A stretch of 50,574 bases of DNA from Porticoccaceae bacterium (lineage in GTDB: Bacteria; Pseudomonadota; Gammaproteobacteria; Pseudomonadales; Porticoccaceae). Of this stretch, positions 1 to 50,574 are shown piece by piece; positions within the stretch are counted from its first letter, which is position 1; each line of letters begins with the position of its first letter. Made by a program: the position numbers and the translations under genes. The notes under the pieces were generated by a model that was not told the DNA's origin, made no database searches, and worked only from the letters and a program-made list of their open reading frames with translations. The stretch spans positions 1 to 50,574 of the forward strand of contig JABJEX010000053.1 in the NCBI GenBank assembly GCA_018663035.1, in the 5' to 3' direction.

Positions 1-102
1 AGCCTGAGATTATGATTTTTGCACTGTCGATGCCGTTGCTTTTCGGGTATACTTAACGCCTTCTCTTTTTACTCTTTAACACCTTCAAGGAATTCGCATC
101 CT

Positions 103-1362
103 ATGTTTGATCAAGACCAGACGATTGCCAAGTTTGACGCAGAGTTGTGGCAGGCCATCCAGCAGGAAGACCAGCGCCAAGAGCAGCATATTGAACTGAT
201 TGCGTCAGAGAATTACACCAGCCCAGCGGTTATGGAAGCGCAGGGCGGCAAGATGACTAATAAGTACGCGGAGGGATATCCCGGAAAACGTTACTACGGT
301 GGCTGTGAATATGTCGATGTGGCAGAAGAGCTGGCCATAGAGCGACTCAAGAGTCTCTATGGTGCGGGTTATGCCAATGTACAGCCGCATTCCGGTTCTC
401 AGGCTAACAGTGCGGTGTTTTTAGCCTTGATCAATGGTGGTGATACAGTTTTGGGGATGAGTCTGGCAGATGGTGGTCATCTGACCCATGGGGCCAAGCC
501 CAACTTTTCCGGCAAGCTTTACAACTCTGTGCAATATGGCCTAGATCCTGAAACTGGATTGATTGACTATGACCAGGTTGAAGCTCTGGCTAAGGAACAT
601 AAACCAGCAATGATTATCGCTGGCTTCTCAGCATACTCAGGGATTATGGACTGGGCTCGATTCCGTGCTATTGCAGACAGTGTAGGTGCCTACCTGATGG
701 TTGATATGGCTCATGTCTCCGGACTGATTGCGGCTGGTGTCTATCCCAACCCAGTTCCCCATGCTCATGTGGTGACCTCAACAACTCACAAGACACTGCG
801 TGGTCCGAGGGGCGGAATTATCCTGACCAACCACGAAGATATCGCTAAAAAATGTAATTCGGCACTGTTCCCAGGAAGTCAGGGCGGGCCTCTCTGCCAT
901 GTTATCGCAGCGAAAGCTGTGGCTTTTAAAGAGGCTGCAAGTCAGGAGTTTGTCGATTACCAAAAGCAGGTTGTAGCCAACGCCAAGGCAATGGCTGCCA
1001 CCTTTATGGAGCGCGGCATTAATATTGTCTCCAATGGCACAGAAAACCACCTGATGCTAGTGAGCTTGATTGGTAAAGAGTACACAGGTACAGATGCCGA
1101 TCGCGCTATGGGTGAAGCATTTATCACCGTCAATAAAAATGCTGTGCCCAATGATCCGCGTTCACCTTTTGTGACCTCTGGCCTGCGCGTAGGTACACCG
1201 GCAATTACAACCCGCGGCTTTGGTATTGGAGAGACGGTTCAGCTTACTCACTGGATGTGTGACATTCTTGATAGTTTAGAGAACGGCAACTCTGAACAGG
1301 TCATTGCCGAGGTTAAGGCGCAGGTTTTGGATATCTGTAAGCGGTTCCCTGTCTACGGTTAG
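103..1362 (+). CDS. glyA: Serine hydroxymethyltransferase
   Basis: Cytosolic PLP enzyme that interconverts serine plus tetrahydrofolate with glycine plus 5,10-methylene-tetrahydrofolate, the main source of one-carbon units. The product is 419 residues, the usual bacterial length. Visible signatures are [10 protein letters not shown] at residues 31-40 and the PLP-lysine segment [13 protein letters not shown], with the Schiff-base lysine at about residue 230. The reading frame is open upstream to position 19, but those 28 residues are cysteine-rich and unlike the family. The ATG at 103 gives the expected N terminus and has an AAGGA ribosome site about 11 bases upstream. A strong terminator follows, so it is probably transcribed alone. 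It lies just ahead of the nrdR-rib cluster. Confidence 0.97.
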
Positions 1363-1378
1363 ACTTTGCCAAGTCGAT

Positions 1379-1410
1379 AAAAAAGCCCCACTATGTTGGG
1401 GCTTTTTTTT
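1379..1410 (+). terminator. Rho-independent terminator after glyA
   Basis: The arms GCCCCA and TGGGGC (1385-1390 and 1397-1402) pair around a six-base loop. A-T pairs extend the stem outward, and eight T residues follow on the + strand. The A-run on the left could also stop transcription from the other strand. Confidence 0.9.
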
Positions 1411-1446
1411 GATTTCTGACAATGTGCCCAACATAAGAAGGTAACT

Positions 1447-2154
1447 ATGAAAAGTCATCAGCTTCGCCCAGCATCTACAGTGATACTTCTGCGTGACACT
1501 GATCAGGGGCTAGAAACCTTGCTTCTACGTCGCAATGCAAAACTGGCCTTCGCGGCTGGCGCCTGGGTTTTCCCCGGGGGTGCAATCGACCAGATAGAGA
1601 TTCAGTCAGCTGATAACGAAATGCAGGCAGCTAAAATTGCCGCGGTTAGAGAAACCAAGGAAGAGTGTGGCGTAGATCTGGCTGCTGAAAATCTGGTGCA
1701 CTTTTGTAACTGGACTACGCCCGAAGGCGAATCCCGCCGATTTGCCACCTGGTTTTTTGTGGTGCAGGCGCAAATTAGCTCGGCAGATATTATGATTGAT
1801 GATGGAGAAATCCATGAGTTTCAATGGATCGGTCTTCAGCAAGCAATCGATCTGCATCATGCAGGGCAGCTCAACCTAATGCCACCCACCTACCTGAGCC
1901 TGAGGCTGATTAGGCATTATTCCGTCGCTGCCGAAGCCTGCGCGGCATTAGCTGTGCGTGAAACCTTCGAGGTAACGCCACGTATTTGTCCGGCCGATGA
2001 TCAATTAGCCTGCCTCTACCCCGGTGATGCCGGCTACGAGACTTTGGATAGCACTATCGCTGGCCCGCGGCACCGGTCCACCTTTACCCAGCAGGGTACG
2101 CGTTATTTGCACTCCGGTGCGGATGTCTCGGTGCCAGCTATGGATCAACCCTAA
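1447..2154 (+). CDS. Nudix hydrolase with an insertion in the Nudix box
   Basis: A 235-residue Nudix-fold pyrophosphohydrolase. The N-terminal strand ASTVILLRD leads to the start of the Nudix box at FPGGAID (about residues 43-49), and the REXXEEXG helix appears as RETKEECGV at about 69-77. The spacing between the two halves is longer than the canonical box, an insertion also found in the NUDT7/NUDT19 (CoA diphosphatase-like) groups. The following WTTPEGESRRFATWFF segment resembles the W-TP-(E)-RRFDT-FF stretch of that bacterial relative group. The exact substrate (CoA, acyl-CoA or another nucleotide diphosphate) cannot be read from sequence. A GAAGG ribosome site precedes the ATG. It stands alone between glyA and nrdR. 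Confidence 0.85.
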   Translation: MKSHQLRPASTVILLRDTDQGLETLLLRRNAKLAFAAGAWVFPGGAIDQIEIQSADNEMQAAKIAAVRETKEECGVDLAAENLVHFCNWTTPEGESRRFATWFFVVQAQISSADIMIDDGEIHEFQWIGLQQAIDLHHAGQLNLMPPTYLSLRLIRHYSVAAEACAALAVRETFEVTPRICPADDQLACLYPGDAGYETLDSTIAGPRHRSTFTQQGTRYLHSGADVSVPAMDQP

Positions 2155-2215
2155 AACTAATCCTTTTGGGTACTAAACAGAACAGGATTCAGGGGGCTTT
2201 CAAAAGCCTATCTTG

Positions 2216-2224
2216 TGATAGAAT
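2216..2224 (+). promoter_or_regulatory. Candidate extended -10 promoter for nrdR-rib operon
   Basis: TG-A-TAGAAT at 2216-2224 fits an extended -10 (TGnTATAAT). No good -35 hexamer lies at 17-base spacing, as is common for extended -10 promoters. It is 28 bases ahead of nrdR, the first gene of the run. No FMN riboswitch core was seen between it and the gene. Confidence 0.45.
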
Positions 2225-2251
2225 GTTGCACCTATTTTTTGATGTGCTGCT

Positions 2252-2725
2252 ATGTATTGTCCATTCTGTAATACTGATGACACCAAGGTCGTAGATTCGC
2301 GTCTGGTTGCCGATGGCGGCCAGGTTCGTCGCCGTCGCGAGTGCGTGGATTGCAGTGAACGCTTTACCACCTACGAATTGGCTGAACTAGTAATGCCGAG
2401 GGTTATTAAAACCGATGGTAGCCGCGAGTCTTTTGACGAGGAAAAGCTGCGAGCTGGTTTGCAACGAGCTCTGGAAAAGCGCCCGGTTTCTATCGAGAAA
2501 ATTGAGGTCTCGCTCTCGCAAATTAAGCACTTTTTACAGGTCACAGGTGAGCGTGAGGTCTCGTCACGGATCATAGGCGAGGAAGTTATGCGTCAACTCC
2601 GTGAATTAGATGAAGTTGCCTATGTTAGGTTTGCCTCCGTCTACCGTAGTTTCCAAGATCTCAGTGAGTTTCAAGATGAACTCAATCGTCTCACTGCGTT
2701 AAAACCCGCAGCGGCTGACAAGTAA
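2252..2725 (+). CDS. nrdR: Transcriptional repressor NrdR
   Basis: Nucleotide-sensing repressor of ribonucleotide reductase genes, 157 residues against about 150 for the family. It begins with the family-typical MYCPFC and has a four-cysteine zinc ribbon (CPFC at 3-6, CVDC at about 31-34) containing the RRRRECVDC stretch. An ATP-cone domain fills residues 49-139, starting at [17 protein letters not shown]. The ATG has a poor ribosome site, but the conserved N terminus fixes it. It starts the operon: its TAA stop overlaps the ribD ATG by one base (TAATG), implying coupled translation. No obvious NrdR box was noticed at its own promoter. Confidence 0.97.
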
Positions 2726-3840
2726 TGAGTGCTGTTGATCGCCAGATGATGTCGCGGGCCCTGCAGCTTGCCGCTAAGGGTCGATACACCACGTCACCAA
2801 ATCCCACGGTTGGCTGCGTAATTGCTATTGATGATCAGATTGTTGCCGAGGGGTATACCAGGCCTGCAGGTGGCCATCATGCTGAGATAGAAGCATTGCA
2901 GTCAGCCGCAGATGTGCGCGGTGCAACCGCTTATGTCAGCCTTGAGCCCTGCAGTCACCAGGGCAAAACAGGCCCCTGCGCCGATGCCTTGATAGGGGCG
3001 GGCATTACCCGAGTGGTGATTGCCTGTGAGGACCCTAACCCTGAGGTGGCGGGACAGGGTATCAAAAAACTTCAGGAAGCAGGCGTGGAGGTACAGCTTG
3101 GACTTCTTGAAGATCAGGCGCGAGAGATCAACAGGGGATTTATCAGCCGTTTCGAGCAGGGTTCGCCCTGGGTAACGGTTAAGATGGCAGCAAGCCTGGA
3201 TGGGCGAACGGCCATGGCCAGCGGTCAGAGCCAGTGGATTACCACGCCGGCAGCGCGGGCTGATGTGCAGCGACTGCGAGCTGAGCAATGTGCAATTATT
3301 ACTGGGATTGGCACGCAAAAAATGGACGATCCTTCTCTGACTGTGCGTATAAGTCACAGCGATCTTGGTGTTGAGGACCAGCTGAGACAGCCACTGCGAG
3401 TGGTGGTGGATTCACAGTTACAGATGTCGCCGGAGGCGCGCATGTTTCAGCAGCCAGGCGATACTCTGGTGGCGACACTGGACGCTGAGGAACAGCGGCA
3501 AAAAGCACCTGTCTTAATTGCGGCAGGAGCAGAGGTGATTTTTCTGCCCGCTATGGGAGAGCACATAGATCTGCGAGCTCTGTTGGCTGATTTGGCTTGT
3601 CGCGGTTGCAATCAGGTATTAGTTGAAGCTGGTGCTGGTCTAGCTGGCGCGTTTATTGCCGAGGGGCTTTTTGACGAGTTGGTTTGCTACTGGGCACCTA
3701 AGTTATTTGGCAGTGAGGCGCGGCCTATGTTTGCGTTGCCAATCGACACCATCGATGCTCATTTGGCATTGTCAGTGCAGGATATTCGTCAGATTGGAGA
3801 GGATATTCGAATAGTGCTTAGGCCAGATAAGGATTACTGA
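2725..3840 (+). CDS. ribD: Bifunctional diaminohydroxyphosphoribosylaminopyrimidine deaminase / 5-amino-6-(5-phosphoribosylamino)uracil reductase
   Basis: Catalyses the second and third steps of riboflavin synthesis from the GTP cyclohydrolase II product. Of its 371 residues, the N-terminal cytidine-deaminase-like domain (about 1-145) carries the zinc site HAE (within HHAEIEAL, about residues 52-54) and PCSHQGKTGPC (about 75-85). The C-terminal NADPH-dependent reductase domain starts near WVTVKMAASLDGRTA (about residue 152) and runs to the end. Length and domain order match E. coli RibD. It begins on the last base of nrdR and is followed after 67 bases by riboflavin synthase. Confidence 0.97.
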   Translation: MSAVDRQMMSRALQLAAKGRYTTSPNPTVGCVIAIDDQIVAEGYTRPAGGHHAEIEALQSAADVRGATAYVSLEPCSHQGKTGPCADALIGAGITRVVIACEDPNPEVAGQGIKKLQEAGVEVQLGLLEDQAREINRGFISRFEQGSPWVTVKMAASLDGRTAMASGQSQWITTPAARADVQRLRAEQCAIITGIGTQKMDDPSLTVRISHSDLGVEDQLRQPLRVVVDSQLQMSPEARMFQQPGDTLVATLDAEEQRQKAPVLIAAGAEVIFLPAMGEHIDLRALLADLACRGCNQVLVEAGAGLAGAFIAEGLFDELVCYWAPKLFGSEARPMFALPIDTIDAHLALSVQDIRQIGEDIRIVLRPDKDY

Positions 3841-3907
3841 TTTTTTAGGCTGGGTACGGCCGATTCGAATCAATTGATAGAAATACATATTTACAGGGTT
3901 TATAGCT

Positions 3908-4516
3908 ATGTTCACTGGAATTATTAGCGCCATTGGCGATATCGCAGACCTAGAGCAGCGCGGAGGTGATGTGCGTCTGACCATCCGCACTGGCAACCTG
4001 AGCCTCGCTGATGTGCAGCTTGGTGACAGTATCGCCTGCAATGGCGCCTGTCTGACTGCAGTCGAACTAACGGGCGAGGGCTTTATAGCTGATGTCTCTG
4101 TAGAGACTTTAAACCTTACCACTATTGGCAGCTGGGCAACCGACAGTCGTATCAATTTGGAAAAAGCCATGCAGGCAAGCGATCGTTTTGGTGGCCATAT
4201 AGTTTCTGGCCATGTCGACGGTATAGGTGAAGTAGTAGCTCTAGAAGAGGATGCAAGATCTTGGCGCTTCAGAATTCGCGCACCTCGTGAGCTAGCAAAA
4301 TACATTGCCCACAAAGGTTCAATCACCGTTGACGGCACTAGTCTTACCATTAACAGAGTCGAAGGCTCAGAGTTTGAGCTGAATATTGTCCCTCATACCA
4401 TGACCCATACCATTATGGGTGATTATAAGGTGGGCACTAGAGTCAATCTAGAAGTGGATCTGGTGGCTCGATATTTAGAACGACTGCTACTGGGTGACAA
4501 AGCAGCGGATCAATAA
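3908..4516 (+). CDS. ribE: Riboflavin synthase, alpha subunit
   Basis: Final step of the pathway: dismutation of two 6,7-dimethyl-8-ribityllumazine molecules to riboflavin plus the ribitylamino-pyrimidine. The protein has 202 residues. It begins with the diagnostic MFTGII and shows the internal duplication of two lumazine-binding barrels: GDSIACNGACLTAVEL in repeat one and GSITVDGTSLTINRV in repeat two. The C-terminal helix LVARYLERLL is the trimerisation segment. It is called ribC in E. coli naming. A CAGGG ribosome site lies 12 bases upstream. It sits between ribD and ribBX, as in many gammaproteobacteria. Confidence 0.96.
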   Translation: MFTGIISAIGDIADLEQRGGDVRLTIRTGNLSLADVQLGDSIACNGACLTAVELTGEGFIADVSVETLNLTTIGSWATDSRINLEKAMQASDRFGGHIVSGHVDGIGEVVALEEDARSWRFRIRAPRELAKYIAHKGSITVDGTSLTINRVEGSEFELNIVPHTMTHTIMGDYKVGTRVNLEVDLVARYLERLLLGDKAADQ

Positions 4517-4558
4517 GCAAAATTTAGCAATACGCAATACATCGGAAGAGAAGAGACA

Positions 4559-5677
4559 ATGGTACTTAACACAGTAGAAGAATTACTCGAAGATATTCGT
4601 CAGGGCAAGATGGTTATTCTGATGGATGACGAAGATCGTGAAAATGAAGGAGATCTGGTTATGGCTGCGCCCATGGTGCGGCCCCAGGATATTAACTTTA
4701 TGGCGACCTATGCTCGCGGTCTTATCTGCCTAACGCTAAACGAGCAGCGCTGCAGACAGCTTGAGCTGGGAATGATGGTTGCGGGCGACAGCAATAAGTC
4801 TAGCCACAGCACACCGTTTACGCTTTCAATCGAAGCATCCGAAGGCGTAACCACAGGTATCTCTGCTGCTGACCGCGCACGCACCGTGCAGGCTGCTGTT
4901 GCGGGCAATGCACGCCCAGAGGATATAGTGCAGCCAGGCCATATTTTCCCACTCAAGGCTCAGCCCGGTGGTGTGCTAAGCCGTGCTGGCCACACCGAAG
5001 CTGGCTGCGATTTGGCGCGGATTGCCGGCTTTGAACCCGCTGCTGTGATTGTAGAGATTATGAACGAAGACGGCACCATGGCACGCCGCGATGATCTAGA
5101 GGTGTTTGCCGAAAAACATCAGCTTAAAATTGGCACCATTGCCGATCTTATTCACTACCGTCTGGTGACCGAGAAGACTACCCAGTGCATCAGCGAGCGT
5201 CAGATCAATACACAGTTTGGTGAGTTTACTCTCAAGACCTATTTGGATAATGCTCGCAATGAAAAACATTTTGCTCTGGTCAAAGGCGATGTGACTGGCG
5301 AAGAAGCACCTCTAGTCCGAGTGCATATCAATCGCTCAGCCAGAGATCTGCTGGCGATGGAATCTGAATCAGGCTTTAACACCTGGTCATTCCATAAGGC
5401 AATGGCAGCGATTGCTAAAGAGGGACGTGGTGCTCTGGTGCTTCTCTACTACCCTGAGAGTGCTGAAGATATAGATCAAAGTATCGAAATGATTTTAAAT
5501 CCAAGCAGCGGCAAGACACAGACCGCTGGCGATGTGGTTTATCAACAGGTGGGCACAGGCTCTCAGATTCTGATGGATCTGGGCGTGCATAAAATGCGCC
5601 TGATGAGTGCACCTTTTAAATTTACCGGTATCTCTGGCTTCGATTTAGAAGTTGTTGAATACGTTGACTGCGAATAG
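4559..5677 (+). CDS. ribB: 3,4-dihydroxy-2-butanone-4-phosphate synthase with degenerate GTP cyclohydrolase II domain (RibBX)
   Basis: The N-terminal half (about 1-200) is a full RibB domain making 3,4-dihydroxy-2-butanone 4-phosphate from ribulose 5-phosphate. It contains DDEDRENEGDLVMAA at about 22-36 and RAGHTEAGCDLARIAG at about 141-156. The C-terminal half (about 208-372) is homologous in shape to GTP cyclohydrolase II but lacks the zinc-binding CX10CXC: where RibA has HSECLTGD...RCDCG, this protein reads HINRSARD with no cysteines. This matches the RibBX variant known from Proteobacteria. The first step must therefore come from elsewhere, and ribA lies about 7 kb downstream. Thus the usual label ribBA would overstate its activity. 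A purine-rich ribosome site precedes the ATG. Confidence 0.93.
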   Translation: MVLNTVEELLEDIRQGKMVILMDDEDRENEGDLVMAAPMVRPQDINFMATYARGLICLTLNEQRCRQLELGMMVAGDSNKSSHSTPFTLSIEASEGVTTGISAADRARTVQAAVAGNARPEDIVQPGHIFPLKAQPGGVLSRAGHTEAGCDLARIAGFEPAAVIVEIMNEDGTMARRDDLEVFAEKHQLKIGTIADLIHYRLVTEKTTQCISERQINTQFGEFTLKTYLDNARNEKHFALVKGDVTGEEAPLVRVHINRSARDLLAMESESGFNTWSFHKAMAAIAKEGRGALVLLYYPESAEDIDQSIEMILNPSSGKTQTAGDVVYQQVGTGSQILMDLGVHKMRLMSAPFKFTGISGFDLEVVEYVDCE

Positions 5678-5695
5678 CGAGAACAGGAATTAATA

Positions 5696-6178
5696 ATGAG
5701 TGAATTTAGGCCTGAAGAGGGCAGTTTTGACCTGGGTAACCCTCGAATTGCAGTGATAGCAGCCCGTTGGAATGCCGAGATAACTGATGGTTTGCTAGCT
5801 GGCGCTCTGCGCGCCCTAGCACGCCACAATATCAGTGGCGATGCGGTTGAAACCTACCGTGTTCCCGGTGCTTTTGAATTGCCATTGGCCGCCCAGAGAG
5901 CTGCTCGCACTGGCCGTTTTGATGCCATTATTACCCTGGGCTGTGTGATTCGCGGTGATACACCTCACTTCGACTATGTTTGTTCTGAGACCACAAGAGG
6001 TATTGGCGAAGTCGGTTTAAATGAAAACCTACCGGTTGCCTTCGGTCTGTTGACCACAGATAACCTACAGCAATCACTGGATCGCTCTTGTGATAACGAA
6101 GAGAATAAAGGTGAAGAAGCTGCGCTGACTATTCTGGAAATGCTGGCACTGTTCAAAACCATGCAGACTGCCGACTAA
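5696..6178 (+). CDS. ribH: 6,7-dimethyl-8-ribityllumazine synthase
   Basis: Condenses the ribitylamino-pyrimidine with dihydroxybutanone phosphate to give lumazine, the substrate of riboflavin synthase. The protein has 160 residues. Motifs in order are AARWNAEITDGLLAGAL (about 22-38), RVPGAFELPLAA (about 57-68) and LGCVIRGDTPHFDYV (about 81-95); the histidine of the last is the catalytic one. An AGGAA ribosome site lies ahead of the ATG. It is 18 bases from ribBX, and nusB begins almost at its stop codon. Confidence 0.97.
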   Translation: MSEFRPEEGSFDLGNPRIAVIAARWNAEITDGLLAGALRALARHNISGDAVETYRVPGAFELPLAAQRAARTGRFDAIITLGCVIRGDTPHFDYVCSETTRGIGEVGLNENLPVAFGLLTTDNLQQSLDRSCDNEENKGEEAALTILEMLALFKTMQTAD

Positions 6179-6193
6179 AGAGTGCCGACTAAT

Positions 6194-6634
6194 ATGTCCA
6201 AACCAAAGCAAAAACAGAAGGCGCGCCGGCTGCTGGTTCAGGCTTTATATTCCTGGGATGTGGGAGGCACTGACCTAATTGGTATCGAGGCTGAATTTCA
6301 TGTGGACAATGATATGGCCAAGGTAGACACCCAGTTATTTCACGATATTCTGTTTGGTGTTCCCAAGCACTTGGCAGATATAGACACCTGTTATGGTCCT
6401 CATCTGGACCGCGAAAACGCGGAGTTAGATCCAGTGTCCAGAGCCGTGCTGCGCATAGCCACCTATGAAATGCTCTATAGCATCGAAGTCCCCTACAAGG
6501 TTGTAATTAACGAGGGTGTCAATCTTGCGAAAACCTATGGGCCAACGGATGCCTATAAGTTTATCAACGGCGTCTTAGACAGGGTCGCTATGGAGAAGCG
6601 CGGGATAGAAGTGGCCGCCAATAAACGCAACTAA
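6194..6634 (+). CDS. nusB: Transcription antitermination factor NusB
   Basis: RNA-binding helical protein that, with NusE (S10), supports antitermination of rRNA operons. The frame also offers a GTG at 6182, four codons upstream, but an AAAGAG ribosome site overlaps that codon and spaces well for the ATG at 6194. From that ATG the length is 146 residues, near E. coli NusB (139). Family features are the basic start KQKARRLLVQALYSWD, the DPVSRAVLRIATYEML helix and the C-terminal VINEGVNLAKTYGPTDAYKFINGVLD. The stop codon overlaps thiL by one base (TAATG). Confidence 0.95.
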   Translation: MSKPKQKQKARRLLVQALYSWDVGGTDLIGIEAEFHVDNDMAKVDTQLFHDILFGVPKHLADIDTCYGPHLDRENAELDPVSRAVLRIATYEMLYSIEVPYKVVINEGVNLAKTYGPTDAYKFINGVLDRVAMEKRGIEVAANKRN

Positions 6635-7644
6635 TGGACTCAAGGGACGCTCAGCTGGAGCAGCAATCGACCAATCTCTCTAGTGAGTTTTCTTTAATCG
6701 CTAAATACTTCAAAGACCTGACCGGTCAGCGTGGAGTAGAGCTTGGTATAGGAGATGATGCTGCATTGCTCGTCCCAGAACCTGGCCGCCAGATAGTGGT
6801 CGCCACAGACACCTTGGTCGAAACCGTACATTTCCCGCCCTCGGCCAGTGCAGAGCAAATTGCCAGCCGTGCACTGTGCGTGAATCTGAGTGATATGGCG
6901 GCCATGGGTGCTAAACCCAGGTGGTTTACTCTAGCGTTAACTATTCCCAAACATCTAGCAAACAAACAGTGGCTGCAGGGTTTTAGCCGTGGCCTAGCTG
7001 AGATTTCTGCGCAGTTTGATGTTGCCCTTGTGGGTGGTGATACCACTGCAGGTCCGCTCTGTATTAGCATTACAATGATCGGTGATGTTCCTGTTGGCGA
7101 GGCCTTGCAACGCAGCGGTGCCCAGGTAGGCGATGCCATTTATGTCACGGGTGAATTAGCAGACGGAGCAGCGGCACTGCAGGCAATCACCAATCCCAAA
7201 AGTCCACTTCATAATAGTGAGCGATTACTAACAAGATTTTATCGGCCTCAGCCTCAGATTGAATTGGGTATAAAATTGCGTGGCATTGCCAGTGCCTGTA
7301 TTGATATCTCCGATGGTTTGGTTGCAGACTTGGGGCATATTTGTGCTGCTAGCAGCGTCAACGCTCAGCTAAGTGGTGCGTTAATTCCCGTGCATCGGGA
7401 AGTCTCAGAAAACTACCCCCAGCATTCTTTGCGCTGGGCACTGTCTGGGGGTGATGACTACCAACTCTGTTTTACAGTGCCTCAGGTGCGCCGCTCAGTC
7501 ATTGATGAACTTATTGCCGAGAGTGGATTAACAGCAACTCTGGTGGGCCAGATAGTGGCGTGCAAAGTCTGTCACGAGCTGGTTGAGATAGATGGTGAGA
7601 TATTGTCGCCGAACAATAGAGGATTCGACCATTTTAGTAGCTAA
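6634..7644 (+). CDS. thiL: Thiamine-monophosphate kinase
   Basis: ATP-dependent phosphorylation of thiamine monophosphate to the diphosphate cofactor. The protein has 336 residues (E. coli ThiL 325). The AIR-synthase-like fold shows the metal/ATP motifs GIGDDAALL at about 39-47, ATDTLVETVHF at about 58-68 and VGGDTTAGP at about 134-142. The C-terminal domain has CIDISDGLVADL and LSGGDDYQLCF. The first 20 residues are slightly longer than usual. The ATG overlaps the nusB stop, and the 3-prime end overlaps the presumed pgpA start. This nusB-thiL-pgpA order is the standard one in gammaproteobacteria. Confidence 0.96.
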   Translation: MDSRDAQLEQQSTNLSSEFSLIAKYFKDLTGQRGVELGIGDDAALLVPEPGRQIVVATDTLVETVHFPPSASAEQIASRALCVNLSDMAAMGAKPRWFTLALTIPKHLANKQWLQGFSRGLAEISAQFDVALVGGDTTAGPLCISITMIGDVPVGEALQRSGAQVGDAIYVTGELADGAAALQAITNPKSPLHNSERLLTRFYRPQPQIELGIKLRGIASACIDISDGLVADLGHICAASSVNAQLSGALIPVHREVSENYPQHSLRWALSGGDDYQLCFTVPQVRRSVIDELIAESGLTATLVGQIVACKVCHELVEIDGEILSPNNRGFDHFSS

Positions 7645-8119
7645 CCCCAGTTTTAAAGAGCTTCTGCGTTCGCCTAGCCTGATGCTTGGCTTTGGCTTTG
7701 GTAGTGGGCTATCACCAAAAGCGCCGGGCACTATGGGTACATTGGCAGCAATACCGCTATGGTTGCTAATGAGTCAACTCAGTCAACCCACTTATTTGGT
7801 CGTAATCGCTATTGCCGCTGTGGCTGGTATTTATATCTGTGGGTCAGCTGCCGATAAGACGGGCGTTCATGACCATGGTGGAATTGTCTGGGATGAGTTT
7901 GTTGGCTTTTGGATCGCTATGAGCTTTTTACCCTTGAGTTACGTAACAGTAGCCCTAGGATTCGTACTGTTTAGACTGTTCGATATATTAAAGCCCTGGC
8001 CTATAGGCTGGCTAGACAAAAAAGTGTCTGGTGGTTTTGGCATTATGCTCGACGACATTATTGCTGGCCTGGCTGCTGGAGCCCTTGGCTGGTTATTGCT
8101 GCCCCTAGTATCCAGCTAA
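7592..8119 (+). CDS. pgpA: Phosphatidylglycerophosphatase A
   Basis: Inner-membrane phosphatase converting phosphatidylglycerol phosphate to phosphatidylglycerol. Family motifs are GFGSGLSPKAPGTMGTLAAIP (from residue about 34), HDHGGIVWDEFVGFW (about 91-105) and DILKPWPIGWLDKK followed by GGFGIMLDDIIAGL. About four membrane segments are evident. Starting at the ATG at 7592 gives 175 residues, close to E. coli PgpA (172), and overlaps thiL by 53 bases. The next in-frame ATG (7682) would begin at MLGFGFGSG and seems too short. The true start is uncertain, since neither site has a strong ribosome site. Confidence 0.92.
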   Translation: MVRYCRRTIEDSTILVANPSFKELLRSPSLMLGFGFGSGLSPKAPGTMGTLAAIPLWLLMSQLSQPTYLVVIAIAAVAGIYICGSAADKTGVHDHGGIVWDEFVGFWIAMSFLPLSYVTVALGFVLFRLFDILKPWPIGWLDKKVSGGFGIMLDDIIAGLAAGALGWLLLPLVSS

Positions 8120-8149
8120 CAACGATAAAAAATTAAAAGGAAATCTTGC

Positions 8150-9325
8150 GTGAAAGATAAATTAAAAGCCGTGGGAGTGGTACTTGCTGCTTTATTTGTA
8201 GCAGTGATGATGAATGTCTTAAAGCCAGAGACTGATAAATCACCTCAGCCCGAGGCCGCTATTGCTGTCAAAACAGCAGTGGTGACAGGGTCGCAATTGA
8301 CGATGCAGGTTGGCTCTCAAGGTATTGCCAAAGCAAGAACCAAAACAACTCTAGTCTCAGAAGTCTCCGGAGCAGTCTTGCAGGTATCCAACGCCTTTGT
8401 TGTAGGCGGAACCTTTCATGCAGGGGATATTCTGTTAAAGCTAGACCCCACCGACTATGAGGTGGCATTGCAGCGCGCCGAGGCCCGGCTAATTAGCGCC
8501 AAGGCCGGTATGGAGTTGGAGCGCGCGCGGTCAGTACAGGCAGAAAAAGAATGGGCATTGACAGGCCGTCCCCAGTCAGAGGCGCCTCTTCTAGCGCTGC
8601 GCCGCCCCTATCTCTTAGAGGCAGAAGCTAATCTATTGCAGGCTCAGGCAGAAGTTCGCCAGGCCAAAATCAAGCTCCAAAAAACTGAGATTAGGGCGCC
8701 CTACTCAGGGATGGTGGCCAATAAGCTGGTTGATGTTGGCCAGTTTGTCAGCACAGGGACTCGTATTGGCGAGACCTTTGCGATTGATTTTATCGAAGTG
8801 AGATTACCACTGACTGAAAAAGATCTATCCATGATGGAAAGCCTTTCATCAAAATCTAACTTAGCAGACAAGACGGTCGTGCTCAGTGGGACTGTGGATG
8901 GCACTAACACCTCTTGGTTAGCCAGCATAGAGCGCTCAGAAGGGGTGGTGAGTGAGCTCAACCGATCTCAGTATATAGTTGCCAGAGTCGCAGATCCCTA
9001 TGGCCTAAATTCAGTTGACCAGACTGTGACTGCACCTCTTAGAGTGGGCACCTTTGTCAAGGCATCGATCCAAGGCAAGGTGCTTAATAACGTCTTCAAA
9101 GTTCCCCGCAGTGCGCTTTTAGAGGGTTCCAGAGTAGGCATGGTGGGCAGCGAGCAGTTACTGGTAATTGTGCCCGTCACCGTAGCCTCTGGAGATGATG
9201 ACTACTACTACATCTCCGAGGGTTTGGAAGATGGCGATGAGATTGTCATTAGTGCTCTGGGCACTCCTATCGAAGGCTTGAAGCTGCGGGTTAAAAATGA
9301 TCTAAGTCTAGGTGTTGCACAGTGA
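8150..9325 (+). CDS. RND efflux periplasmic adaptor (membrane fusion protein)
   Basis: Periplasmic adaptor linking the RND pump that follows to an outer-membrane channel. It starts with GTG, supported by an AAAAGGA ribosome site nine bases ahead. A single N-terminal hydrophobic segment (about residues 5-20) acts as signal or anchor. The barrel-sandwich half-motif lies near VSEVSGAVLQVSNAFVVGG, an alpha-hairpin at about 100-165 is rich in A, E, Q and R, and the second half-motif is IRAPYSGMVANKLVDVGQFV. The 391 residues are typical. Its stop overlaps the GTG of the transporter (GTGA), so the two are co-translated. No outer-membrane factor gene is nearby. The exported substrate is unknown. Confidence 0.93.
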   Translation: MKDKLKAVGVVLAALFVAVMMNVLKPETDKSPQPEAAIAVKTAVVTGSQLTMQVGSQGIAKARTKTTLVSEVSGAVLQVSNAFVVGGTFHAGDILLKLDPTDYEVALQRAEARLISAKAGMELERARSVQAEKEWALTGRPQSEAPLLALRRPYLLEAEANLLQAQAEVRQAKIKLQKTEIRAPYSGMVANKLVDVGQFVSTGTRIGETFAIDFIEVRLPLTEKDLSMMESLSSKSNLADKTVVLSGTVDGTNTSWLASIERSEGVVSELNRSQYIVARVADPYGLNSVDQTVTAPLRVGTFVKASIQGKVLNNVFKVPRSALLEGSRVGMVGSEQLLVIVPVTVASGDDDYYYISEGLEDGDEIVISALGTPIEGLKLRVKNDLSLGVAQ

Positions 9326-12300
9326 TAGAAAAAAAATCAAAAGGTCTGATCAACTGGTTTACCAGTAACCCAGTAGCCGCAAATCTGGTTATGGTTCTGG
9401 TGTTCTTCGCCGGAGCTTTGTCGCTATCCAATATCAGTAAGGAGATGTTTCCGCGGACTGAAATTCGCATGGTTAGCATTTCGGCACCCTATCCAGGCGC
9501 AGCTCCAGTGGAAGTTGAAAAAGGTGTTGTGCTGCCCATGGAATCGGCCCTAGAGGGGTTGCAAGGTATTAAAAAAATCAGCTCTGATGCCAACCGAAAT
9601 TCAGCCCGTATTCGTTTGGAGATAGAGCCAAATGAAGATATCAACGAAGTGATGACTCAGATTGAAAATCGCATCGATGGTATAACCAATTTGCCAGATG
9701 ATCTAGAAAAGCCAACGGTGCAGGGGGTTCAGCAGAATCTCTGGGCTCTAGGGGTTGCAGTTTATGGCGATATGACAGAGCGTCAGAAAAAACTGGTGGG
9801 CGATGAGATCTACGATGAGCTTTTAGAACTGGCCCCGGTGAAAGAGGTACAGCTCTGGGGTGCTGGTAGGTATGAAATATCTATTGAGGTTAGAGAGGAT
9901 CGCCTTAAAGAGCTAAATCTGACCCTGGCTGAGATTGCTGCCGCGGTGCGCGCCTCATCTCTTGACCTACCTGCAGGTATGATCAGAACGGCCAATGGTA
10001 ATGTGTTGGTGAGAACCGAGGGCAAGTCCTATTACGGCAGTGATTTTGAAAAGATTGTAGTGAGAAGCGAGCCTGATGGCACAGAGTTAATGCTGTCTGA
10101 TGTTGCTAATGTGCGCGATGGGTTTACCGAGAGCATCTACACCAACAGATTCGATAGAAAAAATTCCTTTACCCTGGGCGTCTTCTCTCTTGAAGGCCAA
10201 AATCTGCTGAGTATTAGCGAGGCAGTGCATGAATATGTAGCCAAAAAACAACAGACCCTGCCCGAGGGAATAAGCATTAGCGTGTTTAATGACGAGGCCT
10301 ACTATCTTAATGGCCGTCTGAGCATGATGTCAGAGAACCTGCTGATGGGTGGACTATTGGTCGCCTTGGTGCTGGGCATGTTCCTTAATCTAAAGGTGGC
10401 CTTCTGGGTCATTTTGGGGATTCCAGTGAGCTTCGCTGGTGCTTTCTGGTTGATGCCCTTTGGTGATATTACGGTTAATGTCCTCAGCCTATTTGCCTTT
10501 ATTATGGTGCTGGGAATCGTGGTAGATGACGCCATCGTTATTGGCGAGAGTGTCTACAGTGAAATCAAATCTGATTACAAAAAAGCCCAGGCAGACAACC
10601 CAAGTCTGGGCAGTAGTTATGTAGCATCTGCTGAGACCGTGGTGAGAGGCGTGAGGCGAGTGGCTACGCCATCCACCATTGGTGTTCTCACCACCATGGC
10701 CGCCTTTGCTCCGATTATTTTTGTCGGCGGTAGTTTTGCGGGCATCACCAAAGCCATAGGCATTGTGGTAATCCTGTGCCTGACCTTCTCTCTGATTGAG
10801 TCTAAACTGATTTTGCCCTCCCATCTGGTGGGTCTCAAATTTGGTGAGAAGTCCTCCGGCCTAATGGGTGTGATAACAGGCTATCAGCGAAGCATTGCTA
10901 AGGGCTTGGAAAACTTTATTGATAACATCTATCAACCTATCTTGAAGAAAGCACTGGTCAACCGCTATATGACATTGGCCACTTTTCTTGGCATTCTCAT
11001 TATTATTTTGGGCGCTACCACCAGTGGGCTAGCTAAATTTGAATTCTTCCCCAATGTGCCTGGTGACGATGTGCGTGCCAATATTGTCATGCAAGACGGT
11101 GCTTCGGCAGAGAGTTTGGAAGAGACTATCGCCGTTATCGAAGACTCAATCTATAAGATTGATCAGCAGTATCGCGACCAGAACCCCGATAGCCCCGGGC
11201 TGGTGCAGCATGTCGGGTTCTTTGTACGCAGCGACGTCAATGTAAGCTTTAGACTGGTGCTGACTAAGGCCGAGTACCGCAGTGTAAGTGCAAGGGAAAT
11301 CGCGCGAATGTGGCGAGAAGATGTGGGTCTGTTGCCCAATGTTCGGGAGCAGAGATACTCTGCCAGCGAAGGGCCGTCGGGCGCTAAGATAAGCCTTTCT
11401 CTGTCAGGGTCTGACCCTGATGAACTGACCAATGCTGGTGTCGCCTTGCAGCAGTACCTCACCCAGTTCCCCGGTGTATACGATATTTATAATTCGCAGG
11501 GCTCCGGCAGTAAGGAGGTTCTGATAACCCTCAAGCCCTATGCCAGTCAAGTGGGCGTTACGCTGCGTGATGTAGCTGTTCAGGTGCGACAGGCTTTCTA
11601 CGGTGAAGAGGTGCAGAGAATTCAGCGCAACTCAGACACCATTAAAGTGATGGTGAGATACCCGATCGAAGATCGTCGATCAGTGGCCACCCTGGAAAAT
11701 ATGCTGATCAGAACCTCTACAGGTGAAGCTATAGAGATTGGGCAGGTAGCGGATATCAGCCTCGGCTTGGGACTCACGTCCATTGATCGCCTAGATCGCA
11801 AGCGCACGGTGACCATCACCGCTGATGTTGAGGAAGACAGGGTGCAGAGTGGCGATGTAGTGCGTGATGCGCGAACCAAATTTGTCCCGAGACTTTTAGA
11901 GAAATACCCCAGTGTAGAATTTAGATTGAGTGGCGGCACTCAGGAGCAAAATGAATACTACCTGAGGATGGGCGTGGGCTTTTTGGCCGCTTTGTTTATG
12001 ATCTATGGATTACTGGCTGTGCCTCTGCGCTCTTATCTCCAGCCCATAGTGATAATGTCGGTTATTCCGTTCGGGTTTATTGGTGCTGTGATCGGACATA
12101 TTATTTTTGATATGTCGGTCAATATCCTGTCGATTTTCGGCATTATTGCTCTGGCAGGTGTGGTGGTAAATGACAGCCTTATTCTGGTGGAATTTGCCAA
12201 CCGCGGTAAGTCAGAAGGCCTCTCACCTGATCAGGCGATCATTAATGCAGGCGTCAAGAGGTTCAGAGCTATCCTGCTAACCACTCTGACCACCTTTGTG

Positions 12301-12642
12301 GGCCTATTGCCTCTGCTATTTGAAACCAGTGTGCAGGCGCAATTTGTGATTCCAATGGCGCTGTCACTTAGTTTTGGAATTCTATTTGCTTCGTCAATCA
12401 CATTGTTGCTGATTCCCTGTCTCTATCTAGTGGTTGAGAGAAATCAGAGATTTGTCAGTTTGATGCTGCTGATTCCGCTATTAATAGCCGCCACCTACTT
12501 CTTTGTGTTTATCGAGGTTATCTCAATGGCCCTGTTTCTTGCCATTGCTCTGCTGTTGCTTATTGTTGGCCTGGTGCTATTTTTTGCCAAATTATTTGGT
12601 TATTTCCCCGAGCCTCAAGCGGTGCCTAATCAGCTGTCGTAA
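9322..12642 (+). CDS. RND-family efflux transporter (HAE1-like)
   Basis: Large proton-driven inner-membrane exporter of 1,106 residues with a GTG start overlapping the adaptor stop. The N-terminal helix (about 14-33) is followed by a periplasmic porter domain. The core TM2-TM6 includes the paired aspartates of TM4 (GIVVDDAIVIGES, D402-D403) used for proton relay. After the second porter domain come TM8-TM12 with VVVNDSLILVEF. After the usual last helix (about residue 1040), roughly 50 more hydrophobic residues suggest one or two additional membrane helices, an unusual tail. The family handles drugs, detergents or lipophilic metabolites; the substrate here cannot be predicted. Confidence 0.94.
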   Translation: MIEKKSKGLINWFTSNPVAANLVMVLVFFAGALSLSNISKEMFPRTEIRMVSISAPYPGAAPVEVEKGVVLPMESALEGLQGIKKISSDANRNSARIRLEIEPNEDINEVMTQIENRIDGITNLPDDLEKPTVQGVQQNLWALGVAVYGDMTERQKKLVGDEIYDELLELAPVKEVQLWGAGRYEISIEVREDRLKELNLTLAEIAAAVRASSLDLPAGMIRTANGNVLVRTEGKSYYGSDFEKIVVRSEPDGTELMLSDVANVRDGFTESIYTNRFDRKNSFTLGVFSLEGQNLLSISEAVHEYVAKKQQTLPEGISISVFNDEAYYLNGRLSMMSENLLMGGLLVALVLGMFLNLKVAFWVILGIPVSFAGAFWLMPFGDITVNVLSLFAFIMVLGIVVDDAIVIGESVYSEIKSDYKKAQADNPSLGSSYVASAETVVRGVRRVATPSTIGVLTTMAAFAPIIFVGGSFAGITKAIGIVVILCLTFSLIESKLILPSHLVGLKFGEKSSGLMGVITGYQRSIAKGLENFIDNIYQPILKKALVNRYMTLATFLGILIIILGATTSGLAKFEFFPNVPGDDVRANIVMQDGASAESLEETIAVIEDSIYKIDQQYRDQNPDSPGLVQHVGFFVRSDVNVSFRLVLTKAEYRSVSAREIARMWREDVGLLPNVREQRYSASEGPSGAKISLSLSGSDPDELTNAGVALQQYLTQFPGVYDIYNSQGSGSKEVLITLKPYASQVGVTLRDVAVQVRQAFYGEEVQRIQRNSDTIKVMVRYPIEDRRSVATLENMLIRTSTGEAIEIGQVADISLGLGLTSIDRLDRKRTVTITADVEEDRVQSGDVVRDARTKFVPRLLEKYPSVEFRLSGGTQEQNEYYLRMGVGFLAALFMIYGLLAVPLRSYLQPIVIMSVIPFGFIGAVIGHIIFDMSVNILSIFGIIALAGVVVNDSLILVEFANRGKSEGLSPDQAIINAGVKRFRAILLTTLTTFVGLLPLLFETSVQAQFVIPMALSLSFGILFASSITLLLIPCLYLVVERNQRFVSLMLLIPLLIAATYFFVFIEVISMALFLAIALLLLIVGLVLFFAKLFGYFPEPQAVPNQLS

Positions 12643-12657
12643 CTAAGTTTAGGTATG

Positions 12658-12695
12658 CCAACCATAGCAACTGTTTTTGCAGCTGCTATGGTTGG
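12658..12695 (+). other. Long hairpin between the RND operon and ribA
   Basis: Arms of 16 bases (12658-12673 and 12680-12695) pair with a single mismatch around the loop TTTTTG. No T-run follows on either strand, so it is not a textbook intrinsic terminator. It may still insulate the RND operon, protect the mRNA 3-prime end, or act in control of ribA. The remainder of this 194-base gap holds only weak promoter-like sequence. Confidence 0.7.
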
Positions 12696-12710
12696 GCCAG
12701 CTAGATTGCA

Positions 12711-12739
12711 TTTTCAGACTGGTAAACCGCGTATAAAAT
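12711..12739 (+). promoter_or_regulatory. Weak candidate promoter for ribA-hisF
   Basis: TTTTCA (12711-12716) and TAAAAT (12734-12739) are 17 bases apart and match four and five of six sigma-70 consensus positions. A second possible -10, TACAAT at 12794-12799, lacks a good -35. No FMN riboswitch core was found between either and the ribA GTG. Confidence 0.3.
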
Positions 12740-12836
12740 TACTGTGTCCAATGAAAACGGGCGTAAAAACCTGCACTGTGAACAGGTTGCGGCTACAATA
12801 GCGGCCTGTTAATAAATCCTACATCGGAGTTTTTTA

Positions 12837-13433
12837 GTGCTTCGCTATATCGAGTCATCAAAGCTGCCCACTCGCTGGGGTACGTTTGATATCCATGGTT
12901 TTGAGGACCCTTTTAAGGGAAAGGAACATATTGCCATTACCATGGGTGATTGTGCCGCCGATGAGCCATTACTGATCAGAATACACTCCGAATGTTTAAC
13001 CGGCGATGCTCTGGGGAGTATGCGCTGTGACTGTGGCGAGCAGCTGCAGGAAGCCATGAAACGGGTTGCTGAAATTGGTCGCGGGGCGATTTTGTATTTG
13101 CGCCAAGAGGGTCGTGGTATAGGTCTGGTCAATAAAATCCGCGCCTATAATCTCCAGGATCAGGGAGCCGACACTGTAGAAGCCAACGAGCGATTGGGCT
13201 TTGGTGCTGATATGCGAGACTATTCTATCTGCGCGCCCATGCTAGAGCATCTGGGTGCTAAACAGGTTAGGTTGATGACCAACAACCCGCGCAAAATAGC
13301 CGCCCTCAAAGATTTGGGTATTAATGTGGTGGAGCGCGAGCCCATTCAGGCTGATAGTAATCCCCATAATATTCAGTACCTCTCTACCAAGGCTGGTAAG
13401 CTAGGCCATATGTTTAAGGAAAGCGAAGAGTGA
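12837..13433 (+). CDS. ribA: GTP cyclohydrolase II
   Basis: First committed step of riboflavin synthesis: opens GTP and releases formate and pyrophosphate. The 198-residue protein is a stand-alone RibA of E. coli length (196). It has the complete zinc site in [20 protein letters not shown] (about residues 50-69) and the GTP-binding stretch [23 protein letters not shown]. It starts with GTG behind a CGGAG ribosome site. It supplies the activity missing from the RibBX protein encoded at 4.6-5.7 kb. Its stop overlaps the hisF GTG (GTGA), so a flavin gene and a histidine gene are translationally coupled here. Confidence 0.97.
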
Positions 13434-14215
13434 CTGCAAACTCCCGCGGATTAGCCAAGCGTATTATCCCCTGTTTGGACGTCGATAAAGGCCGAGTTGT
13501 TAAGGGCGTGCAATTTGTTGATATCCGTGATGCCGGTGATCCGGTGGAAGTAGCGCGTCGCTACAATGAGCAGGGTGCCGATGAAATCACGTTTCTTGAT
13601 ATCACGGCTAGCCATGAGGCACGAGATACTACATTGCATACGGTTGAGCGCATGGCTGGGGAAGTCTTTATCCCCCTGACTGTTGGCGGTGGCGTCCGCG
13701 AATTACAGGATATTCGCAATCTTCTAAACGCTGGCGCAGATAAGGTGGCGATCAATTCTGCTGCCATACATAATCCCGACTTTGTGCGCGAGGCTGCGCA
13801 GCGATTTGGTTCGCAATGCATCGTGGTTGCCATTGACGCCAAGCAGGTGGAGCAGGGTGAAAATCCCCGTTGGGAGATATTTACCCATGGCGGCCGCAAG
13901 CCCACAGGTATAGATGCCATTAACTGGGCTAAAAAGATGACTGCCTTTGGTGCAGGCGAAATACTGTTAACCAGTATGGATCGAGATGGTACCAAAAATG
14001 GTTTTGACTTGGATCTTACATCGCGCATCAGCGACGCCGTAAATGTGCCTGTGATCGCCTCTGGCGGAGTCGGAGAGCTGCAACATCTGGTCGATGGTAT
14101 TACCAAGGGCAAGGCCGACGCTGTGCTTGCTGCCAGCATCTTCCATTTTGGTGAGCATACGGTTCCCGAGGCTAAACAATTTATGGCCGATCAGGGTATT
14201 AATGTCCGGCTCTAA
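13430..14215 (+). CDS. hisF: Imidazole glycerol phosphate synthase, cyclase subunit
   Basis: TIM-barrel cyclase which, with the glutaminase HisH, turns PRFAR into imidazole glycerol phosphate and AICAR. The 261 residues begin [28 protein letters not shown]. The aspartate in CLDVDKGR (about residue 17) and that in VVAIDAK (about 137) are the catalytic pair. Phosphate-binding loops follow at VGGGVR and ASGGVG. It starts at GTG, overlapping the ribA stop by four bases. The other his genes are not in this window, so it is separated from a his operon. A terminator hairpin follows. Confidence 0.97.
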
Positions 14216-14250
14216 GCTGGCTGCCGCTTCTTAAACCCCAATTAAAAAGC

Positions 14251-14280
14251 AAAAAAAACCGCGCTGTTGCGCGGTTTAAA
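14251..14280 (-). terminator. Terminator between hisF and the anti-sigma gene
   Basis: Arms AAACCGCGC (14256-14264) and GCGCGGTTT (14269-14277) enclose the loop TGTT. A run of eight A residues on the + strand left side gives a strong T-run for transcripts on the - strand, ending the sigma/anti-sigma operon. On the + strand the T-run is short, so it is a weaker stop for hisF. Confidence 0.85.
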
Positions 14281-14310
14281 GTTGTTGCTGTTTTAGGGGG
14301 ATGATGCAAA

Positions 14311-14988
14311 TTACATCGGGTTGATTCTTAACCAGGGCTTCATCAGAAAGCCGAGAGGATTTGTAAGCTTGATCGGTGCCGCCAGCGCAGACAGACAGAT
14401 GCAGTCGCCATTTTGGCCGCCCATTGGTTGATGCACATCGCCGGGCTGACGCACTAGAAAGTCGCCTTCTTTGTAGACCGAGCGCTCATCGGAAAGGCTG
14501 CCTTTCAACACCACTGTATATTCAACACCACTATGATCGTGCTTGGGGGTTTTGCCACCAGCGCAAATTCTATGCAGTGCCACTTCGAACTTTTCTTGGC
14601 CAGTTTTGAGGCGCGCTACATCGACTGAACCCGACAGGCGCTTCCAGATTGGCATCTGCTCTGCTTCTTTAATCAGCTTATTCACAGTAAAGGGCATATC
14701 GGTGCCCTTTGACTTGCTTGGTGCCGCGGCAGGTGCTGCTTCTACACTGTCAATCTTGGCCATCACATCGTCAAACAGACTATCATCGACTTCAGCTGGC
14801 TCAGCGGCGCTCATTAGCTGAGACCCTATGTGGTCTAGCTGCATTAACTCTGAGCGGCACTGGCTACAAAAGTGCAGATGCGCAGAGACACAGATGGATA
14901 GGGCAGTTTCTAATGTGCCTGCCGAAAATTCCACCAACATCGCATTATCTGGGTGGAAACTTAATTGGTTACTCATGGGACAACTCAT
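14311..14988 (-). CDS. chrR: ChrR-type zinc anti-sigma factor with cupin domain
   Basis: Anti-sigma factor that holds the ECF sigma encoded just upstream. The N-terminal anti-sigma domain shows the zinc motif HX3CX2C (HLHFCSQC, about residues 38-45). The C-terminal cupin (about 115-225) carries HDHSGVEYTV with two histidines and a glutamate, and a later histidine in PGDVHQP. This is the same ligand arrangement as in Rhodobacter sphaeroides ChrR, whose pair responds to singlet oxygen. The gene overlaps the sigma gene by 20 bases if the ATG at 14988 is used, or eight if the second ATG at 14976 is. The two domains are joined by an Ala/Pro-rich linker. Singlet-oxygen sensing here is inferred from family membership. 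Confidence 0.93.
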   Translation of the reverse strand: MSCPMSNQLSFHPDNAMLVEFSAGTLETALSICVSAHLHFCSQCRSELMQLDHIGSQLMSAAEPAEVDDSLFDDVMAKIDSVEAAPAAAPSKSKGTDMPFTVNKLIKEAEQMPIWKRLSGSVDVARLKTGQEKFEVALHRICAGGKTPKHDHSGVEYTVVLKGSLSDERSVYKEGDFLVRQPGDVHQPMGGQNGDCICLSALAAPIKLTNPLGFLMKPWLRINPM

Positions 14989-15631
14989 CTTGATATTCAG
15001 GAGACACTAAGATCTGCATCTTCTGGAGCGCCAATCGCACTCTGGATTTAACGGTGCCAAGAGGCAGTCCAAGCTCGCTGGACGCTTCGGCGTGAGATTT
15101 TCCCTCCAGGTAAACCTTGCGCAGGATTTCATCCTGCTCTTTGGGGAGCTGGGAGAGGCTATCCTGCACTCGGTCTTCGCTGCGTTTCTGACGCAACAGA
15201 GACACTGGCGTGTCCTCATCTGGCTCATGCCAAAAATCTTCGTTTTCTAAAGGGAGGTGTTGGGTATTACTTTTTCTGCGCAGCATGTCTATTCTGCAGT
15301 TTCGTGCCACCGTATAGATCCAGGTTGTGGCTGACGCCTTCTCTGGATTGTATCCAGCGGCTTTCTGCCAGACCTTAATCATGACTTCCTGCACCAGATC
15401 ATCGCTTAACCCGGGGAACCAGCCTTCGTGGCGGCTCGCTTGGGCAAAGCTCTTGATCAGCGGCGCAAAGTGCTTGAACAGCTGAGCAAACGCTAGACGA
15501 TCACGCTTTTCACCCACAGAGATTAGCAACAGGCTCCACTGGTCTGAGCGCTTCTCGGAGGTGTTTAAAACTGCAACGCGGCCCTTGGCCTGCGCACTGT
15601 TGTCTAGGGTATCGATTTGCTTTCTCAACAT
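14969..15631 (-). CDS. ECF sigma factor, RpoE/ChrR-partnered group
   Basis: Alternative sigma factor of 220 residues. Region 2 is at about 50-120 (LFKHFAPLIKSFAQ, DDLVQEVMIKVWQKA, TTWIYTVARNCRIDMLRR). Region 4 is at about 157-208 (LPKEQDEILRKVYLEGKSHAEASSELGLPLGTVKSRVRLAL). About 35 N-terminal residues precede region 2. The overlapping ChrR-type anti-sigma gene identifies it as a member of the ChrR-partnered ECF group. It is the first gene of a two-gene operon read on the - strand and is divergent from a LysR gene. A promoter of the kind its own group recognises lies just upstream. Confidence 0.94.
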   Translation of the reverse strand: MLRKQIDTLDNSAQAKGRVAVLNTSEKRSDQWSLLLISVGEKRDRLAFAQLFKHFAPLIKSFAQASRHEGWFPGLSDDLVQEVMIKVWQKAAGYNPEKASATTWIYTVARNCRIDMLRRKSNTQHLPLENEDFWHEPDEDTPVSLLRQKRSEDRVQDSLSQLPKEQDEILRKVYLEGKSHAEASSELGLPLGTVKSRVRLALQKMQILVSPEYQDELSHE

Positions 15632-15660
15632 GACTTATTTGCCTACTGCTACTTTAACTC

Positions 15661-15690
15661 CTGATACGCGGGCTGTCATGGTTTGGATCA
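15661..15690 (-). promoter_or_regulatory. Candidate autoregulated ECF promoter
   Basis: Read on the - strand there is TGATCC (15690-15685), an 18-base spacer, then TATCAG (15666-15661), about 30 bases ahead of the sigma gene. TGATCC is the -35 element described for RpoE/ChrR-type promoters in R. sphaeroides. The -10 match is partial. Confidence 0.55.
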
Positions 15691-15770
15691 GCTTAATTAG
15701 TTGCTAAAGAGTCTTTTAATGCAGCCTTAACCCTGTATTATCCAACTCAAAACCTATGGCTGTTAGAACG

Positions 15771-16700
15771 ATGTCTCGAAAACTTCCTTCACTAAAAGCT
15801 CTGCGAACCTTTGAAGCCGCCGCGCGTCTTTTAAGCTTTAGCAGAGCGGCTGACGAGCTTTTTGTTACCCATGGCGCTGTTAGCCAGCAAATTAAACTAC
15901 TGGAAGAATATTTTGGTCAGCCTCTTTTTGTTCGCTCCCATGGTAGGGTTAGTCTCACGGGGGCTGGAGAAGAGCTGTTGCCGGTGATTGGGGAAAGTTT
16001 AGATCGCCTGGAATCCGTCAGTTCTCATCTTAGGCTAAACCGAGACACTGAGATACTCACTGTCAATTTAACAACAACCTTCGCTGCCCATTGGCTACTA
16101 CCAAGACTTAACGACTTTCAAGCGCGCCACCCAGAAATATCGGTGCGCCTGTCGCCGACACCATCACTGCCGACCAAGTTGGGCAAAGAGGCCGATGTCA
16201 GTATTCGCTGGGGCGGCGTGACGGTCGCAGATGTGGTGACCGAGCAGCTTATTAGTGTCGATAGCTTTGCCGCCTGCGCACCCTCTCTGGTCAATGGCGA
16301 GCATCCTCTGCGTGAACCAGCTGATCTGGCCAACCACAATCTGATTCATGATGATAACGGCGAGGCCTGGAGAACAGTTCTTGAGCAGCTAAACGTTGCT
16401 GATCTGAGCACTGGCGGTGGTGTTTATTATGCCGACCCCGGTTTGGCACTACAGGTTGCGGTGGAGGGGCGAGGTGTCATAGTTGCGGGAAGCATACTGG
16501 CAGCTAAGGATCTTGACGCCGGACGCTTAGTCATACCATTTAACTGTATTATCCCCTATCGTAAGAGCTATCACTTCTACTATCCGAGGCAGGCTTTGGC
16601 ACAGCGAAAAGTGCGCCTTTTTAGGGACTGGATTCAGGATCAGGCGGCCAGTTTTCAGAGTATTCCTGCCGACTACAGCAAGTATTTGGTTGGGTCTTAA
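15771..16700 (+). CDS. LysR-family regulator, GcvA-like
   Basis: DNA-binding regulator of about 309 residues. The helix-turn-helix is at the N terminus (LPSLKALRTFEAAARLLSFSRAADELFVTHGAVSQQI), and the substrate-binding domain at about 95-300 contains LTVNLTTTFAAHWLLPRL and an FxACAPSL stretch. Both parts closely follow E. coli GcvA, whose start MS-(R/K)-LP is reproduced by the ATG at 15771. An ATG five codons earlier (15756) is in frame but has no better ribosome site. It is divergent from the ECF sigma gene and directly upstream of the aminotransferase-BKACE pair, which makes those genes its likely targets. The effector is unknown; GcvA relatives often sense amino acids. Confidence 0.9.
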   Translation: MSRKLPSLKALRTFEAAARLLSFSRAADELFVTHGAVSQQIKLLEEYFGQPLFVRSHGRVSLTGAGEELLPVIGESLDRLESVSSHLRLNRDTEILTVNLTTTFAAHWLLPRLNDFQARHPEISVRLSPTPSLPTKLGKEADVSIRWGGVTVADVVTEQLISVDSFAACAPSLVNGEHPLREPADLANHNLIHDDNGEAWRTVLEQLNVADLSTGGGVYYADPGLALQVAVEGRGVIVAGSILAAKDLDAGRLVIPFNCIIPYRKSYHFYYPRQALAQRKVRLFRDWIQDQAASFQSIPADYSKYLVGS

Positions 16701-16702
16701 TT

Positions 16703-16721
16703 CTGTTAGATCCGCTAACAG
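16703..16721. other. Small inverted repeat between LysR gene and aminotransferase
   Basis: Perfect seven-base arms CTGTTAG and CTAACAG around the loop ATCCG, just after the LysR stop codon. There is no T-run. It could be an operator or a weak mRNA 3-prime structure. The rest of this 108-base gap has no clear element. Confidence 0.4.
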
Positions 16722-16808
16722 CATGTAGCAAAAAAACTCCTTTGTCCCTGGGGCTATTGCAGGCGTAAGCTGCCGAATCACCTCAACCTTGATGTAGAAT
16801 TTTAACTC

Positions 16809-18158
16809 ATGCTGCAGTCTGATAGCCGTGTTTTTCACCGTATTATTCAGGGCCAATTGCCAGTCGCAGAGAGAGGCGACGGCGTTTATATTATTGATAA
16901 TCAGGGCCATCGTTATCTCGATGCCAGTGGGGGTGCAGCAGTGTCCTGCCTCGGCCATTCCCATCCGCGAGTGATTGAGGCGATAAAGCAGCAGTTGGAT
17001 AAACTGCCCTTTGCGCACACCTCATTTTTTACCTCTGAATCCAGCGAAAAGCTGGCGGATTTTCTGGTGCAGAATTCTCCGCAAGGGCTGGACAGAGTGT
17101 ATTTTGTCTCTGGAGGCTCAGAGGCGGTAGAGGCTGCGCTAAAGATGGCTCGCCAGTATTTTGTTGAGGGCGGTGAGCCCCAAAGGTGCAAGTTTATTGC
17201 CCGCCGTCAGAGCTATCATGGCAATACCCTAGGCGCGCTGGCTGTAGGCGGTAATCAGTGGCGGCGACAACCGTTCGAGCCTTTGTTGGCTGAGGTTGAG
17301 CATATTAGCCCCTGTTACGCCTACAGAGATCAGCGCATGGACGAGACGGCTGCAGACTATGGTCTGAGAATCGCCAATGAGTTAGAAGCTGCCATTCAGC
17401 GGCTGGGCGCAGATAGAGTTATTGGGTTTATTGCCGAGCCAGTTGTAGGTGCCACTGGAGGCGTGCTGTTGCCTGTTGAGGGCTATTTTAAGCGCATTCG
17501 TGAAATCTGCGACCGTTACGGCATTTTGCTGATTCTCGATGAGGTGATGTGTGGCATGGGCAGAACCGGCTTGCTATTTGCCTGTGAGCAGGAATCTGTC
17601 CGTCCCGACATAGTGACTGTTGCCAAAGGTCTGGCCGCGGGCTATCAGCCCATAGGTGCCACCCTCTGTTCTAATGCGATTTACGACCGTATTAAACAGG
17701 GGTCTGGTTTTTTTCAGCACGGGCATACCTATATCGGCCATGCCACCGCCTGTGCCGCAGGATTGGCAGTGCAGCAGACCATTCAAGAAGAGGGTTTGCT
17801 GGATAATGTCCGCGCCATGGGAGACCTACTCGCTAATTCGCTCAACCAAAGGTTTGCCGAACATCCCAATGTTGGTGATATTCGAGTTCGCGGGCTGTTT
17901 GCGGGCGTAGAACTGGTGGCAGATCGAGCCAGCAAAAAACCATTGCCTAGCTCCTTTGCCATTCATACACTGATCAAACGCCATGCCATGGCTCTTGGGC
18001 TCGCCTGTTATCCGGGGGGAGGCACAGTCGATGGCCTAAATGGCAACCATGTACTGCTGGCGCCACCCTACATTGTTAACCATCGCCATATAGCTGAAAT
18101 AACTGATAAGTTAGGTGGTGCAATAGATGCTGCCCTACAGGAGGTTGGAGTTTTATGA
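16809..18158 (+). CDS. Class III pyridoxal-phosphate aminotransferase
   Basis: Omega-type (class III) aminotransferase of 449 residues. Landmarks are the N-terminal YLDASGGAAVSCLGHSHP, the phosphate-binding VSGGSEAVEAALKMAR (about 99-114), the PLP-contacting LILDEVMCGMGRTG and the Schiff-base lysine in TVAKGLAAGYQPIGA (about residue 274). Relatives act on omega-amino acids, beta-amino acids or diamines with pyruvate or 2-oxoglutarate. The overlap (ATGA) with a BKACE gene suggests it forms a beta-keto acid, that is, it uses a beta-amino acid; this is inference. The ATG has no recognisable ribosome site, and a TAGAAT hexamer ends nine bases before it, so a leaderless transcript is possible. Confidence 0.9.
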   Translation: MLQSDSRVFHRIIQGQLPVAERGDGVYIIDNQGHRYLDASGGAAVSCLGHSHPRVIEAIKQQLDKLPFAHTSFFTSESSEKLADFLVQNSPQGLDRVYFVSGGSEAVEAALKMARQYFVEGGEPQRCKFIARRQSYHGNTLGALAVGGNQWRRQPFEPLLAEVEHISPCYAYRDQRMDETAADYGLRIANELEAAIQRLGADRVIGFIAEPVVGATGGVLLPVEGYFKRIREICDRYGILLILDEVMCGMGRTGLLFACEQESVRPDIVTVAKGLAAGYQPIGATLCSNAIYDRIKQGSGFFQHGHTYIGHATACAAGLAVQQTIQEEGLLDNVRAMGDLLANSLNQRFAEHPNVGDIRVRGLFAGVELVADRASKKPLPSSFAIHTLIKRHAMALGLACYPGGGTVDGLNGNHVLLAPPYIVNHRHIAEITDKLGGAIDAALQEVGVL

Positions 18159-18982
18159 CAGATCAGCTGAGCCCAATAATAATCGCAGTAGCCCCAAATG
18201 GCGCGCGCAAGCAGAAAACCGACCATCCGGCACTGCCCCTAACCTCAGTAGAGCTAGCTCAGACGGCCGTAGCCTGTCGCGATGCTGGTGCGAGCATGAT
18301 TCATCTGCATGTGCGCGATGCTCAGGGTAACCACTCTCTGGATGTCGAGGCCTATAGAGAGGCTACATCAGCGGTGCACAGGGCTGTGGGTTCGGAGATG
18401 ATTATTCAGGTCACTACTGAGGCTGTAGGTATCTATACCGTGGATCAGCAGATGCAGGTGGTAAGAGAGCTTAAACCTGAGGCGGTATCTCTGGCGATAA
18501 GAGAAGTCTGTGCGGGAGCAGAGGACGAAAGCAGGGCAGCTGAGTTTTTTGCATGGTTGTGGCGAGAGTCTATAAGCCCGCAGTTTATTCTGTATTCAGT
18601 GGAGGATGTGCTGCGTTTTGAGGCACTGCGTCGGCGCGGTGTGATCCCTGGCGATTTGGTCTCAGTGCTCTACGTGTTGGGTCGTTACAGCGGGACAGGC
18701 GCCTCATCAGCGGCAGAGCTGCTACCCATGCTGAGCGCCACAGAGTCTCAAGTCGTCTGGTCGGTCTGTGCCTTTGGTGCCACGGAGGCAAATTGTATGC
18801 TCGCGGCCGCTGAGCAGGGTGGGCACGCAAGAGTGGGATTTGAAAATAATCTGCAGTTAGCTAATGGTGAGGTCGCGATTGACAACGCTGCACTGGTCTC
18901 GGCCCTAGCCGAAGGGTTACCTAGTAAAGGCCGCAAGCCAGCTTCAGGTGCCCAGGCAAGGTTGCTTTTGGGTATGTATTGA
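18155..18982 (+). CDS. Beta-keto acid cleavage enzyme (BKACE, DUF849 family)
   Basis: Zinc-dependent TIM-barrel enzyme whose family condenses a beta-keto acid with acetyl-CoA and releases acetoacetate plus a new acyl-CoA; the type member Kce acts in lysine fermentation. The 275 residues include the substrate and zinc motifs NGARKQK, SMIHLHVRDAQGNHS (zinc histidines of HLH at about 48 and 50) and GHARVGFENNL (about 225-235), whose glutamate is the third zinc ligand. It overlaps the aminotransferase by four bases. The family is functionally diverse, so the actual substrate is open. The upstream transaminase points to an amino-substituted precursor. Confidence 0.9.
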   Translation: MTDQLSPIIIAVAPNGARKQKTDHPALPLTSVELAQTAVACRDAGASMIHLHVRDAQGNHSLDVEAYREATSAVHRAVGSEMIIQVTTEAVGIYTVDQQMQVVRELKPEAVSLAIREVCAGAEDESRAAEFFAWLWRESISPQFILYSVEDVLRFEALRRRGVIPGDLVSVLYVLGRYSGTGASSAAELLPMLSATESQVVWSVCAFGATEANCMLAAAEQGGHARVGFENNLQLANGEVAIDNAALVSALAEGLPSKGRKPASGAQARLLLGMY

Positions 18983-19014
18983 GGTTTCATAGGCCCTTAA
19001 TGGGAGGGGTAAAT

Positions 19015-19095
19015 ATGGATCTTGTTGGCCATACTTCCATTAGTCGTTTTTTCGACACCGACAATCAAAAATTTAAAATGGAGAGTATGCAATGA
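19015..19095 (+). CDS. 26-residue upstream ORF coupled to the TonB receptor
   Basis: A small ORF in the 109-base gap ahead of the receptor. Its ATG at 19015 has a strong GGGAGGGG ribosome site (19002-19009) five bases away, and its TGA stop overlaps the receptor ATG (ATGA at 19092-19095). The peptide begins MDLVGHTSISRFFDTD and has no hydrophobic segment or run of one amino acid. The layout fits a translated leader that couples or attenuates receptor synthesis. The receptor also has its own GGAGAG site, so chance is not excluded. Confidence 0.5.
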   Translation: MDLVGHTSISRFFDTDNQKFKMESMQ

Positions 19096-21503
19096 ATTAT
19101 TTTAAGAAAGCCTCGTTAATAGCGGTGGCTGTTTCCGCGGTGGTTGCCTCGGCGCAACCAGCATTTGCTCAGGGTGGAGAGTCCGCTGAGCTGGAAGAAG
19201 TAGTAGTAATGGGCAGCAGAAGCAACAAGCCTAGATCTGCAACTGATTCGACGGTTCCTGTCGATGTGTTTTCAGAGGCTGAACTATCAGCATTCGGTAA
19301 CCAGGCAGATATCACTGATACATTGAAGGCTTTAGTACCTTCTTACACTGCTACGCCAGCTACAGGTGACGGCAGTGCCTTTATCCGTCCTACTTCTCTG
19401 CGTGGCATGGCACCTGACCAGGCACTGGTATTGGTGAATGGCAAGCGTCGTCACCGTTCGGCTCTGGTGCAGTTTTTTGCCCCAGCAGCAGGTAATGGTG
19501 CCCATGGTGTTGATGTGGCAATGATTCCAGGTATTGCTCTTAAAAATATTGAAGTTCTGCGCGATGGTGCTGCAGCTCAGTACGGTTCTGACGCTATTGC
19601 TGGCGTAATGAATCTGCAATTAAAAGACTCTGCTGAGGGCGGTTCGCTGCAGGTTCAGCACGGTGAGTTTTTTGAAGGTGAGCAGTCCACAAGAGTTGCA
19701 GCTAACGGCGGTTTTGCTCTGGGTGACGATGGCTTCTTGAATGTAAGCTTTGAAAGCGTTGATAACGACGCCCTGTCACGCGGTATTCAGCGTCCAGTTG
19801 GCCAGGGTCTGATTGATGCAGGCGTGCCCAATGTAGGTGCTGATTCACCCTTCGGTGATGCTCCATTTGTACAGACCTGGGGTCGTCCAGAAACCAGCGG
19901 TGATCGCCTGTTCTTCAACGCTGGTGTCACAGATCCAAATACTGGCGTAGAAGTCTATGCCCACGGTGGTTATGCAGAGACTGATGGTCGCTATCGTTTC
20001 TTCTATCGTGCTGGTTATGATCAGGATTGTTCAACTGCACATGGTACGATTCAGTCGCTTTGTCAGGATGCTAACTGGGTGCCTGGTACTCTGCGTCAGG
20101 GTTACACGCCCTACCTAGACGGCGCTCAGACTGATATCTCGCTGGTGGGTGGTATTCGCGGCGATATGGGTAATGGTTACTCCTACGATATCAGCATGGG
20201 TCGAGGTTCGAACGAACTGCGTTATATCCTTAACAACACAACAGCACCAAGCCTAGGTGTTGCCAGTGATGGTAGCTTCCAGCGCGACTTCATTATGGGT
20301 GGCTACGATCAAGAAGAAGTTAACTTCAACGCCGATTTCAACAAGACTCTAAGCGCCGATATGAATCTGGCGTTTGGTGCTGAGTGGCGTGAAGAAACAT
20401 TTACTACAGTGCCTGGTGAGCAATCGGCCATCGACGGTAACACCAGTGGTATGAGCAGTGTTAAGCCTGCTGATGCCGGCTCTTTCTCGAGAGACAACGT
20501 GGCACTTTATGTAGATTTAGAGCATGACGTGAGCGACGATCTATTGATGCAGTACGCGGTTCGTTATGAGGACTTCTCTGACTTTGGTAACACTGCCAAC
20601 GGTAAGATTGCTGGTCGTTACACTGTCAATGATACGCTGACTCTGCGTGGTTCTATGTCTACTGGCTTCCACGCACCTACTCCAGGTCAGGCCAATGTAA
20701 GTACCGTAATTACTACATTTGACGGTACCACTGGTCTGCAGGTTGAAGAGGGTCTGGTTCGTCCAACCAGTGAAGCAGCTCTAGCTGTTGGTGGCGCTCC
20801 TTTGAAAGAAGAAGAGTCGTTCAACATTAGCCTGGGTCTGACCACTGAGCTGGGCGATAACACTACCCTGACTTTCGACATGTATCATGTTGCAGTTGAT
20901 GATCGTATCTACCGCACCGGCGACATCCCCAATGGCTCGGGTGGTTCTGTTTCCTTCTATACCAACGCGTTGGATGTAGAACATCAGGGCTTTGATTTGG
21001 TGCTGTCTTCTTCATTCGAACTGATGGCTGGCATGGACACAACCGCTAGCCTGGCGTTTAACCACAATACTATCGAAGTGACTGGACAGAAGACTATTAA
21101 CGGTGTTGCACCGGTAAGAGACTCACTGGTTGAAGATATTGAGAACAACTACCCAGAGAATCGTTGGGTACTGAATACGCTGACTAATATCAACGACAAG
21201 ATGAGCCTGATGGCACGACTGAACTTCTATGGTGAGCACTATGATGAGCGCGGAACCATTGGTGCTGAGTCTGACCCATCTGCACTTATCGATAGCATTG
21301 TCTATCTAGATATTGAGCTGGGCTATGATGTCACTGATAATCTGCGACTCACTGCCGGTGGCTCTAATATCCTTGACGAATATGTCGATGAGATTGATGC
21401 GCCCTATGCGAACCGTATGAGTGTTGGTCTGCCTTACCCAAGACGTACTGCAGCCAACTACGAAGGTGGTTCTTGGTACCTGCGAGCTAACTACAGCTTC
21501 TAA
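19092..21503 (+). CDS. TonB-dependent outer-membrane receptor
   Basis: Energised outer-membrane transporter of 803 residues. A Sec signal peptide ends near AQPAFA-Q (residue 26), and the following ELEEVVVMGSR is a TonB-box region. The plug domain (about 50-165) has LRGMAPDQALVLVNGKRRHRSA and IEVLRDGAAAQYGSDAIAGVMNLQLKD. A long beta-barrel ends in the aromatic YLRANYSF. The ligand cannot be read from the sequence. Neighbours (acidic amino acid symporter, prolidase, asparaginase-like protein, aminotransferase-BKACE) point to peptides or another nitrogen compound rather than iron, which is inference. No tonB or exbBD is adjacent. Confidence 0.95.
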   Translation: MNYFKKASLIAVAVSAVVASAQPAFAQGGESAELEEVVVMGSRSNKPRSATDSTVPVDVFSEAELSAFGNQADITDTLKALVPSYTATPATGDGSAFIRPTSLRGMAPDQALVLVNGKRRHRSALVQFFAPAAGNGAHGVDVAMIPGIALKNIEVLRDGAAAQYGSDAIAGVMNLQLKDSAEGGSLQVQHGEFFEGEQSTRVAANGGFALGDDGFLNVSFESVDNDALSRGIQRPVGQGLIDAGVPNVGADSPFGDAPFVQTWGRPETSGDRLFFNAGVTDPNTGVEVYAHGGYAETDGRYRFFYRAGYDQDCSTAHGTIQSLCQDANWVPGTLRQGYTPYLDGAQTDISLVGGIRGDMGNGYSYDISMGRGSNELRYILNNTTAPSLGVASDGSFQRDFIMGGYDQEEVNFNADFNKTLSADMNLAFGAEWREETFTTVPGEQSAIDGNTSGMSSVKPADAGSFSRDNVALYVDLEHDVSDDLLMQYAVRYEDFSDFGNTANGKIAGRYTVNDTLTLRGSMSTGFHAPTPGQANVSTVITTFDGTTGLQVEEGLVRPTSEAALAVGGAPLKEEESFNISLGLTTELGDNTTLTFDMYHVAVDDRIYRTGDIPNGSGGSVSFYTNALDVEHQGFDLVLSSSFELMAGMDTTASLAFNHNTIEVTGQKTINGVAPVRDSLVEDIENNYPENRWVLNTLTNINDKMSLMARLNFYGEHYDERGTIGAESDPSALIDSIVYLDIELGYDVTDNLRLTAGGSNILDEYVDEIDAPYANRMSVGLPYPRRTAANYEGGSWYLRANYSF

Positions 21504-21562
21504 GGTTCCAAAGCTGAGCGGGCTCATAACAGGCCTAGTTTTTAAAGAATAAGGATTGAATT

Positions 21563-22846
21563 ATGAGTCTGACTCAGCGAATAGTTACAGCAATGTTATT
21601 GGGCCTCCTGATGGGGGCCCTTCTTAATTTTCTCTCTAATGGAAATGTGCTTTCGGCAGGTGCCATAGCCTGGCTTGATCTGTATCTAGTCAACGGCCTA
21701 TTTGACACCATTGGGCAAATCTTTGTGCGCTCATTAAAGCTGCTGGTTGTTCCGTTAGTATTTGTTTCACTCATCTGTGGTGTCTCGGCCCTGGGTAACA
21801 ATTCCCGCATGGGTGCTGTGGCTGGCAAGACAGTCGCGCTCTATATGACAACCACCGCAATTGCGATTGCACTGGCCATTGTTGTGGCCGTTTTGGTGCG
21901 CCCCGGCGTAGGCATTGATTTGGCACTGGCGACCGACTTTGTGGCCAAAGAGGCGCCGCCGCTAAAAACCACCATTATTAATATATTTCCGAGCAATCCT
22001 GTCCAGTCAATGGCACAGGGCAGCATACTGCAAGTTATTGTGTTCTCTCTCTTGATGGGTTTCGCTATTTCTAAAAGTGGCGAGCAGGGGCAGCGCGTCA
22101 GCGGCTTCTTTAATGATGTTAACGAAGTCATTATGAAGATGGTGATGATCCTCATGAAACTGGCACCCTATGGTATCTTCTGCCTGTTGGCGAAGCTGTT
22201 CGCTGGTGTTGGTATTGGCATGATCTTGAGTCTGGCAAAATATTTCTTCACCGTTCTGTTCGTACTGTTTTTGCATAGCCTAGGTGTCTATTCGCTAATT
22301 TTTAAAGCCTTCACTGGTCTGAGTGTCAGGTTGTTTTTAAGTAAAATGCGCTCCGCGTTGACGTTAGCTTTTAGTACGGCCTCAAGTGGCGCGACTATGC
22401 CTGTCACGCTTCGCACAGTCGAAAAGAGACTGGGCGTTAACAACAGTGTGGCATCCTTTACTGTGCCTCTTGGTGCGACCATTAATATGGATGGCACCGC
22501 TATTATGCAGGGCGTTGCCACCGTCTTTATCGCGCAGGCCTATAACATTGGTCTTGGCTTGGATGGTTATCTTACTGTAGTTCTCACTGCAACTCTGGCA
22601 TCTATTGGTACTGCAGCAGTGCCTGGTGTTGGGTTGGTTATGCTGGTTATGGTGCTCAATCAGGTGGGCCTGCCGGTTGAGGGTATTGGCTTGATTATTG
22701 GTGTTGATCGACTGTTGGATATGACGCGTACAGCGACCAACGTGACTGGCGACGCCATGGTGACCACCGTTGTGGCCAATAGCGAAGATCTTCTCGACAA
22801 AGACGTCTTTAATGACCCTGAGGCTGGGGTGATAAGAGAAGTTTAG
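21563..22846 (+). CDS. Dicarboxylate/acidic amino acid:cation symporter (DAACS family)
   Basis: Inner-membrane secondary carrier of the GltP/DctA/GltPh type, 427 residues with the eight-TM plus two-hairpin layout. Key segments are the HP1 serine-rich tip ASSGATMPVTL (about 272-282), the TM7 NMDGTA sodium motif (about 309-314), the HP2 region TAAVPGVGLVML, and TM8 GVDRLLDMTRTATNVTGDA (about 383-401). TM8 keeps the arginine that in GltPh holds the substrate side-chain carboxylate, favouring aspartate, glutamate or a dicarboxylate. An AAGGA ribosome site precedes the ATG. It is 59 bases from the TonB receptor, so the pair may form an outer plus inner uptake route. Confidence 0.93.
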   Translation: MSLTQRIVTAMLLGLLMGALLNFLSNGNVLSAGAIAWLDLYLVNGLFDTIGQIFVRSLKLLVVPLVFVSLICGVSALGNNSRMGAVAGKTVALYMTTTAIAIALAIVVAVLVRPGVGIDLALATDFVAKEAPPLKTTIINIFPSNPVQSMAQGSILQVIVFSLLMGFAISKSGEQGQRVSGFFNDVNEVIMKMVMILMKLAPYGIFCLLAKLFAGVGIGMILSLAKYFFTVLFVLFLHSLGVYSLIFKAFTGLSVRLFLSKMRSALTLAFSTASSGATMPVTLRTVEKRLGVNNSVASFTVPLGATINMDGTAIMQGVATVFIAQAYNIGLGLDGYLTVVLTATLASIGTAAVPGVGLVMLVMVLNQVGLPVEGIGLIIGVDRLLDMTRTATNVTGDAMVTTVVANSEDLLDKDVFNDPEAGVIREV

Positions 22847-22859
22847 GCGCCACTTGTAA

Positions 22860-22889
22860 CTGAAAGAGCAAATTTAGCTGAAAGAGCAA
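22860..22889 (+). repeat. Tandem direct repeat CTGAAAGAGCAA
   Basis: The 12-base unit occurs at 22860-22871 and 22878-22889, an 18-base period. It lies just after the symporter stop codon and ahead of the inverted repeats upstream of pepQ. The function is unknown. Confidence 0.6.
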
Positions 22890-22912
22890 TTTGCTTCCCC
22901 AAGATTTCTGAT

Positions 22913-22994
22913 TTGCAGAGGCTGTTTAGAGTCTCTGCAATTACTCATTCCGGTAGTTTCTGAACATTGCAATTACTCTTTAAAGGGTAATTGC
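22913..22994 (+). promoter_or_regulatory. Nested, mutually exclusive inverted repeats upstream of pepQ
   Basis: TTGCAGAG (22913-22920) pairs perfectly with CTCTGCAA (22933-22940). GCAATTACTC occurs twice (22937-22946 and 22969-22978) and can pair with GGGTAATTGC (22985-22994) through ten positions including one G-T. The first copy shares bases with the right arm of the first hairpin, so alternative folds compete. The last arm touches the candidate -35 of pepQ. It could be an operator array or an attenuator. Confidence 0.5.
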
Positions 22995-23018
22995 ACATCC
23001 ACTTATTCAGGCTAAACT
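22991..23018 (+). promoter_or_regulatory. Candidate promoter of pepQ
   Basis: TTGCAC (22991-22996) and TAAACT (23013-23018) are separated by 16 bases. Both are imperfect sigma-70 hexamers. The -35 overlaps the last inverted-repeat arm, as a repressor site would. Confidence 0.35.
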
Positions 23019-23055
23019 GTCGGCAGTCAAAAAGATAACTGAGGAATAAAGTCCC

Positions 23056-24375
23056 ATGATGGTTGATCTCTACAAGCAGCACCTCGAAGAAAAAATGCTG
23101 CGTTTTCAGGCTATTTTAAAGGCTACAGGTTTTGACGAGCTTGTGATTGGTTCAGGTGAGATCAAGATGCAATTTCAGGACGATATGGCCTATGGCTTCA
23201 AAGCAAACCCATACTTTAGAGAATGGGTTCCTCTGGCCACTAGAGCTGGTTGTTATCTGCAAATTGCTGCGGGTGCCACGGCACCTAGGCTGTTTTTGCT
23301 GAATGTTGAGGATATCTGGCACACCGCTCCTGAAACCCTACCCGAGGATTTTGAGCGGGGTCTTGAAGTTATCGAATACGAATCGCTGGATGAACTTAAA
23401 AAATATCTAGGTAAGAGACCTGGTGGCACTGCGTTTATCAATGAAACCAATGAATTGGAGGCAATATCTGAAACTTGGAATCCTCAGTCAGTACTGCACC
23501 AAATTGACTTTCAGAGGCCTGCTAAGACAGTTTTCGAACAGGCAGCTGTAAGAGAGGCTAATCGTCGTGCTGTGCCTGCTCACCGAGCAGCTGAAAAGGC
23601 CTTTATGGCTGGCGCTTCTGAGGTGCAGATTGCAGCGGCCTACCTGGCAGCCTGTGATTGCCGCGAGAGTGAAATGCCCTACGGTATTATTGCTGGGGTC
23701 AATGAGCATGCCGCCGTGCTGCACCATCACAATTTATTTAAGCAGCCTCAGACACCGCGTAGCTTTCTGATTGACGCTGGCGTTGAAGTCTATGGCTACG
23801 CCTCAGATATTACTCGCACCTATGCCTACGACTCGGGATCTGACTTTGCCGCCATGATTGAGCTTATGGATACCAAGCAGCTAGAGCTCTGTGCCGCTGG
23901 TGGTATAGGCAAAAGTCCGGTGGATTTGCACGTGCTATCGCAGCATAAAATTGCCGAGGTGCTGATTGATTTTGGTATTTTGAAAATATCGGCCGAAGAG
24001 GCAGTGGCTACGGAAATTACCAGTTCTTTTTACCCCCACGGTTTGGGTCATCACCTCGGCTGCAATGTCCATGATAAGGGTGGCCAGCTAGCCAATGCCC
24101 AGGGCGATCTGATTCCGCCGCCTGCTAAGTACCCCAAGCTGCGCTCTGGGGCACCTATGGTTGCCAATCAGATTCATACGGTTGAGCCCGGCCTGTATTT
24201 TATTCCGGCCTATCTGCAAAAGCTGAAAGCCGGTGAGCACAGCGCAGCGATTAATTGGTCAAAGGCCGAAGCGTTTGTGCCCTTTGGTGGAATTCGAATC
24301 GAAGACAACATTATTGTGCACAGCGATGGGACATTGGAAAACCTAACGCGCGATGCCTTTGCTTCGGTAGCCTAA
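23056..24375 (+). CDS. pepQ: Xaa-Pro dipeptidase (prolidase)
   Basis: Cytosolic M24 metallopeptidase that splits dipeptides with C-terminal proline. The 439 residues compare with 443 for E. coli PepQ, with matching segments throughout: the LYKQHLEEK start, NEHAAVLHHH, and the C-terminal FVPFGGIRIEDNIIV. The pita-bread metal ligands are visible as the aspartates of LIDAGVEVYGYASDITRTY (about 240 and 251), the histidine in HGLGHHLG, the glutamate in HTVEPGLY and the glutamate in RIEDN. GAGGA upstream serves the ATG at 23056; a second ATG follows immediately. The stop overlaps the next ORF by one base (TAATG). Relatives also hydrolyse organophosphates, which is a side activity. Confidence 0.95.
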   Translation: MMVDLYKQHLEEKMLRFQAILKATGFDELVIGSGEIKMQFQDDMAYGFKANPYFREWVPLATRAGCYLQIAAGATAPRLFLLNVEDIWHTAPETLPEDFERGLEVIEYESLDELKKYLGKRPGGTAFINETNELEAISETWNPQSVLHQIDFQRPAKTVFEQAAVREANRRAVPAHRAAEKAFMAGASEVQIAAAYLAACDCRESEMPYGIIAGVNEHAAVLHHHNLFKQPQTPRSFLIDAGVEVYGYASDITRTYAYDSGSDFAAMIELMDTKQLELCAAGGIGKSPVDLHVLSQHKIAEVLIDFGILKISAEEAVATEITSSFYPHGLGHHLGCNVHDKGGQLANAQGDLIPPPAKYPKLRSGAPMVANQIHTVEPGLYFIPAYLQKLKAGEHSAAINWSKAEAFVPFGGIRIEDNIIVHSDGTLENLTRDAFASVA

Positions 24376-24860
24376 TGAAGCTTCAGATTTTTACCACTGG
24401 CGGCACCATAGATAAAATCTACTTTGATGCGCTCAGTGAGTTTCAAATAGGTGAGCCCGTAGTAGGCGAGTTGCTTGCGCGATTCAATGTAGGTTTTGAG
24501 TATCAGGTTGAGGCTCTTATGGGCCTCGATAGTCTGGATATGACAGATGATCATCGCCGCCAGATCCAGCGGGCGGTCGAAGCATCTGATGCGGATAGAA
24601 TTCTTATCACCCATGGCACGGATGGCATGGTGGAAACCGCTAAATGGTTGGCCAGCATTCCAGGCAAATGTATATTTTTAACCGGCGCATTGCAGCCTGC
24701 GGCATTCTCCCGCACCGATGCAGTATTCAATATTGGCTGCGCTATAGGTGGCCTGCAGTCTCAGCCTCCCGGAGTTTATATCGCCATGAGTGGGTTGGTT
24801 TTTGCTGCGGATCAGGTGGTAAAAAATCATGCCCAAAGCCGTTTTGAGGCGCGAGATTAG
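24375..24860 (+). CDS. Short single-domain asparaginase-like protein
   Basis: A 161-residue protein equal to only the N-terminal domain of type I/II asparaginases, which are usually about 330 residues. The catalytic signatures remain: TTGGTIDK with T11, THGTDGM with T82-D83, and a lysine at about K150 where asparaginases carry their catalytic lysine. The C-terminal domain, which completes the active site at a dimer interface, is absent. Stop and start overlap with pepQ (TAATG) implies co-translation. The frame is open 120 bases further upstream, but that part lies inside pepQ. It may be a true small family or act on another amide; the activity is not proven by sequence. Confidence 0.85.
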   Translation: MKLQIFTTGGTIDKIYFDALSEFQIGEPVVGELLARFNVGFEYQVEALMGLDSLDMTDDHRRQIQRAVEASDADRILITHGTDGMVETAKWLASIPGKCIFLTGALQPAAFSRTDAVFNIGCAIGGLQSQPPGVYIAMSGLVFAADQVVKNHAQSRFEARD

Positions 24861-24890
24861 ATTTTTTTGTGGCTCGTTTTAGTTAGAAAG

Positions 24891-26564
24891 TTAGGGATCT
24901 AGTTTAAGCATTAATATAGCCTGCTGCCTGATGTGAAGTTTGTAAATTTTTTCAGAAGCTGTTCTCGGTAATAGGCTATCGGATATTTGGAGGTATCTGG
25001 GGATTTTGAACTTCGCCAGTCTGGTAGCTAAAAAATCCCTGAGTTCAGCCTCATCTATCTCTAGACCATCAGTAAAAATGGTTGCGCCCACTTCTTCACC
25101 TAAGCGCTTGTCCGGCACCGAGTAAACTGCGGCCTCACGGATTTTTGGGTGCTCAAGTAGGGCAGCCTCGACCTCTCCGCAGCCTATGTTCTCGCCGCCA
25201 CGAATAACCATATCTTTAATGCGATCGACGATATACAGATAGTCTTCTTCATCTAAGTAGCCCACATCACCCGTTTTAAACCAGCCATCAATATGGGAAC
25301 TGGCTGTCGCCTCTGGGTTGTCCCAGTAGCCGCGAAACATACTGGCGCCTCTGATCTGCACCTCGCCGCGCTCTCCGGCAGCCATAATATTACCCTCTTC
25401 GTCAGCAATGCGGATATCCAGAATAGCAGCGGGTTGGCCTGAACTGCCGGGACGCTCCAGATAGTTTGGCCCTGCTATGGTAGTGCCGATAGCATTAGTT
25501 TCGGTCATACCCCAGCCAGTATTAGGCATGGCATTATCAAATACGGCATCTATACCCCTTACCTGCTCTGGTGATCTTGCTGCGCCGCCACCGCCAACCA
25601 TTTTAAGTGAGGACAGATCATGGCCACCCTGCTGTGCGCGGTGGACAAGATCCGCGGTCATGGCCGAGGGGGCGGTAAAGGAGCTTATCTTTTCTTTTTC
25701 GATGAGCTGCGCTGCCTGCTGAGGATCCCATTTTCGCATCAGCACCAGTTTAGTCTGAGAGCGAAATGCCATCAGGAACATGGCATGACAGCCAGTAACA
25801 TGAAACAGTGGCACGGCTAACAGTCCAGCGGGTTGATGTTCTGAGGGTGGCGGTATCTCATCCAGCATCAGCAGCCAGCTGGTAATTGCCAGCTCCCAGC
25901 TTAGCAGGGCACTCATAATCGCGAGATGACTCGAGACTACTCCCTTTGGATGGCCTGTCGAGCCCGAGGTGTACATAATAATGACATCATCGGTGGCGGC
26001 AATCGTGGCCGGCGGCATGGAGTGCCCGAGAAATTTTTCTAGCAGATTTTCCCAGCGTGGTAGATCCCTGTGTTGATCGCCACGCACCAGCAGACTATTG
26101 CAGCTCAGTCTGATGCCAGCCTTTACAATAAGGTCGAAACGCTCCTGATCAGCAATTAATAGCTTGCAGCCACTGTTTTGTAACCCGTAATCAATCTCCT
26201 CTGCCTGCCACAGTGAGTTCATGGCCACGGCAATAGCCCCTATGGAGGTGATTGCTTGAAAGGCAATAATCCACTCTGGAAAGTTGCGCATACAGATAGC
26301 GACTCGGTCTCCCTTCTTAACGCCATAGTCGCACACCAGTCCCTTACCTATGGCGCTGGACATGGCCCAGGTCTCTTTGAAGCTATAGCGTTGTCCCTCA
26401 AATACGATAAAGGTTTCGTCCGTCAGAGTCTGCTCAAACAGCTCGCGCAGGCTGGACGGTGCATTTTTATAGATGCGGCAGCTATTGCCATAAACATTGG
26501 CTTGCACTATTTCAAGCGGCTGGCCGGGAGCTGTTAGGGTTGCTAGTGCTTCTTGGCGATTCAT
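24891..26564 (-). CDS. Class I adenylate-forming enzyme (acyl-CoA synthetase-like)
   Basis: ATP-dependent carboxylate-CoA ligase of 557 residues. The P-loop-like motif is MYTSGSTGHPKGV (about 198-210). Further along are the GWGMTETN acyl-adenylate motif (about 343-350), the hinge region GYLDEEDYLYIVDRIKDMVIRGGENI and the C-terminal catalytic lysine in RTASEKIYKL, where the usual glycine before the lysine is glutamate. The overall pattern fits medium/long-chain or aryl/cyclic acid CoA ligases. The substrate is unknown. It is convergent with the asparaginase-like gene (30 bases between stops). A terminator of the upstream ferredoxin operon separates it from that unit. Confidence 0.88.
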   Translation of the reverse strand: MNRQEALATLTAPGQPLEIVQANVYGNSCRIYKNAPSSLRELFEQTLTDETFIVFEGQRYSFKETWAMSSAIGKGLVCDYGVKKGDRVAICMRNFPEWIIAFQAITSIGAIAVAMNSLWQAEEIDYGLQNSGCKLLIADQERFDLIVKAGIRLSCNSLLVRGDQHRDLPRWENLLEKFLGHSMPPATIAATDDVIIMYTSGSTGHPKGVVSSHLAIMSALLSWELAITSWLLMLDEIPPPSEHQPAGLLAVPLFHVTGCHAMFLMAFRSQTKLVLMRKWDPQQAAQLIEKEKISSFTAPSAMTADLVHRAQQGGHDLSSLKMVGGGGAARSPEQVRGIDAVFDNAMPNTGWGMTETNAIGTTIAGPNYLERPGSSGQPAAILDIRIADEEGNIMAAGERGEVQIRGASMFRGYWDNPEATASSHIDGWFKTGDVGYLDEEDYLYIVDRIKDMVIRGGENIGCGEVEAALLEHPKIREAAVYSVPDKRLGEEVGATIFTDGLEIDEAELRDFLATRLAKFKIPRYLQISDSLLPRTASEKIYKLHIRQQAILMLKLDP

Positions 26565-26744
26565 TATTATAGTTATCCTGGGCTACTTAGATTTGTCGAG
26601 CCAACCTGGTGTGGTTTGTTGCCTAGATCAACTTCAGCATCTAGCGCAGTGCCTAAAGAAACTGAATTTCGACTCCTACTATAGCCTGAATTGCAGGCCC
26701 CATGTGACACCAATTTTACAGCCGGATAGTGCTACAACAGACAG

Positions 26745-26775
26745 CAAAAAAAGGCACCTTTTGAAGGTGCCTTTT
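26745..26775 (-). terminator. Terminator after the ferredoxin operon
   Basis: Perfect ten-base arms AAGGCACCTT (26751-26760) and AAGGTGCCTT (26764-26773) with a three-base loop. On the - strand a T-run follows, ending the ferredoxin reductase-ferredoxin transcript. The rest of the 237-base gap (26565-26801) must hold the acyl-CoA synthetase promoter, but no clear hexamers were recognised. Confidence 0.88.
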
Positions 26776-26801
26776 AGGTTTTTACTCTGGATACACTGGG
26801 G

Positions 26802-27122
26802 CTAGTACTGCGACTCAGGCAGATGCACCACCATGCCTTCCATAGCTGCGGTAACCTTAACTTGGCAGCTAAGGCGGCTAGTTTCTGAACGACTGTCGAT
26901 CATTTCCAGCATTTCGGCTTCTTCCGCTCCGGCTGCACCTGCGACCTCGACCCAAGCTGGGTCGATCATACAGTGGCAGGTGCAGCACACACAGCAGCCA
27001 CCGCACTCAGCGACAATGCCGTCAATCATATTGTCTAGGGCACCCTGCATAAGGCTAACGCCCTCTGCGATATCGATGCTGTATTCAGTGCCATTGGCTT
27101 CTATATAGTTAATCACTGGCAT
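26802..27122 (-). CDS. [2Fe-2S] ferredoxin, adrenodoxin/putidaredoxin type
   Basis: Small electron carrier of 106 residues. The cluster cysteines have the classical spacing CX5CX2CX36C at C40, C46, C49 and C86. Three extra cysteines lie among them (C43, C44, C47) and one just after at C51, making this loop unusually cysteine-rich. Acidic residues at 67-80 fit the partner-docking helix of this family. It is one base downstream of its reductase. Such pairs normally feed a cytochrome P450 or a Rieske-type oxygenase, but neither is encoded in the window. Confidence 0.93.
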   Translation of the reverse strand: MPVINYIEANGTEYSIDIAEGVSLMQGALDNMIDGIVAECGGCCVCCTCHCMIDPAWVEVAGAAGAEEAEMLEMIDSRSETSRLSCQVKVTAAMEGMVVHLPESQY

Positions 27123-27123
27123 G

Positions 27124-28353
27124 TTAGTGCTCCGTTAGTAATGTTTTTAGTTCGGTTGTTTCATCGGCCAGAATCACTGGATCGATTTGAGCGTTGTGTA
27201 AGATCAGTTTTTTCGCCAACATAAAATCTTTAGGGCGGTTAATACAGTCAGCGGCGATAATCACGGTATCTTTGATGTAAAAAACGCTAAAGCTATGGCT
27301 GGTTATATCGCCTCTGATAATTGCATCTGTATAACCCTGATTCATTCCGGCAATTTGTAGTTTGACATCATATTGATCGGACCAGAACCAGGGTAGCTCT
27401 GCGTACTGTTTTTGCAAACCGCAGATGCTGGCGGCCGCAGCCTTTGCCTGCTCGGTGGCATTGGGTACAGATTCCAGACGCAGTGTTCGACGAAGGAGGG
27501 GGTTGAGGTGACTGGTGCAGTCCCCGGCTGCCACTATGTCGGGGTGGCTGCTCTGGGCAAATTCATTAACCAGAATACCATTATCCACCTCAAGCGCCGC
27601 CGCTGAGGCTAGCTCGGTATTGGGAATAACTCCAATACCAATAATTACCATATCGGTCTCAATACTGTCGCCGTCCGAGCAGACCACCGCCTTAACTCTG
27701 GTGTCGCCCATCAGAGCGCTGGCCATGGCATTGCATCTAATTGTGACGCCGTTTTCTTTATGCAGTCGCTGATAGAAGTCTGAGGTAGGTTGTGACGCAA
27801 CTCTCTGTAAGAGTCTAGGCTCGGCCTCTAGCAGAGTCACGGCGATACCCTGTTTAGTCAGTGATGCGGCAGTTTCTAACCCTATATAGCCACCACCAAT
27901 AATAACCGCAGTTTTTGCCGAGACGGCTGATTGCTGAATACCTTTCACATCATCCATGTTGCGCAAATAGTGGACACCCTGAAGATCGACACCAGCAATG
28001 GGTAGTGTTCGAGCTCTGGCTCCGGTACACAGCGCCAGCTTGCTAAAACCTAGGTACTCACCGTTATCTAGTCTGAGTCGATGGTTGTCTGTATCAATGG
28101 CCAGCACAGTAACACCTAGTAAAAAACTGACATCCAGTTTGTCGTAGGCAGCGCTGGCGCGCAGAGCGAGTTGTTCTTCTGCTATATCACCGGCCAGATA
28201 GGCTTTCGAAAGCGGCGGGCGCTGGTAAGGTAAATAGGGTTCGTCACTGACTACGGTGATACTGCCTTGCCAGCCGTTCTGTCTTAGGCTAATTACCAGC
28301 TGCACTGCGGCATGACTGCCGCCGATGACGACAGCGGATTGATTGTTGCCCAT
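27124..28353 (-). CDS. NAD(P)H-ferredoxin reductase (putidaredoxin/rhodocoxin reductase-like)
   Basis: FAD-dependent oxidoreductase of 409 residues that passes electrons from NAD(P)H to the ferredoxin encoded next. The N-terminal FAD site is VVIGGSHAAVQLVISLRQ (about 8-25), followed by the family motif YLPYQRPPLSKAYL. The NAD(P)-binding site is AVIIGGGYIGLETAASL (about 149-165), and the second FAD-binding segment is VAAGDCTSH. A C-terminal reductase domain completes the usual length. It is the first gene of a two-gene operon on the - strand and is divergent from the Hsp70-like gene, sharing a 154-base gap in which no firm promoter was identified. Confidence 0.93.
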   Translation of the reverse strand: MGNNQSAVVIGGSHAAVQLVISLRQNGWQGSITVVSDEPYLPYQRPPLSKAYLAGDIAEEQLALRASAAYDKLDVSFLLGVTVLAIDTDNHRLRLDNGEYLGFSKLALCTGARARTLPIAGVDLQGVHYLRNMDDVKGIQQSAVSAKTAVIIGGGYIGLETAASLTKQGIAVTLLEAEPRLLQRVASQPTSDFYQRLHKENGVTIRCNAMASALMGDTRVKAVVCSDGDSIETDMVIIGIGVIPNTELASAAALEVDNGILVNEFAQSSHPDIVAAGDCTSHLNPLLRRTLRLESVPNATEQAKAAAASICGLQKQYAELPWFWSDQYDVKLQIAGMNQGYTDAIIRGDITSHSFSVFYIKDTVIIAADCINRPKDFMLAKKLILHNAQIDPVILADETTELKTLLTEH

Positions 28354-28507
28354 AGGAAAATTCTTTTTTATGTTTGCCGGGAAGTGTAATCTGAAATAGC
28401 CCTAAGAAAAACGGCTTAAAACAAATTAATCCGTTATCAGAGGCACAGTTTTTATGGAAATAGATTAAAATACTCAGAACGTTTTAACCCCTTCTAGTGA
28501 CAGGTTC

Positions 28508-29938
28508 ATGCCCGAAAATTCGCAACACTCAGATGCCAGATTAGGCATTGGAATAGATTTTGGTACCAGTAATAGCGCAGCTGCGGTATTTGATGGAGAA
28601 CAGGTAATGCTGGTGCAGCTGGCCGTGCCTGAAAGCATTATGCCGTCGGCCAACTATATAGACAGGCAATATGTCTCGGCCATAGGCCAGAAGGCAATCA
28701 ACGACTATATTGCAGGTAATCGTGGACGCAAGGTAGAGCTCAGCGCCGAGCTGCTTGGTGAGGCCCGCACGGGCACCGGCGGTGGTGAGAGCGCCATGGG
28801 TGGCCTAGGTGAGTCAGACACCGCCAAGGTATACGGTCAGTCCTTCAACGACGGGAGTCTGCCAGGAAGGCTTTTTCGCGGTACCAAACGGCTGCTAGGC
28901 AACCGCTTAAATGACCGTATCGCTATCTTTGATCGGTCATTTCGTTTAGTAGCACTGGTCACGCCTATCTTGGTGGGTATTCGAAAGGCTCTTGAGGCGG
29001 CGATTGGTAAATCTGCTAACCATGCCTGTATTGGCCACCCGGTGAACTTCGAGGGCAGTGGTGGTGAGCGCAATAGAATTGCTCTCGATCGCTTGCGTGA
29101 GTCCTATGGCTATGCGGGTATTACACAGCAATCATTTTGCCCCGAGCCAACAGCGGCAACGATTAGCTACCTGCACAACAATCCCCAGAGTTGCGACGAA
29201 CTGGTTCTGACCGTAGATTTTGGTGGTGGAACTCTAGACTTCAGCGTATTGCGGCGCAGTGGCTCCAGCTTTGAGGTTGAAGCAACCCATGGCATTGGGC
29301 TAGGCGGTGACCGAATTGACCAATGTATCTTTCAGGAACTGATATTTCCCCTGTTGGGCAAAGGGGAGCGTTGGAGTAGGGTGGTGGAAGGTTCTCCCGT
29401 GGATACGCTCTTCCCCTTTGGTGAGTATGAGGAGCTGTTAATTAACTGGCCTGTCAGCTACATGCTCAATCAGAACAAATACACGGCGCCAGTCATGCAG
29501 CGTATGGTGCAGAAAGATTCCGCTGCGGATAAATTTAGACGACTCTATGATCTGATCCAGCAAAATTATAGCTATCAGGTGTTTGAGGCGATCAAGGCAT
29601 TTAAGGCGGAGCTGTCAGTAAGCGAATCAGCTGTCTTAGATATCCCGGAAATTGATATTCAGGTTGAGGTTGAACGCTGGGAGTTTGAGGCCATGATCGC
29701 ACCGCTATTATTTGAATTTGAACAGGCGATTTCTAAAATTCTCGACAGCGCCGGTTATCAGGCAGGAGATATAGACTTAGTATTGCGAACTGGTGGATCC
29801 TCGTTGATTCCGGCAGTAAAAGATATTCTCGACAACCAGTTTGCAGGCAAGGTGGTGGAGCACGACCCCTTTACGAGTGTGGCTGCCGGGCTCGCGATCG
29901 CCGATTATCATCAGTATGCAGAGGCTGAGTTGAGCTAA
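28508..29938 (+). CDS. yegD: Hsp70-like ATPase, YegD family
   Basis: Actin-fold chaperone-like protein of 476 residues (E. coli YegD 450). It has the nucleotide-binding motifs of Hsp70: phosphate 1 IGIDFGTSNSAAAVF (about 13-27), phosphate 2 TVDFGGGTLDFSVL (about 236-249) and the adenosine motif RTGGSSLIPAV (about 425-435). There is no room for the Hsp70 substrate-binding and lid domains. An insertion at about residues 75-105 is glycine-rich (GTGGGESAMGGLGESD). The client and role are unknown in this family. The next gene is icmF, 124 bases downstream. IcmF relatives need helper proteins for reactivation, but a functional link is only a guess. Confidence 0.88.
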   Translation: MPENSQHSDARLGIGIDFGTSNSAAAVFDGEQVMLVQLAVPESIMPSANYIDRQYVSAIGQKAINDYIAGNRGRKVELSAELLGEARTGTGGGESAMGGLGESDTAKVYGQSFNDGSLPGRLFRGTKRLLGNRLNDRIAIFDRSFRLVALVTPILVGIRKALEAAIGKSANHACIGHPVNFEGSGGERNRIALDRLRESYGYAGITQQSFCPEPTAATISYLHNNPQSCDELVLTVDFGGGTLDFSVLRRSGSSFEVEATHGIGLGGDRIDQCIFQELIFPLLGKGERWSRVVEGSPVDTLFPFGEYEELLINWPVSYMLNQNKYTAPVMQRMVQKDSAADKFRRLYDLIQQNYSYQVFEAIKAFKAELSVSESAVLDIPEIDIQVEVERWEFEAMIAPLLFEFEQAISKILDSAGYQAGDIDLVLRTGGSSLIPAVKDILDNQFAGKVVEHDPFTSVAAGLAIADYHQYAEAELS

Positions 29939-30062
29939 ACCAGCCTTTTGGACAGCCAAGTTACTTGCGTGCAACAAGCAAGAATAATAAACTCTGCCCC
30001 TGCCCCTGCCGCTGCGGGCTTCACGATAGCCGCAGGCGTATGCCGAATCCTATGGAGACTCT

Positions 30063-33000
30063 ATGAGTAACACCTCAGCTAAGGCCGTTGCCGCACCCTC
30101 TAATTCAATGAAAGCGCAGGAGAAAATCCCGCTGCGTTTTGTTACCGCTGCCAGTCTATTTGACGGCCACGATGCCTCGATCAATATTATGCGACGAATT
30201 CTGCAGGGTGCTGGTGTCGAGGTTATTCATCTGGCCCATAACCGCTCGGTGGCCGAGGTGGTGGAGACTGCGCTTCAGGAGGATGCTCAGGCAATTGCCA
30301 TCAGCTCTTATCAGGGCGGTCATGTGGAATATTTCAAATATGCCGTAGACCTGCTGAAAGAGGCGGGTGCTGAGCATATCCGTGTCTTTGGCGGTGGTGG
30401 TGGGGTTATTGTGCCAGCAGAGATTAAAGAGCTTCAGGACTACGGTGTGGAGCGTATTTACTCGCCCCATGACGGTCAGAATATAGGCCTGGTAGGTATG
30501 ATCGAGGACATGATTGCGCGCTGCTCTCCAACCTCTAGCGCTGCCATTACCACTGTGCCTAAGCACCTTGATATAGCTGCAGGTGGTCTGCGAAATCTGG
30601 CGACTCTGATCACTGCCATTGAGCGCACAGAGCTGGGTGAAAAGCAGCTAAGCTCTCTGCGCGAGCAGGCGCAAATAATGGTCAATTCTGTGCCAGTGCT
30701 CGGTATAACCGGTACCGGTGGTGCAGGTAAGTCCTCACTAACCGATGAATTAATTCGTCGCTTTCGTCAAGACAGCGCCGACAACTTAAAGATTGCAGTG
30801 CTGGCGATTGATCCCACCCGACGCAAAACAGGCGGTGCTCTGCTAGGTGACCGCATTCGCATGAATGCTATCTACTCTGACAATATTTACATGCGTTCGA
30901 TTGGCACCAGAGGGGCCAGTGGTGAGGTCCCTGAGTCCCTAAGGGATATTATTGGTACTTTGCGTCTGGGTGGATTTGATCTGGTGGTAGTTGAAACGCC
31001 AGGTATTGGTCAGGGCGATGCTGGCATTGTGCCCTATGTGGACGTACCTATTTATGTGATGACTCCAGAGTTTGGTGCCCAGAGCCAGTTAGAGAAGATT
31101 GATATGCTGGATTATGCCGAGCTGGCGATTATTAATAAATTTGACCGCAAGGGCAGTGAAGATGCTTACCGAGATGTTTGCAAGCAAATGCAGCGCAATC
31201 GCGAGGCCTGGGATCAACTGCCTGAAACTATGCCTGTGTTTGGAACCATCGCCTCTCGCTTTAATGATGACGGCGTCACTGCCGCTTATCAGGAGCTGGT
31301 GCGACTTTTGCAGGCCCGAGGTCTCAGACAATTCGAGCGTCAACTGCCCGCTGTGACTATTCGCAAGTCCTCAGAGAAATCTGTAATTGTGCCAGCCGAA
31401 CGCCAGCGCTACCTAGCAGATATTGCTGCTGGGGTTCGCGACTACCATCGCCAGGTAGCGGTGCAGGCCAATCTGGCAAGAGAAGTGCAGCAGCTAGCTG
31501 CTACTAAAGCCATGCTCAGTCTTTCGGGAGCGGATGCGCCCACTGAAATCGACCAGTTAATTAGCCTGCGAGAAAAAAGCATAGATAGCGGAGCTGCTGA
31601 CTTATTGAAGGCCTGGCCGGCGAAAGTTGAGTCCTATTCGGGTGATGAAAAAGTAGAGCTGCTACCCAATGGTAAGCAGGTCACCACTAGATTGAACAGC
31701 CTATCTTTGTCCGGCAATAAAATTTCACGAGTATCTCTGCCACGTATGCAAGATCACGGGGATTTATTAACCTGGTTGATGCTGGAAAATCTCCCTGGAG
31801 AGTTTCCCTATACGGCGGGGGTATTTCCTTTTAAACGCGAGGGTGAAGATCCGGCGCGGATGTTTGCCGGTGAGGGTGATGCCTTCAAAACCAATCGACG
31901 CTTTAAGGCGTTATCGGAATACAGTGATGCCAAGAGACTGTCTACAGCTTTTGACTCTGTAACCCTGTATGGCTGGGATCCAGATGAGCGTCCGGATATC
32001 TATGGCAAGATAGGTAATGCTGGTGTCTCTATCTGCACCCTAGACGATATGAAGGCGCTCTACGACGGCTTTGATCTCTGTGATCCGATGACCTCTGTGT
32101 CCATGACTATCAATGGACCAGCACCAACTATTCTGGCGATGTTTTTAAATACTGCAATCGATCAGCAGGTCGAGCAATTTGCGACGCAGCGGGGTCGCCA
32201 GCCTGATCAGAGCGAGTATGCTGAGCTGCGCACCAATGCCCTGATACGTGTGCGGGGCACAGTACAGGCGGATATTCTTAAAGAAGACCAGGGTCAGAAT
32301 ACCTGTATTTTCTCTACCGAATTTAGCCTGCGCATGATGGGTGATATGCAGCAGTACTTTATTGATAATGCGGTGCGTAATTTTTACTCCGTCTCTATCT
32401 CTGGCTATCATATTGCCGAGGCTGGAGCCAACCCTATCTCTCAGCTGGCCTTTACCCTGTCTAATGGATTTACCTTTGTTGAGGCCTACTTGGCTCGCGG
32501 TATGAATATTGACGATTTTGCCCCTAATTTATCGTTTTTCTTCTCTAATGGGATGGATCCGGAGTACACAGTGATGGGGCGTGTGGCGCGACGTATCTGG
32601 GCTACATCGATGCGCGATCGCTACGGCGCCAATGCGCGCAGCCAAAAACTCAAATACCATATTCAAACCTCCGGTCGGTCTCTGCACGCTCAGGAGATGA
32701 ACTTTAATGATATTCGCACGACTTTACAGGCGCTTATTGCTATCTACGATAACTGTAATAGCCTGCATACCAATGCCTATGACGAAGCTATTACCACGCC
32801 TACCGAAGAGTCGGTGCGCAGAGCTTTGGCTATTCAGTTGATTATTAATCAGGAATGGGGCCTGGCCAAAAATGAAAACCCCAGCCAGGGAGCATTTATT
32901 ATTGATGAGCTGACCGATTTAGTGGAGGAGGCCGTACTGCAGGAGTTTGAAAAAATATCTGACCGCGGCGGTGTCCTGGGCGCCATGGAGACAGGTTATC

Positions 33001-33350
33001 AGCGCGGCAAGATTCAGGAAGAATCGATGTTCTACGAACATAAAAAGCACAATGGCTCGCTGCCTATAGTGGGCGTGAATACCTTTCTGGCCGAGTCCGA
33101 GTCTGAGCCGGCTGCCATTGAGCTTGCGCGTTCGACCGACAAGGAAAAACAAAGCCAAATTGCCCGTTTAAGGCAGTTCCAGAATGAGCACAGCGGCGAA
33201 GCCGAGGCCATGCTTAAACGCCTTCAAGATGCTGTACGACAGGGCGACAATGGCTTTGAGGTGCTTATGGATGCAGTGCGCTGCTGCTCGCTGGGGCAGA
33301 TTACCAATGCGCTATTTGAGGTTGGTGGGCAGTATCGCCGCAATATGTAA
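30063..33350 (+). CDS. icmF: Fused isobutyryl-CoA mutase (IcmF)
   Basis: Adenosylcobalamin-dependent acyl-CoA mutase fused to its G-protein chaperone, 1,095 residues. Order of domains: B12-binding (about 25-160) with the base-off motif DGHDAS and SSYQGGH; MeaB-like GTPase (about 200-440) with P-loop GTGGAGKS at about 216-223, [19 protein letters not shown] and the NKFD guanine motif; linker; mutase TIM barrel (about 560-1080) with [22 protein letters not shown]. This order is the IcmF type, not the two-subunit methylmalonyl-CoA mutase. It interconverts isobutyryl- and butyryl-CoA; some relatives also act on isovaleryl/pivalyl-CoA. A GGAG site precedes the ATG. TetR follows 70 bases later. Confidence 0.94.
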
Positions 33351-33420
33351 TCGAGCTAAAAATAGGCGTTTAAAAACCAGTTAGCCGGTCCGCAACAGAG
33401 TAAACAGTGGGAGTACAACA

Positions 33421-34050
33421 ATGGCCAAGGCCCTGAGACTTACCCAGGTCGAACGCAAAGAAATTTCTGACGCCAAGATGCTAGAGGCGGCAATTGCGTT
33501 GATTGTTGAGCGCGGTGCAGAGCAGACTACGTTGAAAGATGTGGGTGAAAAAGCCGGATATTCTCGCGGTTTAGCCGGTTATAGATTTGGTAACAAGGCA
33601 GGGCTGTTTGATTTTGTGCTGCGCTCTGTGGGTGATGAGTGGCTGGCAGAGCTAAAAGGTGTAACCAGAGGTAAAAATGGCTACGAGGCCATGGCGGCAG
33701 CTCTTGATGCGCACATCGCTTTTTGTGAAGAGGCACCCCAGCATGTCGAGGCTTTTTATCGGCTCTGGTTTGAGTCGCTGACACCAGATTCGCCGCTACA
33801 GACAGTCATTTTAGGTATCCATGACCGCCGCCGTGCCGACGTGATTATTTGGATTAATCAAAGTATTGCCGAGGGCAAGGTGGCGGCCTCAATTTCTGCA
33901 GAAGTAGTTGCCGACCAATACTGCGCCTCAGTCATTGGTATTGTTTACCACTGGATAAGCGATCCAGACAATCTTGATGAAATGCGGGCTAGGCACAACG
34001 GATTAAAAAAGGTCATGGCGTTGATTTTGCAGCATCCGACGGTGCTGTAA
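33421..34050 (+). CDS. TetR-family transcriptional regulator
   Basis: Repressor of 209 residues. The N-terminal helix-turn-helix is at about 17-63 (KMLEAAIALIVERGAEQTTLKDVGEKAGYSRGLAGYRFGNKAGLFDFVL). The rest is an all-helical ligand-binding domain with no recognisable ligand signature. A GGGAG ribosome site precedes the ATG. It follows icmF on the same strand with no terminator seen between, so it probably controls the mutase operon and branched-chain or short-chain acyl-CoA use; that is inferred from position. About 140 bases without any clear element separate it from the following sugar permease. Confidence 0.92.
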   Translation: MAKALRLTQVERKEISDAKMLEAAIALIVERGAEQTTLKDVGEKAGYSRGLAGYRFGNKAGLFDFVLRSVGDEWLAELKGVTRGKNGYEAMAAALDAHIAFCEEAPQHVEAFYRLWFESLTPDSPLQTVILGIHDRRRADVIIWINQSIAEGKVAASISAEVVADQYCASVIGIVYHWISDPDNLDEMRARHNGLKKVMALILQHPTVL

Positions 34051-34191
34051 ATTTTAAAAGGAGATAAAGCAGCTATTTCTTGCGACTAAAAAGCCCGCCC
34101 CGGCTATTCATGTCTTGCAAGGGTCAAGGTGCCTATTTACCCTTACCTGTGTACATAACAACTATAAAAACATTGTGGGAAGGGGAAGATC

Positions 34192-35418
34192 ATGGCTGGA
34201 GCAGCACCGGAAACGTCGCAGGCATCAGTAGTTGGGCATCAGGAGAGGGAAACACAGACCTTTGCGTTTATCGCAATGACCTGCCTGTTTTTCTTCTGGG
34301 GTTTTATTACTGTTTTAAATGACATTTTGATTCCATTTTTGAAGGAATCTTTTGATCTCAACTATGTGCAAGCCATATTGGTGCAATCCTGCTTTTTTGG
34401 CGCTTACTTTATTATCTCTCCCTTTGCTGGAAAACTTATCGACAAGGTGGGTTATCAGCGAGGTATTGTTCTTGGTCTACTAACTACCGCGTCGGGCTGT
34501 TTTTTATTCTACCCTTCGGCGAGTCTCAATCTGTACGTTCTTTTCCTAGGTGCGCTATTTGTTCTCGCCAGCGGTATTACTATTCTACAGGTTGCTGCCA
34601 ACCCCTATGTTGCAGCACTGGGGCCAGAAAAAACCGCCGCTAGCCGCCTTAACTTGGCGCAGGCCGCTAATTCTCTAGGTACCACCGTAGGGCCAGTTAT
34701 AGGTGCCATGATGATTTTGGGCGCTGTGTCCGCCGATGCATCCGCTGTGCAAATGCCCTATATGATGATCGGAGCCACGCTGGTTTTAGCGGCGTTGTTA
34801 TTTAGAAATATCAAGCTACCCGTGTTAGCCCATGTTGAGAGTCCAGCCGAGGAAAGTGACGAGAGTGTCTGGGACCGCCGGCCTCTAGTGCTTGGTGCAC
34901 TGGCTATCTTTCTCTACGTTGGTGGCGAAGTGTCCATCGGCAGCTTTTTGGTCAACTATTTCTCTGAGAGTTCAATAGCTGGTTTAAGTACTGCAGACGC
35001 GGGTGAGATGGTTGCCTATTACTGGGGCGCTGCAATGGTTGGGCGCTTAGTGGGTGCCGGTATTATGAACTACATAGCACCGACTAAGTACCTGGCATTA
35101 AATTCTGCCATAGCCGTGTTAATGATTGTGATTAGTATGAATAGCACTGGTCATTTAGCTATGTGGTCTATTTTGGCAGTGGGTTTCTTCAACTCCATCA
35201 TGTTCCCAACTATCTTTACTTTGGCAGTCAAGGGTCTTGGCTCCATGACTAGCAAAGGTTCGGGTCTGGTCTGTCAGGCAATCGTTGGTGGCGCTATTGT
35301 GCCGCTGGTGCAGGCAGCCGTGGCCGATTCTGTGGGTCTGCAGCTGAGCTTTATAGTTCCCCTGGTTTGTTACATCTACATCGGCTGGTACGCTCTTAGA
35401 GGCGCAGCCCGAGTCTAG
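34192..35418 (+). CDS. MFS sugar permease, FucP/GluP-like
   Basis: Twelve-helix major facilitator of 408 residues in the fucose/glucose/galactose:proton symporter family. Family hallmarks are FFFWGFITVLNDILIPFLKESFDLNYVQA (about 34-62), the loop GKLIDKVGYQRGIVLGL and QVAANPYVAALGPEKTAASRLNLAQAANSLGTTVGP (about 137-172). The sugar cannot be chosen from sequence alone. It has a strong AAGGGGA ribosome site. No fucose or hexose catabolic gene is next to it: the neighbours are TetR and a BCCT carrier, so the substrate would be handled by genes elsewhere. Confidence 0.9.
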   Translation: MAGAAPETSQASVVGHQERETQTFAFIAMTCLFFFWGFITVLNDILIPFLKESFDLNYVQAILVQSCFFGAYFIISPFAGKLIDKVGYQRGIVLGLLTTASGCFLFYPSASLNLYVLFLGALFVLASGITILQVAANPYVAALGPEKTAASRLNLAQAANSLGTTVGPVIGAMMILGAVSADASAVQMPYMMIGATLVLAALLFRNIKLPVLAHVESPAEESDESVWDRRPLVLGALAIFLYVGGEVSIGSFLVNYFSESSIAGLSTADAGEMVAYYWGAAMVGRLVGAGIMNYIAPTKYLALNSAIAVLMIVISMNSTGHLAMWSILAVGFFNSIMFPTIFTLAVKGLGSMTSKGSGLVCQAIVGGAIVPLVQAAVADSVGLQLSFIVPLVCYIYIGWYALRGAARV

Positions 35419-35433
35419 TAAGTAATCTCTCTG

Positions 35434-35462
35434 CGATGGACTTGGTAGCTCCAAGTCCATCG
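35434..35462 (+). terminator. Hairpin after the FucP-like gene
   Basis: Perfect 12-base arms at 35434-35445 and 35451-35462 around the loop TAGCT, 15 bases after the stop codon. No T-run follows, so it may terminate weakly or stabilise the transcript end. Confidence 0.6.
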
Positions 35463-35588
35463 AGAACTCTAAAATTTCTTCAAAAACCGCTTTAACCGTT
35501 AGTTCTCATATCTAGACGTCGCTCTGGGTGTTGATGAAACGTCTCGATATCTGTACTGTCTAGTGCTTTGTGGCCATTGGGAATCTCA

Positions 35589-35606
35589 GCCAAATCGGTA
35601 TTTGGC
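35589..35606. promoter_or_regulatory. Palindrome upstream of the BCCT gene
   Basis: GCCAAAT and ATTTGGC pair perfectly around CGGT. A second outer pair, GTGGCCA (35570-35576) and TGGCCAC (35603-35609), overlaps it. At 36 bases from the GTG start, it is placed as an operator or as a 5-prime leader hairpin. No regulator could be assigned. Confidence 0.45.
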
Positions 35607-35641
35607 CACTAATCATTATAATAAAAACGGGAGATGGGTAA

Positions 35642-37249
35642 GTGGGGGAGTCTAGTTCAAGTCAAGTGGTGGCTATTGAAGTTGAGAAATCTGGGTTTTA
35701 TCAGGGCTTCAATGTTTTTGTAGCGGCTATTCCCAAGGTGCTTATCATTGCCTTGATATTATGGGTTGGAACCTCTCCAAAGCGAGCCGGTGCGCAGCTT
35801 TTAGAGCTACAAAATTGGTCGATCTCTTCGTTTGGTGGCTGGTACATGTATGTCACCGCATTCTTTACGCTAGCCTGTGTGATATTGGCGCTATGGCCGC
35901 GCACGGGCAAGGCGGTGCTGGGTAATCCGGGGGAAGCACCTGAATTTTCACTGTTTACCTGGCTGTCAATGATGTTCGGCGCAGGCATTGGTGTTGGTAT
36001 GCTGACCTACTCGACTGCTGAGCCTATATTTCACTTTGCCAGCAATCCGGATACCATCCAGGGATTTAGCACTGGCCTAGATGCGGACAATGTCCGCAAC
36101 GCATATAAATGGGCGCTTTTGCACTATGGTTTAACACCCTGGGCCTGTTATGGCGTCGTGGGTATTTCTCTCGGCTATCTGAGCTATGGTAGAGGGATGC
36201 CCCTCACTATTCGCTCTGGCCTGCAGCCTTTGTTCGGCCGAGCCATGTCTGGTTGGCTGGGGCATTTGGTGGATGTGGCAGCTATTTTGGCTACTCTAAT
36301 TGGACTGGGTGTCACCATTGGCTACGGAGTGTCGCAGTTCGCCTCCGGCATGTTCAATATTAGTGGTATGCAGTGGATTGTAGATCAGGCCGGCAAGCCT
36401 ACGCTGGGCGCGCAGATTCTGGGGCTGGTGATTATTGTTGGCGCCTCCTGTCTGTCGGCGCTGTCTGGCTTGCAGCGGGGCATCAAATGGCTGTCCAATA
36501 TCAATATGGGGCTGTCGATTTTTCTGGTGCTGTTTTTTGTATTATTTGGCGCCACTATCTTTGCGATTAAATCCTTTGGCTATGCAATTTGGGACTATCT
36601 ATTGGCCTTGCCAGCTATGTCATTGACTGTCTGGAACAATCCAGAGACGGAGATGGGTGCTGCGCTACAGAATTGGCAGGGGGCTTGGAATATATTTTAC
36701 TGGGCTTGGTGGATTGCCTTTGCGCCCTTTGTTGGGCTGTTCTTAGCTCGAGTGTCGCGTGGCCGCACCGTAAGAGAATATGTGCTGGGTGCCATGGTTA
36801 TTCCCTCGATGATTTGCCTGACCTGGTTTACCTTTGTAGGAGCTACTGCCATTGATCTTGAACTCAGTGGTGTTGCTCAGGGTGCTATCGTTAATGCAGA
36901 TATTTCGGCCCAGCTATTTGAAACCATTAATCTCATGCTCTCTCCGGAGTTGGCTGTGGCTCTGTCCGTGGTAGTGGTAACACTGCTTCTGACCTTTTTA
37001 ATTACCTCTGCTGACTCGGGAATTTTGATAATTAACACGCTGGCGTCCGGTGGCGATCAGACTCAAAAGAAGCCGATTCACGTTATTGTTTGGGGTGTTA
37101 TCTTTACGCTGCTGGTGGCTGTGTTATTGGCCGCTGGAGGTATGGGTGCACTGCGGTCGGCAATGATTGTCGGCGCATTACCTTTTTCGCTTGTGATGGT
37201 GCTTATGACGATCTCAATGATCAGAGCCCTAATGAGCGATAGGCGCTAG
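35642..37249 (+). CDS. BCCT-family transporter
   Basis: Twelve-helix carrier of the betaine/choline/carnitine transporter family, 535 residues. Visible signatures are the glycine-rich TM3 segment MMFGAGIGVGMLTYSTAEP (about 107-125) and the TM8 tryptophan-rich WNIFYWAWWIAFAPFVGLFLARVSRGRTVREY (about 348-379), which forms the aromatic box for quaternary-ammonium substrates. TM3 resembles the sodium-coupled BetP-like carriers. It starts at GTG behind GGGAG; a nearby ATG at 35634 is out of frame. Short tails at both ends do not suggest a large osmosensory domain. Osmolyte uptake as nutrient or protectant is likely; the exact substrate is unknown. A terminator follows. Confidence 0.92.
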   Translation: MGESSSSQVVAIEVEKSGFYQGFNVFVAAIPKVLIIALILWVGTSPKRAGAQLLELQNWSISSFGGWYMYVTAFFTLACVILALWPRTGKAVLGNPGEAPEFSLFTWLSMMFGAGIGVGMLTYSTAEPIFHFASNPDTIQGFSTGLDADNVRNAYKWALLHYGLTPWACYGVVGISLGYLSYGRGMPLTIRSGLQPLFGRAMSGWLGHLVDVAAILATLIGLGVTIGYGVSQFASGMFNISGMQWIVDQAGKPTLGAQILGLVIIVGASCLSALSGLQRGIKWLSNINMGLSIFLVLFFVLFGATIFAIKSFGYAIWDYLLALPAMSLTVWNNPETEMGAALQNWQGAWNIFYWAWWIAFAPFVGLFLARVSRGRTVREYVLGAMVIPSMICLTWFTFVGATAIDLELSGVAQGAIVNADISAQLFETINLMLSPELAVALSVVVVTLLLTFLITSADSGILIINTLASGGDQTQKKPIHVIVWGVIFTLLVAVLLAAGGMGALRSAMIVGALPFSLVMVLMTISMIRALMSDRR

Positions 37250-37260
37250 CTACTGATTAA

Positions 37261-37297
37261 AAAAACCGGATTGGGCTAAGTTCAATCCGGTTTTTTT
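37261..37297 (+). terminator. Bidirectional terminator between BCCT gene and ilvC
   Basis: Thirteen-base perfect arms (37261-37273 and 37283-37295) with a nine-base loop. A T-run on the + strand and an A-run on the left suit both of the converging transcription units. Confidence 0.93.
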
Positions 37298-37319
37298 GTT
37301 GGTGCTGACTAGTTGTTGT

Positions 37320-38801
37320 TTAGCTATTCTCTACGATGCGCTTCATATCCGTCATATAGCCGCGTAACTCGTGGCCGATAATCTCTACATCATGATCGCG
37401 GATCGCGTCATTCACCGCAATTAGACGCACGTTGTCTACCGCATTAGAGTTGTCCGCTAGGCCCTCACCCAGATCTTCCAAAGTCAGTGAGTCGGCATGT
37501 TCCTGAAGCAGGGGTACAGCCGCATGACTAAACAGGTAGTTGCCGTACTCAGCGGTATCTGAGATAACAACATTCATTTCATAGAGCTTATTACGGGCAA
37601 TACAGTTCGCAATTAGTGGTGTTTCGTGCAGTGATTCGTAGTAGGCCGACTCTTCGATAATTCCAGAGGACACCATGGTCTCAAAGGCCAGTTCAACACC
37701 AGCCTTGATCATGGCGACTAGGTAAATGCCTCGATCGTAAAACTCCTGCTCAGTGATTTCAATATCGCAATCTGGAGCCTGTTCGAAGCTAGTGTTAGCA
37801 GTTTCTGCACGCCATTTAAGCAGATTGGCATCATCATTTCCCCAGTCAACCATCATGGTGCGTGAGAACTCTCCCTCGATAATGTCATCCATATGCTTTT
37901 CAAACAGCGGGCGCAGAATGACTTTGAGTTCCTCAGACATGTCGAAGGCGCGGATTTTTGCTGGGTTGCTAAGACGATCCATCATATTGGTGATGCCGCC
38001 ATGTTTTAGACCCTCAGTAACCACTTCCCAACCGTACTGGATAAGTTTGCGAGCATAGGCTGCATCCATGCCCAGTTTTAACAGCTGCTGGTGACCCAGA
38101 ATGGCGCCGGTTTGCAGCATTCCGCAGAGAATAGTTTGCTCGCCCATCAGGTCAGATTTCACTTCGGCGATAAAGGATGACTCTAGAACACCGGCGCGGT
38201 CACCACCAGTCGCAGAGGCGTAGGCCTTGGCAATAGCCAAACCATTGCCATTGGGATCGTTCTCAGGATGGACAGCAATCAAGGTGGGAACACCAAAGCC
38301 GCGCTTGTACTCTTCGCGCACCTCTGTGCCCGGACATTTAGGAGCAACCATAACTACCGTTAGGTCTTCGCGCACCTGCATGCCTTCTTCGACAATGTTG
38401 AAGCCATGAGAGTAGGCTAGTGTAGCGCCCTGCTTCATCAGCGGCATAACCGCAGTCACCGCTGCCGTATGCTGTTTATCTGGGGTCAGGTTGAGTACCA
38501 GATCCGCCGTGGGAACTAACTCTTCTGCAGTACCTACTTTGAAGCCATTTTCGGAAGCCCACTGAAAAGACTGACGCTTTTTGGCGATCGCCTGTTCTCG
38601 CAGTGCATAGGAAATATTTAAGCCTGAGTCACGCATATTGAGGCCCTGATTGAGACCCTGGGCGCCACAGCCAATAATGACAATATTCCAATCTTTAATA
38701 AATTCGCAACCATCGGTAAATTCGCTACGATCCATAAAGCGACATTTGCCCAGCTGGGTCAGCTTGTCGCGCAAGCTAAGGGTGTTAAAGTAATTGGCCA
38801 T
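37320..38801 (-). CDS. ilvC: Ketol-acid reductoisomerase, class II (long form)
   Basis: NADPH- and magnesium-dependent isomeroreductase in valine, leucine and isoleucine synthesis. At 493 residues it is the long enterobacterial type (E. coli IlvC 491). Signatures are the nucleotide fold [21 protein letters not shown] (about 40-60), the phosphate-site segment [37 protein letters not shown] and the metal-binding helix [12 protein letters not shown] in the knotted domain. The GGAG ribosome site is at 38811-38814 on the - strand. It is divergent from the IlvY-type LysR gene, a classical arrangement in which IlvY with acetolactate or acetohydroxybutyrate activates ilvC. Confidence 0.97.
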
Positions 38802-38906
38802 CTTTGATCTCCGAGTACCGTTTTTGGTAAGTTGCTATATTGAATTCTGGGGCGCAGTTTACCTAGTTTTTTGTGTTGCTTAAAACGATATATCTTCATC
38901 ATAATG

Positions 38907-38921
38907 TTGCATATTTTGCAA
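38907..38921. promoter_or_regulatory. LysR-type operator between ilvC and ilvY
   Basis: The interrupted palindrome TTGCA-TATTT-TGCAA fits the T-N11-A LysR box. It sits in the 149-base divergent gap, closer to ilvY, where the autoregulatory/recognition site of IlvY is expected. A second, activation site toward ilvC was not clearly seen. Confidence 0.65.
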
Positions 38922-38950
38922 TGTAAGCGGTGACAGGTTAAGGTGCCCTT

Positions 38951-39832
38951 ATGGATATTCGATCGCTTACTCTGTTTCAGCACCTGGCCAATAGTTTGCA
39001 CTTTGGTAAAACCGCCGCTGCCTATCACCTTAGCCCTTCGACTCTAAGCCGAGCCATTCAGAGGATCGAGGATCAGCTGAGCAGCCAGCTGCTGATTCGC
39101 GACAATCGCACCGTGGTGCTGACCAGCGAGGGTAAAAAGTTTCTCGCCTATGCCGACCAACAGATAGCAGAGTACGAAACCCTCAAGCAGTCGCTAAACC
39201 AGTCTCAGCAAAAGCTCTCTGGCTCTTTAAAACTTTACTGTTCAGTGACAGCCTCGTACTCTTTTTTACCGCCACTGCTCGAAAAATTCCGCCAGGCCCA
39301 CCCCAATATTGATATTAATCTGGATACGGGAGACGCTGCTGATGGTATAGACCAGATTAAGAGCCAGCGGGTAGATCTAGCCATCGCAGCGCGCCCAGAC
39401 GATCTAGCATCCAGTATCCACTTCCAATCAATTGCCAGCGTGCCCCTTGCTATTACTGCCCCTGCAATTAACTGCGCTGTCAAACGCGCCCTGCAGCAGG
39501 AGCGAGTAGACTGGGCGAGCTTACCGATTATTTTGCCAGAGCACGGTGTGGCCCGAAAACGCTTCGAGCAGTGGTTTCGCCGTCAGCACGGGGGCAAGCC
39601 CAATGTCTATGCTCAGGTGTCAGGTCAGGAGGCTCTAGTGAGCATGGTAGCCCTTGGGTTTGGTATAGGCCTGTCGCCTATTGTGGTGGTGGATAATAGC
39701 CCGGTGAAAGACCGTGTTGAACTGCTGCCGGGCACCAGTATTCCACCCTTTGATTTAGGGCTCTGTTGCTTTAAAAAGAAATTGGACGATCCCATCGTGG
39801 CAGAGTTTATGGCCATGGCCTCTGAAGCCTAG
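38951..39832 (+). CDS. ilvY: LysR-family regulator IlvY
   Basis: Activator of ilvC, 293 residues (E. coli IlvY 297). The N-terminal helix-turn-helix starts MDIRSLTLFQHLANSLHFGKTAAAYHLSPSTLSRAIQRIEDQL (about 1-43), the very close IlvY pattern with SPSTLSR. The co-inducer domain at about 90-290 begins GSLKLYCSVTASYSFLPPLLEKFR. Position opposite ilvC with a palindromic LysR box between them supports the name. The 140 bases after it, up to the Yip1 gene, include a five- to six-base GC stem at 39849-39865 without a T-run and a TG-T-TATTCT extended -10-like element at 39873-39881. Confidence 0.94.
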   Translation: MDIRSLTLFQHLANSLHFGKTAAAYHLSPSTLSRAIQRIEDQLSSQLLIRDNRTVVLTSEGKKFLAYADQQIAEYETLKQSLNQSQQKLSGSLKLYCSVTASYSFLPPLLEKFRQAHPNIDINLDTGDAADGIDQIKSQRVDLAIAARPDDLASSIHFQSIASVPLAITAPAINCAVKRALQQERVDWASLPIILPEHGVARKRFEQWFRRQHGGKPNVYAQVSGQEALVSMVALGFGIGLSPIVVVDNSPVKDRVELLPGTSIPPFDLGLCCFKKKLDDPIVAEFMAMASEA

Positions 39833-39972
39833 ATTAGCAGTCTGTAAAGGGGCTATTTTCAGCCCTAAACAATGTTATTCTATAGCCGTTTAGCGCAGAT
39901 GATTTTAAACTGTCAGCGCCTAATTTATGTAGATTCAGGATAATGAATAATTCCAATTAAGGAGTCATAGCT

Positions 39973-40686
39973 ATGTCTGCAAATCCCCTTCAAGCTAGTC
40001 TTGATATGTTAATTTCTCCCAATATCGCCCTCCCGGCAGTCAAGGACAAAAAAGGCTGGTGGCTGGTGCCGTTTTTGCTCTGCACCGGCAGTATTATCTC
40101 TTTGTTTTTATATTATTTTGCCACTGTTGATTTTGCCTGGTTAAAGGAAACTATGCTCGACCAGATGGCGGTCCAGGGTGATATGAGCGAAGAGGAGCTG
40201 CAAGCGGTTTCTGAGTACCTCACCAAGACACCTATGGTATGGTCTAGCACCATAGGCGGCAGCCTTAGCCTTGTGGTAATGAACATTATTTTGGCCCTCT
40301 ACCTGATGATGGTAACCAAGGCTAACGCCAGCAGTAACTATGGCTTTGGTGCCTGGTTCGCCTTCAGCTGGTGGATCAGCATGCCTCACGTGGTTGCTGC
40401 CCTGATGTCCATGTTGATGCTGATGTTTTCTAGCTCGGGAATGATCCCACTTGAGGGTCTGGGAGTTACCACGCTCAACAGTCTGATCTTTGGGGTTGAT
40501 TCAAGCAGTGCCTGGTTTGGCTTTTTGAGTGGTCTGGATGTCTTGATGTTTTGGAGTATTGCCCTTATTGCGATGGGGCTGAGCTCTTGGTTGGGCTATG
40601 ACAGTAAAAAGGCGGCCACTATTGCCTCCGCCCCCTATCTGTTAATTTATGGCAGCTGGGCTCTCTATATTCTGTTGGCTTCTTGA
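39973..40686 (+). CDS. Yip1-family integral membrane protein
   Basis: A 237-residue membrane protein with about five hydrophobic segments (near 30-50, 92-113, 130-155, 182-205 and 218-236) after a cytosolic N terminus of about 28 residues. The layout and the motif FGAWFAFSWWISMPHVVAALM fit the bacterial Yip1/DUF1282-like family. The family has no established biochemical role. It has a strong AAGGAG ribosome site. It is the first gene of a tight cluster with an adaptor, an ABC ATPase and a MacB-like permease, in which the next gene starts at or near its stop. It may therefore assist that export system. Confidence 0.75.
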   Translation: MSANPLQASLDMLISPNIALPAVKDKKGWWLVPFLLCTGSIISLFLYYFATVDFAWLKETMLDQMAVQGDMSEEELQAVSEYLTKTPMVWSSTIGGSLSLVVMNIILALYLMMVTKANASSNYGFGAWFAFSWWISMPHVVAALMSMLMLMFSSSGMIPLEGLGVTTLNSLIFGVDSSSAWFGFLSGLDVLMFWSIALIAMGLSSWLGYDSKKAATIASAPYLLIYGSWALYILLAS

Positions 40687-40703
40687 TAAAAAGACTAAAA
40701 ACG

Positions 40704-41936
40704 ATGAAAAAAAATCTCATAATTTTGGGGGTTGTTGTTGCCTTGGTGGCACTGGCCTATTTTAAAAGCAACAGCGCTGGCGAGGTGTTTCAGGTAAATC
40801 TTGCCAATGCTGAGATACAGGAAATCAAAAGTTCAATTCTTGCCTCAGGCACACTGATCTACAAAGAACAGGTGGAGCTGCGCTCTGAGGTGATTGGCCA
40901 GGTTAGCGAGGTGCTAATAGAGGAGGGCGATCAGGTCAGCCAGGGGCAGGTTTTGATGCGTCTCGAGCCGCGGACCTTTGCCGCAGATGTTGAGCAGCAG
41001 GCAGCCTATGTGCGCATTCAAACTATTGCTATCGAGCGGCAGGAAAAGCAATTAGAAAACATTGCCTCGCAGTGGCAGCGCAACCTCAATCTCTACGAGC
41101 GCAAAATGATCGGTCAGGACGCATTTGAGTTGATCGATAACCAGTATGCTCTGGCTAAGATTGATCTGCGCTCTCGTGGCGAAGCACTTCTGCAAGCACA
41201 GGCTACCTTAGATAAAGCTCAGGAACGTCTCGACAAAACCGTGTTTCGTTCGCCGATTAATGGCGTAGCGACCTCTGTGGATATCAAGGTGGGTGAGACC
41301 GCAATTAGTGGTACCACCAATATCGCCGGATCTAACCTGATTACTGTGGCAGATCCATCATCGATACTTGTGGAAGTCGAAGTCGATGAAGCGGATATAG
41401 CAAATATAGAGCTGGATCAGCGTGCCGATATATATGCAGTGGCTTTTCCGGATACAGCGCTGAGTGGCGTGGTGAAAACCATTGCAACCTCTGCCAAGCG
41501 CACGGATCGGCGTCAGGGGCTTAGCTTTACGGTGAAAATACTTCTGGACGGTAATGACGATATAGCTATTCGTCCTGGCATGAGCTGTCGAGCAGAGATT
41601 TACACCAATATGAAGGGCGACACAGTGGCTGTGCCCATACAGGCCGTTGTCTTTGAAGACGAAACCGAGGATTCAGTCAATCTAGATACTGAACAGGACG
41701 AAGACTCTGTCTCCGTGGGAGCGTCCAGTGTCGCCGTTAGCAAAAGCTTTGTTTTTATTATGGTCGATGGTCTAGTAGTAAAGCGAGAAGTAGAACTGGG
41801 GATTTCCAACGACCAGCTGCAAGAGATTATTTCTGGGTTAGAGGTTGGCGAGCAGGTGATTACTGGCCCAGCCCGAATACTTAGCAAGCTCAAAGAGGGT
41901 TCTACCGTAAAAGAGATTGAGAAAGATCAAGAATGA
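40704..41936 (+). CDS. Membrane fusion protein of a MacAB-like ABC exporter
   Basis: Periplasmic adaptor of about 410 residues. One N-terminal membrane anchor is at about 4-18 (LIILGVVVALVALAYF). Lipoyl-like half-motifs lie at ELRSEVIGQVSEVLIEEGDQVSQGQVL and FRSPINGVATSVDIKVGETA, with a coiled coil between them (about 85-175). A beta-barrel follows and an acidic stretch near EDETEDSVNLDTEQDEDSV. The ATG at 40704 is preferred; a TTG at 40683 overlapping the Yip1 stop (TTGA) is in frame, but no ribosome site supports it. The stop overlaps the ATPase ATG by four bases. No outer-membrane channel gene is adjacent. Confidence 0.9.
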   Translation: MKKNLIILGVVVALVALAYFKSNSAGEVFQVNLANAEIQEIKSSILASGTLIYKEQVELRSEVIGQVSEVLIEEGDQVSQGQVLMRLEPRTFAADVEQQAAYVRIQTIAIERQEKQLENIASQWQRNLNLYERKMIGQDAFELIDNQYALAKIDLRSRGEALLQAQATLDKAQERLDKTVFRSPINGVATSVDIKVGETAISGTTNIAGSNLITVADPSSILVEVEVDEADIANIELDQRADIYAVAFPDTALSGVVKTIATSAKRTDRRQGLSFTVKILLDGNDDIAIRPGMSCRAEIYTNMKGDTVAVPIQAVVFEDETEDSVNLDTEQDEDSVSVGASSVAVSKSFVFIMVDGLVVKREVELGISNDQLQEIISGLEVGEQVITGPARILSKLKEGSTVKEIEKDQE

Positions 41937-42658
41937 GTTCTCAGAAAACCGTTATTGAACTGAGGGATATCGCAAAACACTACATGATGGGTAGTGAGGG
42001 TTTTTACGCGCTCAATCAAATTGATTTAGATATTCATCTCAATGACTACATTGCCATAGTAGGCTCCTCCGGCTCTGGCAAGTCAACACTCATGAATTTG
42101 CTGGGTTGTCTTGATTATCCCAGCGATGGTGAGTACCGGCTCAAGGGCACCAATGTTGCAACGCTGGACGAAAACAGTCTGGCCGACATACGCAACCGTG
42201 AAATCGGTTTTATCTTTCAGAACTTCAATCTACTGCCCCGCGCCTCGGCTCTGCAAAATGTTATGCAGCCGCTAGTCTATCGGGGTATGCCACTGGCCGA
42301 ACGCAAAAAACGGGCTCTGGATGCACTGACTATGGTAGGGCTGAAAGATCGTGTTGGCCATGTGCCAAACCAGTTATCGGGCGGACAGCGCCAGCGCGTA
42401 GCCATTGCCCGAGCCCTGGTGACAAAACCAGCGATTTTGTTGGCCGATGAACCTACAGGTAATCTGGATTCCTCCACAACTATTGAAATTATGGCGTTGT
42501 TTGATCAGCTGCACAGGGATGGTCAGACCCTAATTATTGTTACCCATGAGCAGGAGATTGCCGATCGCTGCCGACGGGTTATTACCCTTAGAGACGGGCG
42601 ACTGATTGACGATTTTATGAATCCACTCTCGGAAGAGCAGGAGGGAGCGAATGGCTAA
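41933..42658 (+). CDS. ABC exporter ATPase, MacB/LolD type
   Basis: ATP-binding subunit of 241 residues that drives the FtsX-like permease encoded next. Walker A is GSSGSGKST (about 44-52), the Q-loop lies in [12 protein letters not shown], the ABC signature is [15 protein letters not shown] (about 144-158), Walker B is [13 protein letters not shown] and the switch histidine is in IIVTHEQE. The [17 protein letters not shown] segment is typical of the MacB/LolD/FtsE branch. It starts within the adaptor stop and overlaps the permease by eight bases, so all three are co-translated. Confidence 0.95.
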
Positions 42659-43886
42659 TCTAAGTTTTAAAATTATTGAGGGCACTCGCTCCGCAGGCCA
42701 ATCGATCTTTGCCCATGGCTTTCGCAGCTTCTTGACGACCCTGGGTATTATTATCGGTGTGGCTTCGGTCATCGCCGTCGTGTCTGTGGTGCAGGGATTT
42801 AGTGCCAGTATTTCTCAGCAATTTGACGGTATGGGCACCAATGTCATCAATATTGAGCCCTACACACCCCGCAAGGCTCGCTTGCAGGGCGTGACAGCCA
42901 AGATCAGCTACGACGACTTTCTAGAGATAAAACACCAGGTCAAAGGTATTAGCAATGTCACTCCCACAGTGCGAGTATTTGGCCCCAATGCGGTTGCAGC
43001 CTATCGAGGTCAGTCGACCAGCACCATGGTGATAGGCACGGCCTCCACCTATCAAAAACTCTACACAGTCTATCCAGATTTTGGCCGTTTCTTTAACCTT
43101 AGCGATGATAAAAGTCGTCGCCGTGTCGCCGTTCTCGGCCCATCAATTATTAACAAGCTGGATATTAAAGGTGACCCTATAGGCCAGCACCTGAGTGTCT
43201 CCGGTGAATGGTTTAAGGTTATTGGCATAGCGGAAAAGCGCGGCAAGCTTTTTGGCTTTGATCAGGACGATTTTATCCTGCTGCCCTATAGTACGACCCG
43301 TGCTTTGCTGGGCGGCGCTGAGGAGCCTAATATTTCGATCAGCCTGCAGGTTGACGATATGAATAATATCAGTCAGGTAAAGCAGCATATTAAAAACCTG
43401 CTGCGTCGCAATCATAAACTGGCTAAAGATGCGGCTGATGACTTTAAGATAGCCACAGCGGATCAGATGCTGGACACCTTTAACCAGATTATCGGCAGCA
43501 CCACTGTTGTGCTGGGTGGGATTGTGGGCATCTCTCTTTTGGTGGGAGGCATTGGCATTATGAATATCATGCTGGTGTCGGTGACCGAGCGCACCCGTGA
43601 GATAGGCATTCAAAAAGCGCTGGGAGCCACACGCTTCGATATTTTGTTGCAGTTTTTAATCGAAGCTGTTTTTCTCTGCTTGCTTGGAGGCCTGATTGGT
43701 CTGCTATTAGGGTTTGGCGCCGGTTCGCTGATAAGTGTAGCCACCGATTTGCCGCCTGCGGCGGTGCCAATGTGGGCTGTATTATTGTCATTTGGATTTA
43801 GTGCAGGCATAGGGCTGTTATTTGGGATTATTCCTGCAGCCAAGGCGGCCAATTTGGACCCAATAGACGCGCTACGCTATGAATAG
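42651..43886 (+). CDS. MacB-like ABC permease (FtsX domain)
   Basis: Permease of 411 residues with the four-helix MacB layout: TM1 at about 22-45 (FRSFLTTLGIIIGVASVIAVVSVV), then a large periplasmic domain (about 50-280). Three C-terminal helices follow, holding VGGIGIMNIMLVSVTERTREIGIQKALGATR (about 297-327) and ending in the family-typical AAKAANLDPIDALRYE. Systems of this mechanotransmission type export peptides, lipoproteins or macrolides from the periplasm rather than across the inner membrane. The substrate is unknown. The DedA-like gene follows 21 bases later in the same reading frame, after the TAG stop. Confidence 0.95.
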   Translation: MANLSFKIIEGTRSAGQSIFAHGFRSFLTTLGIIIGVASVIAVVSVVQGFSASISQQFDGMGTNVINIEPYTPRKARLQGVTAKISYDDFLEIKHQVKGISNVTPTVRVFGPNAVAAYRGQSTSTMVIGTASTYQKLYTVYPDFGRFFNLSDDKSRRRVAVLGPSIINKLDIKGDPIGQHLSVSGEWFKVIGIAEKRGKLFGFDQDDFILLPYSTTRALLGGAEEPNISISLQVDDMNNISQVKQHIKNLLRRNHKLAKDAADDFKIATADQMLDTFNQIIGSTTVVLGGIVGISLLVGGIGIMNIMLVSVTERTREIGIQKALGATRFDILLQFLIEAVFLCLLGGLIGLLLGFGAGSLISVATDLPPAAVPMWAVLLSFGFSAGIGLLFGIIPAAKAANLDPIDALRYE

Positions 43887-43907
43887 AGTGCTCCAGCACA
43901 GGAGTCT

Positions 43908-44414
43908 ATTATCGACGAGCTTATTTTAGACTGGCTAAACGCCAACAAAAATACTGCCTGGGTACTAATACCTCTGTTGGCCTTTCTGGAGGCCTGCCCG
44001 GTGGTAGGGCTATTTGTCTCTGGGGTTATTCTTCTGACTATCTCCACTGTCCTCTATACAGGCGAGTTATTGAGCCTGACCTCAATTATGGCTCTCGCAT
44101 TTGTGGGTGCGGCTATTTCAGATCATTTGGGCTATTACCTTGGGCGAATTTTTGGGACCTCGTTTCACAGTACTAGCTTTGCGGTCAAACGTGCTGATCA
44201 ACTCAACAAAGCGGAACGATTTATCGCTAAATATGGTGCCGCCGCCATTATTGTCGGACGTCTAATGACCGCTGTAAGAAGTCTGGTTCCCGCTTTGGTT
44301 GGTGTTAGTGGCATAGATCGTATCAAGTTTACCCTTATCGATTTACTTGCCTGCGCCATCTGGTCGGCAGGGTTGGGGTTGTTGGTGATTGGTATCGAGA
44401 GCTTTACTAGCTAA
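43908..44414 (+). CDS. DedA-family membrane protein with a non-canonical start
   Basis: Member of the DedA/YqjA-YghB (SNARE-associated, VTT) group linked to lipid scrambling and proton-dependent functions. Retained key residues are the glutamate in FLEACPVVGLFVSG, the aspartate in SDHLGYYLGRIFG, and the arginines of VGRLMTAVRSLVPALVG. The only usual start codon, TTG at 43977, would give 145 residues, cut into the first membrane segment and lack a ribosome site. In-frame coding extends upstream as IIDELILDWLNANKNTAWVLIPLLAF, and a CAGGAG site (43899-43904) points to ATT at 43908 or ATC at 43911. The start chosen here (168 residues) is provisional. Confidence 0.8.
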   Translation: MIDELILDWLNANKNTAWVLIPLLAFLEACPVVGLFVSGVILLTISTVLYTGELLSLTSIMALAFVGAAISDHLGYYLGRIFGTSFHSTSFAVKRADQLNKAERFIAKYGAAAIIVGRLMTAVRSLVPALVGVSGIDRIKFTLIDLLACAIWSAGLGLLVIGIESFTS

Positions 44415-44518
44415 GGTGACTGGCGCTCTAAGTTAAACTTTGGAGCCCAAGGTTGCGTAAAGACAGAAGATCTTACTAGGCTCGACAATAAAAATTAATG
44501 GAAGGGGATGACAATAAA

Positions 44519-46468
44519 ATGAAACTACAAAAATTCGGTGCTGCGGCGCTGTTATCTGTGCTCCTCGGTTGCGGCGGGAGTGGTGGAGGCTCTACAGCAG
44601 TGCCGCCCGTTAACAATACTCCAGCACCTGAGCCAGACGCTGAAATTATCCAGCTAGAGTCCTCATTAGCTATTGGGCAGTCCACCGAGCTGGTACTGTT
44701 ATCTGACAACGATCTTTCAGGTATTAGCTGGCAACAGACTTCAGGTCCCGCTGTGACCTTTTATGCGTCAGACAGTAAGGTTATTGGTTTTACCCCCTCA
44801 CAGGCAGGTAACTACAGTTTCACTGTAGACTTTACTGTGGACAGCGCTCAGTCAGAAACCCTGAGCCATGATTTTATTGTCACTGATGATCAGGCTCAGC
44901 TAACAGTTCGCCTAGGGCATGTTGCTGTAGAGGGCATTCCTGTATCACTGGTCAGCTATGCCAGTGGCGATGATCAATCAACAGCCATAGACAAGAGCTC
45001 TTGGAAATGGACCCAAACACAGGGGCCAGCAGTTACCTTTACCGATACCTCTACGGATGGAGATGTCGCTGTCTTTTTTGATGCGCCCTCGATAAGTCAG
45101 GATACCCTGTTGGTCTTTGAGCTATCCGGCGATATCAACGGTCAGGCCCATGCCGATAGTGTCGCTGTGCTTGTGGAGAACAGCGCAGTTGAGGTTCCAG
45201 AGTCTGACGCACCCTTTACCGACCGCATCGCCGATGTCTTTCTCTACAATGCCGATTCCCCGGCAGGACAAAGACTGATCGACTGCGTGTATTCCAATAA
45301 TTCTAGATATGACGACTGTACCTTTGCGGACTCACCATTAATTGCTCAGATTAGCACCGCGCCGACCACCGATGACATTATGGATAGAGTGATAGTCTCC
45401 CATCGATGGATGGGTGATCAGTTCAAGAAATTCCTAGAAGACTACGATCCCAATGACGACTTTAAAAACCTACTGCGTGCTAATACGGCAGTAGTGATTT
45501 CTTATGATATACGCCCATCGTTTTACAGCCCTACCACCGCGGCTATCTACCTCGATCCCAGCGATCTTTGGGTAACGCCAGAGCAGCGTGACACCATCAA
45601 TCAGGCGCCTGATTACCGATCTAGTTTTGGTAATGAGCTACAGTTCGAAATGCCCTGGCGCTATGTTAAAGACAATGATTATGCCAGTTACTATGCACCT
45701 ATAAGGTATCGCCTCTCTCGCACTCTGGCAGACTCTCAGTACGACTTTGCCTCGCTGCTCTATCATGAGCTAGCGCATGCCAATGACTTTTTTCCTAGCA
45801 CTGACTGGCTGTCTCACAGCAACTCAAGAACCATCTATGATGCTGTGGTGGAGGTCTACAACGCGCAGGAAATCCAGTCTGACTTTCTGCAGGACAACTA
45901 TCCACTCGACAGCCTCTACGCCTCAGGCGGCCAAAACGAGCTGACCAAGTTGGCACAGGTCAGGTTTAGAAATCCAGATTTAATTACCGAGCAGCAAATT
46001 GCCTACAGCCCGCAGAACATTGCAGATATGTTCATGACCGAGGGAGCGCCGCAATTTTATAGTTACAGCTCTACCCGCGAAGACTTAGCGATTCTGTTTG
46101 ATGGTTTTATGATGCAGGCTCGCTATGGTGTAAGCCGAGATGTTGCGGTCAGTGACCAGGCCTATACGGATATTGTTTGGGGCCAGCGGGGCAGGCTGAG
46201 CGAAAGCTGGATTAAACCCAGGGTAGCATTTGTTGCCAGCAGAATTCTTCCAGAATTTACCGATTCCGCTACGGTAATTGAAGCTCTGGCTCCACCGATG
46301 GCTTTGGATGATTCTAAGACTTGGCGTAACAGTGTGGTTATCGATGCCTCTGGTAAAGGTTCTGTACCCGCAGGTGAGAAAGTCCGGGATCAGCGATTAA
46401 TCCCTGTAGACGGTGTTCACCGCCACCCTGTTCTAGATACTAGAGGCTCAGGCGTTAGTAGTCGCTAA
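44519..46468 (+). CDS. Putative lipoprotein with PKD-like repeats and a HELAH metalloprotease motif
   Basis: Not recognised as a named protein. From the ATG at 44519, preceded by AAGGGGA (an earlier ATG at 44498 lies before that site), it has 649 residues. A type II signal peptide with the lipobox LLGC cleaves before about C19, and a Gly/Ser/Pro linker follows. Two domains of the PKD/REJ-like kind come next, each opening with W-Q-(T)-(S/Q)GPAVTF, at about 70-135 and 160-230. The C-terminal half (about 240-649) has HELAH at H416-E417-H420 inside SLLYHELAHANDFF, with a possible third zinc ligand at E521 (STREDLAILFDGF). A secreted or surface zinc peptidase is a reasonable guess. Confidence 0.8.
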   Translation: MKLQKFGAAALLSVLLGCGGSGGGSTAVPPVNNTPAPEPDAEIIQLESSLAIGQSTELVLLSDNDLSGISWQQTSGPAVTFYASDSKVIGFTPSQAGNYSFTVDFTVDSAQSETLSHDFIVTDDQAQLTVRLGHVAVEGIPVSLVSYASGDDQSTAIDKSSWKWTQTQGPAVTFTDTSTDGDVAVFFDAPSISQDTLLVFELSGDINGQAHADSVAVLVENSAVEVPESDAPFTDRIADVFLYNADSPAGQRLIDCVYSNNSRYDDCTFADSPLIAQISTAPTTDDIMDRVIVSHRWMGDQFKKFLEDYDPNDDFKNLLRANTAVVISYDIRPSFYSPTTAAIYLDPSDLWVTPEQRDTINQAPDYRSSFGNELQFEMPWRYVKDNDYASYYAPIRYRLSRTLADSQYDFASLLYHELAHANDFFPSTDWLSHSNSRTIYDAVVEVYNAQEIQSDFLQDNYPLDSLYASGGQNELTKLAQVRFRNPDLITEQQIAYSPQNIADMFMTEGAPQFYSYSSTREDLAILFDGFMMQARYGVSRDVAVSDQAYTDIVWGQRGRLSESWIKPRVAFVASRILPEFTDSATVIEALAPPMALDDSKTWRNSVVIDASGKGSVPAGEKVRDQRLIPVDGVHRHPVLDTRGSGVSSR

Positions 46469-46483
46469 TTGCACCTGGTGTAT

Positions 46484-46504
46484 GGGAGTGGCTGTGCCAC
46501 TCCC
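46484..46504. terminator. Hairpin between convergent lipoprotein and MFS genes
   Basis: Perfect nine-base arms GGGAGTGGC and GCCACTCCC around TGT. There is no T-run on either strand, but the position between two converging genes (56-base gap) suits a shared transcript end. Confidence 0.6.
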
Positions 46505-46524
46505 GGTCCAGCTTCACAGGCAGC

Positions 46525-48108
46525 CTAGTCCGCTGTCTTGGCAAACATTAGCTCTAGCTCTTCTAGGGATTTATCCTTAGTCTCAGGCAGTAGCCAGGCC
46601 ACCAGCACCAAACCTATCACCGCAAATACGCCGTATGAGAAAAAGGTCAGAGCGGCACCTAATACACTGAGTTCTAAAGGGAACAGCAGCTGCACCAAAA
46701 AGCTCACCAGACTGTTGATCATACCGACAAAGGAGATTGCTACTCCGCGCAACTGATTGGGGAAAATCTCCGCAAATAGGGCCCACATCACCGGCCCCAG
46801 CGACATGGCAAAAGAAGCCACAAAGCCCAGAATGCCAACCAGAATTAATACTGCATTCATGTTGCTAGCTAGCTTAATAAACTCACTCTCGTAGCTGCGC
46901 GCCGCCGTGGCTCCTATATTCTCAGTGAGAGCATTTTTAAATTCGGTATCACTTTGGTACACCTTGCCCAGCATGCTCTGTAGGTCTGCGGTATCAAATC
47001 TATCGTTGATATTGTCCATCTGTTCGATCTGCGCCAAGCCCTGCGGCGTCAACTGATAGGTGGCCTGAGCAAAGCCATAGGTGCACAGCGCCATGCTGAT
47101 AGCGATACCGGTTAAGCCGACTAAGAGCAGGGGTCGACGCCCCCAGCGATCAATCAGAGCGATAGCGACTAGCGTAAAGACCACATTGATAACACCAACT
47201 AGCGCTGCCTGTGCGAAAGCTGCGTCAGTGCCAATGCCACTTTGCTCAAAAATTGTTGGCGCATAAAAGAAGATCGCATTGATCCCGGTAATCTGCTGAA
47301 CCACAGCAACGATAATTCCGACCACCAGCGCTAGCCGCATCTTGGATCCAAAAATGCCCTGAATACGTTTCCACAGAGACTCACTGTCGCTGTCGTACCC
47401 CTGTTTCATTGTCTCAATTTCTGCGTCTACCTGATCAGCGGGCAATAACTTGCTCATCACCGTGCGTGCTTCGGTTTCGCCCCCCTTGAGCATTAACCAC
47501 CGAGGACTGTCTGGAATAAAAAATAGGCCAAGGAAAAAGATCAGTGCAGGCATAACTTCAATACCCAGCATCCAGCGCCAAGTATGCGCATCTACGCCCC
47601 AGTTGCTGGCCCACTCGGCGCCAGAGGTGCTGGCATTGAGAATAAAGTAGTTTGCAAAATAGGCGGCTGAAAGGCCGATTACAATATTGAGCTGATTGAT
47701 GGATACCAGTTTGCCGCGCAGTTTCGCCGGTGCGATTTCGGCTATGTACATAGGCGCAATCATTAGTGAGGTGAAGGCAAGTCCTCCTAGGGCTCTTGCC
47801 GTGACCAGCATAATATAGCTCGAGGCAAATGCAGATGCTAGGGCTGACAAGAGGTAGAGAAAGGCAATCATGATAAGCACTTTTTTACGACCCAATACAT
47901 CGCTTAGTGGGCCAATGACCAGAGTACCAAAGACACCCGATAGCGTTGGCGCTGCCACTACAAAACCAGACTGAATCGGCGTCAAATCAAATTCAACAGT
48001 AACAAACCCAACCACGCCTGAAATTACTGACGCATCGAAGCCAAAGACAAAGCCGCCAAGCGACACAATAACTGCGCAGTAAAGAGCATAATAGGTACGG
48101 TGTTCCAT
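46525..48108 (-). CDS. MFS sugar transporter (sugar porter family)
   Basis: Twelve-helix proton-coupled sugar porter of 527 residues (XylE/GalP/GLUT family). Family signatures are GGFVFGFDASVISG (about 18-31), GPLSDVLGRKKV, the D/PESPRWL motif as PDSPRWLMLKGG (about 199-210), QQITGINAIFFYAPTIFEQSG (about 267-287), DRWGRRPLLL and the terminal LPETKDKSLEELE. A longer periplasmic loop of about 75 residues (about 350-430) between TM8 and TM9 is unusual and accounts for the extra length. It lies next to, and on the same strand as, the dehydrogenase-dioxygenase pair, 90 bases away, so the three may form a sugar or polyol utilisation unit. Confidence 0.92.
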   Translation of the reverse strand: MEHRTYYALYCAVIVSLGGFVFGFDASVISGVVGFVTVEFDLTPIQSGFVVAAPTLSGVFGTLVIGPLSDVLGRKKVLIMIAFLYLLSALASAFASSYIMLVTARALGGLAFTSLMIAPMYIAEIAPAKLRGKLVSINQLNIVIGLSAAYFANYFILNASTSGAEWASNWGVDAHTWRWMLGIEVMPALIFFLGLFFIPDSPRWLMLKGGETEARTVMSKLLPADQVDAEIETMKQGYDSDSESLWKRIQGIFGSKMRLALVVGIIVAVVQQITGINAIFFYAPTIFEQSGIGTDAAFAQAALVGVINVVFTLVAIALIDRWGRRPLLLVGLTGIAISMALCTYGFAQATYQLTPQGLAQIEQMDNINDRFDTADLQSMLGKVYQSDTEFKNALTENIGATAARSYESEFIKLASNMNAVLILVGILGFVASFAMSLGPVMWALFAEIFPNQLRGVAISFVGMINSLVSFLVQLLFPLELSVLGAALTFFSYGVFAVIGLVLVAWLLPETKDKSLEELELMFAKTAD

Positions 48109-48198
48109 TAGATATCCATTTATAAGTGAGGTTGAGTTAGATTAAGTATTGGAAATTATTTTTGTTAGTTATTGTTAATGTTGGTGTCTGAGTTCCAC

Positions 48199-49173
48199 CT
48201 AAAATGTCGTTTTTATCTGCGCCATGTGGCGTTGAAAGGCGCGACTATCATCCCAGCTAACCACTGATGGCTGGACTTCTCCAGCTAATATTTCACAGCT
48301 TACCTGTTCAATTTGATGATTGAAACCTTGCTGGGTCCGCTCTTCCGTGAATCGCTCAATGCATTCATGCCCCCGGTACAGTCGCGCTTCGCGAGCGGCC
48401 CAGTAGTCAGCTATGGTCACTGTACCCTGATCACCAATCAGCGTGAGGTAATTATTAAGCTTGCAGCGAAACGAGGTAGTCAACTGCGCTGTGGCCTGAC
48501 CTCCATAGCTATTAAGAATCACTACATCGTCTTCAACACCATTCTCAGCCTTATGACACCACACCGTTTGGCTGTGAGGATCCTGCTGAAAAAATAACCA
48601 AGCCATAGCAATGGGGTAGATACCCATTTCCAGCAGACAGCCACCGGCGAGACGATTATCGTATTCGCGCAGATCAGGGCTGTAGGGCAACGGAAATCCA
48701 AAATCTGCTTTTACGTGGCACAGTTTACCTAGTCGACCACTCGTGACCCAGTGATGAGCCCGCTGAATAACTGGCATAAAATAACTCCACATGCCCTCCA
48801 TAAAATAGCGGTGTTGTTGCTCTGCTACCGCAATTACTTCTTCGAGCTCTTCAGGGGTTACTGTTGCAGGTTTTTCGCAAAGCACATGTTTTCCCGCTCG
48901 CAATGCTGCAATGGCTTGATCTTTGTGGTGACTGTGTGGGGTGGCTATATATACGGCATCAATATTGGGGTCGGCAAACAGCTCTGCGTAGCTGCCGTAG
49001 GCCTGTGGAACCGAAAATGACTCAGCAAAGGCCTCCGCTGAGCTCAGCTGTCGAGACGCTATACCATACAGTGAGGCATGCTGGGCGTGCACAATATCTG
49101 TTGCAAAGGTTCTAGCAATGCGACCCGCGCCGATAATACCCCAGCGCAGGGTTTGACTCAGTGGTTGGCTCAT
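48199..49173 (-). CDS. Gfo/Idh/MocA-family oxidoreductase
   Basis: NAD(P)-dependent dehydrogenase of 324 residues. The Rossmann motif GIIGAGRIARTFA is at about 12-24, the family EKP motif at E100-P102 (HVLCEKPATVT). A C-terminal alpha/beta domain contains CLLEMGIYPIAMA, where GxYP replaces the D-GxHxxD type of inositol dehydrogenases. This pattern resembles the glucose-fructose oxidoreductase and dihydrodiol-dehydrogenase branch, acting on sugars or cyclic diols. The ATG overlaps the stop of the upstream dioxygenase gene by four bases, so the pair is co-translated. Confidence 0.92.
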   Translation of the reverse strand: MSQPLSQTLRWGIIGAGRIARTFATDIVHAQHASLYGIASRQLSSAEAFAESFSVPQAYGSYAELFADPNIDAVYIATPHSHHKDQAIAALRAGKHVLCEKPATVTPEELEEVIAVAEQQHRYFMEGMWSYFMPVIQRAHHWVTSGRLGKLCHVKADFGFPLPYSPDLREYDNRLAGGCLLEMGIYPIAMAWLFFQQDPHSQTVWCHKAENGVEDDVVILNSYGGQATAQLTTSFRCKLNNYLTLIGDQGTVTIADYWAAREARLYRGHECIERFTEERTQQGFNHQIEQVSCEILAGEVQPSVVSWDDSRAFQRHMAQIKTTF

Positions 49174-49877
49174 AGCTTTCTCTCTTCAATAACAGTCTGG
49201 GTCGAAAATTGATAACGCATATTTCTGTAGACACAGATGTCGGTGATGTCGTTTGGCGTATGGGCCGGGCAGCAACGATAGTTTGCTGAAAAACGGTATG
49301 GGCCACTCACGGGTAGCACTCGATGCCAGAGATGTCCATGGATCAGAATAAGCGTACCTTTTTTGGGGCTCAGCACTATCTGCTCTGGAAAATCTTGGTC
49401 AATCTTACCAACAGTGATAGGTCCGCCGCGGTGGCTGCCGGGTATGACCAGCGTCTCACCGCCAGTCCGCTGGTCTATATCCATGGTGTAAACCAAACGG
49501 TTTAAATTAAACTGAGACTTGTCTTCTGGGGGACAATCTTGATGCCATGCCTGCCCTTTGGAACCTTGATGACTATACATCACCATACTGTAAAGACTGG
49601 ACCAACCGGCGCCAAGAATCTCGTCAGTAAGCTTTATTAGCCGTTGATCTTGTTCGGCGACATCAAATGCATGGACTCCCTCCAACTGAGGGAACCAGGG
49701 AATGACATCAGTATCAGATTTTTCTAGAAATTCTGCACTGTGAACAAACGCCGAATTCTTCCCAAAGTGCTGGAGTACATGACTCTGGTAGGTATCCATT
49801 AATTCTTCCCCAAAAAAGTTATCAATGGATAAATACCCTTGTCGCCAAAATTCATTCGCCAGAGCCGATAGGTTCAT
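49170..49877 (-). CDS. Phytanoyl-CoA dioxygenase-family (PhyH) oxygenase
   Basis: Fe(II)/2-oxoglutarate-dependent dioxygenase of 235 residues with the double-stranded beta-helix. The iron triad is H112-x-D114 (AWHQDCPP) and H185 (GHLWHRVLP), and R195 ten residues later (SGPYRF) is placed to hold 2-oxoglutarate. The GGETLVIPGSHRGGP segment is typical of PhyH members. Substrates in this family vary from phytanoyl-CoA to ectoine and sugar-derived natural products. Coupling to a Gfo/Idh dehydrogenase and a sugar porter suggests hydroxylation followed by oxidation of a small polar compound; this is inference. Confidence 0.9.
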   Translation of the reverse strand: MNLSALANEFWRQGYLSIDNFFGEELMDTYQSHVLQHFGKNSAFVHSAEFLEKSDTDVIPWFPQLEGVHAFDVAEQDQRLIKLTDEILGAGWSSLYSMVMYSHQGSKGQAWHQDCPPEDKSQFNLNRLVYTMDIDQRTGGETLVIPGSHRGGPITVGKIDQDFPEQIVLSPKKGTLILIHGHLWHRVLPVSGPYRFSANYRCCPAHTPNDITDICVYRNMRYQFSTQTVIEERKL

Positions 49878-50116
49878 AAACAGTTCCTTAGATATAAATG
49901 CTGTTTTTAGCAGTCGAGCAGTAACTCGGCAGAGACTAAACCATACATTATTTAATGGGTACAGATATGAATTTTGCAGTTATAGCTAAATCACTCAGGA
50001 TATTGCCGCTGAAAAGAGTCGGGCAGTAACCTTCGCTAGCACCGCCCCACCGTTTTGATTGTTTACACCTTTCGAGTCACAAGGAGGCAGTCTACGAAGT
50101 TCTTGTTGGTCAGGCG
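49878..50116. other. Gene-free stretch before the terminal ORF
   Basis: 239 bases with no supported gene. It must hold the promoter for the leftward dioxygenase operon, but no firm hexamers were recognised. A strong AAGGAGG ribosome-site-like sequence at 50081-50087 reads rightward without an ATG, GTG or TTG at workable spacing in the frame of the next ORF. Confidence 0.5.
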
Positions 50117-50527
50117 GTGGATAACGATAATTTTGGATTAGGGTATCCGCTACCGAACGATGTCGCCGTGCTGAAAGAAGCCTACATGGCGAGAATGGAG
50201 CGTGTCTCTGGGAAAAGAGGGTTTGTTGAAGTCATATCTGGCAAATCATTTTTACGGTCGACAAAAGATAACCCAAATGATGGAAATAGTTATACGAAGT
50301 GTGATCAGGTAATTTTTTGGCGAACAGAACTCGACAACGCAGATAAATCAATTTTTGATATAGATAGAATTACATGTGATCAAAGAGATACCCTGTTTAG
50401 ATTTGAAAATGGTCGATTTAGTACATCCACAATTGGGTCTTGGCACAGTGACCCACGGTCCATGCCAGATTACTATGGGGATTCATCCTCATTTAGTTTT
50501 GGTACATGTGAACTTTACTACGATTAA
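50117..50527 (+). CDS. Hypothetical protein, start uncertain
   Basis: Not recognised. From a GTG at 50117 it encodes 136 residues, hydrophilic and rich in D, S, F and N, with four cysteines absent but two present (about 62 and 85) plus a third near the C terminus. It begins near NDNFGLGYPLPNDVAVLKEAYMARMERVSGKRGFVEV and ends FGTCELYYD. There is no signal peptide or membrane helix. The frame is open back to 50030 and the AAGGAGG at 50081 lies inside it, 29 bases before the GTG, so the true 5-prime end may be upstream or lost. Base composition is visibly more A+T-rich than the rest of the window, a hint of transfer or of a decaying gene. Confidence 0.5.
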   Translation: MDNDNFGLGYPLPNDVAVLKEAYMARMERVSGKRGFVEVISGKSFLRSTKDNPNDGNSYTKCDQVIFWRTELDNADKSIFDIDRITCDQRDTLFRFENGRFSTSTIGSWHSDPRSMPDYYGDSSSFSFGTCELYYD

Positions 50528-50574
50528 AAAACGACAATAATGTTAGAAAACCCCATCCAGTCAAATCAGGGCTA

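Follow-up and report, generated by a model that had tools for sequence, protein, structure and literature searches.

A short leader frame proposed to be translationally coupled, by RNA unfolding, to a TonB-dependent receptor gene of a marine SAR92-type bacterium

A 26-codon open reading frame stands directly ahead of the gene for a TonB-dependent receptor in a marine SAR92-type bacterium (Porticoccaceae), and some of its codons are predicted to form one arm of an RNA helix that closes the receptor's ribosome-binding site. The proposal made here is that the small frame is a lineage-specific leader, translationally coupled to the receptor through RNA unfolding. We put its probability at about one half. 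What argues for a coupling layout is that a strong leader ribosome site and a closed receptor ribosome site, each rare here, coincide, and that the leader's own codons do the closing; what holds the probability to one half is that translation of the frame is something that we infer, and that its codon usage is equivocal. Control by unfolding of RNA at a leader frame is of an already familiar kind. If the proposal is true, this is a short frame whose sole job is to open the ribosome site of the next gene, and it arose in one lineage, its close relatives managing without it.

The small frame and its ribosome site

The DNA analyzed ("the window": 50,574 nt, contig JABJEX010000053.1 of assembly GCA_018663035.1) carries a run of genes for a LysR protein, a class III aminotransferase, a BKACE (beta-keto acid cleavage enzyme), the TonB-dependent receptor, a dicarboxylate-type symporter, an Xaa-Pro dipeptidase-like M24 protein and an asparaginase-like protein. 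The BKACE gene (18155-18982; Pfam PF05853) is the operon gene upstream of the receptor (19092-21503; 803 aa, Plug and beta-barrel, Pfam PF07715 and PF00593), these and the other features given here with window coordinates being on the forward strand. The gap between the two genes is 109 nt long, and the small frame (MDLVGHTSISRFFDTDNQKFKMESMQ, 19015-19095) sits within it: its ATG is at 19015, and its TGA (19093-19095) overlaps the receptor ATG (19092-19094) as ATGA (19092-19095). The preliminary description is borne out on these points. Two longer versions can be read in the same frame, from an ATG at 19000 (31 codons) and from a TTG at 18979 (38 codons).

The Shine-Dalgarno sequence of the small frame (GGGAGGGG, 19002-19009) has an anti-Shine-Dalgarno hybridization energy of -10.7 kcal/mol, and the earlier claim of a strong ribosome site holds: this strength is equalled or exceeded at just 5 of 160 sampled gene starts, and 17 of 6436 ATG triplets (both strands) have a Shine-Dalgarno sequence that reaches it. 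(A technical note: the 160 starts, taken from the window together with 12 stretches elsewhere in the genome, were called by a simple script; the script favors starts with a good Shine-Dalgarno sequence, and the comparison is therefore conservative.) The openness of the small frame's own start is average (0.46; gene-start median, 0.44), and on folding its Shine-Dalgarno sequence pairs partly with 18993-18998.

How unusual is such an arrangement? Some small frame of 15-60 codons, beginning with ATG or GTG, ends at the start in 28 of the 160 cases, and 48 of the 160 genes begin ATGA, GTGA or TTGA; a small frame ending at the start together with a Shine-Dalgarno sequence as strong as -10.7 kcal/mol is found at the receptor alone. 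Three other small frames with Shine-Dalgarno energies of -5 or better end 1 nt past the next start, and these are probably the ends of upstream genes. Among the 12 Plug-domain receptors of the genome, a small frame ends at the start only for the receptor of the window (the receptor starts were picked by Shine-Dalgarno sequence, and internal ones were apparently assigned to two receptors, L110 and L119).

The ATGA overlap is, by itself, weak evidence, because most orthologous receptors start ATGA (22 of 24 others, or 23 of 25 counting that of the window) and any open frame there ends on ATGA; the small frame serves as a warning against reading coupling from such an overlap alone. (The orthologues were collected from 56 relatives, 50 genus genomes and one public-genome scan of 26 loci; 24 of these loci were used for receptor starts, with L059 and L060 dropped as partial.) Three of the 24 others (L045, L047 and L052) even carry open frames (17-29 codons) that terminate on ATGA, and no Shine-Dalgarno sequence is visible in the 14 bases inspected. 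Such cases count in favor of chance, a serious rival explanation to which we give a substantial share of the probability: the small frame would be an untranslated or functionless one in a fast-changing intergenic gap that borders a replaced or fast-diverging block, its Shine-Dalgarno-like purine tract being shared with relatives for some other reason and its helix accidental. What chance has to accommodate is that the strong Shine-Dalgarno sequence and the closed receptor start, each rare in the genome, coincide only here.

A predicted lock over the receptor start

The two arm sequences can be read directly; their pairing is predicted. The 5' arm (CATACTTCCATT, 19030-19041) is made up of codons 6-9 of the small frame, and the 3' arm (AATGGAGAGTATG, 19077-19089) includes the receptor Shine-Dalgarno sequence, GGAG (19080-19083). 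In the predicted fold they form a 12-bp helix with one bulge (G19083), and extra pairs beyond this helix reach the AUG. The mean unpaired probability ("openness") predicted for the receptor Shine-Dalgarno sequence and start is 0.11. Only two of 161 gene starts (median, 0.44) have a lower value, and among 12 orthologues it is the minimum, the remaining 11 falling between 0.41 and 0.72; the sole orthologue with a closed start is also the sole one with a strong-Shine-Dalgarno leader frame. The tests of this analysis were selected after the sequence had been seen. The low openness persists when the context is varied between 80 and 250 nt and when the temperature is set to 10, 20 or 37 C; in a 60-nt upstream context, which excludes the 5' arm, it is 0.46, and when the 94 bases upstream of the receptor are shuffled, 1 trial in 500 reaches so low a value. 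The duplex energy of the helix is modestly unusual (reached by 71 of 2000 shuffles), and 18980-19130 as a whole folds with an ordinary total energy (z -1.10).

When a 28-nt footprint is kept unpaired, at positions from 19009-19036 through 19033-19060, the predicted openness of the receptor start rises to 0.58-0.61, the level of the relatives; with footprints starting at 19039, 19045 and 19051 the prediction is 0.22, 0.11 and 0.18, respectively. Two marks of a coupled leader frame can be looked for in the window: 1) a short or overlapping distance from stop to start, which is seen as the ATGA at 19092-19095, and 2) a downstream site closed by structure involving the upstream frame, which is found by prediction, in an openness of 0.11 and an arm made of codons 6-9.

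The proposed mechanism is as follows. In the operon mRNA, codons 6-9 would pair with the receptor Shine-Dalgarno sequence and the bases preceding the AUG, and 30S subunits would be unable to bind the paired site. Ribosomes would load at the strong site (19002-19009) and then translate the small frame; the translating ribosome would melt the lock helix and terminate at the UGA inside AUGA, upon which either a fresh 30S subunit would load or the terminating ribosome would restart on the overlapping AUG. Receptor output would track leader translation, and the peptide itself would probably be without a role.

There are precedents for a structure over a downstream ribosome site in which part of the upstream frame participates and which translation of that frame opens (PMC12548453, PMC6728339), and the first of these papers includes short frames whose only role may be the delivery of ribosomes to the next gene. 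The likeness lies in a structured downstream site opened by upstream translation (predicted, in our case) and in the overlap of start and stop; the difference lies in the upstream frame, which here has 26 codons, no known product and no conservation.

A promoter inside the small frame would change the picture. A sigma-70-like sequence (TCGACA-16-TAAAAT, a 10/12 match) spans 19052-19079, and if it drove the receptor separately, the small frame would be off the main receptor transcript. The uof frame of E. coli, which has about 28 codons, is translationally coupled to fur. The fur promoter is placed inside uof by PMC6191717, and the two cases are alike in having a short frame directly upstream and a promoter, or promoter-like site, within it; they differ in that the target here is a receptor and that of uof a regulator, that a small RNA is not known here and that our small frame is not conserved. 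We consider the internal promoter improbable: the one match found compares with 0.3 expected in shuffles, and the transcript would begin at about 19086, losing the very GGAG (19080-19083) that the receptor should use.

The peptide and the frame among relatives

Might the peptide be what matters, as a nascent-chain sensor or attenuator in the manner of CruR or of the amino-acid leader peptides? The preliminary description had raised leader-peptide control. In Bordetella pertussis, CruR, an upstream frame in the bp2923-bfrG-bp2921 operon, likewise precedes, and controls, a TonB-dependent transporter gene (PMC9426467). The CruR product is conserved, belongs to DUF2946, is more than 140 residues long, has CXXC and RAPP motifs, and works through stalling and Rho termination (PMC9426467); none of these features is seen in the small frame. 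By inspection, the peptide lacks CXXC and RAPP/RAGP, and nowhere in it is a single amino acid repeated in a run such as would make up regulatory codons; it has no NCBIfam match at E 0.001, and a search of the 49 other genomes of the genus yields no homologue, bar one match at E 0.45. No terminator-like site was found in 18700-19200, and no Rfam or riboswitch family matches at the gathering score anywhere in the window. A peptide sensor is accordingly very improbable, and sensing by a leader peptide is an unsupported part of the earlier proposal; stoichiometric coupling of the receptor is likewise unsupported, the 26-residue product having no recognizable function.

Conservation of the frame among relatives would favor coupling by RNA unfolding, though it does not define it. 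In six relatives BKACE is directly upstream of the receptor, and the intervening 125-168 nt can be read. None of the six has a frame ending on the receptor start: the corresponding frame is open for just 6-15 codons and lacks a start codon. (In L042, a seventh and more distant BKACE neighbor, the receptor starts ATGG.) Non-conservation in relatives was the outcome that the preliminary description had named as telling against itself, and the small frame is indeed known in one genome only; since it is missing from all six operon relatives, selection on it cannot be demonstrated. The idea of translational coupling has gained a predicted helix that locks the receptor ribosome site with its 5' arm inside the small frame, and has failed its conservation test. 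The absence of the frame from the six, and of the peptide from the other genus genomes searched, are points for chance, as are the G-rich purine tracts that all six relatives have at a roughly equivalent place.

Codon usage is equivocal. The score of the small frame is reached by 22 of 2000 shuffles, but also by 208 of 732 stop-free windows from intergenic DNA, and a score as low is seen in only 31 of 223 pieces of real genes. (An earlier comparison put the small frame above 111 of 111 out-of-frame pieces, a null that was judged too easy.)

The diverged upstream block and the gap of the relatives

The genes for LysR, aminotransferase and BKACE (15756-18982) are 60-71% identical to those of two relatives, compared with 74-95% for the other genes that are covered over most of their length, and with 77-86% for the same three genes between the two relatives themselves. 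One edge of this divergent block, the 3' one, is the gap that holds the small frame. Allelic replacement of the block is possible; the alternative is faster change in place. In the protein tree of the block, the window lies outside five relatives (support 84/89), and a constraint that joins it to its nearest relatives is not rejected (AU p 0.097); in the receptor tree it groups with the nearest relatives (100/99). Unrooted DNA trees have the same branching for both blocks and differ in branch lengths. A search of 112 family genomes gives no closer source of the BKACE gene, the best other match being 71%. A misassembled contig was considered and is an unlikely cause of the divergence: the genes on both sides are of normal identity and in the same order in the two relatives. 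If the small frame does act as proposed, translational coupling can be acquired fast where a diverged gene block ends.

The receptor occupies differing upstream contexts within this one genus: in L032, L008 and L034 (also in L039, L041 and L043) it follows hisF, without aminotransferase-BKACE. In L009 (G006:C77:3211-3822) all that is seen of the receptor orthologue is a C-terminal stretch interrupted by in-frame stops, which looks like a decayed copy.

The BKACE-receptor gap of all six operon relatives contains a purine tract followed by a hairpin of 6 bp with a 9-nt loop (L036:3894-3946 and the same gap in L037, L057, L038, L040 and L044; GACGAA/TTCGTC, GGCGAA/TTCGCC, GGTGAA/TTCACC). All 36 of 36 pair cells are formed, and two pairs are changed on both sides; covariation exceeds that of slid controls, six closely related sequences being few for such a comparison. 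When the genus is searched with a hairpin model, strong matches come only from the six source genomes, once in each, and eight further matches have E 0.06-0.94; the hairpin is not in the window's own genome, and a search of the window alone finds nothing at the gap beyond chance. An Rfam search of six loci from relatives gives nothing at the gathering score; there was one sub-gathering match, RF02502 in L008. A conserved leader peptide starting with GTG was tried as an explanation and rejected: a GTG is present at the hairpin in five of the six relatives and lacking in the sixth, and the frames do not share an end point, so that the hairpin better explains what the relatives conserve.

One may then speculate about a control swap: an ancestral gap hairpin would have been lost with the change of the block, and a new leader frame with its own lock helix would have taken over, tying receptor synthesis to translation of the newly born frame. 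We regard this history as doubtful. In L042, the gap upstream of 2130 has a different hairpin, TTGTCAT-GACGCTTGTA-ATGACAA, picked out by eye.

Follow-up and report, generated by a model that had tools for sequence, protein, structure and literature searches.

The locus at positions 44519-46468 of the window, as we call the whole 50,574-nucleotide stretch of DNA analysed, encodes a predicted lipoprotein of an uncultured marine SAR92-clade bacterium with an HExxH motif in its C-terminal half. Does this motif mark a metallopeptidase and, if so, one of which family? The protein is probably a lipid-anchored, mono-zinc gluzincin endopeptidase (MEROPS clan MA(E)) of an undescribed gammaproteobacterial family, with the M34 and M93 peptidases as its nearest folds.

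A predicted lipoprotein with a PKD-like stalk

The gene lies on the forward strand, as do all of its features described below, and comprises 649 codons and a stop in an intact open frame. An in-frame ATG at 44498, seven codons further 5', is an alternative start that would yield a 656-residue protein. The first segment (44519-44578) encodes a signal peptide and the sequence LLGC-GG (residues 15-20). Its lipobox, LLGC at residues 15-18, marks the protein as a putative lipoprotein with Cys18 as the predicted lipidation site. From the glycine at +2, the protein is expected in the outer membrane, with neither membrane face implied.

Two PKD-like (K319L-like) modules follow at approximately residues 43-226 (44645-45196). 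The Pfam model PF22352 (K319L-like PKD) matches the protein in two stretches, with 35 bits against a cut-off of 27. The NCBIfam M36 models NF038111 and NF038112 align to residues 68-224 via their PKD tails only; M36 was rejected as a candidate family, its peptidase domain being unmatched and the score reaching 47 bits against a cut-off of 1500. We predict that the modules form a stalk. A preliminary description of the sequence had recognised both the lipobox and the pair of modules, and both are borne out.

The predicted catalytic core, with a gluzincin-like fold according to AlphaFold and VIA-align, spans residues 237-588 (45227-46282). C256 and C267 (45284-45319) are an invariant pair within this exported domain and probably form a disulfide.

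The putative active site is invariant across the family

HELAH (residues 416-420; 45764-45778) is the sole HExxH motif of the protein, and any HExxH is present in just 0.4% of 20,000 shuffles of its sequence. H416, E417, H420, A421, N422, D423, Y514 and E521 are invariant in a family alignment of 76 rows. In a wider set of 144 correctly aligned rows of the catalytic type, H416, E417, H420, Y514 and E521 are the same in every row; the rows correspond to somewhat fewer distinct sequences because some genes were reached by two tools. C256, C267, W297, M298, L418 and D423 are likewise without exception in the same rows. One sequence, L078, is misaligned in the 144-row table through a partial match; its own sequence retains HELAHANDFF and REDYAMLF. 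The rows come from many families, and identity to the window core falls to about 26%. Since it is invariant across such a wide family, the HELAH motif is not a product of chance.

H416 and H420 are predicted to be zinc ligands and E417 the general base. E521 (46079-46081), the predicted third zinc ligand, follows H420 at a distance of exactly 101 residues, with 100 residues between them. Seven residues N-terminal of E521, Y514 (46058-46060) is predicted to be the transition-state-stabilising tyrosine. The distal glutamate at this spacing had been proposed beforehand, and its invariance, together with the retention of both histidines in the homologues, supports the proposal.

A single divergent paralogue (G047:C151) departs from this pattern. 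The entries L008 and L017 are this one gene of genome G047. Its motif is HEMAY, and positions 514 and 521 are occupied by Arg and Ala; H420, Y514 and E521 are thereby all replaced. Their joint loss is the expected outcome if the three residues share one active site, and is the best indication from sequence that such distant residues act together. A second copy in the same genome (L013, G047:C334) retains all active-site residues. L008 looks like a pseudo-enzyme, and the degenerate and intact paralogues of G047 provide a naturally occurring active-site control.

Predicted fold and structural neighbours

AlphaFold models of residues 237-649 (pLDDT 88.9, pTM 0.89) and 237-588 (pLDDT 90.5, pTM 0.91) agree with each other. 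HELAH is placed within one long helix (model residues 167-188, corresponding to 403-424), E521 opens a second helix (519-536), and the 100-residue gap between His and Glu is largely helical. The arrangement in the model is that of clan MA(E), an HExxH helix with a Glu on a following helix, all conserved. The motif had initially been assigned to a predicted helix; the model agrees, and gives this helix the zincin active-site role.

In VIA-align, the top-ranked structures are catalytic domains of lethal factor, with Z up to 8.2 over 175 residues at 4.5 A, a best Z of 7-8 being usual for models that lack a clear match and a Z near 8 alone being no proof. The second neighbour is 4l7a (Bacteroides BACCAC_01431, M93), with a Z of 6.7 over 185 residues. 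For the full-length core, the values are 7.7 for lethal factor and 6.6 for 4l7a. M1 aminopeptidases reach 4.5 or less, and a weak neighbour at 4.4, 8s5f, is an alpha-ketoglutarate-dependent oxygenase domain.

Foldseek against the PDB returned no match with E < 1. Its best PDB match is 4l7a (E 1.3, probability 0.23), which is not significant, and no lethal factor chain is present in the list at E up to 10. In BFVD, the two best matches are phage proteins named lethal factor, at an E of only 0.2. Because Foldseek gives no E < 1 and Z values of 7-8 are usual, the tie to M34 and M93 rests on the fold and the active-site plan together. A gluzincin nearest in fold to the M34 and M93 peptidases is the likeliest reading of the modelled core.

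Comparison with known peptidase families

The core has no above-threshold match in Pfam, NCBIfam or PDB sequences, whether searched singly or as a family profile. Matches of protein and profile queries to PDB sequences (antibody fragments, PevD1, tautomerases) were discarded as chance. A PHROGs search gave nothing for the family, and the literature searched holds no description of it. MtfA (M90), a reported relative of lethal factor, is absent among the matches listed. NleD-type M91 (PF14891) was rejected at 13 bits against a cut-off of 25; the match covers 19 residues at the HExxH helix (407-425) and leaves the rest of the core uncovered.

The entry 4l7a belongs to MEROPS family M93 of clan MA(E), and we take this protein, BACCAC_01431 of Bacteroides caccae, to be equivalent to Pfam PF15890 (Peptidase_Mx1). 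PF15890 has no match in the window protein, in eight core members or in the window's genome, with a Bacteroides control positive. BACCAC_01431 is likewise a putative zinc-peptidase of the bacterial envelope, but its chain is shorter (260 residues) and has no sequence match to the window protein.

Pfam M34/ATLF matches neither the window protein at E up to 10 nor eight core members at E up to 5, and identity between M34 and the window protein is about 11%. The likeness lies in the active-site plan. Lethal factor has an HExxH motif, a Glu ligand further along the chain and, seven residues ahead of this Glu, a Tyr; the spacing of Y514 and E521 equals that of its Y728 and E735. Both of these residues are reported to be essential (PMC5668564, citing Tonello 2004). 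By residue numbers (690, 735), 44 residues separate the second His and the Glu of lethal factor, against 100 in the window family. Unlike M34, the window protein is a lipoprotein with a PKD stalk and has no toxin-delivery domain in its sequence. Svx of Pectobacterium is an exported gluzincin too, with HExxH and Glu ligands, but it follows the pattern HExxH-x22-E in an M60-like fold (PMC9266454), as opposed to the 100-residue gap here.

As the sequence tests for M34, M93 and M91 failed, we report the family as a member of none of them. Its mechanism class, gluzincin, is known; the family itself is undescribed in the libraries and literature searched. The preliminary description had found no known family for the C-terminal half. 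This stands at the level of sequence (Pfam, NCBIfam, PDB) but not fully at the level of fold, which is not wholly isolated and has M34 and M93 as its nearest neighbours. Its further suggestion of an undescribed metallopeptidase type is supported by the modelled HExxH helix and the conserved residues; neither of the two contrary outcomes it had named, a model without such a helix or homologues without the histidines, was obtained. The use it proposed, in degrading surface polymers or proteins, is hypothetical.

Distribution and architecture

Of 390 genomes of the window's order, 38 contain homologues, as do 7 of 369 drawn from its class and 16 of 398 from its phylum, all of them within the class. 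A search of named GTDB genomes gave 336 stretches coding for relatives; the 80 best come from SAR92, Colwellia, Thalassotalea and Shewanella. With denser sampling, the gene is present as a single copy in 93 of 117 Shewanella genomes, the genus being assigned from one of them (G1238), whose match coordinates coincide with those of S. corallii (L104). It is carried by 84 of 147 genomes of the family that includes Colwellia echini (f185) and by 6 of 50 in the window's own genus. The plasmids searched contain no relative. In six Shewanella genomes (G1135, G1152, G1163, G1187, G1218 and G1226) the copy appears to be split, truncated or interrupted by stops, which suggests ongoing loss or sequencing errors. 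The gene is dispensable, as some Shewanella lack it or carry a broken copy. At one locus (L147, G122:C16) two members stand in tandem, with active-site residues intact in both, and a third is found on another contig.

The conserved unit does not include the PKD-like modules. The core lies within about 110 residues of the lipobox in 19 of 136 rows, a number that includes L078, counted through its partial match. Other long members carry PKD, DUF4214 with PKD, or unrecognised N-terminal parts. A simple pattern finds the lipobox in 112 of the 136 rows, and the remainder include truncated contigs, stop-to-stop frames and sequences missed by the pattern. Weak matches in other genomes that share only the N-terminal PKD part (L009-L012 and L002) were excluded as having no homologous core. 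Three of these (L009, L010 and L011), from other species of the window's genus, are PKD proteins of ~735 residues with an unrelated HEWGH region and no Pfam peptidase match; they may represent another unassigned zincin on a stalk of this kind.

This architecture raises the possibility of a surface protease that serves nutrient acquisition or the processing of the cell's own surface proteins, by analogy with Zmp1 or the Bacteroides zinc-peptidase lipoproteins. We give this role tentative credence, somewhat short of an even chance. It would account for the lipobox and PKD stalk, and the patchy occurrence in the window's genus fits an accessory trait. The fold neighbours point the same way, with a precedent in the lethal-factor-like Zmp1 of Clostridioides difficile, which is secreted and acts outside the cell (PMC3841139). 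The near-universal single copy at a fixed Shewanella locus, however, is more like housekeeping than foraging, the short members have no stalk, and surface exposure is only putative.

Genomic context and origin

In 68 of 80 loci, bepA (M48), an arsC-like gene and DUF2069 precede the gene and share its strand. Downstream there are usually hda and a DUF2066-like gene on the other strand. The DUF2069 neighbour is confirmed by Pfam; those we take to be bepA, hda and DUF2066 were recognised from their sequences, with no profile test. The gap between DUF2069 and the gene has a median of 76 nt and is as short as 1 nt in some loci. The SAR92 copies have different neighbours. In the window, the gene lies downstream of those for a macAB-like exporter and a VTT-domain protein, and is followed by a sugar transporter gene on the opposite strand. 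A 136-residue open frame near the window edge (50117-50527, forward strand) has no Pfam match. Promoter and terminator scans gave results near chance level.

In a midpoint-rooted tree, with SH-aLRT as the only measure of support, the SAR92 copies join three Thalassotalea sequences (support 100) inside a Colwelliaceae group (99). This nesting suggests that the gene was transferred into SAR92. A sequence from a contig titled Rhodobacteraceae (L045, NZVE01000009.1) groups firmly within the SAR92 copies and is probably mislabelled or from a mixed bin.

The conserved locus also allows for an envelope-housekeeping protease, a partner of BepA in outer-membrane protein quality control whose SAR92 gene came from a Colwellia-type donor. 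The recurrent neighbours and short gap, the single copy in Shewanella and the position of the window sequence with Thalassotalea inside the Colwelliaceae group are all in keeping with this role, which we nevertheless consider unlikely. The order bepA-arsC-hda-purMN is an old gammaproteobacterial one, so the bepA neighbourhood is weak as evidence of joint function. The SAR92 copies, moreover, are located elsewhere, and the gene is dispensable in Shewanella. The synteny with bepA, arsC, DUF2069 and hda in Colwellia and Shewanella only weakly suggests an envelope role. The evidence fits both housekeeping, by the fixed locus and single copy, and surface processing or foraging, by the stalk and the patchy occurrence in SAR92.

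It is improbable that the core is a non-peptidase HExxH-fold protein, oxygenase-like or a pseudo-enzyme with a binding function: HExxH folds are not always proteases, as 8s5f illustrates, and the motif has clearly been lost in L008, but E417, a residue that metal binding alone would not require, does not vary in any catalytic-type row, nor do Y514 and E521, and the scores of lethal factor and M93 are far higher than that of 8s5f.

A putative envelope endopeptidase and its family

The gene and its domains, the five invariant residues, the core fold and the breadth of the family are established and suggest how a gluzincin endopeptidase may operate here, with zinc, peptidase activity, location and substrate as the predicted elements. 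Once exported, the protein would be anchored in the outer membrane via Cys18 through the action of signal peptidase II and the Lol system, a location that would follow from lipoprotein sorting rules. The two PKD-like modules would hold the catalytic core off the membrane. Zinc would be bound by two HELAH-helix residues, H416 and H420, and by E521 of the second helix, while E417 would activate the water and Y514 would stabilise the transition state. A protein of the envelope, or an extracellular one nearby, is the probable substrate.

On balance, we favour a new MEROPS-level family of M34/M93-like, lipid-anchored envelope proteases, first noticed in the window protein, with a single-copy gene kept at the bepA-hda locus by the majority of Shewanella and by numerous relatives of Colwellia and transferred into SAR92, in which family the 100-residue insertion between the metal-binding helices would shape substrate choice. 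Its members occur in hundreds of bacteria from marine and aquatic habitats, most of the Shewanella tested among them. Naming it would allow its recognition by annotation pipelines and offer a ready way of testing its function, and the lethal-factor-like gluzincin branch would be extended to marine lipoproteins of an ordinary, non-toxin kind. In hundreds of species, including Shewanella amenable to laboratory work, an envelope metallopeptidase that lacks annotation appears to be encoded at a constant position of the chromosome.
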